Source: Clostridia bacterium | Lineage (GTDB): Bacteria; Bacillota; Clostridia; Oscillospirales; Acutalibacteraceae | DNA length: 47,781 nucleotides | Assembly: GCA_017549285.1 (NCBI GenBank) | Contig: JAFYVE010000040.1 | Span: forward strand, 1 to 47,781 | Reading direction: 5' to 3' | Part shown: one piece after another, positions 1 to 47,781 of the stretch | Layout of the letters: each line of letters opens with the position of its first letter | Numbering within the stretch: the first letter of the stretch is position 1 | The notes under the pieces: model-generated | The model's database searches: none | Seen by the model: the letters and a program-made list of their open reading frames with translations, nothing else | Told to the model about the DNA's origin: nothing | Program-made: the position numbers and the translations under genes

Positions 1-136
1 GACATTTTTGCCAAAGGCAAAAACATCATTTTGTGAAACAAAACATCATTATTCGCTTTAAGCGAATACATCATTTTTTGCCAGCGGCAAAAAACATCAT
101 TCAATAATTTATCGAGCAAAGCTCGATAAATTATTG
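1..136. repeat. Array of five 3-nt-loop hairpins joined by CATCATT
   Basis: Five perfect palindromes follow one another: 5-23 (stem TTTTTGCC, loop AAA), 29-43 (TTTTGT, loop GAA), 50-68 (TATTCGCT, loop TTA), 74-94 (TTTTTTGCC, loop AGC) and 102-136 (16-bp stem, loop AAA). Between consecutive palindromes the same heptamer CATCATT recurs at 24, 44, 69 and 95, its terminal T bases often forming the start of the next stem. Stem sequences differ while pairing is kept and every loop is three bases, so structure rather than sequence is repeated. The array is cut by the left edge of the window. No open reading frame is supported inside it. Confidence 0.9.
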
Positions 137-143
137 TTTATTA

Positions 144-172
144 TTGATTTAATCCATAATTTATGTTAATAT
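144..172 (+). promoter_or_regulatory. Sigma-A-type promoter for the beta-galactosidase gene
   Basis: TTGATT at 144-149 and TAATAT at 167-172 are separated by 17 bases. It lies directly after the long last hairpin of the upstream array and about 30 bases before the gene. Confidence 0.6.
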
Positions 173-203
173 CATTTTATCAAAAAACAAAGCAGGTGTT
201 AAA

Positions 204-3203
204 ATGAAAATACCATCATATCACAAAAGTTTAGATGTTCTGCATTTCGGCACACTGAAACCCAGAGCGTATTTTATTCCTTACGAATGCCTCGATGATG
301 CGCTGTCAGGCGACCGTGAGAAAAGTGCATACTTCACCTCTCTCTGCGGTGACTGGAGTTATAAATTCTATAACAGCTTTGAAGATATTGACTGTGAATT
401 CTGGGCAGACGGTTTTGATTATGCATCACTCCCCGAAGTACCCGTTCCCGGCAACGTTCAGTTATATAAAGATGTTCCTCACGACAAACCTCTTTACTCA
501 AACCTCTATTATCCATTCCCCACAGACCCTCCTCATGTTCCCGATGAGAACCCCTGTTCTGTATTCATCAAGGAATTTTTCGTCAACGACGAAATGGAAG
601 ACAGAGACAACATTCTCACTTTTGAGGGTGTTGCATCCTGCTTCTATCTGTGGATAAACGGTCAGTTTGTGGGCTACAGCCAGATAAGTCACGCAACAAG
701 CGAATTTGACATCACAAAGTTTGTTCACAAGGGCGTAAATAAGATTGCCGTACTTGTTGTAAAATGGTGTGACGGTTCATATCTTGAAGATCAGGATTTC
801 TTCCGTCTTTCAGGTATTTTCAGAGAAGTCTATATCCTTTCAAGAAACAAAATCCGTCTTGAAGATGTTTATGTAAAACAGAGCTTCAATGATGATTTCA
901 CAAGTGCAACTCTTGATATTGATTGTACTCTGAACGGCAAAGCCGACATCAGCTACGGGCTTATCTCTCCTGCAGGTTATGTCATCAACAACGGTGACAG
1001 CTCAAAAAATCACTTTGAAATAAAAATCGACGAGCCTATGATGTGGAATGACGAAAAGCCCCACATCTACACTCTCTTCCTTACAGTTGAGGATGAAATC
1101 ATCCCTCTCCCCATTGCTCTTTGCAAGAAGGAAATCAAAGACAAGAAGCTCCTTATCAACGGTAAGGCTGCAAAGCTTCGTGGTATCAACCGTCACGATT
1201 CAACAGAAAACGGCTATGTTGTGACTGTTGACGATATGAAGAAGGACCTTCTTATGATGAAGAGAGCTAATGTCAACTGTATCAGAACATCACACTACCC
1301 CAACGACCCCCGTTTTGTTGAACTTGCTCAGGCACTCGGCTTCTATCTTGTAAATGAAGCAGATATCGAAACTCACGGTATGGGCTGGAATACAGACGAG
1401 GACTGGGATTGGTTCCGTTGGTCAATGCTTTCTACAATTGACGAATGGGAAGAAGCTTATGTTGACAGAGCAGAGCACCTTTTTGAGCGTGACAAGAATC
1501 AGGGCTGTGTTGTAATGTGGTCTCTCGGTAACGAAAGTGGTTGCGGCAAAAACCACCGTGCAATGAGAAACTACATCAAGTCCCGTGATAACACCGCTAT
1601 TGTTCACTATGAAAACGCACATCTTGAATTCAAGGCAGTTCCCGAGGGAGAGAACTTTGCTGATATTTCCGATGTGGAAAGCCGTATGTATTCAGGCTAC
1701 AACTACACAGAGGGTTATCTCAACAATCCCGATTATAACAAGCCTTTCTACTGGTGTGAATACGTCTGCTCAATGACAACGGGCGACGTTCACGAATACT
1801 GGAAACTTGTTGATAAATACGAAAACCATACAGGCGGCTGTATCTGGGAATGGAGCGACCACGCTGTAAGAATCGACGACGAAAACGGCAATGCACGTTA
1901 CTATTACGGCGGTGACTTCGGCGAATATCCCCACAACGGTATCTGCTGTATTGACGGTCTTGTTTTCCCCGACAGAACACCCCGTCCCGGTTACTACGAT
2001 ATGAAAAAGGTTTATGAGCCTTTCAGAACCGAATACAAGGACGGCACCCTCACAATCAGAAATGTCCGTTATTTCACTCCCCTTTCAGACCTTTATGCAG
2101 ATTGGAAAGTTGAAAGCAACGGTGTTACAATCGTTTCGGGCAGAATCGAGTCCCTTGATATTGCTCCTCAGGACAAGAAGGAATTCCGTCTTACAGGCAT
2201 TGATGAATTCAACTACACAGGCGACACATTCCTGACCGTTATCATAAGACAGAAAAATGACACTCTCTGGGCAGAATCAGGTTATGAAGTAGGTTTCGGA
2301 CAGTTTGAAATCGAAAGCGCAAAGGCAACAGCCGAAAGAGAAGCAAAACTCCTCGTCTGTGAAGAAGGCGACAGATTCGTAAAAATCACAAACGGTGAAA
2401 AAGAATATACATTTGACAAATCATACGGAAGAATTGTTTCAATTACAATCGGCGGTGCTGAAATTCTCGAAAAGCCGTCAGCATTCAAGCTCTGGAGAGC
2501 ACCCAGCTACAATGTAGGCTCATCTCCCGCATGGTATGCAAACAATCTTCATCACGTTACACAGAAGACATATTCGGCAGAAGTTGAAAAGGCAGAAAAT
2601 GCAATCGTAATAAAGACAAGGATTGCTCTCGGCGGACCTGCAAATCCCCCTGTTATCAAGGCTGATGTTGATTATATCTTCAACAACGACGGCACATTCT
2701 CAGTTGAAATTGACGGTAAAATCAAAAAAGAAGCTCCCGTGCTTCCGAGAATCGGAATGGAGCTTATCCTCAAAGAAGAATTTGAAAATATCAGCTATTT
2801 CGGTCTTGGTGAAATCGAAACTTACGTTGACAGACATAAGGCGGCTAAATTCGGCGAATATGCACTTACAGTTACAGAAAACTATGTGCCTTACATCAGA
2901 CCACAGGAAAATTCTTCACACTTCAGGACAAGACGTGTAACACTCAGTAATGAGTCAGGCAATTCAGTTACTGCAACAGGTTGCGGAATACCTGATTTCT
3001 CATTCAATGCTTCACACTTCTCAGCAGAACAGCTCACAGAAAAGAAACATCATTTTGAGCTTGAGAAAGAGCCTTACACAATACTCAATCTTGACGGCAG
3101 ATTCACAGCCCACAGTGAAAATCCCGAATTCAACAATGACGAAAACAACCGTCTTATTGACGAAAAAGAATTCAGATTCGGATTTATGTTTGAAGTGAAA
3201 TAA
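204..3203 (+). CDS. lacZ: Beta-galactosidase, glycoside hydrolase family 2
   Basis: This 999-residue protein has the length and domain order of LacZ-type GH2 enzymes: sugar-binding domain, immunoglobulin-like domain, TIM barrel and a C-terminal beta-galactosidase small-chain-like domain. The acid/base glutamate is E444 in WSLGNESGCG, and the nucleophile is E519 in PFYWCEYVC. There is no signal peptide, so it should cleave lactose or other terminal beta-galactosides in the cytoplasm. The start follows an AGGTG ribosome site. The gene stands alone, with its own promoter at 144-172 and a hairpin terminator at 3215-3240; no permease or regulator is adjacent. Assignment to GH2 is firm; the natural substrate could be another beta-galactoside. 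Confidence 0.95.
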   Translation: MKIPSYHKSLDVLHFGTLKPRAYFIPYECLDDALSGDREKSAYFTSLCGDWSYKFYNSFEDIDCEFWADGFDYASLPEVPVPGNVQLYKDVPHDKPLYSNLYYPFPTDPPHVPDENPCSVFIKEFFVNDEMEDRDNILTFEGVASCFYLWINGQFVGYSQISHATSEFDITKFVHKGVNKIAVLVVKWCDGSYLEDQDFFRLSGIFREVYILSRNKIRLEDVYVKQSFNDDFTSATLDIDCTLNGKADISYGLISPAGYVINNGDSSKNHFEIKIDEPMMWNDEKPHIYTLFLTVEDEIIPLPIALCKKEIKDKKLLINGKAAKLRGINRHDSTENGYVVTVDDMKKDLLMMKRANVNCIRTSHYPNDPRFVELAQALGFYLVNEADIETHGMGWNTDEDWDWFRWSMLSTIDEWEEAYVDRAEHLFERDKNQGCVVMWSLGNESGCGKNHRAMRNYIKSRDNTAIVHYENAHLEFKAVPEGENFADISDVESRMYSGYNYTEGYLNNPDYNKPFYWCEYVCSMTTGDVHEYWKLVDKYENHTGGCIWEWSDHAVRIDDENGNARYYYGGDFGEYPHNGICCIDGLVFPDRTPRPGYYDMKKVYEPFRTEYKDGTLTIRNVRYFTPLSDLYADWKVESNGVTIVSGRIESLDIAPQDKKEFRLTGIDEFNYTGDTFLTVIIRQKNDTLWAESGYEVGFGQFEIESAKATAEREAKLLVCEEGDRFVKITNGEKEYTFDKSYGRIVSITIGGAEILEKPSAFKLWRAPSYNVGSSPAWYANNLHHVTQKTYSAEVEKAENAIVIKTRIALGGPANPPVIKADVDYIFNNDGTFSVEIDGKIKKEAPVLPRIGMELILKEEFENISYFGLGEIETYVDRHKAAKFGEYALTVTENYVPYIRPQENSSHFRTRRVTLSNESGNSVTATGCGIPDFSFNASHFSAEQLTEKKHHFELEKEPYTILNLDGRFTAHSENPEFNNDENNRLIDEKEFRFGFMFEVK

Positions 3204-3214
3204 AACAAAAAAAT

Positions 3215-3240
3215 ATCCGCTATTCAACCGAATAGCGGAT
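3215..3240. terminator. Bidirectional intrinsic terminator
   Basis: An 11-bp perfect stem (ATCCGCTATTC, loop AACC) has a T-run after it on both strands. It ends the converging beta-galactosidase gene and the leftward polysaccharide operon. Confidence 0.9.
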
Positions 3241-3244
3241 GTTT

Positions 3245-5443
3245 TTATATGATTTCAGAAATGAAAGTTTCAAAGAATATCATAATAACTTTTACAATAT
3301 TTGCAAACTTTGTAAGATCAAGTTCTGAAGTCTTTTCTTCTCCCGATTCGGGTGAAAAATCAACATCATCAAAACTGAGCTCTGCATTATTACCCTTGAA
3401 ACAGAATTCAAGTGAACTTACATTGTTGAGTGTATCATTTTCATAGGATACACCGTAATCAACACCGTAAAGATAAAGAGTTTCAATGTCAATTTCAATT
3501 TCGTGCCATTCACCGTCTGCAGGAATGACAATATTTTCATCCTGAGAAGAATACCATACAACGGTGCCGTTATATAGCTTCAGCTTTTCAAAAACAATTT
3601 CATCAGCTGAGTCGTTACGCACACGGAAAGAAATTTTTCCGTAATTGCCGTAATTCAGTTCTTCACTGAGAAATCTTATAGCCGTAAGACCTTTCTGAAC
3701 GGAAGTCATCGGGCTTATTGAAAAGCTTTCTGCTTCTGCTGAAATTTTCAGTCCATTTTTACCACTGAAAGCAGAATCAGCTTCAATGCTGACATCTGCA
3801 TTTTCTGCAGACCAGGCATCATATTCTCCCGTGTAAATGTCGTCTTTTACAAGAACAATTGTGTCTGTTTCGCAATCTGCCCACTGTTTTTCAAACCAAC
3901 TCTTTGTATTATCAGTCATATTGACTGCAAAGGGGCTGACGGGAAGAGTTTTTTCGCCATTATGTGAAGCGTAAAGATTTGAGTTCTGATTGCCGAGAGC
4001 ATAAGCATAAGTCACACTTACGGGCTCTGCCACTTTACTGCTGAAAACCTCAATTGTGTTTTTGCCTGTTATAACTGCATCAGCCTGAACATAAATATTG
4101 TCTTTACCTGAAACAGCAAAGCCTCTGAGAAGTCCGTCACAGACAAGTCCGTCACCCGTATTGCAGAGTGTGATTGATACTTTTCCGTCTTTTATCTCAT
4201 AACTTTCAACCGTTGCCGTTGTGTAATTGTAATCTGCACCGTAAACAAGAGCTTTTGCACTGAAAGCCATTCTTTCGCCTATCTGCTGCTTGCATTCGGG
4301 ATGAATAGCACCTGCAACGGGAAGATATGTCAGAGGAACATCATAAATTGAAACAACAGCTCTTGAATCAGCTGCTTTTTTCTGCATATCAGTAAAACCG
4401 ATATTCATATCAGAAAGGTCTGTGCTGTTAGGATTATGATACTGATATGCGGCAAGCTGTGTATAAATCACGGGAAGAAGCCCGTCGCAGTCAAAATGTT
4501 CTGAATATGACCTCTGCATAAGGTCAAACATCCACTCATACTGCTCAGGTGACTTGCCTAAAATTACATCAGTTTCACCCTGATACCATATCATACCTGA
4601 GGGTCTGAAATGAGAAAGAGGAGCAATTTTCAGATTAAAATTGCAGGTCATATCATAATAGATACTTCTTTCGGCTTCATTCCAGCTTTCAGCTTCATAA
4701 TATTCTCCGAAATATGTAAGAAGATTTTTTACTTTCTCGTCACCATCAATGGCTTCTCTTGAAATCCACGAAGCAATTGCACTTCCGCCGAGAGGAACAT
4801 TCATAATACCTACGGGCATATCCAGTTCTGCTGTCATTTCTTTTGCAAAGTAATATGCAACAGCACTCACAGAATAAAAAGCTTCATCATTACCTGTCAC
4901 CCAGCAAGCACCTGCTATATCGGTCTGAGGGTCACAGGGAACAAGTTCCGTGCTGCCTTTATATTCATTGACACCGGGGACAAGAAGAACACGGATACTG
5001 TCACCGAGTTTTTCTTTGTTTTCAAACATTTTTGTACCGTTTTTCTCCTGAGAAAGAGGATACTGCATATTACTCTGTCCGCTTGCAAGCCAGAGTTCAC
5101 CGAAAACAACATTTTTGAGTGTTTCAAAAACAAAACCGTTGTTTTTTACAACAATTTCAAATTCTTTGAAACTGCCTGCAGGCGCATCGAATGAAACGGC
5201 AAATGTGCCGTCAGCATTAACTGTCGATTCACCTGATGTAATCAGATTGCTGTTTTCATCATAAAGCTCTGCAGTAACAGTACCGCCCGAAGCCGTGCCT
5301 GATATTACGGTTTCCTTTTCCTGTGCAAACAGCATTCCGTCACCGTAGAATGTATAAAGCTGTGCATCCGTTTTTGCAAAAGCAACGGATGAAACACCAA
5401 AAAGCATCACAACACAAAGGATAGACGATAGAAACGTCTTCAT
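3245..5443 (-). CDS. Secreted sialate O-acetylesterase-like protein with C-terminal hydrophobic tail
   Basis: The 732-residue product begins with a signal peptide (hydrophobic run to about residue 23, ending in AFA). An N-terminal beta domain is followed by the SASA/SGNH-type esterase core, with nucleophile S124 in ASGQSNMQ and the late catalytic histidine in AIHPECKQQ. Residues from about 540 to 710 look like a carbohydrate-binding beta-sandwich. The protein ends in a hydrophobic segment, roughly FANIVKVIMIFFETFISEII, with no arginine/lysine stop and no sortase motif. It lies 30 bp after the UDP-GlcNAc 2-epimerase gene on the same strand, with an AAGGAG site, so it is probably the last gene of the polysaccharide operon. 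It may remove O-acetyl groups from glycans at the cell surface; sialate itself is not proven. Confidence 0.85.
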   Translation of the reverse strand: MKTFLSSILCVVMLFGVSSVAFAKTDAQLYTFYGDGMLFAQEKETVISGTASGGTVTAELYDENSNLITSGESTVNADGTFAVSFDAPAGSFKEFEIVVKNNGFVFETLKNVVFGELWLASGQSNMQYPLSQEKNGTKMFENKEKLGDSIRVLLVPGVNEYKGSTELVPCDPQTDIAGACWVTGNDEAFYSVSAVAYYFAKEMTAELDMPVGIMNVPLGGSAIASWISREAIDGDEKVKNLLTYFGEYYEAESWNEAERSIYYDMTCNFNLKIAPLSHFRPSGMIWYQGETDVILGKSPEQYEWMFDLMQRSYSEHFDCDGLLPVIYTQLAAYQYHNPNSTDLSDMNIGFTDMQKKAADSRAVVSIYDVPLTYLPVAGAIHPECKQQIGERMAFSAKALVYGADYNYTTATVESYEIKDGKVSITLCNTGDGLVCDGLLRGFAVSGKDNIYVQADAVITGKNTIEVFSSKVAEPVSVTYAYALGNQNSNLYASHNGEKTLPVSPFAVNMTDNTKSWFEKQWADCETDTIVLVKDDIYTGEYDAWSAENADVSIEADSAFSGKNGLKISAEAESFSISPMTSVQKGLTAIRFLSEELNYGNYGKISFRVRNDSADEIVFEKLKLYNGTVVWYSSQDENIVIPADGEWHEIEIDIETLYLYGVDYGVSYENDTLNNVSSLEFCFKGNNAELSFDDVDFSPESGEEKTSELDLTKFANIVKVIMIFFETFISEII

Positions 5444-5473
5444 ACCGTGTACATCTCCTTTTTATAAGCTGTT

Positions 5474-6589
5474 TTAAATTTCAATTTCTTCTGTTTTGCC
5501 GAATTCAAGAATATCTGCAATTCTTGAGCTTGCCTTTCCGTCACCGTAAGGGTTGGAAGCCTTGCTCATTTTTTCATATTCTGTCTTGTCTTCAAGAAGT
5601 GTCTTGAATGTATTGTAGATAAATTCTTCATCAGTACCTACAAGCTTGAGTGTACCTGCCTTGATACCTTCAGGACGCTCTGTTGTGTCACGCATAACGA
5701 GAACAGGTTTACCAAGAGAGGGAGCTTCTTCCTGAACGCCGCCGCTGTCTGTAAGAATCAGATATGAACGTGCAAGGAAATTATGAAAATCAAGCACATC
5801 AAGGGGTTCAATGATATGAACTCTGTTGTCATCACCGAAAACTTCCTTTGCGGCTTCACGGACAACAGGATTCATATGAATGGGGTAAATTACCTTTATA
5901 TCGGGAGTTTCGTCAATAATTCTCTTGATTGCTCTGAACATATGACGCATAGGTTCACCGAGATTCTCTCTTCTGTGGGCTGTGAGCATAATAAGCCTTG
6001 AGTCACTTGCCCATTCAAGCTCGGGATGAGTATAATCATCACGTACAGTTGTCTTGAGCGCATCAATTGCGGTGTTACCTGTGATATAGATTGATTCTGC
6101 ATCCTTACCTTCTTTGAGAAGGTTGTCCTTTGACATCTGTGTGGGAGCAAAATTATATTTTGAAATGATACTTACAGCCTGACGGTTGAATTCTTCGGGA
6201 TAGGGAGAATAAATATTGTATGTACGAAGACCTGCTTCAACATGACCGATGGGAATCTGCATATAGAAACACGCAAGTGCTGTTACGAATGTTGTTGAAG
6301 TGTCACCGTGAACAAGAACAACATCGGGCTTCACTTCTTCAAGCACACCCTTTATACCCATCAGGATATTTGTTGTGATATCAAAAAGTGTCTGTCTGTC
6401 CTTCATAATTGAAAGATCATAATCGGGTACAACACCGAATGTGTCAAGAACAGCATCAAGCATCTGTCTGTGCTGACCTGTTACGCATACGACTGTTTTA
6501 AGATTTTCTCTTTTTTTGAGTTCAAGTACAAGAGGACACATTTTGATAGCCTCAGGTCTTGTGCCGAATACAAGCATTACTGTTTTCAT
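5474..6589 (-). CDS. wecB: UDP-N-acetylglucosamine 2-epimerase (non-hydrolysing)
   Basis: A 371-residue cytoplasmic enzyme that interconverts UDP-GlcNAc and UDP-ManNAc. Family signatures include GTRPEAIKMCP at the N-terminus, HVEAGLRTYN in the middle, and the UDP-binding stretch TDSGGVQEEAPSLGKP followed by TTERPEG. The start used is the ATG at 6589, preceded by AAAGGTGG at good spacing; a GTG nine bases upstream lies inside that site. It follows the UDP-ManNAc dehydrogenase gene by 12 bp, so the pair should make UDP-ManNAcA for the polysaccharide exported by the ABC transporter at the operon head. The name mnaA would be equally valid. Confidence 0.96.
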   Translation of the reverse strand: MKTVMLVFGTRPEAIKMCPLVLELKKRENLKTVVCVTGQHRQMLDAVLDTFGVVPDYDLSIMKDRQTLFDITTNILMGIKGVLEEVKPDVVLVHGDTSTTFVTALACFYMQIPIGHVEAGLRTYNIYSPYPEEFNRQAVSIISKYNFAPTQMSKDNLLKEGKDAESIYITGNTAIDALKTTVRDDYTHPELEWASDSRLIMLTAHRRENLGEPMRHMFRAIKRIIDETPDIKVIYPIHMNPVVREAAKEVFGDDNRVHIIEPLDVLDFHNFLARSYLILTDSGGVQEEAPSLGKPVLVMRDTTERPEGIKAGTLKLVGTDEEFIYNTFKTLLEDKTEYEKMSKASNPYGDGKASSRIADILEFGKTEEIEI

Positions 6590-6601
6590 ATAAACCACCT
6601 T

Positions 6602-7822
6602 TTATAATCTGTAGGTTCCTTCAATTGAGCAGATATTTCTTGTATCAAGAATAACCTTACCTTTGAGTTTACCCATATTTTCCTTTATTTCATCATGGCC
6701 GACAAGAAGAACAACAAGGTCAACATCGTTAAGAAATGCTTCAAAGTCGTGATACTGATTTTCAACCATATCTGCTTTTATGAACGGGTCATAAACCTTA
6801 ACGCCGTGAGCAAGATGTCTTTCCATACTCTCAAGCATCTGGAGTGTGGGGCTTTCACGGACATCGTCAACATTTTCCTTGTATGTCAGACCGTAGAAAC
6901 CGACTTTTGAAACTTCCTTTATGCCGTTTTCTTTCATAATGTTATAGATTCTCTCAAGAACGAAATCGGGCATTGAGTCATTTATAAGTCTTGCCTGTTT
7001 GATAAGATTTGAATATGTGGGATAATCACCGACAAGGAACCACGGGTCAACGGAAATACAATGTCCGCCTACACCGGGACCGGGTGAAAGGATATTTACT
7101 CTGGGATGCTTATTCGCAATTCTGATGATTTCATAAACATCCATATCGTCACTTCTGCAGATTTTTACAAGTTCATTTGCAAAAGCGATGTTGATATCTC
7201 TGAATGTGTTTTCAACAACCTTTGTCATTTCTGCAGTTCTTATGTCTGTTACAACAATTTCACCCTGACAGAATGATGCATAAAGTTCTTTAACCTTTTC
7301 ACCGATTGCCTTATCATCAGCACCGATAGTTCTTGAGTTATGAAGAAGTTCATAAACCATATTACCGGGGATGATTCTTTCAGGTGCGTGAACAAGATTG
7401 ATATCTTCACCTATAACGAAACCGTTTTCCGTGATAACAGGACGAACATATCTGTCAATTGTTCCGGGAGAAACTGTTGATTCAATTACAACTGTTGCAC
7501 CCTTGGGGCAAACTGCCATAACCTGCTTTACAGAGGCGATAACGTATGCGGGATCAATTCTCTTTGACTCCTTATCATAGGGAGTAGGCACGGCAACGAT
7601 ATACATATCAGTTGACTGATACTCGGTTGAGAATTTTATTCCGCAGTTAACAGCTTCATTGAAAAGGTCATCAAGACCTGCTTCTTCAAAAGTTGTTTTT
7701 CCTGCATTGAGTGTTGCAACAAGCTCCTTGTTGTAGTCTGTACCAACAACCTCAACACCGTGAGAAGCAAACATAAGCGCTGTGGGGAGACCGATATAAC
7801 CAAGACCTATAATATTAATCAT
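6602..7822 (-). CDS. wecC: UDP-N-acetyl-D-mannosamine dehydrogenase
   Basis: The 406-residue protein belongs to the UDP-glucose/GDP-mannose dehydrogenase family, which oxidises C6 of a UDP-sugar to the uronic acid with two NAD+. It has the N-terminal Rossmann motif GLGYIGLP, the central helical domain, and the catalytic cysteine C255 in GVGGHCISVDP. Placement next to the 2-epimerase gene makes UDP-ManNAc the likely substrate, giving UDP-ManNAcA. The start overlaps the stop of the preceding glycosyltransferase gene by four bases (ATGA), a sign of coupled translation. UDP-glucose or UDP-GlcNAc 6-dehydrogenase activity cannot be excluded from sequence alone. Confidence 0.93.
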   Translation of the reverse strand: MINIIGLGYIGLPTALMFASHGVEVVGTDYNKELVATLNAGKTTFEEAGLDDLFNEAVNCGIKFSTEYQSTDMYIVAVPTPYDKESKRIDPAYVIASVKQVMAVCPKGATVVIESTVSPGTIDRYVRPVITENGFVIGEDINLVHAPERIIPGNMVYELLHNSRTIGADDKAIGEKVKELYASFCQGEIVVTDIRTAEMTKVVENTFRDINIAFANELVKICRSDDMDVYEIIRIANKHPRVNILSPGPGVGGHCISVDPWFLVGDYPTYSNLIKQARLINDSMPDFVLERIYNIMKENGIKEVSKVGFYGLTYKENVDDVRESPTLQMLESMERHLAHGVKVYDPFIKADMVENQYHDFEAFLNDVDLVVLLVGHDEIKENMGKLKGKVILDTRNICSIEGTYRL

Positions 7823-10800
7823 CTTTCATTTCTCCTTGATTCAATTAAAGCAATTTCCTTGCTGATTGTGTATTCCTTTGCCGTTTTGTTTCTGACATAC
7901 CGTGCAGCATTTTCACTCATCTGCATAAAGAGTTCGGGATTCCTTACAAGCCTGAGAATTCCGTCTGCCACAGCCTGAGCATCTTCTGCGGGAGCTAAAA
8001 TACCGCAGTCCTCATTCACAAATTCGGGGATTGCCGCAACGGCATTCGCAACGGGCACAAGACCCGAAGACATAGCTTCATCTCTTGAAACACCCTGAGT
8101 GTCCATTCTTGTTGTTGCGATATAGATGCCGTGCTCCTTATGGAAGCCTGCAATCTGTGACTGTGTGTAGAATCCTCTGTGAAGATGCACATTCGGGAAC
8201 TTTTTGATGTTTGCGGTATCGGTTTCAAATCTTTCACCGTCACCGTAAAGATCAAATGTCATCTGAGAAAACTCTTTTTCGGCACTCAGAATTTCAATTG
8301 CCTTCTGAGTTATGTCATTTGCATATGTCAGAGTGCTGAATGATTTGACGGACATTATATTGAAACGCTGTTCTGCGTCTTTTTTCTCATATGAGAAAAG
8401 TTCTGTATCAATACAGTTATGGATTATTGAACATCTGCCGTCAAGATTCACGCCGTAATCTTCTTCAATCTGCTTTTTGAAGAATTCCGAAACATAAACA
8501 AAGTGAATATTATGTGTTTCCGAATATTCAAAAACTTCTTTCCACAAGTTTTCTCTTGCTTCCGATGCTTTTTTTGCATTCTCAACATCTGCATCGGTTT
8601 TATAATTGAACATTCTTCTGTGCCAGGGCTGAATATCACTTCCGTGGCTCCATACAATGAGGTTTATTTCATCAAGATAGTTTTTGAGAACACTCCACAG
8701 ATACGGATTCAGGAAATGAACACAGACTGTTTTTATTCTGCCTGTTTCAAGAACGGATGTGAGTTTATCTGCACCGCCGTCGGTTACATTCATATTCTCG
8801 AATTCACGGTAACCGTTATCGCCCCACATACTGATACACAGCATATCGGGAACAAGTGACTGCTCTTTATAAAGCAGATTGCGTTTGTGCACAAACATAT
8901 ATCTGTAAAGGTCATCGTATGACGGATAATGATCCGCAACCACTACAGTATCACTTCTTGAAAGGAACGGTGTCACGTTTGCGGAAGAAGCACCGCTGCT
9001 GACTGTTATACCTGAAAATTCTTTTGTACCCGTACCTCTTACTCTGATTGAAAATGCAAAATTCTGTGCTTTTGCGGGAATTTCCGCATTAAGCATTCTG
9101 TTTCCACTTACTGAAACCGAATTCAGACGGTTCATTGATGAATCATAGAATGTGCAGAAGCTTTCGGTTGAAAGATCGCCTGTTCCCGAGAACATCACCG
9201 AAATACTGCCTGTTTCGCTGAAATCGGAAACGGAGAATTTCTTTTTCAGTTCTATATATTCACTCTCATTTTCACCGAGCTTTGAATTTACGGCAAATCT
9301 TGAACCCACAAGAGATATTGTTATGTTCTTCGATTTACAGTAATTCATATCAAGCATTTCTTTTGCTGTGATTGTAATAGTATCATTATCAAGATTCTGA
9401 TACTGAATACTGTCGGCAGCTTTGTTTATGATATCGAGTGAAATGCCTTTATCCGCAACAAAGATATCGTCAACTTTATCGCATTTTTCATCTTTACAGT
9501 TTCTGCAGTAACTGAATTCATCCGTACAAAAGAATTCACCTGTGAGCTCCTCACCGTTTGCAAAAGATTCAAAATCACCGATAAGGTTATATTTCACAAT
9601 ACTTCTTGTGCTGAAAAGCTTATTGCAGCTTCTGTAGGTGCTGTCTGTGTTGTCAATTGTTATGCCGTTTTCACCTGAAGCATAGTAATTGACTTTACCG
9701 AAGCCGTCTGCATTACTGTATCTTACAGAAAGAGCAAGGTCGGTAAGATAATTTTCACCGTAATAGTCATCAGGGGAGAATGCGGCAACAAAGCCTTCGT
9801 TTATATTTATTTCTTCATCGGTAAAGATGAGTTTTTTGTTTTCATATGTCTGTCTTTCAAAAGATTTCTGAATACGGAGTTTATCTTCTTCTGATGAAGC
9901 AGACGAAACAACCGTAATAACGGGAAGTTTCTTCCTCATATCCTTGCCGAAAACACATTGAGCTATAAAACCGAGTCTGTCTTCGCAGAGATGGTCGGAA
10001 AGGACTTTTCTCAGTCCCAGAAGTCTGTATTTACGGTAATTTTCCGTTGTACCGCAGTAACGGTCGATCTGTTTCTGCATTGTGTCTGCGCTGTCAGTTG
10101 CAACAGTAAGGTCACCGAAAATATTTCTTACACCTCTTGAGTAGTTGCCTACCGAAACGGTGTTTGATGCAAGGAGTTCATAAACTCTTCTTGCAAACAT
10201 AGTCTGTGACTGACCTACGGAGTTCATATTTATTCCGTAGTTGTAGCCTTTGTAGGCTATATGGATATCGTCGGGCTTGAGAGTGCCGACAATCATTTTG
10301 TTATATCTCTGGGGAAATGCATGTTCCGGTCTTGCAGAGCCTAAATTTCTGTCATAAATCTCAAGACCTTTTCCCTTTTCAAAAGCATCAGAAAACTCAT
10401 CAAAAACTCTTGAACGGTCTTTGTATCTGTGATAATAAGCTCCCGCAAAGCAGAATTTGTCTTTTCTGTCATGCATCTCAACGGGATTATGAACAAGAGG
10501 CTGTGCCGAGAAGTGGAGAAGATAGACATTATTATGCTGAAGCGTTCTCTTATATCTTTCAATACAATCAAAATCTGTTGTGAAAACATAGTCTGCACAC
10601 GATGCTGCAGACATAAAGACATCTGTGTAAACAGGGTCTTCCTTATTCCAGAAAATAACAGGTATATTCTTTGCATGACAGTATGCAGTCAGGTCATAAA
10701 GCTCCTTACTGCCGTTTGCAATTTTCTTGTACCACGTTTTGTCTTTACCTTCCCACGCTGATTCAAGGAAGAAAAGATCAGGTCTGAATTCATCAAGCTG

Positions 10801-11037
10801 AGCCTGCCAGTTGTCGGCAGTAACTTCAAAAAGTTCACATTCGCTTCTGAAATTGCCGAGTGTGAATGCATCCATAATTGCGGCAACTTTAAGTTTTTTA
10901 AGCTCGTTGCATTCAGTACGGAAAAGTGCACTCTTCTCATCACCGTAATCAACACCGTAACGGTTAAGAATCTCTTCAAGAACAGCTTTTCTCTTTTTCA
11001 GTTCGCTGACATATTCGTCAATTGTTTTAATATTCAT
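7819..11037 (-). CDS. Large multidomain glycosyltransferase (CgeB-like, GT2-like and GT4-like parts)
   Basis: The 1072-residue protein has at least four parts. Residues about 1-365 resemble the CgeB/DUF3880 class of glycosyltransferases (FFLESAWEG, then FAGAYYHRY and a GINMNSVG stretch). Residues about 370-520 look like a shortened GT2 fold (PVITVVSSAS, AFSPDDYY). Residues about 560-690 look like a beta-rich insert. The last 370 residues look like a GT4/GT-B enzyme with a YVSEFFKKQI region and a C-terminal donor site (MDTQGVSRDEAMSSGLVPVA). No membrane helix is evident. It begins 3 bp after the small coiled-coil gene and overlaps the dehydrogenase gene. It probably extends or assembles the exported glycan; the sugars are unknown and the GT2-like part may be non-catalytic. 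Confidence 0.85.
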   Translation of the reverse strand: MNIKTIDEYVSELKKRKAVLEEILNRYGVDYGDEKSALFRTECNELKKLKVAAIMDAFTLGNFRSECELFEVTADNWQAQLDEFRPDLFFLESAWEGKDKTWYKKIANGSKELYDLTAYCHAKNIPVIFWNKEDPVYTDVFMSAASCADYVFTTDFDCIERYKRTLQHNNVYLLHFSAQPLVHNPVEMHDRKDKFCFAGAYYHRYKDRSRVFDEFSDAFEKGKGLEIYDRNLGSARPEHAFPQRYNKMIVGTLKPDDIHIAYKGYNYGINMNSVGQSQTMFARRVYELLASNTVSVGNYSRGVRNIFGDLTVATDSADTMQKQIDRYCGTTENYRKYRLLGLRKVLSDHLCEDRLGFIAQCVFGKDMRKKLPVITVVSSASSEEDKLRIQKSFERQTYENKKLIFTDEEININEGFVAAFSPDDYYGENYLTDLALSVRYSNADGFGKVNYYASGENGITIDNTDSTYRSCNKLFSTRSIVKYNLIGDFESFANGEELTGEFFCTDEFSYCRNCKDEKCDKVDDIFVADKGISLDIINKAADSIQYQNLDNDTITITAKEMLDMNYCKSKNITISLVGSRFAVNSKLGENESEYIELKKKFSVSDFSETGSISVMFSGTGDLSTESFCTFYDSSMNRLNSVSVSGNRMLNAEIPAKAQNFAFSIRVRGTGTKEFSGITVSSGASSANVTPFLSRSDTVVVADHYPSYDDLYRYMFVHKRNLLYKEQSLVPDMLCISMWGDNGYREFENMNVTDGGADKLTSVLETGRIKTVCVHFLNPYLWSVLKNYLDEINLIVWSHGSDIQPWHRRMFNYKTDADVENAKKASEARENLWKEVFEYSETHNIHFVYVSEFFKKQIEEDYGVNLDGRCSIIHNCIDTELFSYEKKDAEQRFNIMSVKSFSTLTYANDITQKAIEILSAEKEFSQMTFDLYGDGERFETDTANIKKFPNVHLHRGFYTQSQIAGFHKEHGIYIATTRMDTQGVSRDEAMSSGLVPVANAVAAIPEFVNEDCGILAPAEDAQAVADGILRLVRNPELFMQMSENAARYVRNKTAKEYTISKEIALIESRRNER

Positions 11038-11040
11038 CTC

Positions 11041-11322
11041 TTATCCCCTGCGACGCATCATTTCTTTGAGCCATCTGTAAATCTTAAGAGCAAATCTGCC
11101 TATGGGGTTATTTTCAATCATCGCAAACTTGTTCTTGAATTCGGCATTTTCGGTTTTGAGTGAATTGAGCTGAACCTCATAACGGCGCATATCCTTTTTA
11201 ATTGAAGTCATAACAGCAATCTGACGGTTCAGATCATCCCTGCACGATTTTATTTCAAGAAGCAGAGCCTCATTTTCTTTTTTCAGCTGCTCATTTTCTT
11301 TTAACAGTTCTTCGTATTCCAT
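11041..11322 (-). CDS. Small coiled-coil protein of the polysaccharide operon
   Basis: This 93-residue protein is almost wholly heptad-like coiled coil from residue 3 to about 68 (EELLKENEQLKKENEALL), then NNPIGRFALKIYRWLKEMM and an arginine-rich end. It has no signal peptide or obvious enzymatic motif. It sits tightly between the ABC ATPase gene (3 bp) and the glycosyltransferase gene (3 bp). Such a basic amphipathic end could bind membrane and the coiled coil could hold the glycosyltransferase or transporter, but that is inference. I do not recognise a named family. The gaps and frame show it is an intact gene, not a fragment of its neighbours. Confidence 0.8.
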   Translation of the reverse strand: MEYEELLKENEQLKKENEALLLEIKSCRDDLNRQIAVMTSIKKDMRRYEVQLNSLKTENAEFKNKFAMIENNPIGRFALKIYRWLKEMMRRRG

Positions 11323-11325
11323 ATA

Positions 11326-12129
11326 TTACCCCGTACAATATTTTTTCTGATATTCCTTAAGATCGGGAACAATTGATTTTCTCTGTTCGTTTGTCATTCC
11401 GTTGAACTCTCTTGCAAAACCGCAATAAGGCTTTATGATTTCATCGGGTGTGCCTGTTCCGATAAGTTTACCCTGATTTATCCATATAATTCTGTCACAG
11501 AAAGTTGTCATCTGAGTAACAGCGTGACTTACGAAAACGATTGTTTTGCCTTTTTCCTTGAATTCTTCAACCTTATTAAGACATTTATCCGTAAAGCTTG
11601 AGTCACCTACGGAAAGAGCTTCGTCAATTATAAGAATTTCAGGGTCAATATGCACGGCAATTGCAAAACCAAGTCTTGAACGCATACCGCTTGAATATGT
11701 TTTTACGGGCTGGTTGATATGTATACCGATATCGGCAAATTCTATTATCTCTTTTTCGATTTCTTTTATCTGCTTGTCGGTATAACCCATAAGCAGACAC
11801 TTGAAACGGATATTATCAAGCCCCGAAAGCTGTGAACGCATACCTGATGATGCACACAGCATACTTACTTCGCCTTTTACTTCAACCCTGCCCTGTGTTG
11901 CTGTTGTGATTCCGGTGATGATACTTGCAAGAGTTGATTTTCCGCTTCCGTTAAGACCGATAAGCCCCACACACTCGCCTTTTTTCATTGTGATTGAAAC
12001 ATCGTCAAGTGCTCTGAAAGTGCCTACCTTGTTGTTCTTCATAACAAGGCCTTTTATCTTGTCACCGAAGGATGAATAAAGAGGATAATCTTTTGTGATG
12101 TGTTCACAGATAATAACATTTTCACTCAT
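11326..12129 (-). CDS. Polysaccharide/teichoic-acid-type ABC exporter, ATP-binding protein
   Basis: The 267-residue ATPase has Walker A (GLNGSGKST, 58-66), the signature YSSGMRSR (145-152) and Walker B (ILIIDE, 165-170), with a D-loop-like SVGDSSF. It matches the Wzt/TagH/RfbE branch of exporters. Only a short tail follows the nucleotide-binding domain, so the glycan-recognising C-terminal domain of long Wzt proteins is absent. It lies 12 bp downstream of the permease gene and starts after AAGGAGGTG. With the permease it should move a lipid-linked glycan or teichoic-acid-like polymer across the membrane. Confidence 0.94.
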   Translation of the reverse strand: MSENVIICEHITKDYPLYSSFGDKIKGLVMKNNKVGTFRALDDVSITMKKGECVGLIGLNGSGKSTLASIITGITTATQGRVEVKGEVSMLCASSGMRSQLSGLDNIRFKCLLMGYTDKQIKEIEKEIIEFADIGIHINQPVKTYSSGMRSRLGFAIAVHIDPEILIIDEALSVGDSSFTDKCLNKVEEFKEKGKTIVFVSHAVTQMTTFCDRIIWINQGKLIGTGTPDEIIKPYCGFAREFNGMTNEQRKSIVPDLKEYQKKYCTG

Positions 12130-12141
12130 TACGGCACCTCC

Positions 12142-12954
12142 TTAAAGCAGGTCAATGAACTTGTGACGGAAACGCATATGCACAAAGCAACCGACAAAGA
12201 ACATCACAAGTGTAATTGCCCAGAATATAACAGCGGCATCAATGTTTGCGGCAAAATCCCTGCCGTAAAGAATTGAATCACGGTAACCGCCAAGTATGTA
12301 AGCAAAAGGATTGAGTTTCATTATAACCGACAATGCGACGCTGTCACCGTCGGGCTCCCACATAACGGGAGAAACAAAGAAAAGGAAACGCATAGCTGTG
12401 TTTGAGAAATTATGGAAATCACGGAAAAGCACATTGATTGTTGATGAGAAAAGCGAATATGCCGTTATAAACACCGTTGATGCAAAAATGTAGTAAGGCA
12501 GAAGCCAGATTGATGAACTTAATTTTGCACCCGACACAAAAACAACTGCAAAAACAATAATCATTGAACACATATGTGTTATGAAATTTGAAGCAACCGT
12601 TTTTGTGGGCACGATTGCTATGGGGAATTTCATTCGTTTTAGGACATCGGTGAAATTGATTATAGACATATCAGCACCGAGCATAGCCTGATTCATATAA
12701 TACCAGCATATAATGCCGATAATAAGCCATACGATGTAAGGTACGCCGTTAATATCGTTACCTCTTCTGAGACCTACGGCAAAAACAAACCAGTAAACAA
12801 GAATCTGGAATGCAGGATTGAGGAAGTTCCACAGAAAGCCGAAGAATGTTCCTCCGTGCTGATTTTTCAGTTCGTATTTGGCAAGACGGAAAAGACGGAT
12901 TTTGTTTTTCCATATTTCCGAAATCACCGTTCCTACAGATTTAAAAATTCCCAT
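12142..12954 (-). CDS. Polysaccharide/teichoic-acid-type ABC exporter, permease
   Basis: The 270-residue membrane protein has six predicted helices and the N-terminal amphipathic stretch typical of ABC-2 (Wzm/TagG) permeases, with the family-like GGTFFGFLWNFLNPAFQ before the first helix and FRDFHNFSNTAMRFLFFVSP in the middle. It is the first gene of the leftward operon, with a promoter at 12999-13027 and an AAGGTG ribosome site. It pairs with the ATPase encoded next to it. Gene symbols wzm or tagG both fit; the exported polymer is unknown, but the ManNAcA genes downstream suggest a capsule or wall polysaccharide rather than a classic glycerol-phosphate teichoic acid. Confidence 0.93.
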   Translation of the reverse strand: MGIFKSVGTVISEIWKNKIRLFRLAKYELKNQHGGTFFGFLWNFLNPAFQILVYWFVFAVGLRRGNDINGVPYIVWLIIGIICWYYMNQAMLGADMSIINFTDVLKRMKFPIAIVPTKTVASNFITHMCSMIIVFAVVFVSGAKLSSSIWLLPYYIFASTVFITAYSLFSSTINVLFRDFHNFSNTAMRFLFFVSPVMWEPDGDSVALSVIMKLNPFAYILGGYRDSILYGRDFAANIDAAVIFWAITLVMFFVGCFVHMRFRHKFIDLL

Positions 12955-12998
12955 ATATAAACACCTTAAAATAAAATATTATAATATTACAGTTTTTT

Positions 12999-13027
12999 AT
13001 TATATCATTCACTATATTATTTGTCAA
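12999..13027 (-). promoter_or_regulatory. Sigma-A promoter of the polysaccharide operon
   Basis: On the minus strand TTGACA (13022-13027) and TATAAT (12999-13004) match consensus exactly with a 17-base spacer. No further promoter this strong is seen in the tightly packed genes down to 5474. Confidence 0.85.
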
Positions 13028-13119
13028 TGTAACAACATCAATAATATGCCCTGAATGTAAAAAATTTTTAGGTTTTAACATTTATTTCTGTCGGGAATTA
13101 TATTTTATTGTCGAATGAC

Positions 13120-13148
13120 TTGAAAAATTTTCACCGATATTCTATGAT
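13120..13148 (+). promoter_or_regulatory. Promoter of the tethered sigma-like gene
   Basis: TTGAAA at 13120-13125 and TATGAT at 13143-13148, 17-base spacer, 32 bases before the start codon. It is divergent from the polysaccharide operon promoter about 95 bases away. Confidence 0.65.
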
Positions 13149-13180
13149 ATAACTATCTTATATGTAAACGGGGAAATAAT

Positions 13181-15220
13181 ATGCCTGATACAACAAACAA
13201 ACAGCTCGCACCGACAGTTGTTCTTGCTTCACACGGGAACAAAAATGCCTGTCGTGAGCTATATATACACTATTACAAAAACATCTTTTTCATCTGCAAC
13301 AGTATAACGGGAAACGTATCACTTGCATCAAAGATTACTGCACAGGTATTCATAAGAATGTTTGAGTCACTTGACAAGCTCGGTGACCACAATGATTTTG
13401 AACAATGGTTCTATTCTCTGACAATCAGTATATGTAGTCACAATGCCCCCGAAATGAACGGCGGTCTTGTTGACAATGAAACGGTAAAACTGGCAAAAGA
13501 GGCTTCGGAAGCTGCCGCCGCACACAACAATTCCGCTTTTGAGAGAAGCGTTGTGAGAATTCTTGAAAGAATGATAATCTGTCTTCCTCCGAAGGCAAGA
13601 ACGCTTCTTTTCTATAACAATTTTGCCTGTCTTGATGTTTCACAGACAGCTCTTCTTGAGAAAAAAGAAACCGAAGAAACAAAAACACAGATCGATGCTG
13701 TTGAAAAACTGATTGAGAAACAGGTTGAAAAAATAAAGACATACGGCGTTGATATTTCAATGTTCACAAGTGACATGACTTCAACGCTCAGGCATATGGC
13801 TTCAAAGATTTTCGTGCCCGAATCGATCCACAATGAAGTATCTGAAAAGCTGGGTGTGAACGTTTCACCCTACAGCTCAAAGAAAACTGAAAAGCCCGAA
13901 AAAAAGGACTCTGAAAAAACTGTTCAGAAAAAAGAAACCGAAGAAGAAAAACAGAAATTCAGGCTCACAAAAAGTGATTTTATCCTGTTCTTTTCAATAA
14001 TTGCAGTTGTTCTTATAATCTGCAGCGTTGCTGCATTTTTCCTCAATTCAAAAGATAATAAAGACAACGCACAGACTACTGTTTCACAGCAGACAAACGA
14101 AAAACCGGCTCTTTTATGGAACGGAGCCGCAGCTTCATCCTTTGACGGCGGTAACGGTTCTGAGGAGAATCCCTTCAGAATTGCAACGGGCGGTCAGCTT
14201 GCATATCTTGCAAATCTCATAAATGAAGGCAACTCATATTATGCCGCCTGCAGTTATATACTTACGGCTGATATAATTATCAACGAAACAGATGATTTCG
14301 CTTCATGGGGAGAAGTTCCTCCCGAAAACAGATGGACACCTGTCGGAAGCAGTACCAATGATGACTCCTACTCATATTTTTCAGGCACATTTGACGGCAA
14401 CGGCCACACAATCAGCGGAATGTATGTAACAGGCAAAAACGATTATTCAGGTCTTTTCGGGGTTTCACGAAATGCACTCTTCAAAAATGTCACTCTTGTT
14501 GATTCATATGTTGACGGCGGAAGTTATACGGGTGGAATCTGCGGTTATTATGCCGCAGACACAAAAGAAATGTCAGGTTTTGAATCCTGCGCTTTTTCCG
14601 GAAAAGTGAAATCAGACGGTAACAATGCGGGAGGTATCACAGGCTATTTCCGTGCTGAAGGTGATAAAAACACAACATTCATTTCCGGATGCTGTGTGAA
14701 CGGCTCTGTTGAAGCTGTCAAAGGCTATGCCGGAGGCATAACGGGTGCTTCGGAAGCAGACACAGGCTCAGTCATTATAAAAAACTGTTTCAACACAGCT
14801 GTTGTGAAATCTGCAAAAAATGCAGGAGGAATCACAGGTGACAGCCGTGCCGCTGACGGTGTTGCTATCATTGACTGTACATATAATACGGGAATAGTTT
14901 CGGCAGAAGAAAACGAAGGCGGTATTTCGGGCATCATAAACTGCACCGAAGGTGAAGGCAGAGTCAATATACAGAATTGTTATATGCTCGATTCTTCCTG
15001 TCCCGTCACAGTCACAAGAGGTACGGGTGATGAAAGACTTGTTGTGGGAAACATCACGATACTCAATATAAACGAGATGGCAATCGAATCATCTTTCAAC
15101 GGTTTCGACTTTGAAACAATATGGAAAACAACCGACGGAGTAAACAATAATCTTCCCGTACTTAAATCCGTAAATGATATATACTGGTCATTTTCGGAAA
15201 CAGAAAGTTACTCATTCTGA
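13181..15220 (+). CDS. Membrane-tethered sigma-70-like protein with GLUG-repeat ectodomain
   Basis: The first 90 residues follow the pattern of ECF sigma region 2 (ELYIHYYKNIFFICNSITGN, then ITAQVFIRMFESLDKL and FEQWFYSLTISIC). Residues about 120-165 resemble region 4 (RILERMIICLPPKARTLLFY, then LDVSQTALLE). A charged linker (EKPEKKDSEK) leads to one membrane helix at about 267-290 (FILFFSIIAVVLIICSVAAF). Outside lie about 385 residues containing repeated GG-I-x-G motifs (GGICGYY, GGITGYF, GGITGAS, GGITGDS, GGISGII), the GLUG repeat of surface proteins. There is no signal peptide; topology should be N-inside. The sigma parts are diverged, so it may bind RNA polymerase, or only have inherited the fold. 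Start follows GGGGA. Confidence 0.8.
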   Translation: MPDTTNKQLAPTVVLASHGNKNACRELYIHYYKNIFFICNSITGNVSLASKITAQVFIRMFESLDKLGDHNDFEQWFYSLTISICSHNAPEMNGGLVDNETVKLAKEASEAAAAHNNSAFERSVVRILERMIICLPPKARTLLFYNNFACLDVSQTALLEKKETEETKTQIDAVEKLIEKQVEKIKTYGVDISMFTSDMTSTLRHMASKIFVPESIHNEVSEKLGVNVSPYSSKKTEKPEKKDSEKTVQKKETEEEKQKFRLTKSDFILFFSIIAVVLIICSVAAFFLNSKDNKDNAQTTVSQQTNEKPALLWNGAAASSFDGGNGSEENPFRIATGGQLAYLANLINEGNSYYAACSYILTADIIINETDDFASWGEVPPENRWTPVGSSTNDDSYSYFSGTFDGNGHTISGMYVTGKNDYSGLFGVSRNALFKNVTLVDSYVDGGSYTGGICGYYAADTKEMSGFESCAFSGKVKSDGNNAGGITGYFRAEGDKNTTFISGCCVNGSVEAVKGYAGGITGASEADTGSVIIKNCFNTAVVKSAKNAGGITGDSRAADGVAIIDCTYNTGIVSAEENEGGISGIINCTEGEGRVNIQNCYMLDSSCPVTVTRGTGDERLVVGNITILNINEMAIESSFNGFDFETIWKTTDGVNNNLPVLKSVNDIYWSFSETESYSF

Positions 15221-15281
15221 CAAGGACAACATTTATTTGTGTAATTTGATTAAAAATCCGATTGAATTTTCACTTAAACTA

Positions 15282-15310
15282 TTGACATAATCAAATTTTT
15301 ACAATATAAT
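15282..15310 (+). promoter_or_regulatory. Consensus sigma-A promoter for the leucine-rich-repeat gene
   Basis: TTGACA (15282-15287), 17 bases, TATAAT (15305-15310): both hexamers perfect, so strong constitutive expression is expected. Confidence 0.85.
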
Positions 15311-15341
15311 TTTATGAGAGTATTTATACGGAGTGATTTAT

Positions 15342-16481
15342 ATGAAATCAACACTTTTGAAAAAAATATCAATGACAATTGCACTTGTGGTAGTTGTTCT
15401 TGCAGCCTTCGGTGTAACAGCTTTTGCTGAAGACTACGGCAACTTCTCATACACACCCGTTGTGTCTGAAAATGACGAGTTTGAGCCCTACAATGTTATT
15501 GCAAGCTTCAATGCAGGTGAAGACACTTTAGACACAGTTATTGTTCTTCCCGATTATATTGAAGATGTTCCCGTTACAGTAGTCGGTGCATCAGCATTCA
15601 ACGGCAGAACGCTTCCCACAGAAGTTATAATCCCCGATACAGTTACAACAATTGAGAATGCAGCATTTATGAACTGCACTTCTCTTGAAACAATCATTAT
15701 TCCCGATTCAGTTACATACATCGGTGAATCAGCATTCCAGGGCTGTACTGCTCTTAAGAATGTTGTTATCGGCAACGGTGTAAAGGAAATCGGCGATATC
15801 GCTTTCAAGGGTTGTACTGCTCTTACAGCTCTCGACCTGGGTGACGGTGTTGAAACAGTAGGCAACGGCGCATTCTTCGGTTGTGATGCTCTTGCAAAGG
15901 TTTATGTACCCGCATCAGTAAAGAACATCGGTTCTCTTGCTTTCGGTTATGTACAGGACGGCAGCAACGAAGCTCCCGTTTCAGGTTTCACATTCTTCAC
16001 AGCAGATGCAAACGCTGCTGTTGATGCATACAACACAGCTGACGCTGCGGAAGATGTTTCAGATGTTGCAACAGGTGCATTCACAGTTAAGACAGGTATC
16101 ACTGCCTGTGCAGAACACAATGCAACACTTGAACTTGTAAGAAAAGCAACTGATACTCACGAAGGTCTTGAACTCGCTCAGTGTGCGGACTGTCTTTCAG
16201 TCGTTACAAAGGCTAACACAGATGTTGAGCCTGTTGTAAAGACATTCAAGGATTACATTTCAGTTATCATCGTTGTTGTTCTTGTTGCAGCTCTTATTGT
16301 ATATTGCCTGATCTATATCAAGAAGGCAAAGGCTCACAGAGAAGCTTCTATTGCCGAATATAAGGCTGGCAAGGTTCTTTCAGACGTTGAACTCAAGAAC
16401 AAGCAGGAAGCTAAAGAAGAAGAAAAATACGCAAAGAAACGTGCAAAGCAGGAAAAGAAGCTTGAAATCTTCAAAAAGTAA
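15342..16481 (+). CDS. BspA-type leucine-rich-repeat protein with membrane anchor and basic cytoplasmic tail
   Basis: A 379-residue surface protein. The signal peptide ends in AFA near residue 29. Residues about 60-200 hold four to five LRR_5/BspA repeats, visible in units such as IENAAFMNCTSLETIIIPDS and IGESAFQGCTALKNVVIGNG. After a spacer with cysteine pairs (CAEH, CADC) comes one membrane helix at about 306-328 (YISVIIVVVLVAALIVYCLI) and a lysine-rich, probably cytoplasmic tail of about 50 residues (AKEEEKYAKKRAKQEKKLEI). BspA repeats usually bind host or matrix proteins. The ATG at 15342 is chosen because GGAGTGA precedes it; a GTG nine bases earlier lies in that site. Downstream is a terminator. 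Confidence 0.88.
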   Translation: MKSTLLKKISMTIALVVVVLAAFGVTAFAEDYGNFSYTPVVSENDEFEPYNVIASFNAGEDTLDTVIVLPDYIEDVPVTVVGASAFNGRTLPTEVIIPDTVTTIENAAFMNCTSLETIIIPDSVTYIGESAFQGCTALKNVVIGNGVKEIGDIAFKGCTALTALDLGDGVETVGNGAFFGCDALAKVYVPASVKNIGSLAFGYVQDGSNEAPVSGFTFFTADANAAVDAYNTADAAEDVSDVATGAFTVKTGITACAEHNATLELVRKATDTHEGLELAQCADCLSVVTKANTDVEPVVKTFKDYISVIIVVVLVAALIVYCLIYIKKAKAHREASIAEYKAGKVLSDVELKNKQEAKEEEKYAKKRAKQEKKLEIFKK

Positions 16482-16493
16482 TTAAGCGTTTAT

Positions 16494-16523
16494 ACAGGGT
16501 CGGTCAACGACCCTGTTTTTTTA
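16494..16523 (+). terminator. Intrinsic terminator after the leucine-rich-repeat gene
   Basis: Nine-bp perfect stem ACAGGGTCG / CGACCCTGT with a five-base loop, followed by a T-run. Confidence 0.92.
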
Positions 16524-16544
16524 TTTTAAATTATTATATAACTC

Positions 16545-16573
16545 TTGAAAGATTTCTGTTTTTGTGCTATATT
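16545..16573 (+). promoter_or_regulatory. Promoter of the sugar-nucleotide operon
   Basis: TTGAAA (16545-16550), 17 bases, TATATT (16568-16573), 36 bases before the epimerase start and its GGGGGTG ribosome site. Confidence 0.7.
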
Positions 16574-16608
16574 AAAGTGTAATAATATTTCAGTATGGGG
16601 GTGCCGTA

Positions 16609-17544
16609 ATGAATATACTCATAACAGGCGGTGCAGGTTATATCGGTTCTGTGCTTACACCGTTGCTTCTTGCAAACGGTCACAATGTTACTGTTGTGGA
16701 TTCATTTATGTACAGACAGACTTCACTTCTTGACTGCTGTGTCAACAAAAACCTGACAGTAATCAACGGTGATGCCCGTGATGAAAAGCTTATGGCTGAG
16801 CTCATAAAGGGCAAGGACCTGATTATCCCCCTTGCGGCACTTGTAGGCTTCCCTCTTTGCGAAAAGAATAAAATTGATGCGGAAAATACCAATTTCGGCG
16901 CCGTTGACCTTGTGCTGAAGCTCCGTGACAAGGACACTCAGAAGGTTATTTTCCCCTGTACAAACAGCGGTTATGGTGTTGGTGAAAAAGACATCTACTG
17001 CACCGAAGAAACACCCATAAACCCGATTTCTCTTTACGGCAGAACAAAAATGAGAGCAGAAACAGCCGTCCTTGAAAGCGGAAACTCTCTCACTTTCCGT
17101 TTTGCAACGCTTTTCGGCGCTTCTCCCAGAATGAGAACAGACCTGCTTGTAAATGACTTCACATACAGAGCTGTTTTTGACAGAACGGTTGTTGTTTTTG
17201 AAGGCAATTTCAAGAGAAATTATCTTCACGTAAGAGATGCTGCAGGTGCATTCCTTTTTGCAATAAATAATTTTGAAAAAATGCAGGGCAGACAATATAA
17301 CTGCGGTCTTTCCGACTGCAACATTTCAAAACTCGAACTCTGCGCAAAAATCAAAGAACATATTCCCTCTTTTGTATACATTGAGTCCCCTATCGGCACA
17401 GACCCGGACAAGCGTGACTACATCGTTTCAAACGAGCGTCTTGAGTCAATGGGCTGGCGTCCCTCATTCACCGTCGATGACGGCATTGAAGAACTTATCA
17501 AGACTTATCAGATTGTTAAAAACAATCAGTATTCCAACATTTAA
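16609..17544 (+). CDS. NAD-dependent sugar-nucleotide epimerase/dehydratase
   Basis: A 311-residue short-chain dehydrogenase of the extended (WcaG/GalE-like) family, acting on a nucleotide sugar in the cytoplasm. The cofactor loop is ITGGAGYIGS at residues 4-13, and the catalytic pair is Y143/K147 in SLYGRTK. The C-terminal part carries the substrate-binding substitutions typical of the family (IVSNERLESMGWRP near the end). It is the first of three tightly spaced genes ending in a heptose-type nucleotidyltransferase/phosphatase fusion, so its substrate may be the GDP-sugar made by that enzyme. Exact reaction (4-epimerase, reductase or dehydratase) cannot be read from sequence. Confidence 0.88.
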   Translation: MNILITGGAGYIGSVLTPLLLANGHNVTVVDSFMYRQTSLLDCCVNKNLTVINGDARDEKLMAELIKGKDLIIPLAALVGFPLCEKNKIDAENTNFGAVDLVLKLRDKDTQKVIFPCTNSGYGVGEKDIYCTEETPINPISLYGRTKMRAETAVLESGNSLTFRFATLFGASPRMRTDLLVNDFTYRAVFDRTVVVFEGNFKRNYLHVRDAAGAFLFAINNFEKMQGRQYNCGLSDCNISKLELCAKIKEHIPSFVYIESPIGTDPDKRDYIVSNERLESMGWRPSFTVDDGIEELIKTYQIVKNNQYSNI

Positions 17545-17553
17545 GGTGTTTTT

Positions 17554-17913
17554 ATGATTACCATAGTGAAACCCGATTTTGAATTCAGTGATGACAGGGG
17601 TCTGCTTGTACAGCTCGTCCACGACGGCTACAGGCAGGTCAATATGTGCTTTTCAAAGGGTAACACTTTCCGTGGCGGTCATTTTCACAAAGTAAACAAA
17701 GAAACATTCTATATTGTGTCGGGAGCGTGTGAAATCGCCGCATCACTTGACGGAAAAAGCGAAAAATATACATTTTCACAGGGTGATATGTTCACCGTTA
17801 ACGAAAATGTTGTTCATTCAATTTACTACCCCGTTGACACCACACTCATTGTTATGTATGATAACGGTGTTGAGCTCCCCGACGGCACAAAAGACATTAT
17901 AAGCGGAGAATAA
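17554..17913 (+). CDS. Cupin-fold sugar-modifying protein (WxcM-like C-terminal / isomerase type)
   Basis: A 119-residue single-domain cupin. The two cupin motifs are visible as GGHFHKVNKETFYIVSG and, later, GDMFTVNENVVHSIYY, giving histidines that could bind metal or substrate. Small cupins of this sort in glycan clusters act as ketoisomerases or epimerases on nucleotide-linked keto-sugars. It starts 9 bp after the epimerase gene with AAGGTG ahead of the ATG, and the next gene follows 7 bp later, so the three are one operon. A keto intermediate from the upstream enzyme would be the natural substrate, but this is inference. Confidence 0.82.
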   Translation: MITIVKPDFEFSDDRGLLVQLVHDGYRQVNMCFSKGNTFRGGHFHKVNKETFYIVSGACEIAASLDGKSEKYTFSQGDMFTVNENVVHSIYYPVDTTLIVMYDNGVELPDGTKDIISGE

Positions 17914-17920
17914 CAAAAAC

Positions 17921-19099
17921 ATGGAAGCAATCATTCTTGCAGGTGGTCTGGGTTTAAGACTGCGTGAAAAAGTATATGAAGCACCCAAGGTGCTTGCCGA
18001 AACAGCAGGCAAGCCCTTTATTTTCCATGTCCTGGAATACCTTTACAGAAACGGTGTCACCCACGCTGTACTTGCCGTTTCATATATGCACGAAAAAATC
18101 ATTTCATCCGTGGGCAACTCTTTCCACGGTATGACCATTGACTACTCCGTTGAAAAAGAGCCTCTGGGCACGGGTGGGGCTATCAAAGAGGCAATGAAAA
18201 AGTGCAACGAAGACTTCGTTTTTGTCCTTAACGGCGACACGGTTTTTGATGTTGACCTGAGAGAAATGTACAAAACTGCAAAAAAGGACTTTGTGACGAT
18301 TGCACTCAAATATATGGATAATGCTGACAGAAGAGGCATTGTTGAAACAGAAAACGGAGTTGTCACTTATTTCAAAGAAAAGGAACCCGGCAAAAGCGGA
18401 ACAATAAACGGCGGAATTTACCTTATAGACAGGCAGGTCCCTCTTTCAAAAAAGAAGAAATTTTCTTTTGAATATGATTTCCTCGAAATGAACTGCAACA
18501 GGCTCATCCCCTTTGTTTCCGACGGATATTTCATTGATATAGGCATTCCTGAGGACTATGAAAGAGCTCAGAATGAAGTTCCTGTTATGCTCACAGGCAG
18601 AAAAGGTAAAGCCGCATTCCTTGACCGTGACGGAACAATCAACATCAACACGGGTCATCTTTTCAGACAGGAGGATTTCATCTTCACTCAGAATGCACCC
18701 GAAAGAATTGCCGAGCTTCAGAAAAAGGGCTATTATATCACGGTTATCTCCAATCAGGCAGGCGTTGCAAAGGGAATGTACACCGAAAACGATATTGCGA
18801 AACTCAATTCGTTTATCAACAAAAAACTTCTGCCATACGGAGTTATCATTGATGCATTTTTCCATTGTCCGCATCATCCCGACGGTGTTGTGAAAGAATA
18901 CACCGTTGACTGCGACTGCAGAAAACCGAAGGCGGGTATGATTTTCAAAGCCGTGGAATATTATAAATCTCTCGGTATTGAAATTGACCTCTCACAGTCA
19001 ATACTCATAGGGGACAAAGACACCGATATCCAGGCAGGCGAAACTGCAGGCGTCGGCAGATGCATAAAGGCTGAAAATAATATTTTCCCTGAAATATAA
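17921..19099 (+). CDS. Fused heptose-1-phosphate nucleotidyltransferase (HddC-like) and heptose-bisphosphate phosphatase (GmhB-like)
   Basis: A 392-residue two-domain enzyme. Residues 1 to about 220 form a sugar nucleotidyltransferase, with the NTP loop AIILAGGLGLRLRE and the product-site GTGGAIKEA, closest in style to D-glycero-D-manno-heptose-1-phosphate guanylyltransferase. Residues about 228-392 are a HAD phosphatase with D235 and D237 in FLDRDGT and a Cys/His zinc loop (HCPHHPDG, CDCRKPKAG) as in GmhB/HisB-type proteins. Together they would remove the 7-phosphate and load the 1-phosphate onto GTP, giving GDP-heptose. The sedoheptulose-7-phosphate isomerase and the kinase are not in this window. 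The natural sugar could be another seven-carbon or six-carbon phosphate. Confidence 0.87.
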   Translation: MEAIILAGGLGLRLREKVYEAPKVLAETAGKPFIFHVLEYLYRNGVTHAVLAVSYMHEKIISSVGNSFHGMTIDYSVEKEPLGTGGAIKEAMKKCNEDFVFVLNGDTVFDVDLREMYKTAKKDFVTIALKYMDNADRRGIVETENGVVTYFKEKEPGKSGTINGGIYLIDRQVPLSKKKKFSFEYDFLEMNCNRLIPFVSDGYFIDIGIPEDYERAQNEVPVMLTGRKGKAAFLDRDGTININTGHLFRQEDFIFTQNAPERIAELQKKGYYITVISNQAGVAKGMYTENDIAKLNSFINKKLLPYGVIIDAFFHCPHHPDGVVKEYTVDCDCRKPKAGMIFKAVEYYKSLGIEIDLSQSILIGDKDTDIQAGETAGVGRCIKAENNIFPEI

Positions 19100-19100
19100 C

Positions 19101-19138
19101 AGAAGGAGCAACCGAAGTTGCCCCTTCTTTGTTTTTGT
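19101..19138. terminator. Bidirectional terminator between converging genes
   Basis: An imperfect 12-bp stem (AGAAGGAGCAAC against GTTGCCCCTTCT, one A/C mismatch) is followed by a T-rich stretch on the plus strand. On the minus strand the loop becomes a TTCG tetraloop. Confidence 0.8.
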
Positions 19139-19144
19139 TATGAA

Positions 19145-20857
19145 TTACTTGCGGATTACCTCCACAGTACCCTCGTAATAGCTGAATTCCTGTATAAGGA
19201 AGAAAATTGCATCCTGCTCACTTCTGATAGTATGCAGCTGCATTTTATAATCATCTTCATTATAAAACTTTGCAAAGCGACTGTCATTATCCACACCGAA
19301 AAGGTACCAGTATGCATACATTATGCCGGGCATCTCGTCCGTATTTCCGTTGAACAGCCAAATTGCCAGATTCCTCATATTATCAACATTGCATTCAAGA
19401 CTTATAACGATTCTGTCACCGTAAACGATAACAATTTCTGCATATTCACTGCCTGCAGGAATGTAAAGGAATACAAATTCATCTATATAACAATACTCAC
19501 TTCCGTCTGAAAGCTTCACAAAGCTTAAATTTTCTCTGAGAGAATCTGCTCTGACTCTTTCATTTTCTTCGATAAACCCATTGACTTCATCAGAAATTGA
19601 ATTGATTTCATCGTTTGTCAGGTCATCATACTTTTTGCCTGTCATTCTTTCAACCTCTGCAACAACAGCGGCATCAAGTCTGAGTGCTTCTTTCTCGATA
19701 AAAGCATTGAAAGACTCAATATCTGTTTTTGCAAGTGAAGATTTATTTGCAAAAAGGTCAATAAACGTCTGTGCATAAGGAATTTCACCGAACTGCAACG
19801 GATCCCAGCCGTTCCATCTGTGCATTCCTATTGCAAAAGATAAATCAACCTTTTTAAGCTCCTGATCCTTTGCAATCATTTCGTCATAGATTGTGTAATC
19901 GGGGTCTGTATCATAGAACCAATGATTCAGCTCCATATCCTTTGCGACTGCTTCGGGGTCTGCAAAGCTGTCATCAAGGTCAAAGTCAAATATTGCTCCG
20001 AGTCTGTCATATGTGTCAACGAAATAATATTCACCGTTTTCATCCATACGGGCGATTGTGCCGTCCAGATGTGTATCATCATAAACAATGATTGACAGCT
20101 CGTGGTCTGCGAACTTTGCCGCATCGGTAATATCGCACAACAGATACATAATATTGTTTTCTTCATAATGCCACGGGAAAGTTGCAAACATACCCGAGTT
20201 GGGAGCATACCCCTTTACTGCAACACAGAAGTTTGCAGTAATACCGCTGCAACAGAAACAGCCGGGCATATAGCCGTCGGGTTCAAGCACACTCTTACCA
20301 TCATCACGGGTAACAGTCATTGCTGCATAGATTCTGTCTTCCCTGATTTCCTGGGCAGGGTCAAGTCCGCGAAGCACTTTTGTAAACTCGGGCAGAATGA
20401 TATAGCCGTCTATGATTGCTTCAAAGTTCACGGTATAACCGTTGCTTTTAACCGTTTTCTGCACCGTTCTTACGCTGTTTTCGTCCGCTTTTTCAACATC
20501 AACAACATTTATGATATTCATTTCCTGAAGCTCAAGCTGTTCACTCAGTCCCTCGGGCAGCATAAACTGATAAGCCGCACCCGTACCGATTGCAAGAACG
20601 ATAAACACCGCCGCCGCAACAAGAAGTGCCTTGAATTTTTTACCTCTGACCTGTTTCATAACAGATTCTTTTTCTTTTGTACTTACAACGGGTATTTTTT
20701 CAATCTCTTCCTGAGTTTTTGCTCTCACTTTTGCAAGAACTACCGAATAATTCTTCGGGTCAATATCACATTCGGTGTCGATATCCGAATTTTCAATAAC
20801 GCTGAGTTCTTCTTCATTAAGCTCTTTAAATAAAGCATCTAATTTTTTTTCAATCAC
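19145..20857 (-). CDS. Membrane protein, probable anti-sigma factor with large ectodomain
   Basis: A 570-residue protein with an acidic cytoplasmic segment of about 72 residues, one membrane helix at about 75-97 (ALLVAAAVFIVLAIGTGAAY), and a roughly 470-residue outer domain I do not recognise. It has no signal peptide, no Zn-binding HxxxCxxC anti-sigma motif and no protease motif. Its start overlaps the end of the ECF sigma gene by eight bases, which strongly suggests translational coupling and a sigma/anti-sigma pair. The outer part is rich in acidic and aromatic residues and contains repeated tyrosine/aspartate runs such as DDTHLDG and YDTDPDYTIYDE. What it senses is unknown. Confidence 0.78.
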   Translation of the reverse strand: MIEKKLDALFKELNEEELSVIENSDIDTECDIDPKNYSVVLAKVRAKTQEEIEKIPVVSTKEKESVMKQVRGKKFKALLVAAAVFIVLAIGTGAAYQFMLPEGLSEQLELQEMNIINVVDVEKADENSVRTVQKTVKSNGYTVNFEAIIDGYIILPEFTKVLRGLDPAQEIREDRIYAAMTVTRDDGKSVLEPDGYMPGCFCCSGITANFCVAVKGYAPNSGMFATFPWHYEENNIMYLLCDITDAAKFADHELSIIVYDDTHLDGTIARMDENGEYYFVDTYDRLGAIFDFDLDDSFADPEAVAKDMELNHWFYDTDPDYTIYDEMIAKDQELKKVDLSFAIGMHRWNGWDPLQFGEIPYAQTFIDLFANKSSLAKTDIESFNAFIEKEALRLDAAVVAEVERMTGKKYDDLTNDEINSISDEVNGFIEENERVRADSLRENLSFVKLSDGSEYCYIDEFVFLYIPAGSEYAEIVIVYGDRIVISLECNVDNMRNLAIWLFNGNTDEMPGIMYAYWYLFGVDNDSRFAKFYNEDDYKMQLHTIRSEQDAIFFLIQEFSYYEGTVEVIRK

Positions 20858-21407
20858 TGAAATTCTCTCCTTTCATCATATTGCTGAGTTTGTCAATGGC
20901 CTTGAGAAACCGTTTATTAACGGCATTTTCCGAAAGACCGAGTCTGTTCCCTATCTCGGAATATGTTTCACCGTAGTAGAATTTACGGTAAATTATGGTG
21001 GAGTCAGGCTCACCGAGGCTGAGAATGCTTCCGAGCAGAAATTCTCTTTCTTCATTTTTCAGAACCGTGTTTTCAGTCTGCAAAGAAACGATTGCGCTCT
21101 TTTCATTCAGCGCTTTTTCTATGTTCTTCTGCCTCATAACACGACGGAACTCATCGATTGCCCTTCTTTGTGCAAGAGTTATCAGAAATGATGCAAGTGA
21201 GCCTTTTAAGAGGTCAACACCATTGTGTTTTCTGTAAAAATCAAGAAAAACATCACTGACAGTTTCCTCAACATCCTCGCTTGAACATATTCCCGAAAGT
21301 TTACCCCATACAACCTTCCAGACGAGAGCTGTGTATTGTTCCGTAAGCTTCAGCATACCCTTTTCAGGGTCTGTTTTCATCAGAACAAGAATTTCTTCCT
21401 GAGTCAT
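20850..21407 (-). CDS. ECF-type RNA polymerase sigma factor
   Basis: A 185-residue sigma-70 family protein. Region 2 is seen in DVEETVSDVFLDFYRK followed by SFLITLAQRRAIDEFRRVMR, and region 4 in IIYRKFYYGETYSEIGNRLG followed by SENAVNKRFLKAIDKL, with the helix-turn-helix that binds the -35 element. The start at 21407 is preferred over an ATG 27 bases upstream because AAGGAG stands at correct spacing before it. It is co-transcribed with the membrane anti-sigma candidate directly downstream. The upstream DNA lacks a good sigma-A promoter, which would fit autoregulation, but I cannot define the ECF promoter. Confidence 0.92.
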   Translation of the reverse strand: MTQEEILVLMKTDPEKGMLKLTEQYTALVWKVVWGKLSGICSSEDVEETVSDVFLDFYRKHNGVDLLKGSLASFLITLAQRRAIDEFRRVMRQKNIEKALNEKSAIVSLQTENTVLKNEEREFLLGSILSLGEPDSTIIYRKFYYGETYSEIGNRLGLSENAVNKRFLKAIDKLSNMMKGENFSD

Positions 21408-21483
21408 ACATCTGCTCCTTTCCGTGAATTGCAATTCCGTTAATATATTCGTAAGGTAAGCTCAAAATCTGCCATATTAATGA

Positions 21484-21511
21484 AAAAAACGGAGTGGATA
21501 ATTCCACTCCG
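21484..21511 (-). terminator. Terminator of the dockerin gene
   Basis: Hairpin at 21490-21511 (GGAGTGGA / TTCCACTCC core) with, on the minus strand, a run of seven T bases after the stem. Confidence 0.9.
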
Positions 21512-21525
21512 GATTTCTGATTGAA

Positions 21526-21930
21526 TTAAGCTTTACCGAAAGATGATTCATCTTCAAGCTTGGCTGAAACTCTGAGAATGTGTCTTGCATCCTTAGCTTC
21601 AACCCTGCCGTCTGTAATAACATCAGCAGCAATAAGCTGTGCATCCGTTGCATCAGGTTCAAGTCTTGCTGCGATACGAAGGGCAAGTCTTGCATCTGCC
21701 GCTGAAATCTTACCGTCAATATTTACGTCACCGAGTCTGACAATTTCAGACTCTTCTGACGATGATTCATCCTCAACTGTTGAGCTTTCTTCTGTTAATT
21801 CCTCATCTGTAACAGACTCTGTTTCATTGTCGACAATGATATCACTGTCTGCAAAAACAGTAATAAATGCGCCTGCCAGGAAAAGAAGCGAAAATACACA
21901 GCAAAGCAATGTTTTCAGATTAATAGTCAT
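21526..21930 (-). CDS. Small secreted protein with type I dockerin domain
   Basis: A 134-residue protein with a signal peptide (LLCCVFSLLFLAGAFITVFA), an acidic Ser/Glu/Thr-rich linker (SVTDEELTEESSTVEDESSS) and a C-terminal dockerin. The dockerin has two calcium-loop repeats, GDVNIDGKISAADARLALRI and the weaker ADVITDGRVEAKDARHILRV. Dockerins dock enzymes onto cohesin-bearing scaffoldins, but this protein has no catalytic module. The ATG at 21930 is chosen for its GGAGG site; an in-frame ATG 78 bases earlier lacks one. A cell-surface calcium-binding or scaffold-adaptor role is possible. No cohesin is encoded in the window. Confidence 0.88.
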   Translation of the reverse strand: MTINLKTLLCCVFSLLFLAGAFITVFADSDIIVDNETESVTDEELTEESSTVEDESSSEESEIVRLGDVNIDGKISAADARLALRIAARLEPDATDAQLIAADVITDGRVEAKDARHILRVSAKLEDESSFGKA

Positions 21931-22075
21931 AATATAATTCCTCCTTGATTTTTCTGCCCTGTAAATCAGAACACAGTTATAATAGCATATCAAATGGCTT
22001 AAAATCAAGACTTGCGGGCTTTTTTATGTCCGTTAATTTGAGACAATTCAGGCGATGATTTCCACATCAGTGCTG

Positions 22076-22828
22076 CTATTTCTTCAGATGATAATAAGCA
22101 AGCTGCATTCCGTCATCTGTGATTTTTATTTCAGCTTCACCCGTTGCGTACTTATCTTCACCTGAGTAAACGGTAAAACGAACCTCAATTATATCCCCCG
22201 AAAGATTAACGCTGTCTGAAACACAGGTATTTATATAAGGCAATCCGTCTGCGGCAGGTGTCATAAAATTGCCGTCAGCATATTTAAAAAAAGCATAGTC
22301 ATTTTCAGTATAAACACTTTCTTCAGAAACTGTTACACCGAGATATTTTTCAAGAACCTCATTCACTTTTTCTGCACTCACACAACTGTAATAACGGATG
22401 TTATCATCAATCTGACGGATTTTTACGGACTCATTATCTGTTCTTTTTATATGTGAATATGCAAAACGTATAAGTTCATAATCATTTTTGCTTTCAGAAG
22501 TATATTTGCCGTTTTCAGAGAAATACACTTTTGAAAAAACTGAAAGAAAATCATTTACCGCGTCTTTACTTATTTCGGGTACATCCTCTTTGGCGACAGA
22601 TGTTGTTGTTTCTTCATCTTTATTTACTTCGTTATCATTTTTATCAACATAATTGTTGTCATTTTCATTATTGTTGTTATTGTTGTTTTCATATTCAACA
22701 TAAGCTTCTGTTGTGGGTGACTGAGGATTGCCAAGAAGTCCTTGATCATTCAGATACCAGCAGGCTGCCGATGCCCCTGCAACAACAAGTATCATAGCAC
22801 CTGAAAAAAGAGCTTTTGCTTTATTCAT
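22076..22828 (-). CDS. Membrane-anchored protein with Asn-rich linker, unknown function
   Basis: A 250-residue protein with one N-terminal membrane segment (ALFSGAMILVVAGASAACWY, possibly an uncleaved anchor). A low-complexity linker of about 45 residues follows, dominated by asparagine, aspartate and glutamate (YENNNNNNNENDNNYVDKND). A globular outer domain of about 160 residues begins near EDVPEISKDAVNDFLSVFSK. I recognise no family in the globular part. The start at 22828 has a strong AAGGAGG site; the longer frame has none. Repetitive AAT/AAC codons in the linker could slip in replication. Confidence 0.75.
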   Translation of the reverse strand: MNKAKALFSGAMILVVAGASAACWYLNDQGLLGNPQSPTTEAYVEYENNNNNNNENDNNYVDKNDNEVNKDEETTTSVAKEDVPEISKDAVNDFLSVFSKVYFSENGKYTSESKNDYELIRFAYSHIKRTDNESVKIRQIDDNIRYYSCVSAEKVNEVLEKYLGVTVSEESVYTENDYAFFKYADGNFMTPAADGLPYINTCVSDSVNLSGDIIEVRFTVYSGEDKYATGEAEIKITDDGMQLAYYHLKK

Positions 22829-22883
22829 AGGTTTAACCTCCTTTTTAGTTATTATATCATATATATCATTTGCTTTCAACAAC

Positions 22884-22915
22884 AAAAAAGACAGTCATTC
22901 CGGGAATGACTGTCT
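22884..22915 (-). terminator. Terminator of the metallophosphoesterase gene
   Basis: A 12-bp perfect stem (AGACAGTCATTC, loop CGG) at 22889-22915, with a T-run after it on the minus strand. It lies between the stop codon at 22930 and the next leftward gene. Confidence 0.93.
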
Positions 22916-22929
22916 GATATTATGATTTA

Positions 22930-24081
22930 TCAGCCGAACATACCGCTGAGACTGCCGAACATAGCGCTGAATACTGCGATGAAATTGCTGATAAAAGCAA
23001 AGAAATCGTGCATAAACATAGCCATTGCATCATCTGCGAAAAGTTCCTGATACTTAACAATGTATGTTTCGTATTCTGCAGGAGCATCTTCACTGATAAC
23101 GAACATTCTGATGCCTCTTACTTCTGTCATACCGTATGACTGGAAGCCGCATGTGGGGTTATTGATAAGATCAATGCCTTTGTAAGGAACGATGAATGAG
23201 TTTGAATGGTCATGACCAAAAACCATACCGATAACATCGCCACCTTCAAGAAGAGCGTCAAATTCACCGCCGTTTGTTGCTGCAGGACAGGGAGGTTCAC
23301 CCATAAAGCTGCCTTCTGCTGCAGTTTCAGGAAGAGCATAAGTCTTGCCATACTTTGAGATTGCACCGGGTGTACCGGCAGGTACTTCATCAAGAGCTTC
23401 AAAGATTTCAGGAACAATGATATGCTGGAATACAAGTGAAGGAACGGGTTCGCCGCCGTTTGCAGCCTTGAGTTCAGCAGACTTTTCTTTATACCAATCA
23501 AGCTGACTCTGCTTTACGTGATCATATCCGCCGCCTTCTTCATAGCTGCCTGAATCGAAAAGCCAGCAGTTGAAAACGATGTCACCGTCATCTGTTGATG
23601 AGAAGATGGGCACATTGTATGTACCAACGCCGTCAATTTCTTCACCTTCATCATAACCGATAAAACAGCTGTATTCTTCGTAAACCTTCATCTGGTCTTC
23701 CTTGCTCATTCTTCCGCCATCATCGTCGTGGTTACCGAAAACCATAGCAACGGGAATACCGTAAGGTTCAAGGATATTCATAATTTTTCTGATAGCAGTT
23801 GCGCTTTTTGCAGCAGAGGGTGTGATATGGCCTGCAATATTGTCACCTGTAAGGATGATAAGGTCAGGCATTTCAGCTGCAACAGCAGCGTCAAGATAAT
23901 TTGCTGTAACGCTTAAAAGCATAGCATCGTCCTGAATGTCTGAAAGAGTCATAATTTTAAATGTGCCGTCTTCATTAAACTGAAGTTTTGCCTCTTCTGC
24001 AGGAGTAAGAGCAGAAACACAGGGCATAAGAGCACATACAGCCATGATAACTGTCATCATAATTGCTGTAAATTTTTTCAT
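22930..24081 (-). CDS. Secreted calcineurin-type metallophosphoesterase with C-terminal hydrophobic tail (paralogue A)
   Basis: A 383-residue exported protein with a signal peptide ending near CVSA (residue 24). Metal-site motifs run in order: LSDIQDD (D48, with Q50 where most relatives have histidine), TGDN, FGNHDDDGG, FQHIIVPE and GHDHSN. The last 25 or so residues are hydrophobic and aromatic (FFAFISNFIAVFSAMFGSLS) with no positive stop sequence. It is clearly paralogous to the protein at 36309-37475 (same YGIP/FGNHD, GGYDHV and FQHII landmarks). Start at 24081 follows GGAGG. The family hydrolyses phosphoesters or phosphodiesters outside the cell; substrate unknown. Confidence 0.9.
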   Translation of the reverse strand: MKKFTAIMMTVIMAVCALMPCVSALTPAEEAKLQFNEDGTFKIMTLSDIQDDAMLLSVTANYLDAAVAAEMPDLIILTGDNIAGHITPSAAKSATAIRKIMNILEPYGIPVAMVFGNHDDDGGRMSKEDQMKVYEEYSCFIGYDEGEEIDGVGTYNVPIFSSTDDGDIVFNCWLFDSGSYEEGGGYDHVKQSQLDWYKEKSAELKAANGGEPVPSLVFQHIIVPEIFEALDEVPAGTPGAISKYGKTYALPETAAEGSFMGEPPCPAATNGGEFDALLEGGDVIGMVFGHDHSNSFIVPYKGIDLINNPTCGFQSYGMTEVRGIRMFVISEDAPAEYETYIVKYQELFADDAMAMFMHDFFAFISNFIAVFSAMFGSLSGMFG

Positions 24082-24118
24082 AAGAAAAAACCTCCTGATT
24101 TTTTTATTTAACATAAAT

Positions 24119-24146
24119 ATTATAAATCAAAAAAATTTTTTGTCAA
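24119..24146 (-). promoter_or_regulatory. Promoter of metallophosphoesterase A
   Basis: Minus-strand TTGACA (24141-24146) and TATAAT (24119-24124), perfect hexamers with a 16-base spacer, about 38 bases before the start codon. Confidence 0.8.
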
Positions 24147-24225
24147 CACTTTTATTTCACAATTCACAAAGCAAAATATATTTTTAAAATAAAAGCTTAT
24201 TAAGTAACAAATGAATAAAAAGCTC

Positions 24226-24254
24226 TTGTAATTAACAGAATCTTATTGTATAAT
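24226..24254 (+). promoter_or_regulatory. Promoter of the three-helix membrane protein gene
   Basis: TTGTAA (24226-24231), 17 bases, TATAAT (24249-24254), 33 bases before the start codon. Confidence 0.75.
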
Positions 24255-24287
24255 AACTTTTAACATTAAAATACAGGAGTTGAAAAA

Positions 24288-26141
24288 ATGAGCGATCCTA
24301 TCAAAGTAGACTTTTCCGATAAGGGAAAAGGCAGGGGCTCTTCAACAAAAGAAGTTTATATTCCCCCTGAAAAGGCTGGCCTCAAAATTTTTATCAGCAT
24401 TATTATGACAATCATAGGCGGAGCTGTTGCATATTACTTTCTGCTTCCTCCCATGAACTTCGGTGCACTTGATTTCTATACCTTCTGGGCAGTTGTAGCG
24501 GCAATTTTTGTCGGCTCAAACTTCCTTCTTTCAAAGGCATTTATCCGTCCCGAATATGTTCCCTATGTAAAAAAGGTTGCAATCGCACCCATTATAATTG
24601 TTGTTATTCTTGCTCTTGTTCTCGGTGTGGGCTATCTTACATCAAGCGTATTCTTCAGAGCAGCATCTTACAGCGAACTGCTTTCATTCAATGAAAGCAC
24701 AGACCTTGATTCAGGTGTCACAAAGATTGACAGCACTATTGACTTCAGAAACGTTGCAATGATTGACGCAGCTGCTGCAGAAAAACTTGCAGATAAGGTT
24801 CTGGGTGACCTTGCAACAATCGGCCTTGAATCACAGTTTGAACTTGCAAGCGAATATTCAACACAGATTAACTACAACGGTGCCCCTTGCAGAGTCTATC
24901 CTCTGAGATACGGCAACTTCTTCAAGTGGCTCAACAATACAAAGGACGGTTTCCCCGGTTATGTTATTGTTAATATGAATAATCAGGAAACTGAGTTCAT
25001 CCTTCTTGATGAAACATCATCAGCAGGCTATATAAAGTATTCACCCACAGAATACCTTCAGAAGAACTTAAGACGAATTGTACGTTTTGAATATCCCACA
25101 GCAATTATCGGCAACATTTCATTTGAAGCAGATGACAACGGCACACCTTACTGGATCTGTGAAGTAATTGAAAAGAAAGTCGGTCTTATCGGTGGTGACG
25201 ATGTCAAGGCTATCGTTATGGTTGATGCTGTTTCAGGTGATTCACAGTACTTCACAATCGACGAAGTGAAATCAGGTGAAACAACTGACGCAGAAGGCAA
25301 CAAAGTCAGCCTTTCATGGATTGACCAGGTTTATAACGGGGACCTTCTTGTTCAGCAGTATAACTACTACGGCACATACCTCAACGGTTTCTGGAACTCA
25401 ATCTTCGGTCAGTCAGGCGTAAAGAAAGCAACTGTAGGCTCAAGCTATATTGCTATGGACGACGACGTTTACATCTACACAGGTGTAACCAGCGTTACTG
25501 CTGACGAATCAATTCTCGGCTTCATCCTTATCAACCAGAGAACAAAGGATGCAATCTTCTACACAACAACAGGTGCTACAGAATCTGCAGCTCAGAATTC
25601 AGCTCAGGGTGCTCTCTCAGATAAGGGCTGGATTGCAACATTCCCGCTTCTTATCAACCTTGACGGTGAAGCAACTTACTTCATGTCAATGAAAGACGCA
25701 AGCAATGTTGTAAAGGGTTATGCAATGGTTAACGTAAGCAACTACAACATCGTTGCAACAGACGCCGCAGACGGTAATCCCGACCTTGTAAAGTGTATCA
25801 ACAACTATGCAAAGGTTCTCAAGGACACAAAGAATATGACAATCAAGGTTGACACTTCTGTAGCTCCCGAAACTCCCTCAACAGACGAAAATCAGAACAC
25901 AGAACCTCAGGCAAACAGTGTTACAGGTGTAATCACAGATATCCGTTCACAGATTGAAAACGGTTCAACCTGTTATTATATCGAAGTTGCGGACAAATAC
26001 TTCAAAGTAAGCGCTGACGATGTTCCCGAAGCAATCTTCTTTGAAAATGGTGACAATGTTACAGTAACATTCAAGAATTCTGACGGTGTATGGGCAGATG
26101 CTACAAGCATTACAGCCGCAGAAGCAGAAAGCGTTGCATAA
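24288..26141 (+). CDS. Three-helix membrane protein with large outer domain, unknown function
   Basis: A 617-residue protein with a short cytoplasmic N-terminus, membrane helices at about 32-53, 62-83 and 96-118, then about 500 residues that should lie outside. The middle region has repeated beta-rich units resembling PepSY-like or similar domains (YVIVNMNNQETEFILLDE, and AIVMVDAVSGDSQYFTID), and the last 75 residues look like a small OB-fold-like domain after a Pro/Thr/Glu linker (SVTGVITDIRSQIENGS). I know similar proteins as conserved hypothetical proteins in Clostridia and assign no function. It has its own promoter and terminator, so it is a single-gene unit. Start follows CAGGAG. Confidence 0.8.
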   Translation: MSDPIKVDFSDKGKGRGSSTKEVYIPPEKAGLKIFISIIMTIIGGAVAYYFLLPPMNFGALDFYTFWAVVAAIFVGSNFLLSKAFIRPEYVPYVKKVAIAPIIIVVILALVLGVGYLTSSVFFRAASYSELLSFNESTDLDSGVTKIDSTIDFRNVAMIDAAAAEKLADKVLGDLATIGLESQFELASEYSTQINYNGAPCRVYPLRYGNFFKWLNNTKDGFPGYVIVNMNNQETEFILLDETSSAGYIKYSPTEYLQKNLRRIVRFEYPTAIIGNISFEADDNGTPYWICEVIEKKVGLIGGDDVKAIVMVDAVSGDSQYFTIDEVKSGETTDAEGNKVSLSWIDQVYNGDLLVQQYNYYGTYLNGFWNSIFGQSGVKKATVGSSYIAMDDDVYIYTGVTSVTADESILGFILINQRTKDAIFYTTTGATESAAQNSAQGALSDKGWIATFPLLINLDGEATYFMSMKDASNVVKGYAMVNVSNYNIVATDAADGNPDLVKCINNYAKVLKDTKNMTIKVDTSVAPETPSTDENQNTEPQANSVTGVITDIRSQIENGSTCYYIEVADKYFKVSADDVPEAIFFENGDNVTVTFKNSDGVWADATSITAAEAESVA

Positions 26142-26159
26142 AACTTTATAAAACAAATC

Positions 26160-26188
26160 AAGGAGTCGTACATAAGTACGGCTCCTTT
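26160..26188. terminator. Bidirectional terminator between converging genes
   Basis: A 12-bp stem with one mismatch (AAGGAGTCGTAC against GTACGGCTCCTT, loop ATAA), flanked by T/A-rich DNA on both sides. Confidence 0.82.
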
Positions 26189-26205
26189 GTTATGCAAATT
26201 ATTGT

Positions 26206-28059
26206 TTATCTCTCAATTATCGTTGCCGTATGGGCTTCGATGATAACCGAGCAGTATGTCATTTTCTGTCCCGTGATGCAACGTGAGTTATGCCAGTCGT
26301 CGGGGAGATAATATGTGATTTCGTGGTCATTGTTATTTGCAATAACCAGAAGACTGTCCTTTTCACTTGCTCTGACAAAAGCCACACAGCCCATTGTTGC
26401 CGAAACGGGATAGAATTTACCCTTTTTAAGACAATCATATTTACTTCTCATTCCGCCAAGGAATTTCAGGTCATACCACACCTGAGGTTTTTCCTTATCC
26501 CAGGGGAAAAATGTTCTGTTGAAGGGGTCTTTCAGCCCTTCTAGGAGCATTTCGTCACCGTAATAGATTGACGGCACACCGGGGAGCGTATACTGAAGCA
26601 CAACTGCCTGTCGGAGCAATTTTTCAGCCTTAATCTTTTGTTTATCGGAAAGCTTCAGCTCACGCTGTCTTTCTCTGCCGATGTTTTCACCGTCAAAACC
26701 GCCGAGAATACTGAAAATTCTCTCCGTATCGTGAGTGCCGAGGTGATTCATAAGACAACAGAGCACCTGAGGCGGATAATTTTCACAGATTGTAAGCACG
26801 CTGTCCATAAATCTTTCGGCATCGGATGTTTTCATAAAATCGATTATTGCCGTGCGGAAGGGATAATTCATAACAGAATCAAGCTCTCTGCCTGAGAAAT
26901 ACTGTCTTCTTCCGCCGTGGCTTATTTTATTGCTTGCGTCTTCCCACACTTCACCGAGAAGAAGTCCCTCGGGTTTTGTGCGTTTGACTGCATCACGAAG
27001 TTTTACTATAAAACTGTCGGGTAATTCATCGGCAACATCAAGACGGAAGCCGTAAGCACCGGCTTTCAGCCATTTTTCAACAACACCGTCTTTACCTGCG
27101 ATGAATTCGCAGTAACTTTCGTCTTCTTCGTTAAGCTCGGGGAGTGTGTTTATTCCCCACCACGAATCGTAGTCGTTATTCCACGATTTAAATTTATACC
27201 AGCTGTAATAAGGTGACTGCTGAGAGTTATAAGCACCCTCATTTTCATATCTTTTATATTTATTGAAATATATACTGTCTGCACCCGTATGGCTGAAAAC
27301 TCCGTCAAGAAGAATTTTCATGCCGTACTTTTCTGCCGTCTTGCAAAGTGACACAAAATCGTCGTAATCACCGAGCAACGGGTCGATTTTCATATAATCA
27401 GCCGTATCGTAACGATGATTTGAATGTGCCTCAAAAATGGGGTTGAGATAAATGCACGTAACACCAAGCTCCCTGAGATAAGGAAGCTTCATTTCAACAC
27501 CTCTGAGGTCACCGCCGTAAAAATCGACATTCCAACGGTGATATTTTCTGTTTTCCTGCCATTCAGGTTCTTCTGAAAAGCTTTTATGCATCACTCTGTC
27601 TTCGGGCACATTTTTTTTAGGAGTTCCCGATGCATAAAATCTGTCGGGGAAAATCTGATACATCACACCGCCGGGGAATTCTTCAGGTGTTGTGAATTCG
27701 GACAGATAAACCGTCTGCTGCCATTCATTTCCGCTGTCAGAGAAGCATCCCTTTCCTGCCGAGTGCATAAAAATTCTGCCTCTGCCGAAAGATGTATCAT
27801 ATTCAAAATGATAGAAATAAAGTCCTGCTCTTGTGAATGAGTGTTCAATTCCCCACCATTCCGTTATGCCGTCGGTGGACTTCCAGTCAAGCTTTATATA
27901 CTCTTTTTCTTCACCGTCATACCCTGCAACAAGATAAACTGCAGAACACATCATTTCCCTCGGCATACAGACACAAAGCCACAGGGAATCCCCTGCGGCT
28001 GTGCTACCTTGTATTGATTTGTGTCTTGTATCTCTTGAATCAAAGGGCACAAAGAACAT
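26206..28059 (-). CDS. GH13 alpha-amylase family enzyme, neopullulanase/cyclomaltodextrinase type
   Basis: A 617-residue cytoplasmic enzyme (no signal peptide) with an N-terminal beta domain of about 120 residues like that of neopullulanases, then the GH13 barrel. Conserved regions: LDGVFSHTG (region I), GFRLDVADE with nucleophile D341, LLGEVWED with acid/base E370, and NHLGTHDTE with D444. It should hydrolyse alpha-1,4 and perhaps alpha-1,6 bonds in maltodextrin, cyclodextrin or pullulan. It begins only 3 bp after the glycogen phosphorylase stop codon, its AAAGGA site lying inside that gene, so the two are translated from one message and act on glycogen or maltodextrin together. It may serve as the debranching partner. 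Confidence 0.92.
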   Translation of the reverse strand: MFFVPFDSRDTRHKSIQGSTAAGDSLWLCVCMPREMMCSAVYLVAGYDGEEKEYIKLDWKSTDGITEWWGIEHSFTRAGLYFYHFEYDTSFGRGRIFMHSAGKGCFSDSGNEWQQTVYLSEFTTPEEFPGGVMYQIFPDRFYASGTPKKNVPEDRVMHKSFSEEPEWQENRKYHRWNVDFYGGDLRGVEMKLPYLRELGVTCIYLNPIFEAHSNHRYDTADYMKIDPLLGDYDDFVSLCKTAEKYGMKILLDGVFSHTGADSIYFNKYKRYENEGAYNSQQSPYYSWYKFKSWNNDYDSWWGINTLPELNEEDESYCEFIAGKDGVVEKWLKAGAYGFRLDVADELPDSFIVKLRDAVKRTKPEGLLLGEVWEDASNKISHGGRRQYFSGRELDSVMNYPFRTAIIDFMKTSDAERFMDSVLTICENYPPQVLCCLMNHLGTHDTERIFSILGGFDGENIGRERQRELKLSDKQKIKAEKLLRQAVVLQYTLPGVPSIYYGDEMLLEGLKDPFNRTFFPWDKEKPQVWYDLKFLGGMRSKYDCLKKGKFYPVSATMGCVAFVRASEKDSLLVIANNNDHEITYYLPDDWHNSRCITGQKMTYCSVIIEAHTATIIER

Positions 28060-28062
28060 AAA

Positions 28063-30480
28063 TTATTTCTTTCCTTTTGCGGAACCTGTATGCCAGATAT
28101 CTCTTGCATAGTCATTGATTGAACGGTCAGCAGCAAAGATACCTGCGCCTGCTGTGTTCATAAGTGACATTCTGTTCCAAGTTTTTCTGTCAAGGAAGAG
28201 AGCCTCAGCTTTCTTCTGTGCACGTCTGTAATCAGCAAAATCAGCAAGAACCATATAGGGGTCGTGATGAATGAGTGTTGCTGTAACTTCAGGGAAGAAC
28301 TTTCCGTTTATACCCTGATTGTTTGCAAAATCAATCGCTCTGTGGATTTCCTGATTATTGTGATAATAATTTGTGGGATTATAGCCTGATTTCTTGAGCA
28401 GTTCAACTTCAGGAGTGCTCATACCGAAGATTATGATGTTGTCGTCACCGACTGACTCATAAATCTCGACGTTTGCACCGTCCATTGTGCCGAGTGTAAC
28501 GGCACCGTTTATCATAAGCTTCATATTACCTGTACCTGAAGCTTCTGTACCTGCAAGTGAAATCTGTTCTGAGATATCAGCTGCGGGCATAAGCATTTCA
28601 GCCATAGTAACGTTGTAATCCTCAACATAGACAACCTTCATAAACTTGTTTACATCGGGGTCGTTGTTGATCATATCTGCAAGAGCAATGATGAAGCTGA
28701 TAATTTTCTTTGCAACGAAATACCCGGGGGCTGCCTTTGCACCGAAAATGTATGTGTGAGGAACATAATTGCCGCCCGGATTTTCCTTGATTTCAAGGTA
28801 TTTTGCAAGGATGTTGAGTGCATTGAGGTGCTGTCTCTTATACTCGTGAAGTCTCTTTACCTGAACATCGAAGATTGAGTTGGGATCAAGCTCAATGCCC
28901 TGAACCTTCTTGATGTGAGCTGCAAAACGTTTCTTGTTCTCAAACTTGATTTTTTCAATGTCTGCAAGTACCTTTTCATCGTCGGCATATTCTCTGAGCT
29001 TTTTGAGTGCATCGCCTTCAAGAATGAAATCGTCACCGATAAGCTTTGAAAGATATTCGGTAAGACCGGGGTTTGCCTGACAGAGCCAACGTCTGTGAGC
29101 AATACCGTTTGTGACATTCTTGAACTTGTCGGGAGTGAGTCTGTAGAAATCGTTGAAGACCGTGTCCTTGAGAATCTGTGAATGAAGTGCTGAAACACCG
29201 TTTACGCTGTGACAGCCTGCAACACAGAGGTTTGCCATTCTTACAACGCCGTTTGAAATGATAGCTGTTCTTTCAACATAATCAGCATCGTAAGTTGTAT
29301 TCCATACGTAGCTTCTGAAACGGTTGTCGATTTCTCTGATAATTTCATAAACTCTGGGAAGCAGACGCTGCATAAGCTCAACGCTCCAGCATTCAAGAGC
29401 TTCTTTCATAACTGTATGGTTTGTGTACGCAACTGTCTTTGTGACAATATTCCAGGCATCGTCCCAACCATAGCCGCATTCGTCGAGCATAATTCTCATA
29501 AGTTCGGGGATTGCGAGTGTGGGATGAGTGTCATTGACGTGAATTGCAACCTTTTCGCCAAGGTTATCAAGTGTGCCGTACTGACGGAGATGATGATGAA
29601 TGATATCCTGAATTGAAGCAGAAACAAAGAAATACTGCTGACGGAGACGGAGACTCTTTCCCTCGGGATGATTGTCAGCAGGATAAAGAACCTTACTGAT
29701 AACCTCAGCCATAGCATTCTTTTCCATAGCACGCATATAGTCACCCTGATTGAAGAGTGCCATATCAAGTCCGGGAGCCTTTGCAGTCCACAGACGGAGT
29801 ACGCTGATACCCTTACCGTCCTTACCTGCAACAAACATATCATAAGGCACAGCCTGAATTGCTGTGTAGTCCTTGAGTTCTACGTGATGATAATGGTCTT
29901 CCCAGATTTCTTCAACTCTGCCCTCAAAGCATATTTCAACCGTGCTTTCTTCACGGGGCATAAGCCATACGTCACCACCGGGAAGCCAGTTGTCGGGAAG
30001 CTCTGTCTGCCAACCATCAATGAGCTTCTGCTTGAAAATACCGTATTCATAAAGAATTGAGTAACCTCTTGCGGGATATTCCTGAGTTGCAAGACCGTCA
30101 AGATAACATGCAGCAAGTCTGCCGAGACCGCCGTTACCAAGACCTGCATCGGGCTCACAGTCATAAAGCTTTTCAATATTCACACCGAAATCTTTGAGTG
30201 CAGAAGTGAAGGTTTTCTGAAGATTAAGGTTATAAAGATTGTTGCGAAGTGATTTACCCATAAGGAATTCCATTGAGAGATAGTAAACTCTTTTTGTTCC
30301 TGCCTTATCGGCTCTCTGTGTAAAATCGGCTCTGCCTTCACCCATCATTTCGCAGAGAATCATAGCAACAGCACGATAATACTGTTCATATGATGCATTT
30401 TCGGTTGTGACACCGAAGAAATGGGAGAGCTTGTTTTCAATAAGCTCCTTGGCTTTAGCCTTTGTAAGTGTGTAGTTCAT
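28063..30480 (-). CDS. glgP: Glycogen/maltodextrin phosphorylase
   Basis: An 805-residue GT35 enzyme releasing glucose-1-phosphate from alpha-1,4-glucan ends. The pyridoxal-phosphate lysine is K654 in ASGTGNMKLMINGA, followed by the conserved GTMDGANVEI. Earlier landmarks include YLSMEFLMGKSLRNNLYNL and GLGNGGLGRLAACYLDGLAT. The ATG at 30480 is used because GGAGG precedes it; an in-frame ATG 69 bases upstream has no ribosome site and would add unrelated residues. Followed closely by the GH13 gene. The regulatory phosphorylation site of animal phosphorylases is not expected here. Confidence 0.97.
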   Translation of the reverse strand: MNYTLTKAKAKELIENKLSHFFGVTTENASYEQYYRAVAMILCEMMGEGRADFTQRADKAGTKRVYYLSMEFLMGKSLRNNLYNLNLQKTFTSALKDFGVNIEKLYDCEPDAGLGNGGLGRLAACYLDGLATQEYPARGYSILYEYGIFKQKLIDGWQTELPDNWLPGGDVWLMPREESTVEICFEGRVEEIWEDHYHHVELKDYTAIQAVPYDMFVAGKDGKGISVLRLWTAKAPGLDMALFNQGDYMRAMEKNAMAEVISKVLYPADNHPEGKSLRLRQQYFFVSASIQDIIHHHLRQYGTLDNLGEKVAIHVNDTHPTLAIPELMRIMLDECGYGWDDAWNIVTKTVAYTNHTVMKEALECWSVELMQRLLPRVYEIIREIDNRFRSYVWNTTYDADYVERTAIISNGVVRMANLCVAGCHSVNGVSALHSQILKDTVFNDFYRLTPDKFKNVTNGIAHRRWLCQANPGLTEYLSKLIGDDFILEGDALKKLREYADDEKVLADIEKIKFENKKRFAAHIKKVQGIELDPNSIFDVQVKRLHEYKRQHLNALNILAKYLEIKENPGGNYVPHTYIFGAKAAPGYFVAKKIISFIIALADMINNDPDVNKFMKVVYVEDYNVTMAEMLMPAADISEQISLAGTEASGTGNMKLMINGAVTLGTMDGANVEIYESVGDDNIIIFGMSTPEVELLKKSGYNPTNYYHNNQEIHRAIDFANNQGINGKFFPEVTATLIHHDPYMVLADFADYRRAQKKAEALFLDRKTWNRMSLMNTAGAGIFAADRSINDYARDIWHTGSAKGKK

Positions 30481-30530
30481 ATTTTCCTCCAAACAAACGG
30501 GATACAATAATCCAAAATATATAATGATAT

Positions 30531-30559
30531 ATTGTATACCATCTGACAATTTTTTTCAA
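30531..30559 (-). promoter_or_regulatory. Probable promoter of the glgP-amylase operon
   Basis: Minus-strand TTGAAA (30554-30559), 17 bases, TACAAT (30531-30536). The neighbourhood is A/T-rich and other near matches overlap it, so the exact choice is uncertain. Confidence 0.5.
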
Positions 30560-30682
30560 GTAAAATATACATCCCAATATAGCGAAGTTGTGTTGATTAT
30601 TTTATTGAAAATGCACAAGTTTTTCAATATTTTGATTTTTAATGGTTTTTATTTTATTATATGCATACATTTTCATTTTTTC

Positions 30683-30711
30683 TTGACAAAAAAATAAAAA
30701 ATTATTATTAT
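30683..30711 (+). promoter_or_regulatory. Promoter of metallophosphoesterase B
   Basis: TTGACA (30683-30688), 17 bases of A/T only, TATTAT (30706-30711), 28 bases before the start codon. Confidence 0.78.
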
Positions 30712-30739
30712 ATATTTATCAGAAATACGAGGTGTTTTT

Positions 30740-32464
30740 ATGAAAAAAATTATAAGCGTAATACTGACTGTTATTCTCGTGCTTTCATCAGTTTCGGTTG
30801 CGGCTTTTGCGGCAGAAAAAGATGACCTGAAAATTGCAGTTGCATCAGACCTTCATTACAATGTTCCCCGTGAAGAGCTTGAGGGAAATCCCGATCAGCC
30901 CATGGAAATTGACGACCCCATCTACTGGTATGCAAACAGAAGAGCTGCTATGGAAGATGAAAGCGGATTCATCATTGACGAATTCCTTCGTCAGTGTGCT
31001 GAAGATGATTCAATTGAATACGTTCTTATCCCCGGTGACCTTGCAGACAACGGCAGAGTTGTCCGTGAAGAACATATCGCTGTTGCAGCAAAACTCAAGG
31101 CTTTTGAGGAAGCAACAGGCAAAGATGTTTTTGTAATCAACGGTAACCACGACGCTTCACTCAACAATGACGACACAACATTTGAAGATTTTATGGCATA
31201 TTATGCTGATTTCGGCTGGGACAAGGCTATTGATACACTCGACGATACTTGCTCATACACAGCTGACCTCGGCGAAAAATACAGACTTATCGCTCTTGAT
31301 TCATGTCACGCAAACTATTCAACAGAAGACGGCATGACAACTCAGAAAGTCAACTGGGTTGTCGATATGGCTGAAAAGGCTGTCAGCGAAGGCAGACATC
31401 CCATTCTTATGATGCATCACAATCTTCTTGACCATATGCCTCTTCAGCGTATTCTTTCAAGAAACTTTATCATCAGAAATCATACAATCACAGCAGATAA
31501 GTTTGCAAATGCAGGTATAAAGGTTGTTTTCTCGGGTCATGAACATTGTTCAGACGGCGCTGTATATATCAGCTCTGCAGGTAACAAGATTTATGACTTT
31601 GCAACAACATCACTCACAATGTATCCTCTTCAGTACAGAGTATTCACATTCAATGAAGACAAAATTGATTATGAAGCAAGAACTGTTGATTCAATCGATC
31701 TTGATGCTCTTACAAGTACAGTAAATGGTTATTCAGCAGAACAGCTCGAACTCATGGAAGCAGGACTGAATGCTTATGCAAAGGGCTTCCTCAAAGCAGG
31801 TGTTGAATACCGTCTTGCTCTCGGCTTCACAATGGAAAAGATGGGCATAGATGAAGATGCAATCTATTTTGACCTTGTGAACTCCGTTATCGGCAAGCTC
31901 ACAAATGCTCTTGAAGCTCCTCTTTACGGTGAAGGCAGTATTTCAGAGCAGATGAAGAAATACGGTTTCACAATCCCCGAAAGTGAATATGAAAATGGTT
32001 GGGACCTTGCAACAGACCTTGTTGCTGCTCATTATGAAGGTGAAGAAGTTTATCCTCTTGAAGGCGAAGCAGTCACAATTCTCCTGAGAACTGTTGCATT
32101 TATTCTCCGTGAAGAACTCAGCTACCTGTCAGGTGATATGCTCACAGCATCTGCTGATTCTATGATTGCAGATAACGGTCTTACACAGTACAAACCCGAA
32201 CTCAAAGAAATGGGCAGCACAGCATTCGGAGGCGGCATTTCTCCTCTTGAATATTTCGTTGTAGCTCTCCTTGCTCCCCTGCTTTTCACATTCGCAAACG
32301 ATGCTGACGGAGTACCCGACAACAACGGCTCACTCGAAGGTTACGGCGCTGTTACATCAAAATCAAAACTCGATAATATAGCAGAAAAATTCAGAAACTT
32401 CTTTGAAAAAATCGGAATGTATATCAGAATGTTCTTTGATATAATAGCAAAAATCGGTCAGTAA
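30740..32464 (+). CDS. Secreted calcineurin-type metallophosphoesterase with C-terminal hydrophobic tail (B)
   Basis: A 574-residue exported protein with a signal peptide ending in AAFAAE near residue 25. The metal-site motifs are canonical: ASDLHYN, PGDLADNG, NGNHDA, MMHHN and SGHEH. About 250 residues follow the catalytic domain, ending in a long helix-rich part and a final amphipathic segment rich in aromatic residues (FFEKIGMYIRMFFDIIAKIG). This is a different subfamily from the pair at 22930 and 36309, which carry Gln in the first motif. Likely a surface phosphodiesterase or phosphomonoesterase; substrate unknown. Start follows GAGGTG. Confidence 0.9.
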   Translation: MKKIISVILTVILVLSSVSVAAFAAEKDDLKIAVASDLHYNVPREELEGNPDQPMEIDDPIYWYANRRAAMEDESGFIIDEFLRQCAEDDSIEYVLIPGDLADNGRVVREEHIAVAAKLKAFEEATGKDVFVINGNHDASLNNDDTTFEDFMAYYADFGWDKAIDTLDDTCSYTADLGEKYRLIALDSCHANYSTEDGMTTQKVNWVVDMAEKAVSEGRHPILMMHHNLLDHMPLQRILSRNFIIRNHTITADKFANAGIKVVFSGHEHCSDGAVYISSAGNKIYDFATTSLTMYPLQYRVFTFNEDKIDYEARTVDSIDLDALTSTVNGYSAEQLELMEAGLNAYAKGFLKAGVEYRLALGFTMEKMGIDEDAIYFDLVNSVIGKLTNALEAPLYGEGSISEQMKKYGFTIPESEYENGWDLATDLVAAHYEGEEVYPLEGEAVTILLRTVAFILREELSYLSGDMLTASADSMIADNGLTQYKPELKEMGSTAFGGGISPLEYFVVALLAPLLFTFANDADGVPDNNGSLEGYGAVTSKSKLDNIAEKFRNFFEKIGMYIRMFFDIIAKIGQ

Positions 32465-32473
32465 AAATAATTA

Positions 32474-32497
32474 ATGCCATCGGTTAACCGATGGCAT
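32474..32497. terminator. Hairpin after metallophosphoesterase B, possible weak terminator
   Basis: A 10-bp perfect stem (ATGCCATCGG, loop TTAA) lies 10 bases after the stop codon. An A-rich rather than T-rich run follows on the plus strand, so termination may be inefficient and transcription may continue into the next gene. Confidence 0.5.
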
Positions 32498-32524
32498 TCA
32501 ACACAAAAAAAGGAATTGGTTTTT

Positions 32525-33055
32525 ATAAAAAAGAAATCAACAATTACAATTATTTGTCTGCTTGTTGTATTGATCGGAGCTTTTTATTTTCTCAACGGAG
32601 GCATAATTGCAATCGGAACATGGTGTCAGACTCCGTTTGAGTGTCTGACAGCATTCACTGATGATGAATCTGTAACATATAAAGAGATAAAAACCGTTTA
32701 TCTCGGTAAAAACGGCAGTGACGGAGCTGTACTTTTTTACATCGAAGATGATACATACAATGAAACAGTTATGTTTACTGTCGGTCGCTTTGATTCAAAA
32801 AAGAAAAAAGACGGATATGTATATACTCATCACAGCTCAGCTTCATATCTGATTGAAGATATAGGCTCAAAAATAATTAATGTTGATGACATTTCATACA
32901 ACATTGAAAAAGGTTATAGCCTGTATCTTTCCCAGCTTGACAAAAATACAGCTGCAAATAAAACTCAAGCATTGAAAGACAAAAATCCTTCAACATTAAG
33001 CTTTGAATACAAAGGAAAAACATATTCTGTTGATTATTATATTTTCAAAGAATAA
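32525..33055 (+). CDS. Small membrane-anchored protein, unknown function, with apparent ATA start codon
   Basis: About 176 residues: a KKKS start, one membrane segment or uncleaved signal (TITIICLLVVLIGAFYFLNG), then a lysine-rich outer domain with beta character. No family is recognised. Its start is odd. The frame is open from an ATG at 32474, but that codon lies inside a hairpin with no ribosome site. The best AAAGGA site (to 32514) stands 10 bases before an ATA at 32525, just where sister genes here have TTTTTATGAAAAA. A TTG at 32516 is too close to the site. Either ATA is used, the gene is weakly expressed, or it is newly inactivated. A terminator follows at 33057. Confidence 0.6.
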   Translation: MKKKSTITIICLLVVLIGAFYFLNGGIIAIGTWCQTPFECLTAFTDDESVTYKEIKTVYLGKNGSDGAVLFYIEDDTYNETVMFTVGRFDSKKKKDGYVYTHHSSASYLIEDIGSKIINVDDISYNIEKGYSLYLSQLDKNTAANKTQALKDKNPSTLSFEYKGKTYSVDYYIFKE

Positions 33056-33056
33056 C

Positions 33057-33081
33057 AAAAAACCACCTTGCGGTGGTTTTT
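33057..33081. terminator. Bidirectional terminator between converging genes
   Basis: Stem AAAACCACC / GGTGGTTTT with a TTGC loop, with A- and T-runs on the two sides. Confidence 0.9.
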
Positions 33082-33082
33082 G

Positions 33083-33835
33083 TCATATATGAGGAATAAG
33101 TTCAGGTTCCGAAAGTGAAATATTATATCCGTCGAAATTGAGTTTTGCTTTAAGAGTGATATCAAGATTAACTTTACCGTAATCATTTATTCCGTCACCA
33201 CTTCTGACAGTCGGAATGATTTTTACATATATTTCGCCGTCAGCAAATTCATATTCAACATTCTCATTGTATGAAACACCGTCATAAACAAGTTTTTCAA
33301 AACAATCACTCAGGTCAAATGAGAAGTTTACGGAATCAACCGTAAACGTTACGGCATCATTTGCAAAATAATGTGTCACTATATTTCTTACAGCCGAATT
33401 GAAATCATCTTCATCCACTTTAAAGATGTATTCTTCATCATAATTACCGTCTTTAATAATTCTCAGGTCTTCAACGCTCACACCGTCATTTTTTGTATAT
33501 GTAACAATTGCAATATCCTGCGTATTGTTACCGTCAAAATCACCTGTGAACAGACGTGGCTGACGATATTGAGCACAACTGTATGCCCAGTCATAATAAT
33601 GCCCCGTACCGTCGTTATAAAGAATCACACCGTCAGGACGGATACCGTAAAGATAAAGGTCTGACTCTTCATCTGCGGCAAGAAGAGGAATAAGCTCCTC
33701 TTTTTCTGTTTCTTCTTCAACCTGAGAATGGTCTTCCGAAGGCTTTTCAGAGGGCGGCTCTTCATAATTGAGCGTACAGCCCGTGATACAGGAAACACAA
33801 AGAAGAGCCATAATCATAAGAATATATTTTTTCAT
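33083..33835 (-). CDS. Lipoprotein, unknown function
   Basis: A 250-residue protein with a lipoprotein signal (MALLCVSCITGC, probable lipidated cysteine at about residue 23) and an acidic linker (PSEDHSQVEEETEKEELIPL). The globular part contains a segment like the FG-GAP/VCBS type of integrin-repeat loop (FTGDFDGNNTQDIAIVTYTK), which binds calcium in relatives. The start at 33835 gives a normal signal peptide, but no clear Shine-Dalgarno sequence precedes it; the frame opens 15 bases earlier. A promoter (33895-33923) and a perfect inverted repeat lie upstream. Likely anchored on the outer face of the membrane. Confidence 0.78.
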   Translation of the reverse strand: MKKYILMIMALLCVSCITGCTLNYEEPPSEKPSEDHSQVEEETEKEELIPLLAADEESDLYLYGIRPDGVILYNDGTGHYYDWAYSCAQYRQPRLFTGDFDGNNTQDIAIVTYTKNDGVSVEDLRIIKDGNYDEEYIFKVDEDDFNSAVRNIVTHYFANDAVTFTVDSVNFSFDLSDCFEKLVYDGVSYNENVEYEFADGEIYVKIIPTVRSGDGINDYGKVNLDITLKAKLNFDGYNISLSEPELIPHI

Positions 33836-33855
33836 ATAATCAACTCGCATATCAG

Positions 33856-33882
33856 AATTTGTCGAGGTGGCCCCGACAAATT
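33856..33882 (-). promoter_or_regulatory. Inverted repeat in the leader of the lipoprotein gene
   Basis: AATTTGTCG (33856-33864) is mirrored by CGACAAATT (33874-33882); the inner bases extend pairing to a 3-nt loop with one mismatch. It lies between the predicted promoter and the start codon, so it could be an operator or a leader hairpin. The neighbouring 13-mer TCAGAATTTGTCG recurs near 47530. Confidence 0.55.
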
Positions 33883-33894
33883 AATGTTTATTCT

Positions 33895-33923
33895 ATAATA
33901 ACAGATAATATTTTGTCGGTCAA
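33895..33923 (-). promoter_or_regulatory. Probable promoter of the lipoprotein gene
   Basis: Minus-strand TTGACC (33918-33923), 17 bases, TATTAT (33895-33900). Confidence 0.6.
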
Positions 33924-34097
33924 GAATAAACAATGAATTTTCAGGGCGGATAAATGCGGAATGGCACCCAAATATTAACAAATGTTTAATTTTAGTTTAA
34001 TTTTTGAACAAACGGATACAACATTTATATGTTTTAATTATACCATAGTAAGTTTTTTTCTACTTATTAAATATTAATTTGAAAGGATTGTGCAACC

Positions 34098-34211
34098 ATG
34101 GAATTCATGAAGGAAATCCTCAAGTACGTTAAGGCTCTCGTAGACTTCCTTAACAGCATCCTTGCTACTCTTGGCATGGAAATGGAAATCACTCTTCCCT
34201 TCGGTCTTTAA
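34098..34211 (+). CDS. 37-residue amphipathic peptide
   Basis: A short frame, ATG to TAA, with AAAGGA ten bases upstream and a strong terminator 15 bases after the stop. The product starts MEFMKEILKYVKALVDFL, continues NSILATLG and ends EMEITLPFGL. Residues 3-25 would form an amphipathic helix with hydrophobic residues every three to four positions and lysine/glutamate on the other face. Codons are the AAG, ATC, CTC and TTC types seen in highly expressed genes here. It has no leader or cleavage motif. Nothing else explains this stretch. Possible roles are a secreted surfactant-like peptide, a membrane-binding regulator or a toxin; none is shown. A weak promoter candidate (TTGAAC at 34004) precedes it. 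Confidence 0.72.
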   Translation: MEFMKEILKYVKALVDFLNSILATLGMEMEITLPFGL

Positions 34212-34225
34212 TCTATTGTCCGAAC

Positions 34226-34256
34226 AGCCGGTATCTTCGTGATACCGGCTTTTTTC
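34226..34256 (+). terminator. Intrinsic terminator of the small peptide gene
   Basis: A 10-bp perfect stem AGCCGGTATC / GATACCGGCT with a TTCGT loop, followed by six T bases. It isolates the peptide gene from the hexosaminidase gene. Confidence 0.95.
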
Positions 34257-34265
34257 CTTTTTATG

Positions 34266-34294
34266 TTGATTGCCCTGTTTTTATATGATAAAAT
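34266..34294 (+). promoter_or_regulatory. Promoter of the hexosaminidase operon
   Basis: TTGATT (34266-34271), 17 bases, TAAAAT (34289-34294). Confidence 0.6.
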
Positions 34295-34370
34295 AAAATT
34301 AATAAATCTTTATTCAATCTTTACTTTTATAATACATTTATGAAGTATACTGTTGAAAGGAGCAAAAAAA

Positions 34371-35777
34371 ATGAAACTTTCAATAATTCCCGCACCGTAT
34401 CAGACAGAATATCTGAACGGTTTCACAAAAGCCGATGCGGAAACATCTTTTTATGAAGATGCAAATCTTCCCCGTGACGGATTTGTAATACATATTGACG
34501 GTGACATAAAAATAGGAGCATCATCTCAATCAGGATTGTTTTACGCAAACAATACACTTGAAATGATAAAATTTCAATGCGGACAGAATCTGCCGAATGT
34601 TCACATAAGAGATATTCCGAAATACACATACCGTTCTTTTATGATTGATTCCTGCCGTCACTTTTTCAATATACGTGACATCAAAAAAATGATTGATTAC
34701 TGTGCAAAGATGCGTTTCAATGTTTTTCACTGGCACCTTACCGATGATCAGGGATGGCGTATTCAGATAAACAGCTATCCTGTACTTACGGATACCGGTT
34801 CGGTACGCAAAGGAAGCAATTTCGGTGAAGAGCAGAACGATATACCTTACGGCGGTTTTTACACTCAGGAAGAAATCAGGGATATTGTTTCTTATGCCCA
34901 TAAAAACCATATGACCGTTGTGCCCGAAATTGATATGCCGGGGCACACTTCAGCTCTTCTGGCATCTTTACCCGACCTTGTATGTAACAAAAAGCAGGTT
35001 GAAATCAAAACAGAAGCAGGTATTTTCAAAGATATCATCTGCGCAGGTAATGATGACAATTACGACACTCTTTATGATATTCTTGATGAAGTGTGTTCAC
35101 TTTTTCCCGATGAATATATTCATATCGGCGGTGACGAAGCTCCTAAGGAACAATGGAAAAACTGCCCCTGCTGTCAGAAGAAAATGAAGGATGAAAATCT
35201 CAGTAACGAAGAAGAACTTCAGGGGTATTTCATAAACAGAATCAACAGCTATCTCAGAAGCAAAGCTAAAAAAGTAATCACGTGGAACGAAAGCCTGAAC
35301 GGGGGCAATCTCTGTGAAAACATAACCGTTCAGATGTGGATGGATCCGAAAAAACGAAGCAAAGAAAGTAAAAATAAAATCATAAACAGCGATTTTTTCC
35401 ATATGTACGCTGACTATCCTTATGAAATGACTCCTCTTAAGAAGGTTTATGAATATAATACCGATATAAATGATAATGTTATAGGAACAGATATCCCTAT
35501 CTGGACAGAATATATTCCGGATCTTGAAAAAATGGAATATATGTGTTTCCCGAGGTTTATTGCAGCTGCACAATCGGCGTGGAGCATAAACAAACCGTCA
35601 TATAATGTTTTCAGAACAGAGCTCAGTGAAATAATTCCCTTTTTCGGCTTCGGAAATGCGGCACAGAAGGAAAAATGGGACCCTGTAAAAATCACAAGGC
35701 TAAGAAAAGTAATTGTTCATTTCGGAAGTATTTCAAAAAATGAGAGAATAAGAGAATTCTTTCTGAATAAAAAATAA
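34371..35777 (+). CDS. Beta-N-acetylhexosaminidase, glycoside hydrolase family 20
   Basis: A 468-residue enzyme removing terminal GlcNAc or GalNAc by substrate-assisted catalysis. A short N-terminal GH20b-like domain leads into the barrel: RSFMIDSCRHFF, the FHWHLTDDQGWRIQI strand, EIDMPGHTSA, and the catalytic pair D255-E256 in IGGDEAPKE. Late aromatic residues (NESLNGG, IWTEYI) shape the active site. No signal peptide is seen, so it acts in the cytoplasm on imported oligosaccharides such as mucin, chitin or peptidoglycan fragments. The ATG at 34371 is used because AAAGGAG precedes it. The TM2 gene follows 16 bp later. Confidence 0.95.
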   Translation: MKLSIIPAPYQTEYLNGFTKADAETSFYEDANLPRDGFVIHIDGDIKIGASSQSGLFYANNTLEMIKFQCGQNLPNVHIRDIPKYTYRSFMIDSCRHFFNIRDIKKMIDYCAKMRFNVFHWHLTDDQGWRIQINSYPVLTDTGSVRKGSNFGEEQNDIPYGGFYTQEEIRDIVSYAHKNHMTVVPEIDMPGHTSALLASLPDLVCNKKQVEIKTEAGIFKDIICAGNDDNYDTLYDILDEVCSLFPDEYIHIGGDEAPKEQWKNCPCCQKKMKDENLSNEEELQGYFINRINSYLRSKAKKVITWNESLNGGNLCENITVQMWMDPKKRSKESKNKIINSDFFHMYADYPYEMTPLKKVYEYNTDINDNVIGTDIPIWTEYIPDLEKMEYMCFPRFIAAAQSAWSINKPSYNVFRTELSEIIPFFGFGNAAQKEKWDPVKITRLRKVIVHFGSISKNERIREFFLNKK

Positions 35778-35793
35778 TACGGAGGTAATTATT

Positions 35794-36261
35794 ATGAAAT
35801 ATTGCACACAATGCGGAAAAGCTATGGACGAAGCTTATAGCAACTGCCCTTATTGCGGAATAAAATTTCAGGCAGAACCCGAAAACAACGCTCAGGAAGC
35901 AAAAGAACAGACAACAGACACGACAAACAATTACGGTGCACCCGTTTACAGTAACACTTATGCACCACAGCAACCCCCTCAGCCTCAGCAGGAGAATATT
36001 CCCGAATATATTCCTGCTCCGGTACCTCAGCGCTCAGCTTATGTTGCAGCATTCCTTGCTCTTTTCTTCGGAATGTTCGGTCTGCACGATTTCTACCTTG
36101 ACAGAAAAAACAAAGGTTTCATAAAACTCATTGTCACTCTTCTCGGATTCGGAATCGGTGCATTTGTTATGCAGATTCTCAGCGCAATTGATGCTCTCAA
36201 GCTCCTTAAAGGAGAAATCAATGTTGACGGCAGAGGCGAAATGATCAGACACGGTTTTTAA
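35794..36261 (+). CDS. TM2-domain membrane protein with N-terminal zinc ribbon
   Basis: A 155-residue protein. The first 25 residues hold a double-Cys zinc-ribbon (CTQCGK, CPYCG), a Pro/Gln-rich linker follows (APQQPPQPQQENIPEYIPAP), and then comes the TM2 domain of two helices with the polar DFYLDR turn (FGMFGLHDFYLDRKNKGF). Start follows GGAGG. It lies 16 bp after the hexosaminidase gene, in the same transcript, and a bidirectional terminator closes the unit. TM2 proteins have no settled bacterial function. Confidence 0.9.
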   Translation: MKYCTQCGKAMDEAYSNCPYCGIKFQAEPENNAQEAKEQTTDTTNNYGAPVYSNTYAPQQPPQPQQENIPEYIPAPVPQRSAYVAAFLALFFGMFGLHDFYLDRKNKGFIKLIVTLLGFGIGAFVMQILSAIDALKLLKGEINVDGRGEMIRHGF

Positions 36262-36280
36262 GTTAATATCACCAACAAAA

Positions 36281-36307
36281 ACAGGACCGAATCCGGTCCT
36301 GTTTTTT
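36281..36307. terminator. Bidirectional terminator
   Basis: Stem ACAGGACCG / CGGTCCTGT with loop AATC and T- or A-runs on both sides, between the TM2 gene and metallophosphoesterase C. Confidence 0.92.
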
Positions 36308-36308
36308 A

Positions 36309-37475
36309 TTAGTGGTATTCGTTTTCTTTTGCCAGGAATATGTTGTGAATTCCGTCAAGCATATTTCTGAAAAGTCTTACAAACCAATAATACGCCTTAC
36401 TTCTTGCATCTTCCGCTTCAGGTATCTTTGAATCCTCTTCAAGCACCATATCAAACATATACATCATTTCATATTCAAAAGTTGAAAGGTCTTTTTCATC
36501 AAGAGTGATAAGACCTGCACCTCTTGAAATTGCATCCGAATATGCCTGATCACCAACTGTGGGAACATTGATTATTGCAATATCTTCATATTCAGCTCTG
36601 AAATCATTGACGTGGTCGTGACCGAAAAATGTTGCAATAACGTCGCCTGTTTCAACAATTGCATCCCACTGACCTACAGAATTGAATGAGGGACTGCAGG
36701 GCTCAAGGATAATGCCTGAATGTCTGTTGAAGAAAGGTACGGGGAAATATGCAACACCGTTCATTGTGTAGTCTTTAAAAGAGAAGAGAGGCATTTTCGG
36801 ATAAAGTCTTTCATAAACTTCGGTCATAATGATGTGCTGAAAAAGCATTGAAGGCACAACATCACCGCCGTTTGCTTTTTTAAGCTCTTCTGCAGTCTTT
36901 TTATACCATTCAACCTGATCTTCGTGAACATAGTCATAACCGCCTACTTCCTTATCGGGGTTAGTTGCATTTGAATCAAAGAACCAGAGATTGAACGCAG
37001 TTTTCTTTCCGTCTGATGACTTTATTTCAAGATTTGATGTTCCGCAACCAAAAATATCGGGGTCCGCATCAGTTGTAAGGCAACCGAACTCCTGATAATA
37101 TGTAAGAAGCTTTTCTCTTGAAGTTTCTCTTTCACCGTCGTGATTACCAAAAACAATTGCAAACGGAATATCTCTGTCAACACAAGGCTTTGTTACGGCC
37201 TGAATTGTCTTTCTTTCTTTTTCATCACCCGTAGCAACTGATATATCACCGAGATAAACGACGAGGTCGGGCTCTGCCTTGTCAAGACATTCATTCATAA
37301 GCTGAACCGTTGTTTCAACAAGGGGATCGAAATCCTGAACATCGGCAAAAATCATAATTTTAAATTTACCGTCCGAATCAAACTGAAGTGTTTTTTCACC
37401 CTCAGCCGATGAAACAACAGGAGCAATACAAAGAGTTAAAATGATTGCAAGTGCTAAACTGATAATCTTTTTCAC
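36309..37475 (-). CDS. Secreted calcineurin-type metallophosphoesterase with C-terminal amphipathic segment (paralogue C)
   Basis: A 388-residue exported protein, signal peptide ending near VVSSAEG. Motifs: FADVQDF (D45, Q47 in place of the usual histidine), LGDIS, FGNHDGE, FQHIIMTE and GHDHVN. It parallels the protein at 22930-24081 along its whole length. The C-terminus has a short aromatic amphipathic helix (YYWFVRLFRNMLDGIHNIFL) followed by a polar seven-residue end. A GTG at 37475 is the chosen start, because AGAGG lies eight bases upstream; an in-frame GTG nine bases earlier overlaps that site. It has its own promoter. Confidence 0.9.
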   Translation of the reverse strand: MKKIISLALAIILTLCIAPVVSSAEGEKTLQFDSDGKFKIMIFADVQDFDPLVETTVQLMNECLDKAEPDLVVYLGDISVATGDEKERKTIQAVTKPCVDRDIPFAIVFGNHDGERETSREKLLTYYQEFGCLTTDADPDIFGCGTSNLEIKSSDGKKTAFNLWFFDSNATNPDKEVGGYDYVHEDQVEWYKKTAEELKKANGGDVVPSMLFQHIIMTEVYERLYPKMPLFSFKDYTMNGVAYFPVPFFNRHSGIILEPCSPSFNSVGQWDAIVETGDVIATFFGHDHVNDFRAEYEDIAIINVPTVGDQAYSDAISRGAGLITLDEKDLSTFEYEMMYMFDMVLEEDSKIPEAEDARSKAYYWFVRLFRNMLDGIHNIFLAKENEYH

Positions 37476-37505
37476 ACGGAACACCTCTTTATTATTTGTA
37501 TCTTC

Positions 37506-37534
37506 ATTTTAACAAATAATAAAGATTTCTTCAA
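37506..37534 (-). promoter_or_regulatory. Probable promoter of metallophosphoesterase C
   Basis: Minus-strand TTGAAG (37529-37534), 17 bases, TAAAAT (37506-37511), just downstream of the sigE stop codon. Confidence 0.6.
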
Positions 37535-37542
37535 GTGATTTT

Positions 37543-38268
37543 TTAACACATAGCCTCCATTTCACGTTTTATACCTGCAATTATTCTTTTTTCAAGCCTT
37601 GAAATATAGCTTTGTGATATCCCCATAATATCTGCAACTTCTTTCTGCGTGTGTTCGGTTTCTCCGTCTATTCCGAAACGCATATTTATTATAAGCTTTT
37701 CTCTCTCCCCGAGTTTATCCACTATTGAATGCAGAATTCTTTTCTCATCCTCATATTCAATGTTATAATTTACGCTGTCAGCATCCCCTGCAAGAACATC
37801 TGATAACAGAAGCTCATTTCCGTCGTGGTCAGTATTAAGAGGTTCATCAATTGAGATTTCCGTTTTTCTGTTTGCAGTTTTCCGAAGATACATAAGAATC
37901 TCGTTCTCAACACAACGGCTTGCATATGTTGCAAGCTTTATATTTTTTTCGGGACAAAAAGTGTTTACGGCTTTTATAAGCCCTATTGTACCTATGGAAA
38001 CAAGGTCTTCAACTCCTACTCCCGTATTCTCAAATTTTTTTGCTATGTAAACCACAAGACGCAGATTGTGGGTAATAAGCATTTCCCTTGCTGAATTATC
38101 ACCCCCAAGAATTTTTTCAAGGCATTCTTCTTCCTGATTTTTTGTAAGCGGAGGCGGAAGAGTCTGCGGACCGTTGACATAAAAGACGTCATCACCCGAA
38201 AAGCGCTTTTTAATTTTTATCAGATATTCCTTTATCAGCTGCAGATATCTGTTCTGATTTTTTATCAT
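37543..38268 (-). CDS. sigE: Sporulation sigma factor sigma-E (pro-form)
   Basis: A 241-residue sigma-70 factor that directs early mother-cell transcription during sporulation. The sequence is unmistakable: NLRLVVYIAKKFENTGVGVE, SIGTIGLIKAVNTF, LATYASRCVENEILMYLRK, EPLNTDHDGNELLLSDVL and the closing helix-turn-helix MGISQSYISRLEKRII. The first 30 or so basic and hydrophobic residues are the pro-sequence that is cut by SpoIIGA near VFYVNG. The start at 38268 follows GGAG. Its 5' end overlaps the spoIIGA gene by 59 bp. The downstream gene sigG found in many relatives is not here. Confidence 0.97.
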   Translation of the reverse strand: MIKNQNRYLQLIKEYLIKIKKRFSGDDVFYVNGPQTLPPPLTKNQEEECLEKILGGDNSAREMLITHNLRLVVYIAKKFENTGVGVEDLVSIGTIGLIKAVNTFCPEKNIKLATYASRCVENEILMYLRKTANRKTEISIDEPLNTDHDGNELLLSDVLAGDADSVNYNIEYEDEKRILHSIVDKLGEREKLIINMRFGIDGETEHTQKEVADIMGISQSYISRLEKRIIAGIKREMEAMC

Positions 38269-39118
38269 ATCCCGTTCTCCTTTCAGTTTTTTCCGACAAA
38301 TCTGACGGAAGAATAATATTATCAAGACCCCTGTCGGTTACTGCAATTTCTGCATTTTCAAAAATATACTGCGTTTCTTTATTATATATTTTTACTTTAT
38401 TTACCCTGAAACACGGCAGAAGCCCCTGAGAAGCCACAGTATTACAGACAACAAGTTTTATTCCCGAAGAAGGAACACCTGTCAGAAAATACTCACAGAT
38501 GCTCTCAGGGACAATATCCCTTATCATACTGATATCAGCAATTATAAGGCTTTCACCCGTAAAAGGGTCACGAAGAGCATTACCTGAATCATATAAAGCA
38601 CATTGGCACACCTTTTTGCCGTTATGTTCTATTTCTGCTGTAAAATTAACGGCATCGGGCTTATGATTTGTGATTTTTCCGAGAAGACACGTCACCAGAT
38701 AACATATGAAACAGGCACCAATAAGAGAAAAAAATGAAAGATTTATGTAAGCAGCACCGTTTTTGTACTGCACAAGATTTATCCCCGGAAGAGATGCTGC
38801 AAACATCATCATTCCCGCAAAAATAAAATTTACAACAAGAAAATATCCCGTATCTTTTGCAATGAGTCTTACTGTTTTCGGTTTATACACAATACATACA
38901 ATAATGAGTGAAAACAAGAACTTCACAATAAGCGACACAAACAGACCCATTTCGGGAGCAAATATCAGAAGTGATGAAATACCGCCGAAAAGTGAACCGA
39001 GAATATATCTGCCTGAAGACGGAGCATTCTTCAGAAGACCTGAAGTTGCAAGAAGAAGCAGAAACGTAACGATAATATTCAGAAAAATAAGAACATCAAC
39101 ATAAATAACATAACTCAT
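38210..39118 (-). CDS. spoIIGA: Sporulation sigma-E processing peptidase
   Basis: A 302-residue membrane aspartic protease that cleaves pro-sigma-E in the mother cell after signalling from SpoIIR. The N-terminal half has about five membrane helices; the soluble C-terminal half carries the aspartate motif YDSGNALRDPFTG with D177. The start at 39118 is chosen because MSYVIYVDVLIFLN matches the family N-terminus; no good ribosome site precedes it and in-frame ATGs exist upstream. The C-terminus runs 59 bp into sigE, and its last 30 or so residues are polar and poorly conserved. Orientation and order are the standard spoIIGA-sigE pair. Confidence 0.94.
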   Translation of the reverse strand: MSYVIYVDVLIFLNIIVTFLLLLATSGLLKNAPSSGRYILGSLFGGISSLLIFAPEMGLFVSLIVKFLFSLIIVCIVYKPKTVRLIAKDTGYFLVVNFIFAGMMMFAASLPGINLVQYKNGAAYINLSFFSLIGACFICYLVTCLLGKITNHKPDAVNFTAEIEHNGKKVCQCALYDSGNALRDPFTGESLIIADISMIRDIVPESICEYFLTGVPSSGIKLVVCNTVASQGLLPCFRVNKVKIYNKETQYIFENAEIAVTDRGLDNIILPSDLSEKTERRTGYDKKSEQISAADKGISDKN

Positions 39119-39181
39119 ACATTCAATTATAAATATTTCGGTTGCGTAATTTGTCATATGAGGTAAGTAAAATGCTTTAAT

Positions 39182-39213
39182 CTTATATTTGTAATTCTTA
39201 AACAATTTTTCAA
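39182..39213 (-). promoter_or_regulatory. Possible spoIIG-type promoter with long spacer
   Basis: Minus-strand TTGAAA (39208-39213) and TATAAG (39182-39187) are separated by 20 bases. The spoIIG operon of Bacillus subtilis is known for an over-long sigma-A spacer that needs Spo0A. No clear 0A box could be assigned. Confidence 0.35.
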
Positions 39214-39278
39214 GGAAAAATTTTATCGGAATATGAAAACATTATTTTCAAATGATAGAGTCAAAGGAGCTGATTATT

Positions 39279-40634
39279 TTGAAAACAATCGGTAAAAACA
39301 AAAGAGTCACGGTGAGAATTGTTTCATTTGTTATGGTTCTTTTTGCTGTTCTCTCTGTCTGGGGCATTGTTCAGACATATAAAGCCATAAAATATGCAAA
39401 AGAGCTCACGGTTGCTCATCAGCGCACCGTGGCTTCACTTGCATCATATATTGATTCACTTGAAAACGACCTGAGAAAGATGCAGTATGCAAATACTCAG
39501 ACTATGACTTCAGGTTTGTCCGTTTCGCTCTGCAAAGCCTCTGCAGGTGCCAAAAACTGTCTTTCAGAGCTTAATGCAGGTGAAACTCCGCTGAGTAATG
39601 TGAATAAATTTTTATCTCAGGCAAGTGACTATATCCAGAGCATCAACAAAAAAGTGGCATCGGGTGAAAAACTTTCAGAAACTGACCACGAGCAGATAAC
39701 CCGCCTTTATAATTATGCCGCTTCGCTTTCAGATAAAATCGGATATATGGAAGAAGTTATGCTTTCGGGAGATATCACATTTGAAGATGCTGTTTCAACA
39801 CTCAGTATGCTTAAAGACACAGGTGATTTATCTGTTTCATATTCATCAACGGTAACAGATGCTGAAAAATCTTTTGCTGACTACCCTACTCTCATCTATG
39901 ACGGCCCGTTTTCGGATAATTTAATGAAAAAAGAATCCGAATTGCTGAAATATGAAGAAGAAATAACTCAGAATGAAGCAAAAAAAAGAGCATCAGCTTA
40001 TTCAGGGATTCCCGAAACCAGGCTGATTGCCACAGATGATGAAAAAGGCACAATCGAAGCTTATGTATTCTATTATGAAAACACAACCGTTGCCGTGACG
40101 AAAAAGGGAGGTTATCTGCTTTATCTTCTTTCCGATACTTTTTCAGGTGAAACAGAATTTAAAGAAAACGATGCTGTTGAAACTGCTAAAAACTATCTCA
40201 CAAAATTCGGTTACGGTCCAATGAAGGAAAGCTATTATTTTGATTCGGACGGAATATGTACCATCAATTTTGCATATACTTCTGATGACATCATTTGTTA
40301 TCCCGACCTTATAAAAGTGAGTGTTTCACTTGATAAAAACAAGGTGGTTGCCGTTGACTGCTCGGGTTATCTTATGAATCACAAAAAAAGAGATGTTCCT
40401 GAAAACACAATAAGTGTAACTTCGGCAGAGAAGGCAGTGAGTCCTGTACTCAGCATAAAAAGTTATAAAACAGCTTTTATTCCGATGAATGACGGAAATG
40501 AGATTTTCACTTATGAATTTCTTTGTAACGACAAAGACGGTAATGATGTGCTCGTTTATATCAATGCCGTAACGGGAGATGAAGCAGACATAAAACTGCT
40601 TCTTTATTCAGATAACGGAACACTCACAAGGTAA
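39279..40634 (+). CDS. ypeB: Spore germination/lytic-enzyme partner YpeB
   Basis: A 451-residue protein with one N-terminal helix (IVSFVMVLFAVLSVWGIVQT), a long helical region (TVASLASYIDSLENDLRKMQ, YANTQTMTSGLSVSL), and PepSY-like domains in the C-terminal half (SAYSGIPETRL, AKNYLTKFGYG). In Bacillus, YpeB holds and stabilises the cortex-lytic enzyme SleB in the spore. The start is TTG at 39279, with AAAGGAG nine bases upstream; an ATG 27 bases earlier lies before that site. No sleB is next to it, which is unusual. The spoIIGA gene is divergent across a 160-bp gap. Confidence 0.88.
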   Translation: MKTIGKNKRVTVRIVSFVMVLFAVLSVWGIVQTYKAIKYAKELTVAHQRTVASLASYIDSLENDLRKMQYANTQTMTSGLSVSLCKASAGAKNCLSELNAGETPLSNVNKFLSQASDYIQSINKKVASGEKLSETDHEQITRLYNYAASLSDKIGYMEEVMLSGDITFEDAVSTLSMLKDTGDLSVSYSSTVTDAEKSFADYPTLIYDGPFSDNLMKKESELLKYEEEITQNEAKKRASAYSGIPETRLIATDDEKGTIEAYVFYYENTTVAVTKKGGYLLYLLSDTFSGETEFKENDAVETAKNYLTKFGYGPMKESYYFDSDGICTINFAYTSDDIICYPDLIKVSVSLDKNKVVAVDCSGYLMNHKKRDVPENTISVTSAEKAVSPVLSIKSYKTAFIPMNDGNEIFTYEFLCNDKDGNDVLVYINAVTGDEADIKLLLYSDNGTLTR

Positions 40635-40687
40635 ATGTATAATTTCTGATTTTAAGTAAATACTTTTTCTGAAAGGAAGAATCGATT

Positions 40688-41026
40688 ATGAAAAAAACAA
40701 CAATTATTATTTTTGCAATCATTACAGCTCTGACAATCTTTTTTACAGCGTGTAACAGGAATGATGACGGTAATGACATCACAACAACACGGCCTGTTAC
40801 AACAACTCAGACAACAACAATCAGAAATGATATGCCTGACAACACAAACGGTGTACCCGAATCAACAAGCCTTGATTCAGCATTAGGTAATGCAGCTGAA
40901 GACATCATTGACGGTGCAGGCGATGCGGCAGAAGATATCGGTGATGCAGCTGAAAGAGCAGGTGACAGAATCGGGAATTCCGGAAACAGAATTGACGATG
41001 ATATACGAGGCAATAATAACAGATAA
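40688..41026 (+). CDS. Small lipoprotein with Thr-rich linker and amphipathic repeat tail
   Basis: A 112-residue product with a lipoprotein signal (ALTIFFTAC), a threonine-rich stretch (DITTTRPVTTTQTTTI) and a tail made of short Ala/Asp/Glu/Gly repeats (AAEDIIDGAGDAAEDIGDAA). The tail would be an acidic amphipathic helix. It sits 53 bp after ypeB on the same strand with a GAAAGGA site, so it may belong to the sporulation or spore-envelope programme, but I recognise no family. A terminator follows. Confidence 0.8.
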   Translation: MKKTTIIIFAIITALTIFFTACNRNDDGNDITTTRPVTTTQTTTIRNDMPDNTNGVPESTSLDSALGNAAEDIIDGAGDAAEDIGDAAERAGDRIGNSGNRIDDDIRGNNNR

Positions 41027-41027
41027 T

Positions 41028-41059
41028 AAAAAAAATCCCGTCTGTAAAATACAGACGGG
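41028..41059 (-). terminator. Terminator of the rplJ-rplL operon
   Basis: A 10-bp perfect stem (CCCGTCTGTA, loop AAA) at 41037-41059, followed on the minus strand by eight T bases. It also closes the lipoprotein gene arriving from the other side. Confidence 0.92.
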
Positions 41060-41082
41060 AAATTATTATAAGTTTACTTAAA

Positions 41083-41460
41083 TTACTTAAGTTCAACCTT
41101 TGCGCCAGCTTCTTCAAGCTTAGCCTTGAGTTCTTCAGCTTCTTCCTTAGAAACAGCTTCCTTGAGTGTCTTGGGAGCTTCTTCAACAGCAGCCTTTGCT
41201 TCGCCAAGGCCAAGGCCTGTGATTTCACGAACAACCTTGATAACCTTGATCTTTGCAGCAGCGTCGAAACCTGCAAGAACAACGTCGAATTCTGTCTTTT
41301 CTTCAGCAGCTTCTGCAGGGCCTGCAGCAACAGCTACAGCTACGGGAGCAGCAGCGCTAACGCCGAATCTTTCTTCTACTTCTTTAACAAGTTCTGAGAG
41401 TTCAAGAACTGAGAGCTCAGCAACTTCATCAACAATCTTAGTGATTTTTTCTGATGCCAT
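41083..41460 (-). CDS. rplL: 50S ribosomal protein L7/L12
   Basis: The 125-residue stalk protein: an N-terminal dimerisation helix ([20 protein letters not shown]), an Ala-rich hinge ([20 protein letters not shown]) and the conserved globular domain ([20 protein letters not shown]) that binds translation factors. Length is normal. It starts after GGAGG and follows rplJ by 56 bp. Expression should be coupled to L10 through the leader at 42118-42233. Confidence 0.98.
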
Positions 41461-41516
41461 TTTAATTTACCTCCGAATAAATTTCGATTAATTTCTTTTT
41501 TTAGTTTGCAACAAAA

Positions 41517-42071
41517 TTATTCTGCTGCGGGTGCTTCTTCAGCTGCGGGTGCAGCTTCTTCTGCTGCGGGTGCTGCCTCGCCATCCTTTTCAACAATAGC
41601 ATTGATTGCTCTTGCGAAAGATGCCATAGGAGCCTGGAATGCAGCTGCGACAGTTGCGAGAAGAACTTCTTTTGAGGGAAGCTTTGCAAGGCTGTCAATT
41701 TTTTCAAGAGAGATAACCTCACCATCGAGGAAACCACCCTTAACTGAGAAATTCTCGTGCTTTTCAGCAAACTCTGAGAGAATTTTTGCAGAAGCAACGT
41801 AATCTTCATTACTTACTGCGAGAGCTGTTGTGCCTTCAAGAACTGATGTAAGTCCTTCAAGAGCTGTGCCCTTAACAGCGAGAGTGAGAAGAGTGTTCTT
41901 TACAACAGCGTAATCAACGCCTGCTTTTCTGAGGTTTGAACGAAGAACTGTATCGTCTGCAACTGTGATACCCTTGTAATCAACGAGGACACCTGCTACA
42001 GCGTTGTTCAGCTTCTCAGAAAGTTCAGCAACCTGCTGTTTCTTCTGCTCTAAAACTTTTGCACTTGGCAT
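41517..42071 (-). CDS. rplJ: 50S ribosomal protein L10
   Basis: A 184-residue protein that anchors the L7/L12 stalk and binds its own leader RNA. The N-terminus is typical (MPSAKVLEQKKQQVAELSEK), and the L12-binding helix occupies the C-terminal quarter. The protein ends in an unusual Ala/Glu/Pro run with repeated APAAEE units. The ATG at 42071 has an AGGTG-type site before it; the GTG twelve bases upstream falls in that site. Preceded by an L10 leader and its own promoter. Confidence 0.97.
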   Translation of the reverse strand: MPSAKVLEQKKQQVAELSEKLNNAVAGVLVDYKGITVADDTVLRSNLRKAGVDYAVVKNTLLTLAVKGTALEGLTSVLEGTTALAVSNEDYVASAKILSEFAEKHENFSVKGGFLDGEVISLEKIDSLAKLPSKEVLLATVAAAFQAPMASFARAINAIVEKDGEAAPAAEEAAPAAEEAPAAE

Positions 42072-42117
42072 GCTTGGTTTCACCTGCCCATAAATATTTT
42101 AAGTGCTGTTCAATATG

Positions 42118-42233
42118 GAAAAATGCCTTCCTGCACAAAGACAGAAAGGCATACAATTCAATAATCGTATTCCATTCCTCGGCAGGCGTCGATGCTTAAA
42201 CGGTAAAACCGAACCTGCTGTCTTTAGAACAGC
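42118..42233 (-). ncRNA. L10 leader (ribosomal protein autoregulatory RNA) with terminator hairpin
   Basis: Between the promoter and rplJ the minus-strand RNA contains AAAGACAGCAGGTTCGG and, further on, CGCCTGCCGAGGAAT, the two halves of the L10-binding kink-turn/stem known from L10 leaders. A terminator hairpin at 42118-42152 (ATGCCTT/AAGGCAT core, then T-run) follows. L10/L12 binding would favour premature termination. Exact RNA ends are inferred from the promoter. Confidence 0.85.
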
Positions 42234-42239
42234 TTGTAT

Positions 42240-42268
42240 ATATTAACACAAAATCACTTTTATGTCAA
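42240..42268 (-). promoter_or_regulatory. Sigma-A promoter of rplJ-rplL
   Basis: Minus-strand TTGACA (42263-42268), 17 bases, TAATAT (42240-42245), directly after the rplA stop codon. Confidence 0.88.
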
Positions 42269-42280
42269 TACCTTAATAAA

Positions 42281-42991
42281 TTATTCTTCTGTTGCAGTAA
42301 CAACAACCTTGTTGGGGTTAACACGTACGCCGGGGCCCATTGTTGAAGCAACTACGCAAGAACGGATGTACTGACCCTTTGCAGCAGCGGGCTTAGCCTT
42401 AACGATAGCTTCAAGAAGTGTAGCGAAGTTTTCGCCGAGCTTCTCAGCACCGAAAGATGCCTTACCGATAGGACAGTGGATGATGTTTGTCTTATCAAGA
42501 CGATACTCAATCTTACCAGCCTTAGCTTCTTCAACAGCCTTAGCTACGTCAGGAGTAACTGTACCTGCCTTGGGGCTGGGCATAAGACCACGGGGACCGA
42601 GGACTTTACCGAGACGACCAACAAGACCCATCATATTGGGAGCTGCGATACATACGTCGAAATCCATGAAGCCTTCGCCCTGGATCTTTGCAACGAGATC
42701 TTCAGCACCTACTACTTCTGCACCTGCTGCAACAGCAGCATCTGCATCTGCACCCTTTGCGAATACAGCAACTCTTACCTTCTTACCTGTACCGTTGGGA
42801 AGAACAACAGCACCACGGACCTGCTGGTCTGCGTGACGTGAGTCAACACCAAGACGAACGTGAACTTCTACAGTTTCATCGAACTTTGCCTTTGCAGTCT
42901 GGCAAGCGAGAGCAAGTGCTTCGCTGGGATCATAAACTTTTGTGAGGTCAACAGCTTTTACGCTGTCAACATATTTCTTACCATGTTTCAT
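42281..42991 (-). CDS. rplA: 50S ribosomal protein L1
   Basis: A 236-residue ribosomal protein of normal length, binding 23S rRNA at the L1 stalk. Signatures include [15 protein letters not shown] at the start, [20 protein letters not shown] in the first third, and [15 protein letters not shown] in the centre. It follows rplK by 18 bp and starts after GGAGG. Confidence 0.98.
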
Positions 42992-43009
42992 TATTTACTT
43001 ACCTCCGAC

Positions 43010-43435
43010 TTAGTCAGCAACAACAACGCCCATGCTGCGTGCTGTACCAGCAACCATTGACATAGCTGCTTCTACGCTTGCTGCGTTAAGGTCGGGCATC
43101 TTCTGCTCTGCAATTTTTCTTACCTGCTCTGTTGTGATTGTAGCAACCTTTGTCTTGTTAGGTACGCCTGAACCACTCTCGATACCGCAAGCTTTCTTGA
43201 TAAGAACTGCTGCAGGAGGAGTCTTTGTAATGAATGAGAATGAACGGTCTGCGTAAACTGTGATAACAACGGGGATGATAAGACCCATGTCGTTCTTTGT
43301 ACGCTCATTGAATTCCTTTGTGAATGCCATGATGTTGACACCGTGCTGACCGAGAGCAGGGCCAACGGGGGGAGCCGGTGTTGCTTTGCCGGCGGGGATC
43401 TGAAGCTTGATATAGCCTGTAACTTTCTGTGCCAT
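43010..43435 (-). CDS. rplK: 50S ribosomal protein L11
   Basis: A 141-residue protein of the GTPase-associated centre. Start [18 protein letters not shown] with the [17 protein letters not shown] motif and the rRNA-binding C-terminal domain ([18 protein letters not shown]). The ATG at 43435 is preceded by GGAGGTG; the longer frame upstream lacks a site and adds non-conserved residues. About 127 bp without a gene separates it from nusG. Confidence 0.98.
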
Positions 43436-43562
43436 AAGTGCACCTCCGTAAAAAATGTGGTAGTGGCGGAGTGAGTTTCTCTCTCCTCCCACAGGACAAT
43501 CCGAGGGATTACCCTATAACAAGCGGGCATAGCCGCACATTACCATAATAAAATAATGTTTA

Positions 43563-44120
43563 TCAGTCAAGTGCAGGTTCAACCTGATCAAGACCGAGTT
43601 CGATGGGAGTTTCACGACCCATCATTGAAATGATTACACGGACAACATCGTTGTCAACATCAATCATATCAACAGTTCCCTGGAAGCTGTCGAACGGACC
43701 GCCGATAACTGAAACAAGGTCGCCAACCTGATAGCTGACTTCAATAGAGCGCTTTTCAACACCCATTGAAATGACTTCTTTTTCTGTAAGCGGACGGGGT
43801 TTGCTTTCAGGACCTACAAATCCTGTAACACCTCTGGTGTTTCTTACAACATACCATGCTTCGTCAGTCATTTTCATTTCGCCTGACTTGGTATCATAAA
43901 ATACACCCATTTTTACAAGAACATAGCAGGGGAAGATTTTCCTCTCAACTTCTCTTGTCTTACCGTCTTCCCTGATCTCTGTAACAAGCTCAGTAGGAAC
44001 TCTGACTTCGAGAATCTGATCGTGCATCTTACGGTTCTCTACTACTTTAACTATATTATCGGCAACTTTGTTTTCATAGCCGGAATAAGTATGGACGACA
44101 TACCATCTTGCATCTTCCAT
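43563..44120 (-). CDS. nusG: Transcription termination/antitermination factor NusG
   Basis: A 185-residue NusG with an N-terminal NGN domain (WYVVHTYSGYENKVADNI) that binds RNA polymerase and a C-terminal KOW domain (VGDLVSVIGGPFDSFQGTVD) that contacts Rho or S10. Length is normal. It follows secE by 33 bp and starts after GGAGG. Confidence 0.98.
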   Translation of the reverse strand: MEDARWYVVHTYSGYENKVADNIVKVVENRKMHDQILEVRVPTELVTEIREDGKTREVERKIFPCYVLVKMGVFYDTKSGEMKMTDEAWYVVRNTRGVTGFVGPESKPRPLTEKEVISMGVEKRSIEVSYQVGDLVSVIGGPFDSFQGTVDMIDVDNDVVRVIISMMGRETPIELGLDQVEPALD

Positions 44121-44153
44121 TATAGATACCTCCCGTAATCAGCAAAATAATTT

Positions 44154-44558
44154 TCAAGCTGTTGCATCCTCTGCTTCAGCTGCGTGGTCATGTCCTTCGT
44201 GTTCATCTGCAACATCGCTTACGCTTTCACCCTGTGTAGCGTCCTGAATTGCACGGATACCCTGTGAAAATGCGAAGTCTGCAAGCCAGATGCCTGCGCC
44301 GACGATAATAGTTACAAGAAGAACGATAAGTGTGTTCTTGAAAACTGTCTTTCTGTCGGGCCAGATAACCTTTTTACATGTACCTTTGAAATCTTTGAAG
44401 AATTTCTTGATAGCAGCAAATATACGTGTGAACACGTTGCCCTCTTTCTTGGGCTTGCTCTGCTTGATTCGCTCTTTTTTTGCTTTAAGAGCTTCTTTTT
44501 CGGCCTGTTTCTGAGCTTTTAAAGCTTCTTTGTCGACCTGTCTGTTTTCATCAGCCAC
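44154..44558 (-). CDS. secE: Preprotein translocase subunit SecE with long charged tails
   Basis: SecE is the essential clamp around SecY. The conserved core is the amphipathic helix and single membrane helix (FKGTCKKVIWPDRKTVFKNT, then TLIVLLVTIIVGAGIWLADF, residues about 75-97). At 134 residues it is much longer than the usual 60-75: a lysine-rich N-terminus (KEALKAKKERIKQSKPKKEG) and an acidic/His C-terminal tail at about 100-134 that includes EHEGHDHAAEAED and should face outward. The start is GTG at 44558, nine bases after AAAGGAG. It lies between rpmG and nusG as in most bacteria. Confidence 0.95.
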   Translation of the reverse strand: MADENRQVDKEALKAQKQAEKEALKAKKERIKQSKPKKEGNVFTRIFAAIKKFFKDFKGTCKKVIWPDRKTVFKNTLIVLLVTIIVGAGIWLADFAFSQGIRAIQDATQGESVSDVADEHEGHDHAAEAEDATA

Positions 44559-44606
44559 GTGAAGAATCTCCTTTCATAGTCGGATACTGCAAATCTTTGC
44601 GTCCGA

Positions 44607-44756
44607 TTACTTGGTTTCCCTGTGAAGAGTATGCTTCTTGCAGAATCTGCAGTACTTGTTCATCTCTAATCTGTCGGGTGTGTTCTTCTTATTCTTCATT
44701 GTGTTGTAATTGCGCTGCTTGCATTCTGTACAAGCAAGAGTAACCTTAACTCTCAT
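44607..44756 (-). CDS. rpmG: 50S ribosomal protein L33
   Basis: A 49-residue protein: [19 protein letters not shown], then [18 protein letters not shown] and [10 protein letters not shown]. Two CxxC pairs mark the zinc-binding form. It starts after GGAGGTG at 44756 and is the first gene of the rpmG-secE-nusG-rplK-rplA unit. Confidence 0.97.
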
Positions 44757-44860
44757 AACGGCACCTCCATAATTAATGTAGCCTCCCTCTTTATATTTAG
44801 AGAGCCTGTGTCACCTTGAAAAAATGCACACAAAAAAATAGCCCTCAAAGAGGTATAAAC

Positions 44861-44889
44861 AATATATCACAATAAATGCAATATGTCAA
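44861..44889 (-). promoter_or_regulatory. Sigma-A promoter of the rpmG-secE-nusG operon
   Basis: Minus-strand TTGACA (44884-44889), 17 bases, TATATT (44861-44866). A leader of about 100 bases follows. I see no tRNA gene in the leader or between rpmG and secE. Confidence 0.88.
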
Positions 44890-44920
44890 GAGTTTTTTCA
44901 ATTTTGGTCAAACTGTTGAA

Positions 44921-44984
44921 TACGGCGGAAAATTAAACTTTTCACAATGCATAATGCACAATAAAAGGCTCATTTTCCGCCGTA
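44921..44984. repeat. 13-bp inverted repeat flanking a 38-bp A/T-rich core
   Basis: TACGGCGGAAAAT (44921-44933) is mirrored exactly at 44972-44984; TGGTCA (44905-44910) and TGACCA (44984-44989) extend the symmetry with a 10-bp bulge. The core holds CACAATGCATAATGCACAAT, a motif style seen as extragenic repeats in Clostridia. It lies between the MBOAT operon end and the L33 promoter. It may serve as a terminator but lacks a T-run. Confidence 0.7.
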
Positions 44985-44992
44985 TGACCATT

Positions 44993-46099
44993 TTATTTGA
45001 ATGCAGATGAACTGTTCAGAAGCATTGTGCTGTAAATGAACAGAACATCGCAGTTTTCAAAATCCACGAATGCACCGAGCATCGCAGGATTGATATACCT
45101 TATATCAACAAGAGTTATCTTGCTGTATCCTTCAGCAAGAAGCGGTGAAAGACTGCCTGAGAATGAATCTCTGAACATAACGAGTTCACGGTCTGTTTCT
45201 GCAAGAGGATTCTCACACACAATCAATGCATCCGATCCTGACATAAACATTTCATACGGGTCTTTGCCGTATGCCTCTTCCATATCATAAACACTCTTTT
45301 CAACAGGTTTGCCCGAATCATAACTTGTAACAACACAGTTATTGAGTGTTTCGTTTGTGAGATATTTCAGAGTGTCTGCTTTATACGGTAATGCAGACTG
45401 ACCGTAATAAACACCGTAAAAAGGATTATCGAGTGTGTTTACGGTATATTCAGCCTTCACGTCAACTCCCATACATTCACCGATATATTCCGCAACATCG
45501 GTTATGTTTTCCTGACGCCAGTGAGTGTCTGTATTGTAATAATCATCAATTGAAAGTTTATCAATTATATCAACGTATGTCATATATGATGTTTTTTCTT
45601 TCATATATGAAACAAGATTGTCATAATCGAGTGAGAGATATCCGTTTTTCTCAGCAAGGAAATAATTCTTATCGGGCACTATTGAGAAATAAACTTCTGA
45701 ATCTGTTCCTTCTATATACTTTTCATATATATATAAGAATTTTTCTGCCGCATTATCAAGCATCGGAAAACTTAACGGATATTCAAGCTTTGAAAGATGA
45801 CCGTCAGCGGTATAGATATCATTATTATCCTTTTTGACAAAGACATATTTTTCGCTGAGTGCTTTTACAGAACGGAACAAATCACGCATCGGGAAACGGT
45901 CAACGGTGTAATCTTCAAATTCAGACATAAAATCTGCCGAAAGAATATTCTCCCACGTAATTTCGGGAAATGATGCAAGAACACGTCTTTCTGAGTCTGA
46001 ATAATCGGGTCCGGGCTTTACAATGCACCATACAGAGAGTGTCAGAAGAATGACTGCAGATAAAACAGTCAGAACAATACTTTTTATTTTATCATTCAT
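44993..46099 (-). CDS. DHHW-family partner of an O-acyltransferase (AlgJ/AlgX-like)
   Basis: A 368-residue protein with an N-terminal membrane anchor (SIVLTVLSAVILLTLSVWCI) and an SGNH-hydrolase-like outer domain. The family motif appears as YYNTDTHWRQE. A preceding stretch (YTVDRFPMRDLFRSVKALSE) is typical for DHHW/AlgJ-like proteins. These proteins work outside the cell, taking acyl groups delivered by an MBOAT transporter and placing them on polysaccharide. The gene starts 12 bp after the MBOAT gene, so the two form an operon. The acceptor glycan is unknown; the ABC-exported polysaccharide 32 kb away is one candidate. Confidence 0.88.
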   Translation of the reverse strand: MNDKIKSIVLTVLSAVILLTLSVWCIVKPGPDYSDSERRVLASFPEITWENILSADFMSEFEDYTVDRFPMRDLFRSVKALSEKYVFVKKDNNDIYTADGHLSKLEYPLSFPMLDNAAEKFLYIYEKYIEGTDSEVYFSIVPDKNYFLAEKNGYLSLDYDNLVSYMKEKTSYMTYVDIIDKLSIDDYYNTDTHWRQENITDVAEYIGECMGVDVKAEYTVNTLDNPFYGVYYGQSALPYKADTLKYLTNETLNNCVVTSYDSGKPVEKSVYDMEEAYGKDPYEMFMSGSDALIVCENPLAETDRELVMFRDSFSGSLSPLLAEGYSKITLVDIRYINPAMLGAFVDFENCDVLFIYSTMLLNSSSAFK

Positions 46100-46111
46100 A
46101 ATGCACCCTCC

Positions 46112-47512
46112 TTAAAATCTGAAATAAAGGAACGGATTGAAAGAGCCGTCAACGAGATATGCCGTAATCATTACAAAAAGAATGATACACACAGCAGGCT
46201 CGATAAGATTGATAACCTTATTCCCCGTTTCCTTTTCTCTGATTTTTCCAACAATTCTCTTCGGAAGTGGTGTTGCACCGATAATTGCAATTACTATCAC
46301 AAGAAGATAACTTCTCAGGTAATATACAAACTCTGCCGAGGACACAGGAACACCTGCAAGACCGAACATTCCTGCTAAATCAGAGAATGCAACCGACATA
46401 TCAGCGGCATTGAAGATAACAAAACTGATTATTACAAGGAACATCACATAAATGTGTGATATAACCTTTGATTTATTCAACTTTTTAAGAAGGAAGGACT
46501 TTTCAATCAGCAGAAGAACCGCAAAATACAGACCCCATACAGGGAAATTCCATTCAGCGCCGTGCCAGAAGCCTGTCAGAAGCCATACAACGAGAATATT
46601 AAAAAACTGTCTGGGTTTTGAAACCCTGTTACCGCCCAACGGAATATATACATAATCTCTGAACCATGTGCCGAGTGACATATGCCATCTTCTCCAGAAT
46701 TCGGTCACACTCTTTGAAATATACGGATAATTGAAGTTTTCCATAAATTCAAAGCCCATAATCTTGCCAAGACCTATAGCCATATCGCTGTAGCCTGAGA
46801 AGTCAAAATAGATGTGGAGTGTAAAAGAAACAGAATAAAGCCAGAAGAACAGAACGGATTTATCTTCCGAAGCACGGAAAATATCGCAGAGTTCACCCAA
46901 TGCGTTTGCAATAAGGATTTTCTTTGAAAGTCCGAGAATAAAACGTCTTATACCGTCCGATATTTTTGCAAAATTATGAGTTCTGTTTTCAAGCTGAAGT
47001 GCAACATCCGAATAACGGACAATAGGACCTGCAATAAGCTGAGGGAAAAGAGAAATATAAGCAGCAAGGGTTATCGGATTCTTCTGAGCAGGTGTATCAC
47101 TACGGTAGACATCAATTGTATAGCTGAGAAGCTGGAAAGTATAAAATGAAATACCGATGGGCAGAGCAATTCTCAGAAGAGGCACAGAAAGACCCGTCAC
47201 CGCATTGAAATTTGAAATAAAGAAATCCGCATATTTGAAATATCCGAGTGCACCGATACTGAAAATGACCGATATTGCAAGAAAAACTTTTGAAAGAGTT
47301 TTTTCTCTGAATTTTTCAATCAGCAGACCGAGAATATAGCCCACAGTAATTGAAACAATCATAAGAATGACATACTTCGGCTCTCCCCAGGCATAGAAAA
47401 ACAGGCTGGAGATGAGAATTACTGTATTTTTAAGTTTTTTCGGTGCTATAAAATAAAATATCAGTACTGCAGGGAGAAAATAGTATAAAAAAGGAATGCT
47501 TGAGAATAACAC
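46112..47512 (-). CDS. MBOAT-family O-acyltransferase (AlgI/DltB-like)
   Basis: A 466-residue polytopic membrane protein that carries acyl groups through the membrane for glycan acylation. Conserved landmarks: SVTEFWRRWHMSLGTWFRDY, YIPLGGNR, and the invariant histidine in LTGFWHGAEWNF. It has about eleven to twelve helices. The start is a GTG at 47512, chosen because CAGGAG lies seven bases upstream and the product then begins LFSSIPFLYYFLPA as in relatives; the longer frame enters the repeat region. It is followed by the DHHW gene 12 bp downstream. Confidence 0.93.
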   Translation of the reverse strand: MLFSSIPFLYYFLPAVLIFYFIAPKKLKNTVILISSLFFYAWGEPKYVILMIVSITVGYILGLLIEKFREKTLSKVFLAISVIFSIGALGYFKYADFFISNFNAVTGLSVPLLRIALPIGISFYTFQLLSYTIDVYRSDTPAQKNPITLAAYISLFPQLIAGPIVRYSDVALQLENRTHNFAKISDGIRRFILGLSKKILIANALGELCDIFRASEDKSVLFFWLYSVSFTLHIYFDFSGYSDMAIGLGKIMGFEFMENFNYPYISKSVTEFWRRWHMSLGTWFRDYVYIPLGGNRVSKPRQFFNILVVWLLTGFWHGAEWNFPVWGLYFAVLLLIEKSFLLKKLNKSKVISHIYVMFLVIISFVIFNAADMSVAFSDLAGMFGLAGVPVSSAEFVYYLRSYLLVIVIAIIGATPLPKRIVGKIREKETGNKVINLIEPAVCIILFVMITAYLVDGSFNPFLYFRF

Positions 47513-47559
47513 TGTATCACTCCTGTAAATCAGAATTTGTCGGGATGATTTTAATAATG

Positions 47560-47731
47560 TGTAGGGACCGATGCCCACATCGGTCCGCATTTGTCGAAGA
47601 CAAATCGGAAATCTCTGATTTCCGCATAACGAACAATTTAATTCATTAAGATTGTTGCAATAGAACGATTTTCAATCGTTATTGCTCCATTACATTACGC
47701 AATCGGACCGATGTGGGCATCGGTCCCTACA
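47560..47731. repeat. Palindrome-rich element bounded by 27-bp inverted repeats
   Basis: The 27 bases at 47560-47586 are the exact reverse complement of 47705-47731; each copy is itself a hairpin (GACCGATG / CATCGGTC around a 4-nt loop). The 118 bases between contain hairpins at 47589-47605 (ATTTGTC, loop GAA), 47606-47624 (CGGAAATC, loop TCT), about 47632-47656 (AACAAT/ATTGTT), and 47657-47685 (GCAATA...TATTGC, loop TTC). No frame is supported. After it, 47732-47781 is an A/T-rich stretch with two copies of ATTGTACATT and no gene. Confidence 0.88.
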
Positions 47732-47781
47732 TAATTTGTTTTTCCTGAAATCATTGTACATTGTAAATTGTACATTATTCA

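Follow-up and report, generated by a model that had tools for sequence, protein, structure and literature searches.

A hairpin array at a contig end of a Clostridia genome is probably half of a foldback mobile DNA element related to the Rfam Gut-1 class

The first 141 positions of the window, the 47,781-nucleotide stretch of Clostridia DNA analysed here, hold an array of short hairpins that probably represents the right half of a mobile DNA element of the foldback (MITE-like) kind, non-autonomous and probably steered to terminator hairpins on insertion. As judged from sequence, the class to which this element belongs takes in Gut-1 (RF01706), which Rfam files as an sRNA gene, and about half of the related genomes carry members of the class. 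A broader reading, proposed tentatively and with slightly less than even confidence, is that, rather than a dedicated RNA, Gut-1 may be one piece of an as yet undescribed kind of mobile DNA that is widespread in gut Clostridia. Members of such a class would be inverted hairpin combs built on a conserved heptamer linker, would target the hairpins of intrinsic terminators, entering at their foot or in their loop and frequently behind tRNA or tmRNA genes, and would depend for copying on a system other than RAYT/Y1 or any transposase so far assigned, with linkers that drift by lineage (from ATTTCAC through ATATCAC to CATCATT) and halves that can be swapped between lineages.

The window begins at the first base of contig C37 in a genome of 56 contigs and 2.3 Mb (G000), and the element is cut on the left by the contig start. 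What is present at positions 1–141 (forward strand, as are all window features given below) is the right half of a dispersed foldback element of ~320 bp, and consists of five perfect hairpins with 3-nt loops and stems of at least 6 bp, together with four CATCATT linkers that overlap the adjoining stems by at most 2 bases. Hairpin 1 (TTTTTGCC-AAA-GGCAAAAA, 8 bp) lies at 5–23 and is followed at 24–30 by a linker that aligns with the ATATCAC and ATTTCAT linkers of sister arrays. Hairpin 2 (TTTTGT-GAA-ACAAAA, 6 bp, with one covarying pair) lies at 29–43, with a linker at 44–50; hairpin 3 (8 bp and a 3-nt loop, alternatively drawn with a 1-nt loop; three covarying pairs) at 50–68, with a linker at 69–75; and hairpin 4 (9 bp) at 74–94, with a linker at 95–101, its perfect stem being replaced in aligned relatives by stems such as ATTTTCC/GGAAAAT and TCGCACC/GGTGCGA. 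Hairpin 5, at 102–136, is the terminal hairpin, a 16-bp stem formed by the right terminal repeat and its inverse and containing one covarying pair. The right terminal repeat itself, CGATAAATTATTGTTT, occupies 124–139, and the matches of near-full copies end at query positions 139–152.

The initial annotation had described five perfect hairpins with three-base loops and CATCATT between them, and this description is confirmed by the sequence and by shuffling: 2000 dinucleotide shuffles of the same 141 bases hold a mean of 0.136 such hairpins and a maximum of 2, compared with the five observed, and no other 141-bp stretch that starts at one of the 44 hairpins of this kind across the whole window reaches 5. 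The further statement that the stems differ holds for the most part; hairpins 1 and 4 have a TTTGCC/GGCAAA core in common, so the stems are not all unrelated. Likewise, an extent of 1–136 is correct for the array, and the element is larger, with its right edge at ~141 and with ~180 bp more to the left in complete copies. Chance or local duplication is ruled out by the shuffles and by the dispersed copies. A CRISPR array or simple satellite, from which the array had already been set apart, is also ruled out, as the variable parts are perfect covarying palindromes, unlike the unique spacers that separate the direct repeats of a CRISPR array. Weak matches to Rfam families in the window (AfaR and others, E 0.14–9.4) were attributed to chance. 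The ATG of a LacZ-type gene (NCBIfam, below the curated cut-off), which the initial annotation suggested the array might help to regulate, is found at 204, ~62 bp past the element end; the other array copies examined, however, adjoin unrelated sequence.

A search of the same genome with window positions 1–300 returned 11 further copies of about 1–141, at 93–100% identity, plus shorter pieces. Eleven of the 12 copies, the window's included, meet a contig end within the element or at its left edge, as would be expected if the assembly breaks inside a repeat, and the sole copy among the 12 with both flanks lies on contig C7 at 5552–5689. In the complete element, represented by copies on C7 and C3, a left terminal hairpin (AATCAGAATTTATCG..CGATAAATTCTG) precedes a left half of hairpins with AATGATG-type linkers, the reverse complement of CATCATT; these are followed by a conserved core (GGAAGGGC..GCCCTTACCC..TTCAAGCCGC..GCGGCTTCC, drawn with loops in the two copies as GGAAGGGC-loop-GCCCTTACCCATTTTAAAATTCAAGCCGC-loop-GCGGCTTCC), then by the CATCATT-linked hairpins, and lastly by the right terminal hairpin ending in CGATAAATTATTGTTT. 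The copies are near-identical and have fixed ends, and their flanks differ from one another. The 322-base single strand that holds the element has a fold z of −14.3 with DNA parameters and −12.4 with RNA parameters relative to shuffles, and in the predicted fold the linkers of the two halves pair with each other and the hairpins protrude on both sides. Pairing of the halves is not obligatory, however, since chimeric elements of the genus member G005 (L058–L060 and L062) carry left linkers of AATGATG type and right linkers of ATATATCGC type in four copies.

At no more than one mismatch, the genome contains 109 matches to the left terminal repeat and 102 to the right (positions being those of the first 100 places for each end), and 0 to the reversed patterns used as controls. 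The right repeat has 82–141 matches in 5 of the 11 genus members (G000, G004, G005, G007, and G009), 0 or 1 in the other six, and 0–3 in the remaining genomes of the 118 in total, with control counts of 0–3. In the DNA examined, 55 distinct left–right end pairs lie 36–402 bp apart at no more than 2 mismatches. The 49 classified G000 pairs, which leave out array copies cut by contig ends, comprise 28 with GTAG-REP interiors, 9 with other simple palindromes, 8 minimal elements of one hairpin, 3 hairpin arrays, and 1 unclassified. The window also holds a minimal 40-bp element at 33850–33889, found by the end-pair search, in which the left and right terminal repeats form one hairpin, and, at 47528–47781, an element detected by its match to the left terminal repeat, which it shares, whose interior is of the GTAG-REP (REPIN-like) type and which is cut by the contig end. 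Both ends of the window's contig lie in elements with these terminal repeats. In L044, L076, L088, L097, and L043, the same ends enclose a TTAGGAGT palindrome around a GGAAG core like the core of the array elements, and further elements with these ends hold ACAATGT palindromes. Named MAGs with the terminal hairpin are the ruminant-gut Clostridia RGIG4183, RGIG4537, and RGIG6514, Ruminococcaceae UBA5904, and Oscillospiraceae SUG254, a list that may lack records close to the window's own.

Target-site duplications were sought in 54 elements, at lengths of 2, 3, 4, 5, 8, and 9 and boundary shifts of −8 to +3 on each side (criterion, z 3.5 and at least 4 matches), and none was detected; no autonomous relative, sought as an end pair 450–3500 bp apart with at most 1 mismatch, was found in 788 kb of DNA examined. 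At two sites, G004 has similar ends in the same place as G000 and another interior between them, which suggests that interiors are exchanged or sites reused. L153 and L154 of G004 and L038 of G000 have a common insertion site in two species, with ends alike and interiors different. At two loci compared, no relative offered a clean empty site, the place being taken by a remnant or by other elements or bordered by flanks that have diverged; L229 and L206 likewise gave no clean comparison. The negative results for duplication, autonomous relative, and empty site were counted against mobility.

The relationship to Gut-1 is provided by sister arrays. An array on contig C8 has 74% BLAST identity to the window array (E 5e-11) and the linker ATATCAC, and the arrays of G009 have the linker ATTTCAT. 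The C8 array (in L039) matches Gut-1 at 51.2 bits, against a gathering threshold of 50, and an element of G009 (L065) matches it at 62.8 and 52.7 bits in opposite orientations, once in each half. Positions 1–300 of the window gave no match to the Gut-1 model even at E 10. By sequence comparison, the window array is therefore related to Gut-1 through the chain from window to C8 array to Gut-1 and is not a member by score; it has the Gut-1 layout, namely at least three short hairpins with a constant linker between them. This chain-only link was counted against the reading of a mobile Gut-1 class. The initial annotation knew of no named family for such arrays, a view that is superseded by the sister arrays being Gut-1, and the presence in relatives of arrays with other stems, and other linkers, means that the pattern is not unique to this locus. 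A T-box leader candidate (L039, 110–370, minus strand; 92.4 bits, threshold 93) lies on the same contig as the C8 array.

Gut-1 matches (E ≤ 0.001, strict filters) occur in 95 of 198 related genomes, in 75 of them above the cut-off, and among 14 control genomes only E. coli has a match, which is below the cut-off. The copy number differs widely among relatives and reaches at least 22 matches per genome (22 candidates scored). Order-wide, Gut-1 elements have the two inverted halves of the window element: hairpins with GTGAAAT-type linkers are followed within 230 bp by an inverted half, with three or more linkers of ATTTCAC type, in 43 of 45 loci, compared with 202 of 900 shuffled controls, in a test that is lax on linkers and for which 3 of 48 loci were too short to judge. 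Another genus member, G003, has 21 Gut-1 matches and no ATTGTTT end, which indicates that the comb of hairpins does not depend on those ends. Three tandem Gut-1 matches spaced by ~290 bp lie beside a tRNA-Leu in L194 (contig C43 of G119). Carriage as phage or plasmid cargo was considered and rejected, as blastn searches found no phage sequence matching the Gut-1 element of L184 and no plasmid sequence matching the complete G000 element. At least 80 loci on viral contigs have the linker pattern; among those listed, 5 pass a two-hairpin filter, and three of these (L276, L321, and L335) resemble real arrays by eye.

The claim that structure and linker are kept while stem sequences change is borne out by alignments of the sister arrays, in which compensatory changes are present. 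In ten aligned right halves, chosen from more and counted without hairpin 4 (gapped alignment), 98.7% of pair cells are standard pairs, compared with 33–46% when one arm is slid, and neither the 18 cells in which both partners are changed nor the covariation score of 0.168 was reached by any of 500 shuffles, which related sequences exceed easily; the five pairs changed on both sides were reached by 84 of 500 shuffles, which was counted against the signal. Among the Gut-1 loci, 47 of 48 could be parsed, with 15, 22, and 20 distinct best stems at hairpins 1, 2, and 3, and with perfect stems of 4 bp or more at these hairpins in 45, 39, and 34 of the 47 arrays. Such compensatory changes, and the strong fold obtained with RNA parameters, would also be expected of a structured ncRNA, as in Rfam's filing, in which the array would be transcribed and its single-stranded linkers would serve for protein binding or for pairing to targets; transcripts of the opposite strand could then be ended by the terminator palindrome that lies at the foot of the array. 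Gut-1 is a predicted ncRNA in Weinberg et al. (2010; PMC2864571), and no other paper naming Gut-1 or RF01706 was found among the matches listed in the literature searched.

The ncRNA explanation is nevertheless unlikely. G-U pairs make up 2.0% and 2.9% of pairs on the two strands, compared with 9.2% in 27 tRNAs treated alike, and this scarcity is better fitted by palindromic DNA than by RNA under selection; the test is not sharp, since reverse-complemented tRNAs, which are functionless, still have 6.6%, and template-switch repair of palindromes could be an alternative source of the same signal. The pair types are no more numerous than in any of 500 shuffles, a strict-consensus search of the 651 bases surrounding one complete copy found no sigma-70-like promoter, the two halves are inverted copies of each other, and the wide variation in copy number among relatives also argues against a dedicated RNA. 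A strand bias of wobble pairs was 14 versus 3 when oriented by linkers, yet 31 versus 20 when based on folds, and is not claimed.

The array had also been proposed as a substrate of a REP-type (RAYT/Y1) transposase, and a REPIN–RAYT pair does seem to be present in this genome, because GTAG-tagged REPs flank a RAYT-like gene and fill 28 of the 49 end-pair elements. The gene is divergent (L180 on contig C8, 3541–4041, minus strand, 166 aa), with REPs on both sides at about 3350–3530 and 4060–4215; the nearest NCBIfam of its product is NF047646, at 54.7 bits (curated cut-off 80), and a G004 homologue with 43% identity scores 50.6 bits. Among 15 genomes searched, relatives were found in G000, G004, G108 (three matches), G005 (with a stop), and G002 (partial). 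These genes, the GTAG REPs, and the lack of a detected target duplication, which Y1 transposition is not expected to produce, are what would be seen if REPIN-like elements were moved by RAYT (TnpA_REP) or another Y1 transposase recognising a hairpin and its foot. For the array, this explanation is distinctly improbable. The window array has no GTAG or CGTC foot in its sequence, whereas GTAG feet occur in the REPIN interiors of other elements with these ends; it is the GTAG-tagged REPs, not the array, that flank the RAYT-like gene, and the nearest array on the same contig is ~14.5 kb off. At E 0.01, a RAYT homologue was not found in 10 of the 15 genomes, including G007 and G009, which bear the element ends, and G003, G059, G039, and G047, which have at least 20 Gut-1 matches each; G009 has another Y1 fragment, of IS200 type. 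In 118 genomes, taken as a subset of the 198 searched for Gut-1 and with unlisted genomes counted as negative, Y1 presence is independent of Gut-1 presence (23 with both, 31 with Gut-1 only, 27 with Y1 only, 37 with neither; odds ratio 1.02, p 1.0), and the proposed role as a substrate of a REP-type transposase is left unsupported. Insertion sequences reportedly target REP palindromes, according to the title of one paper.

The preferred reading, that of a mobile DNA element directed to terminators, draws on the place of insertion. The array junction is fixed, with GCTTTTTT or, when the T-tract is missing, CACTGAG followed directly by CAACGAAAT. Among 46 loci (48 non-redundant loci, of which 2 were too near a contig end), a perfect hairpin of 7 bp or more ends no further than 12 nt from the array start in 38, a run of at least 4 T is present there in 34, and both are in 30, compared with 2.1%, 6.4%, and 0.24%, respectively, of 1256 control positions drawn from these loci without excluding coding DNA; the 8 arrays without an upstream hairpin by this test were counted against the mobile reading. 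In the best-scoring locus of each of 30 genomes, which is a biased choice, the 3′ end of a tRNA or tmRNA gene faces the array within 45 bp in 15 and within about 310 bp in 5 more, a tRNA 5′ end faces it in 1, and no tRNA is nearby in 9. In 18 further loci, hand-chosen from five genomes, a tRNA gene is adjacent in 4, ~270 bp off in 1, and not found near the array start in 13.

At the orthologous tRNA-Leu(tag), G059 has a terminator and an array, and its congener G113 has a different terminator and no array; as the two terminators are unlike, the terminator could belong to the element. Four copies in G108 carry homologous, covarying versions of the terminator hairpin (hairpin 0), and, as judged by eye, two of the four (L223 and L226) sit inside a terminator-like hairpin, with one of its arms on either side. 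Two similar ideas were rejected for the clade elements: flanks forming one hairpin around the element have a joined-flank energy of −8.4 kcal/mol, no lower than the −8.7 kcal/mol of mispaired flanks, and a terminator stands beside 25 of 54 left flanks, compared with 8.2% of 3000 random positions, yet also on the wrong strand in 17 of 54, and beside 9 of 54 right flanks. In L237 (G000) and L235 (G007), part of the 3′ end of tRNA-Leu(cag) recurs ~150–200 bp downstream, a pattern of the kind that integration at tRNA genes leaves behind.

A position after tRNA or tmRNA terminators in half of the best loci, together with the cruciform-prone sequence, would also suit BIME-like boundary or topology elements, not mobile as such and selected at the 3′ ends of tRNA genes and other highly transcribed units. 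This is very improbable, given that 103 of the 198 genomes have no Gut-1 match (E 0.001, strict filters), that no array is present at the orthologous tRNA locus in G113, that near-identical copies with fixed ends occur in G000, and that the array start has no tRNA gene near it in 13 of the 18 further loci. Mobilisation of the array as a non-autonomous passenger by group IIC intron-type machinery is scarcely credible: it would account for a like target preference, with the array start beside a terminator-like hairpin, but no group II intron family of Rfam matched at gathering score in ten loci, and the array ends are presumably unlike intron ends.

If the array is half of a mobile foldback DNA element, as preferred here, its copies would be made by an enzyme acting in trans, and the repeated units of linker and hairpin may serve as binding or assembly sites of this enzyme on extruded or single-stranded DNA. 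Insertion would be steered to intrinsic-terminator hairpins, which would keep the element out of genes, and the hairpins would act as DNA structure, not as dedicated RNA. A listed Rfam RNA class would then be re-read as mobile DNA, with consequences for the automatic annotation of many gut genomes; the element class would make it possible to test structure-directed insertion at terminators of transcription, the moving enzyme would become a defined search target, and the element repeat would explain the break of this MAG assembly at the array.

Among known systems, the Gut-1 RNA has the same tandem short hairpins and constant linker, its linkers align with those described here (ATTTCAC, ATTTCAT, ATATCAC, and ACATCAT), and sister elements score above its threshold, one of them in both halves. 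It differs in being described as a ncRNA motif of 77 positions, which corresponds here to a three-hairpin slice of an inverted, dispersed DNA element of ~300 bp, and the window's own array, with its diverged linker, falls outside the model. REPs and REPINs with RAYT are, like the array elements, inverted palindromic repeats, short and non-autonomous, whose stems show compensatory changes (for REPINs, PMC3116915). Neither a target duplication was seen in the array elements, a feature they have in common with that system, nor a GTAG/CGTC foot or a RAYT link, in which they differ from it, and a complete element holds about ten different hairpins, whereas a REPIN has two conserved REPs. Group IIC introns insert at intrinsic terminators (PMC4424553), the position also held by the arrays with both hairpin and T-run (30 of 46, at least 7 bp and at least 4 T); unlike these introns, the array element has no intron ribozyme match, and its ~320 bp encode no protein. 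MITEs, like the elements described here, are short, non-coding, and multi-copy, with terminal inverted repeats and fixed ends. In contrast to MITEs, the array element was found with neither a target-site duplication nor a parent transposon, its interior is an inverted hairpin comb, and its ends are themselves hairpins.
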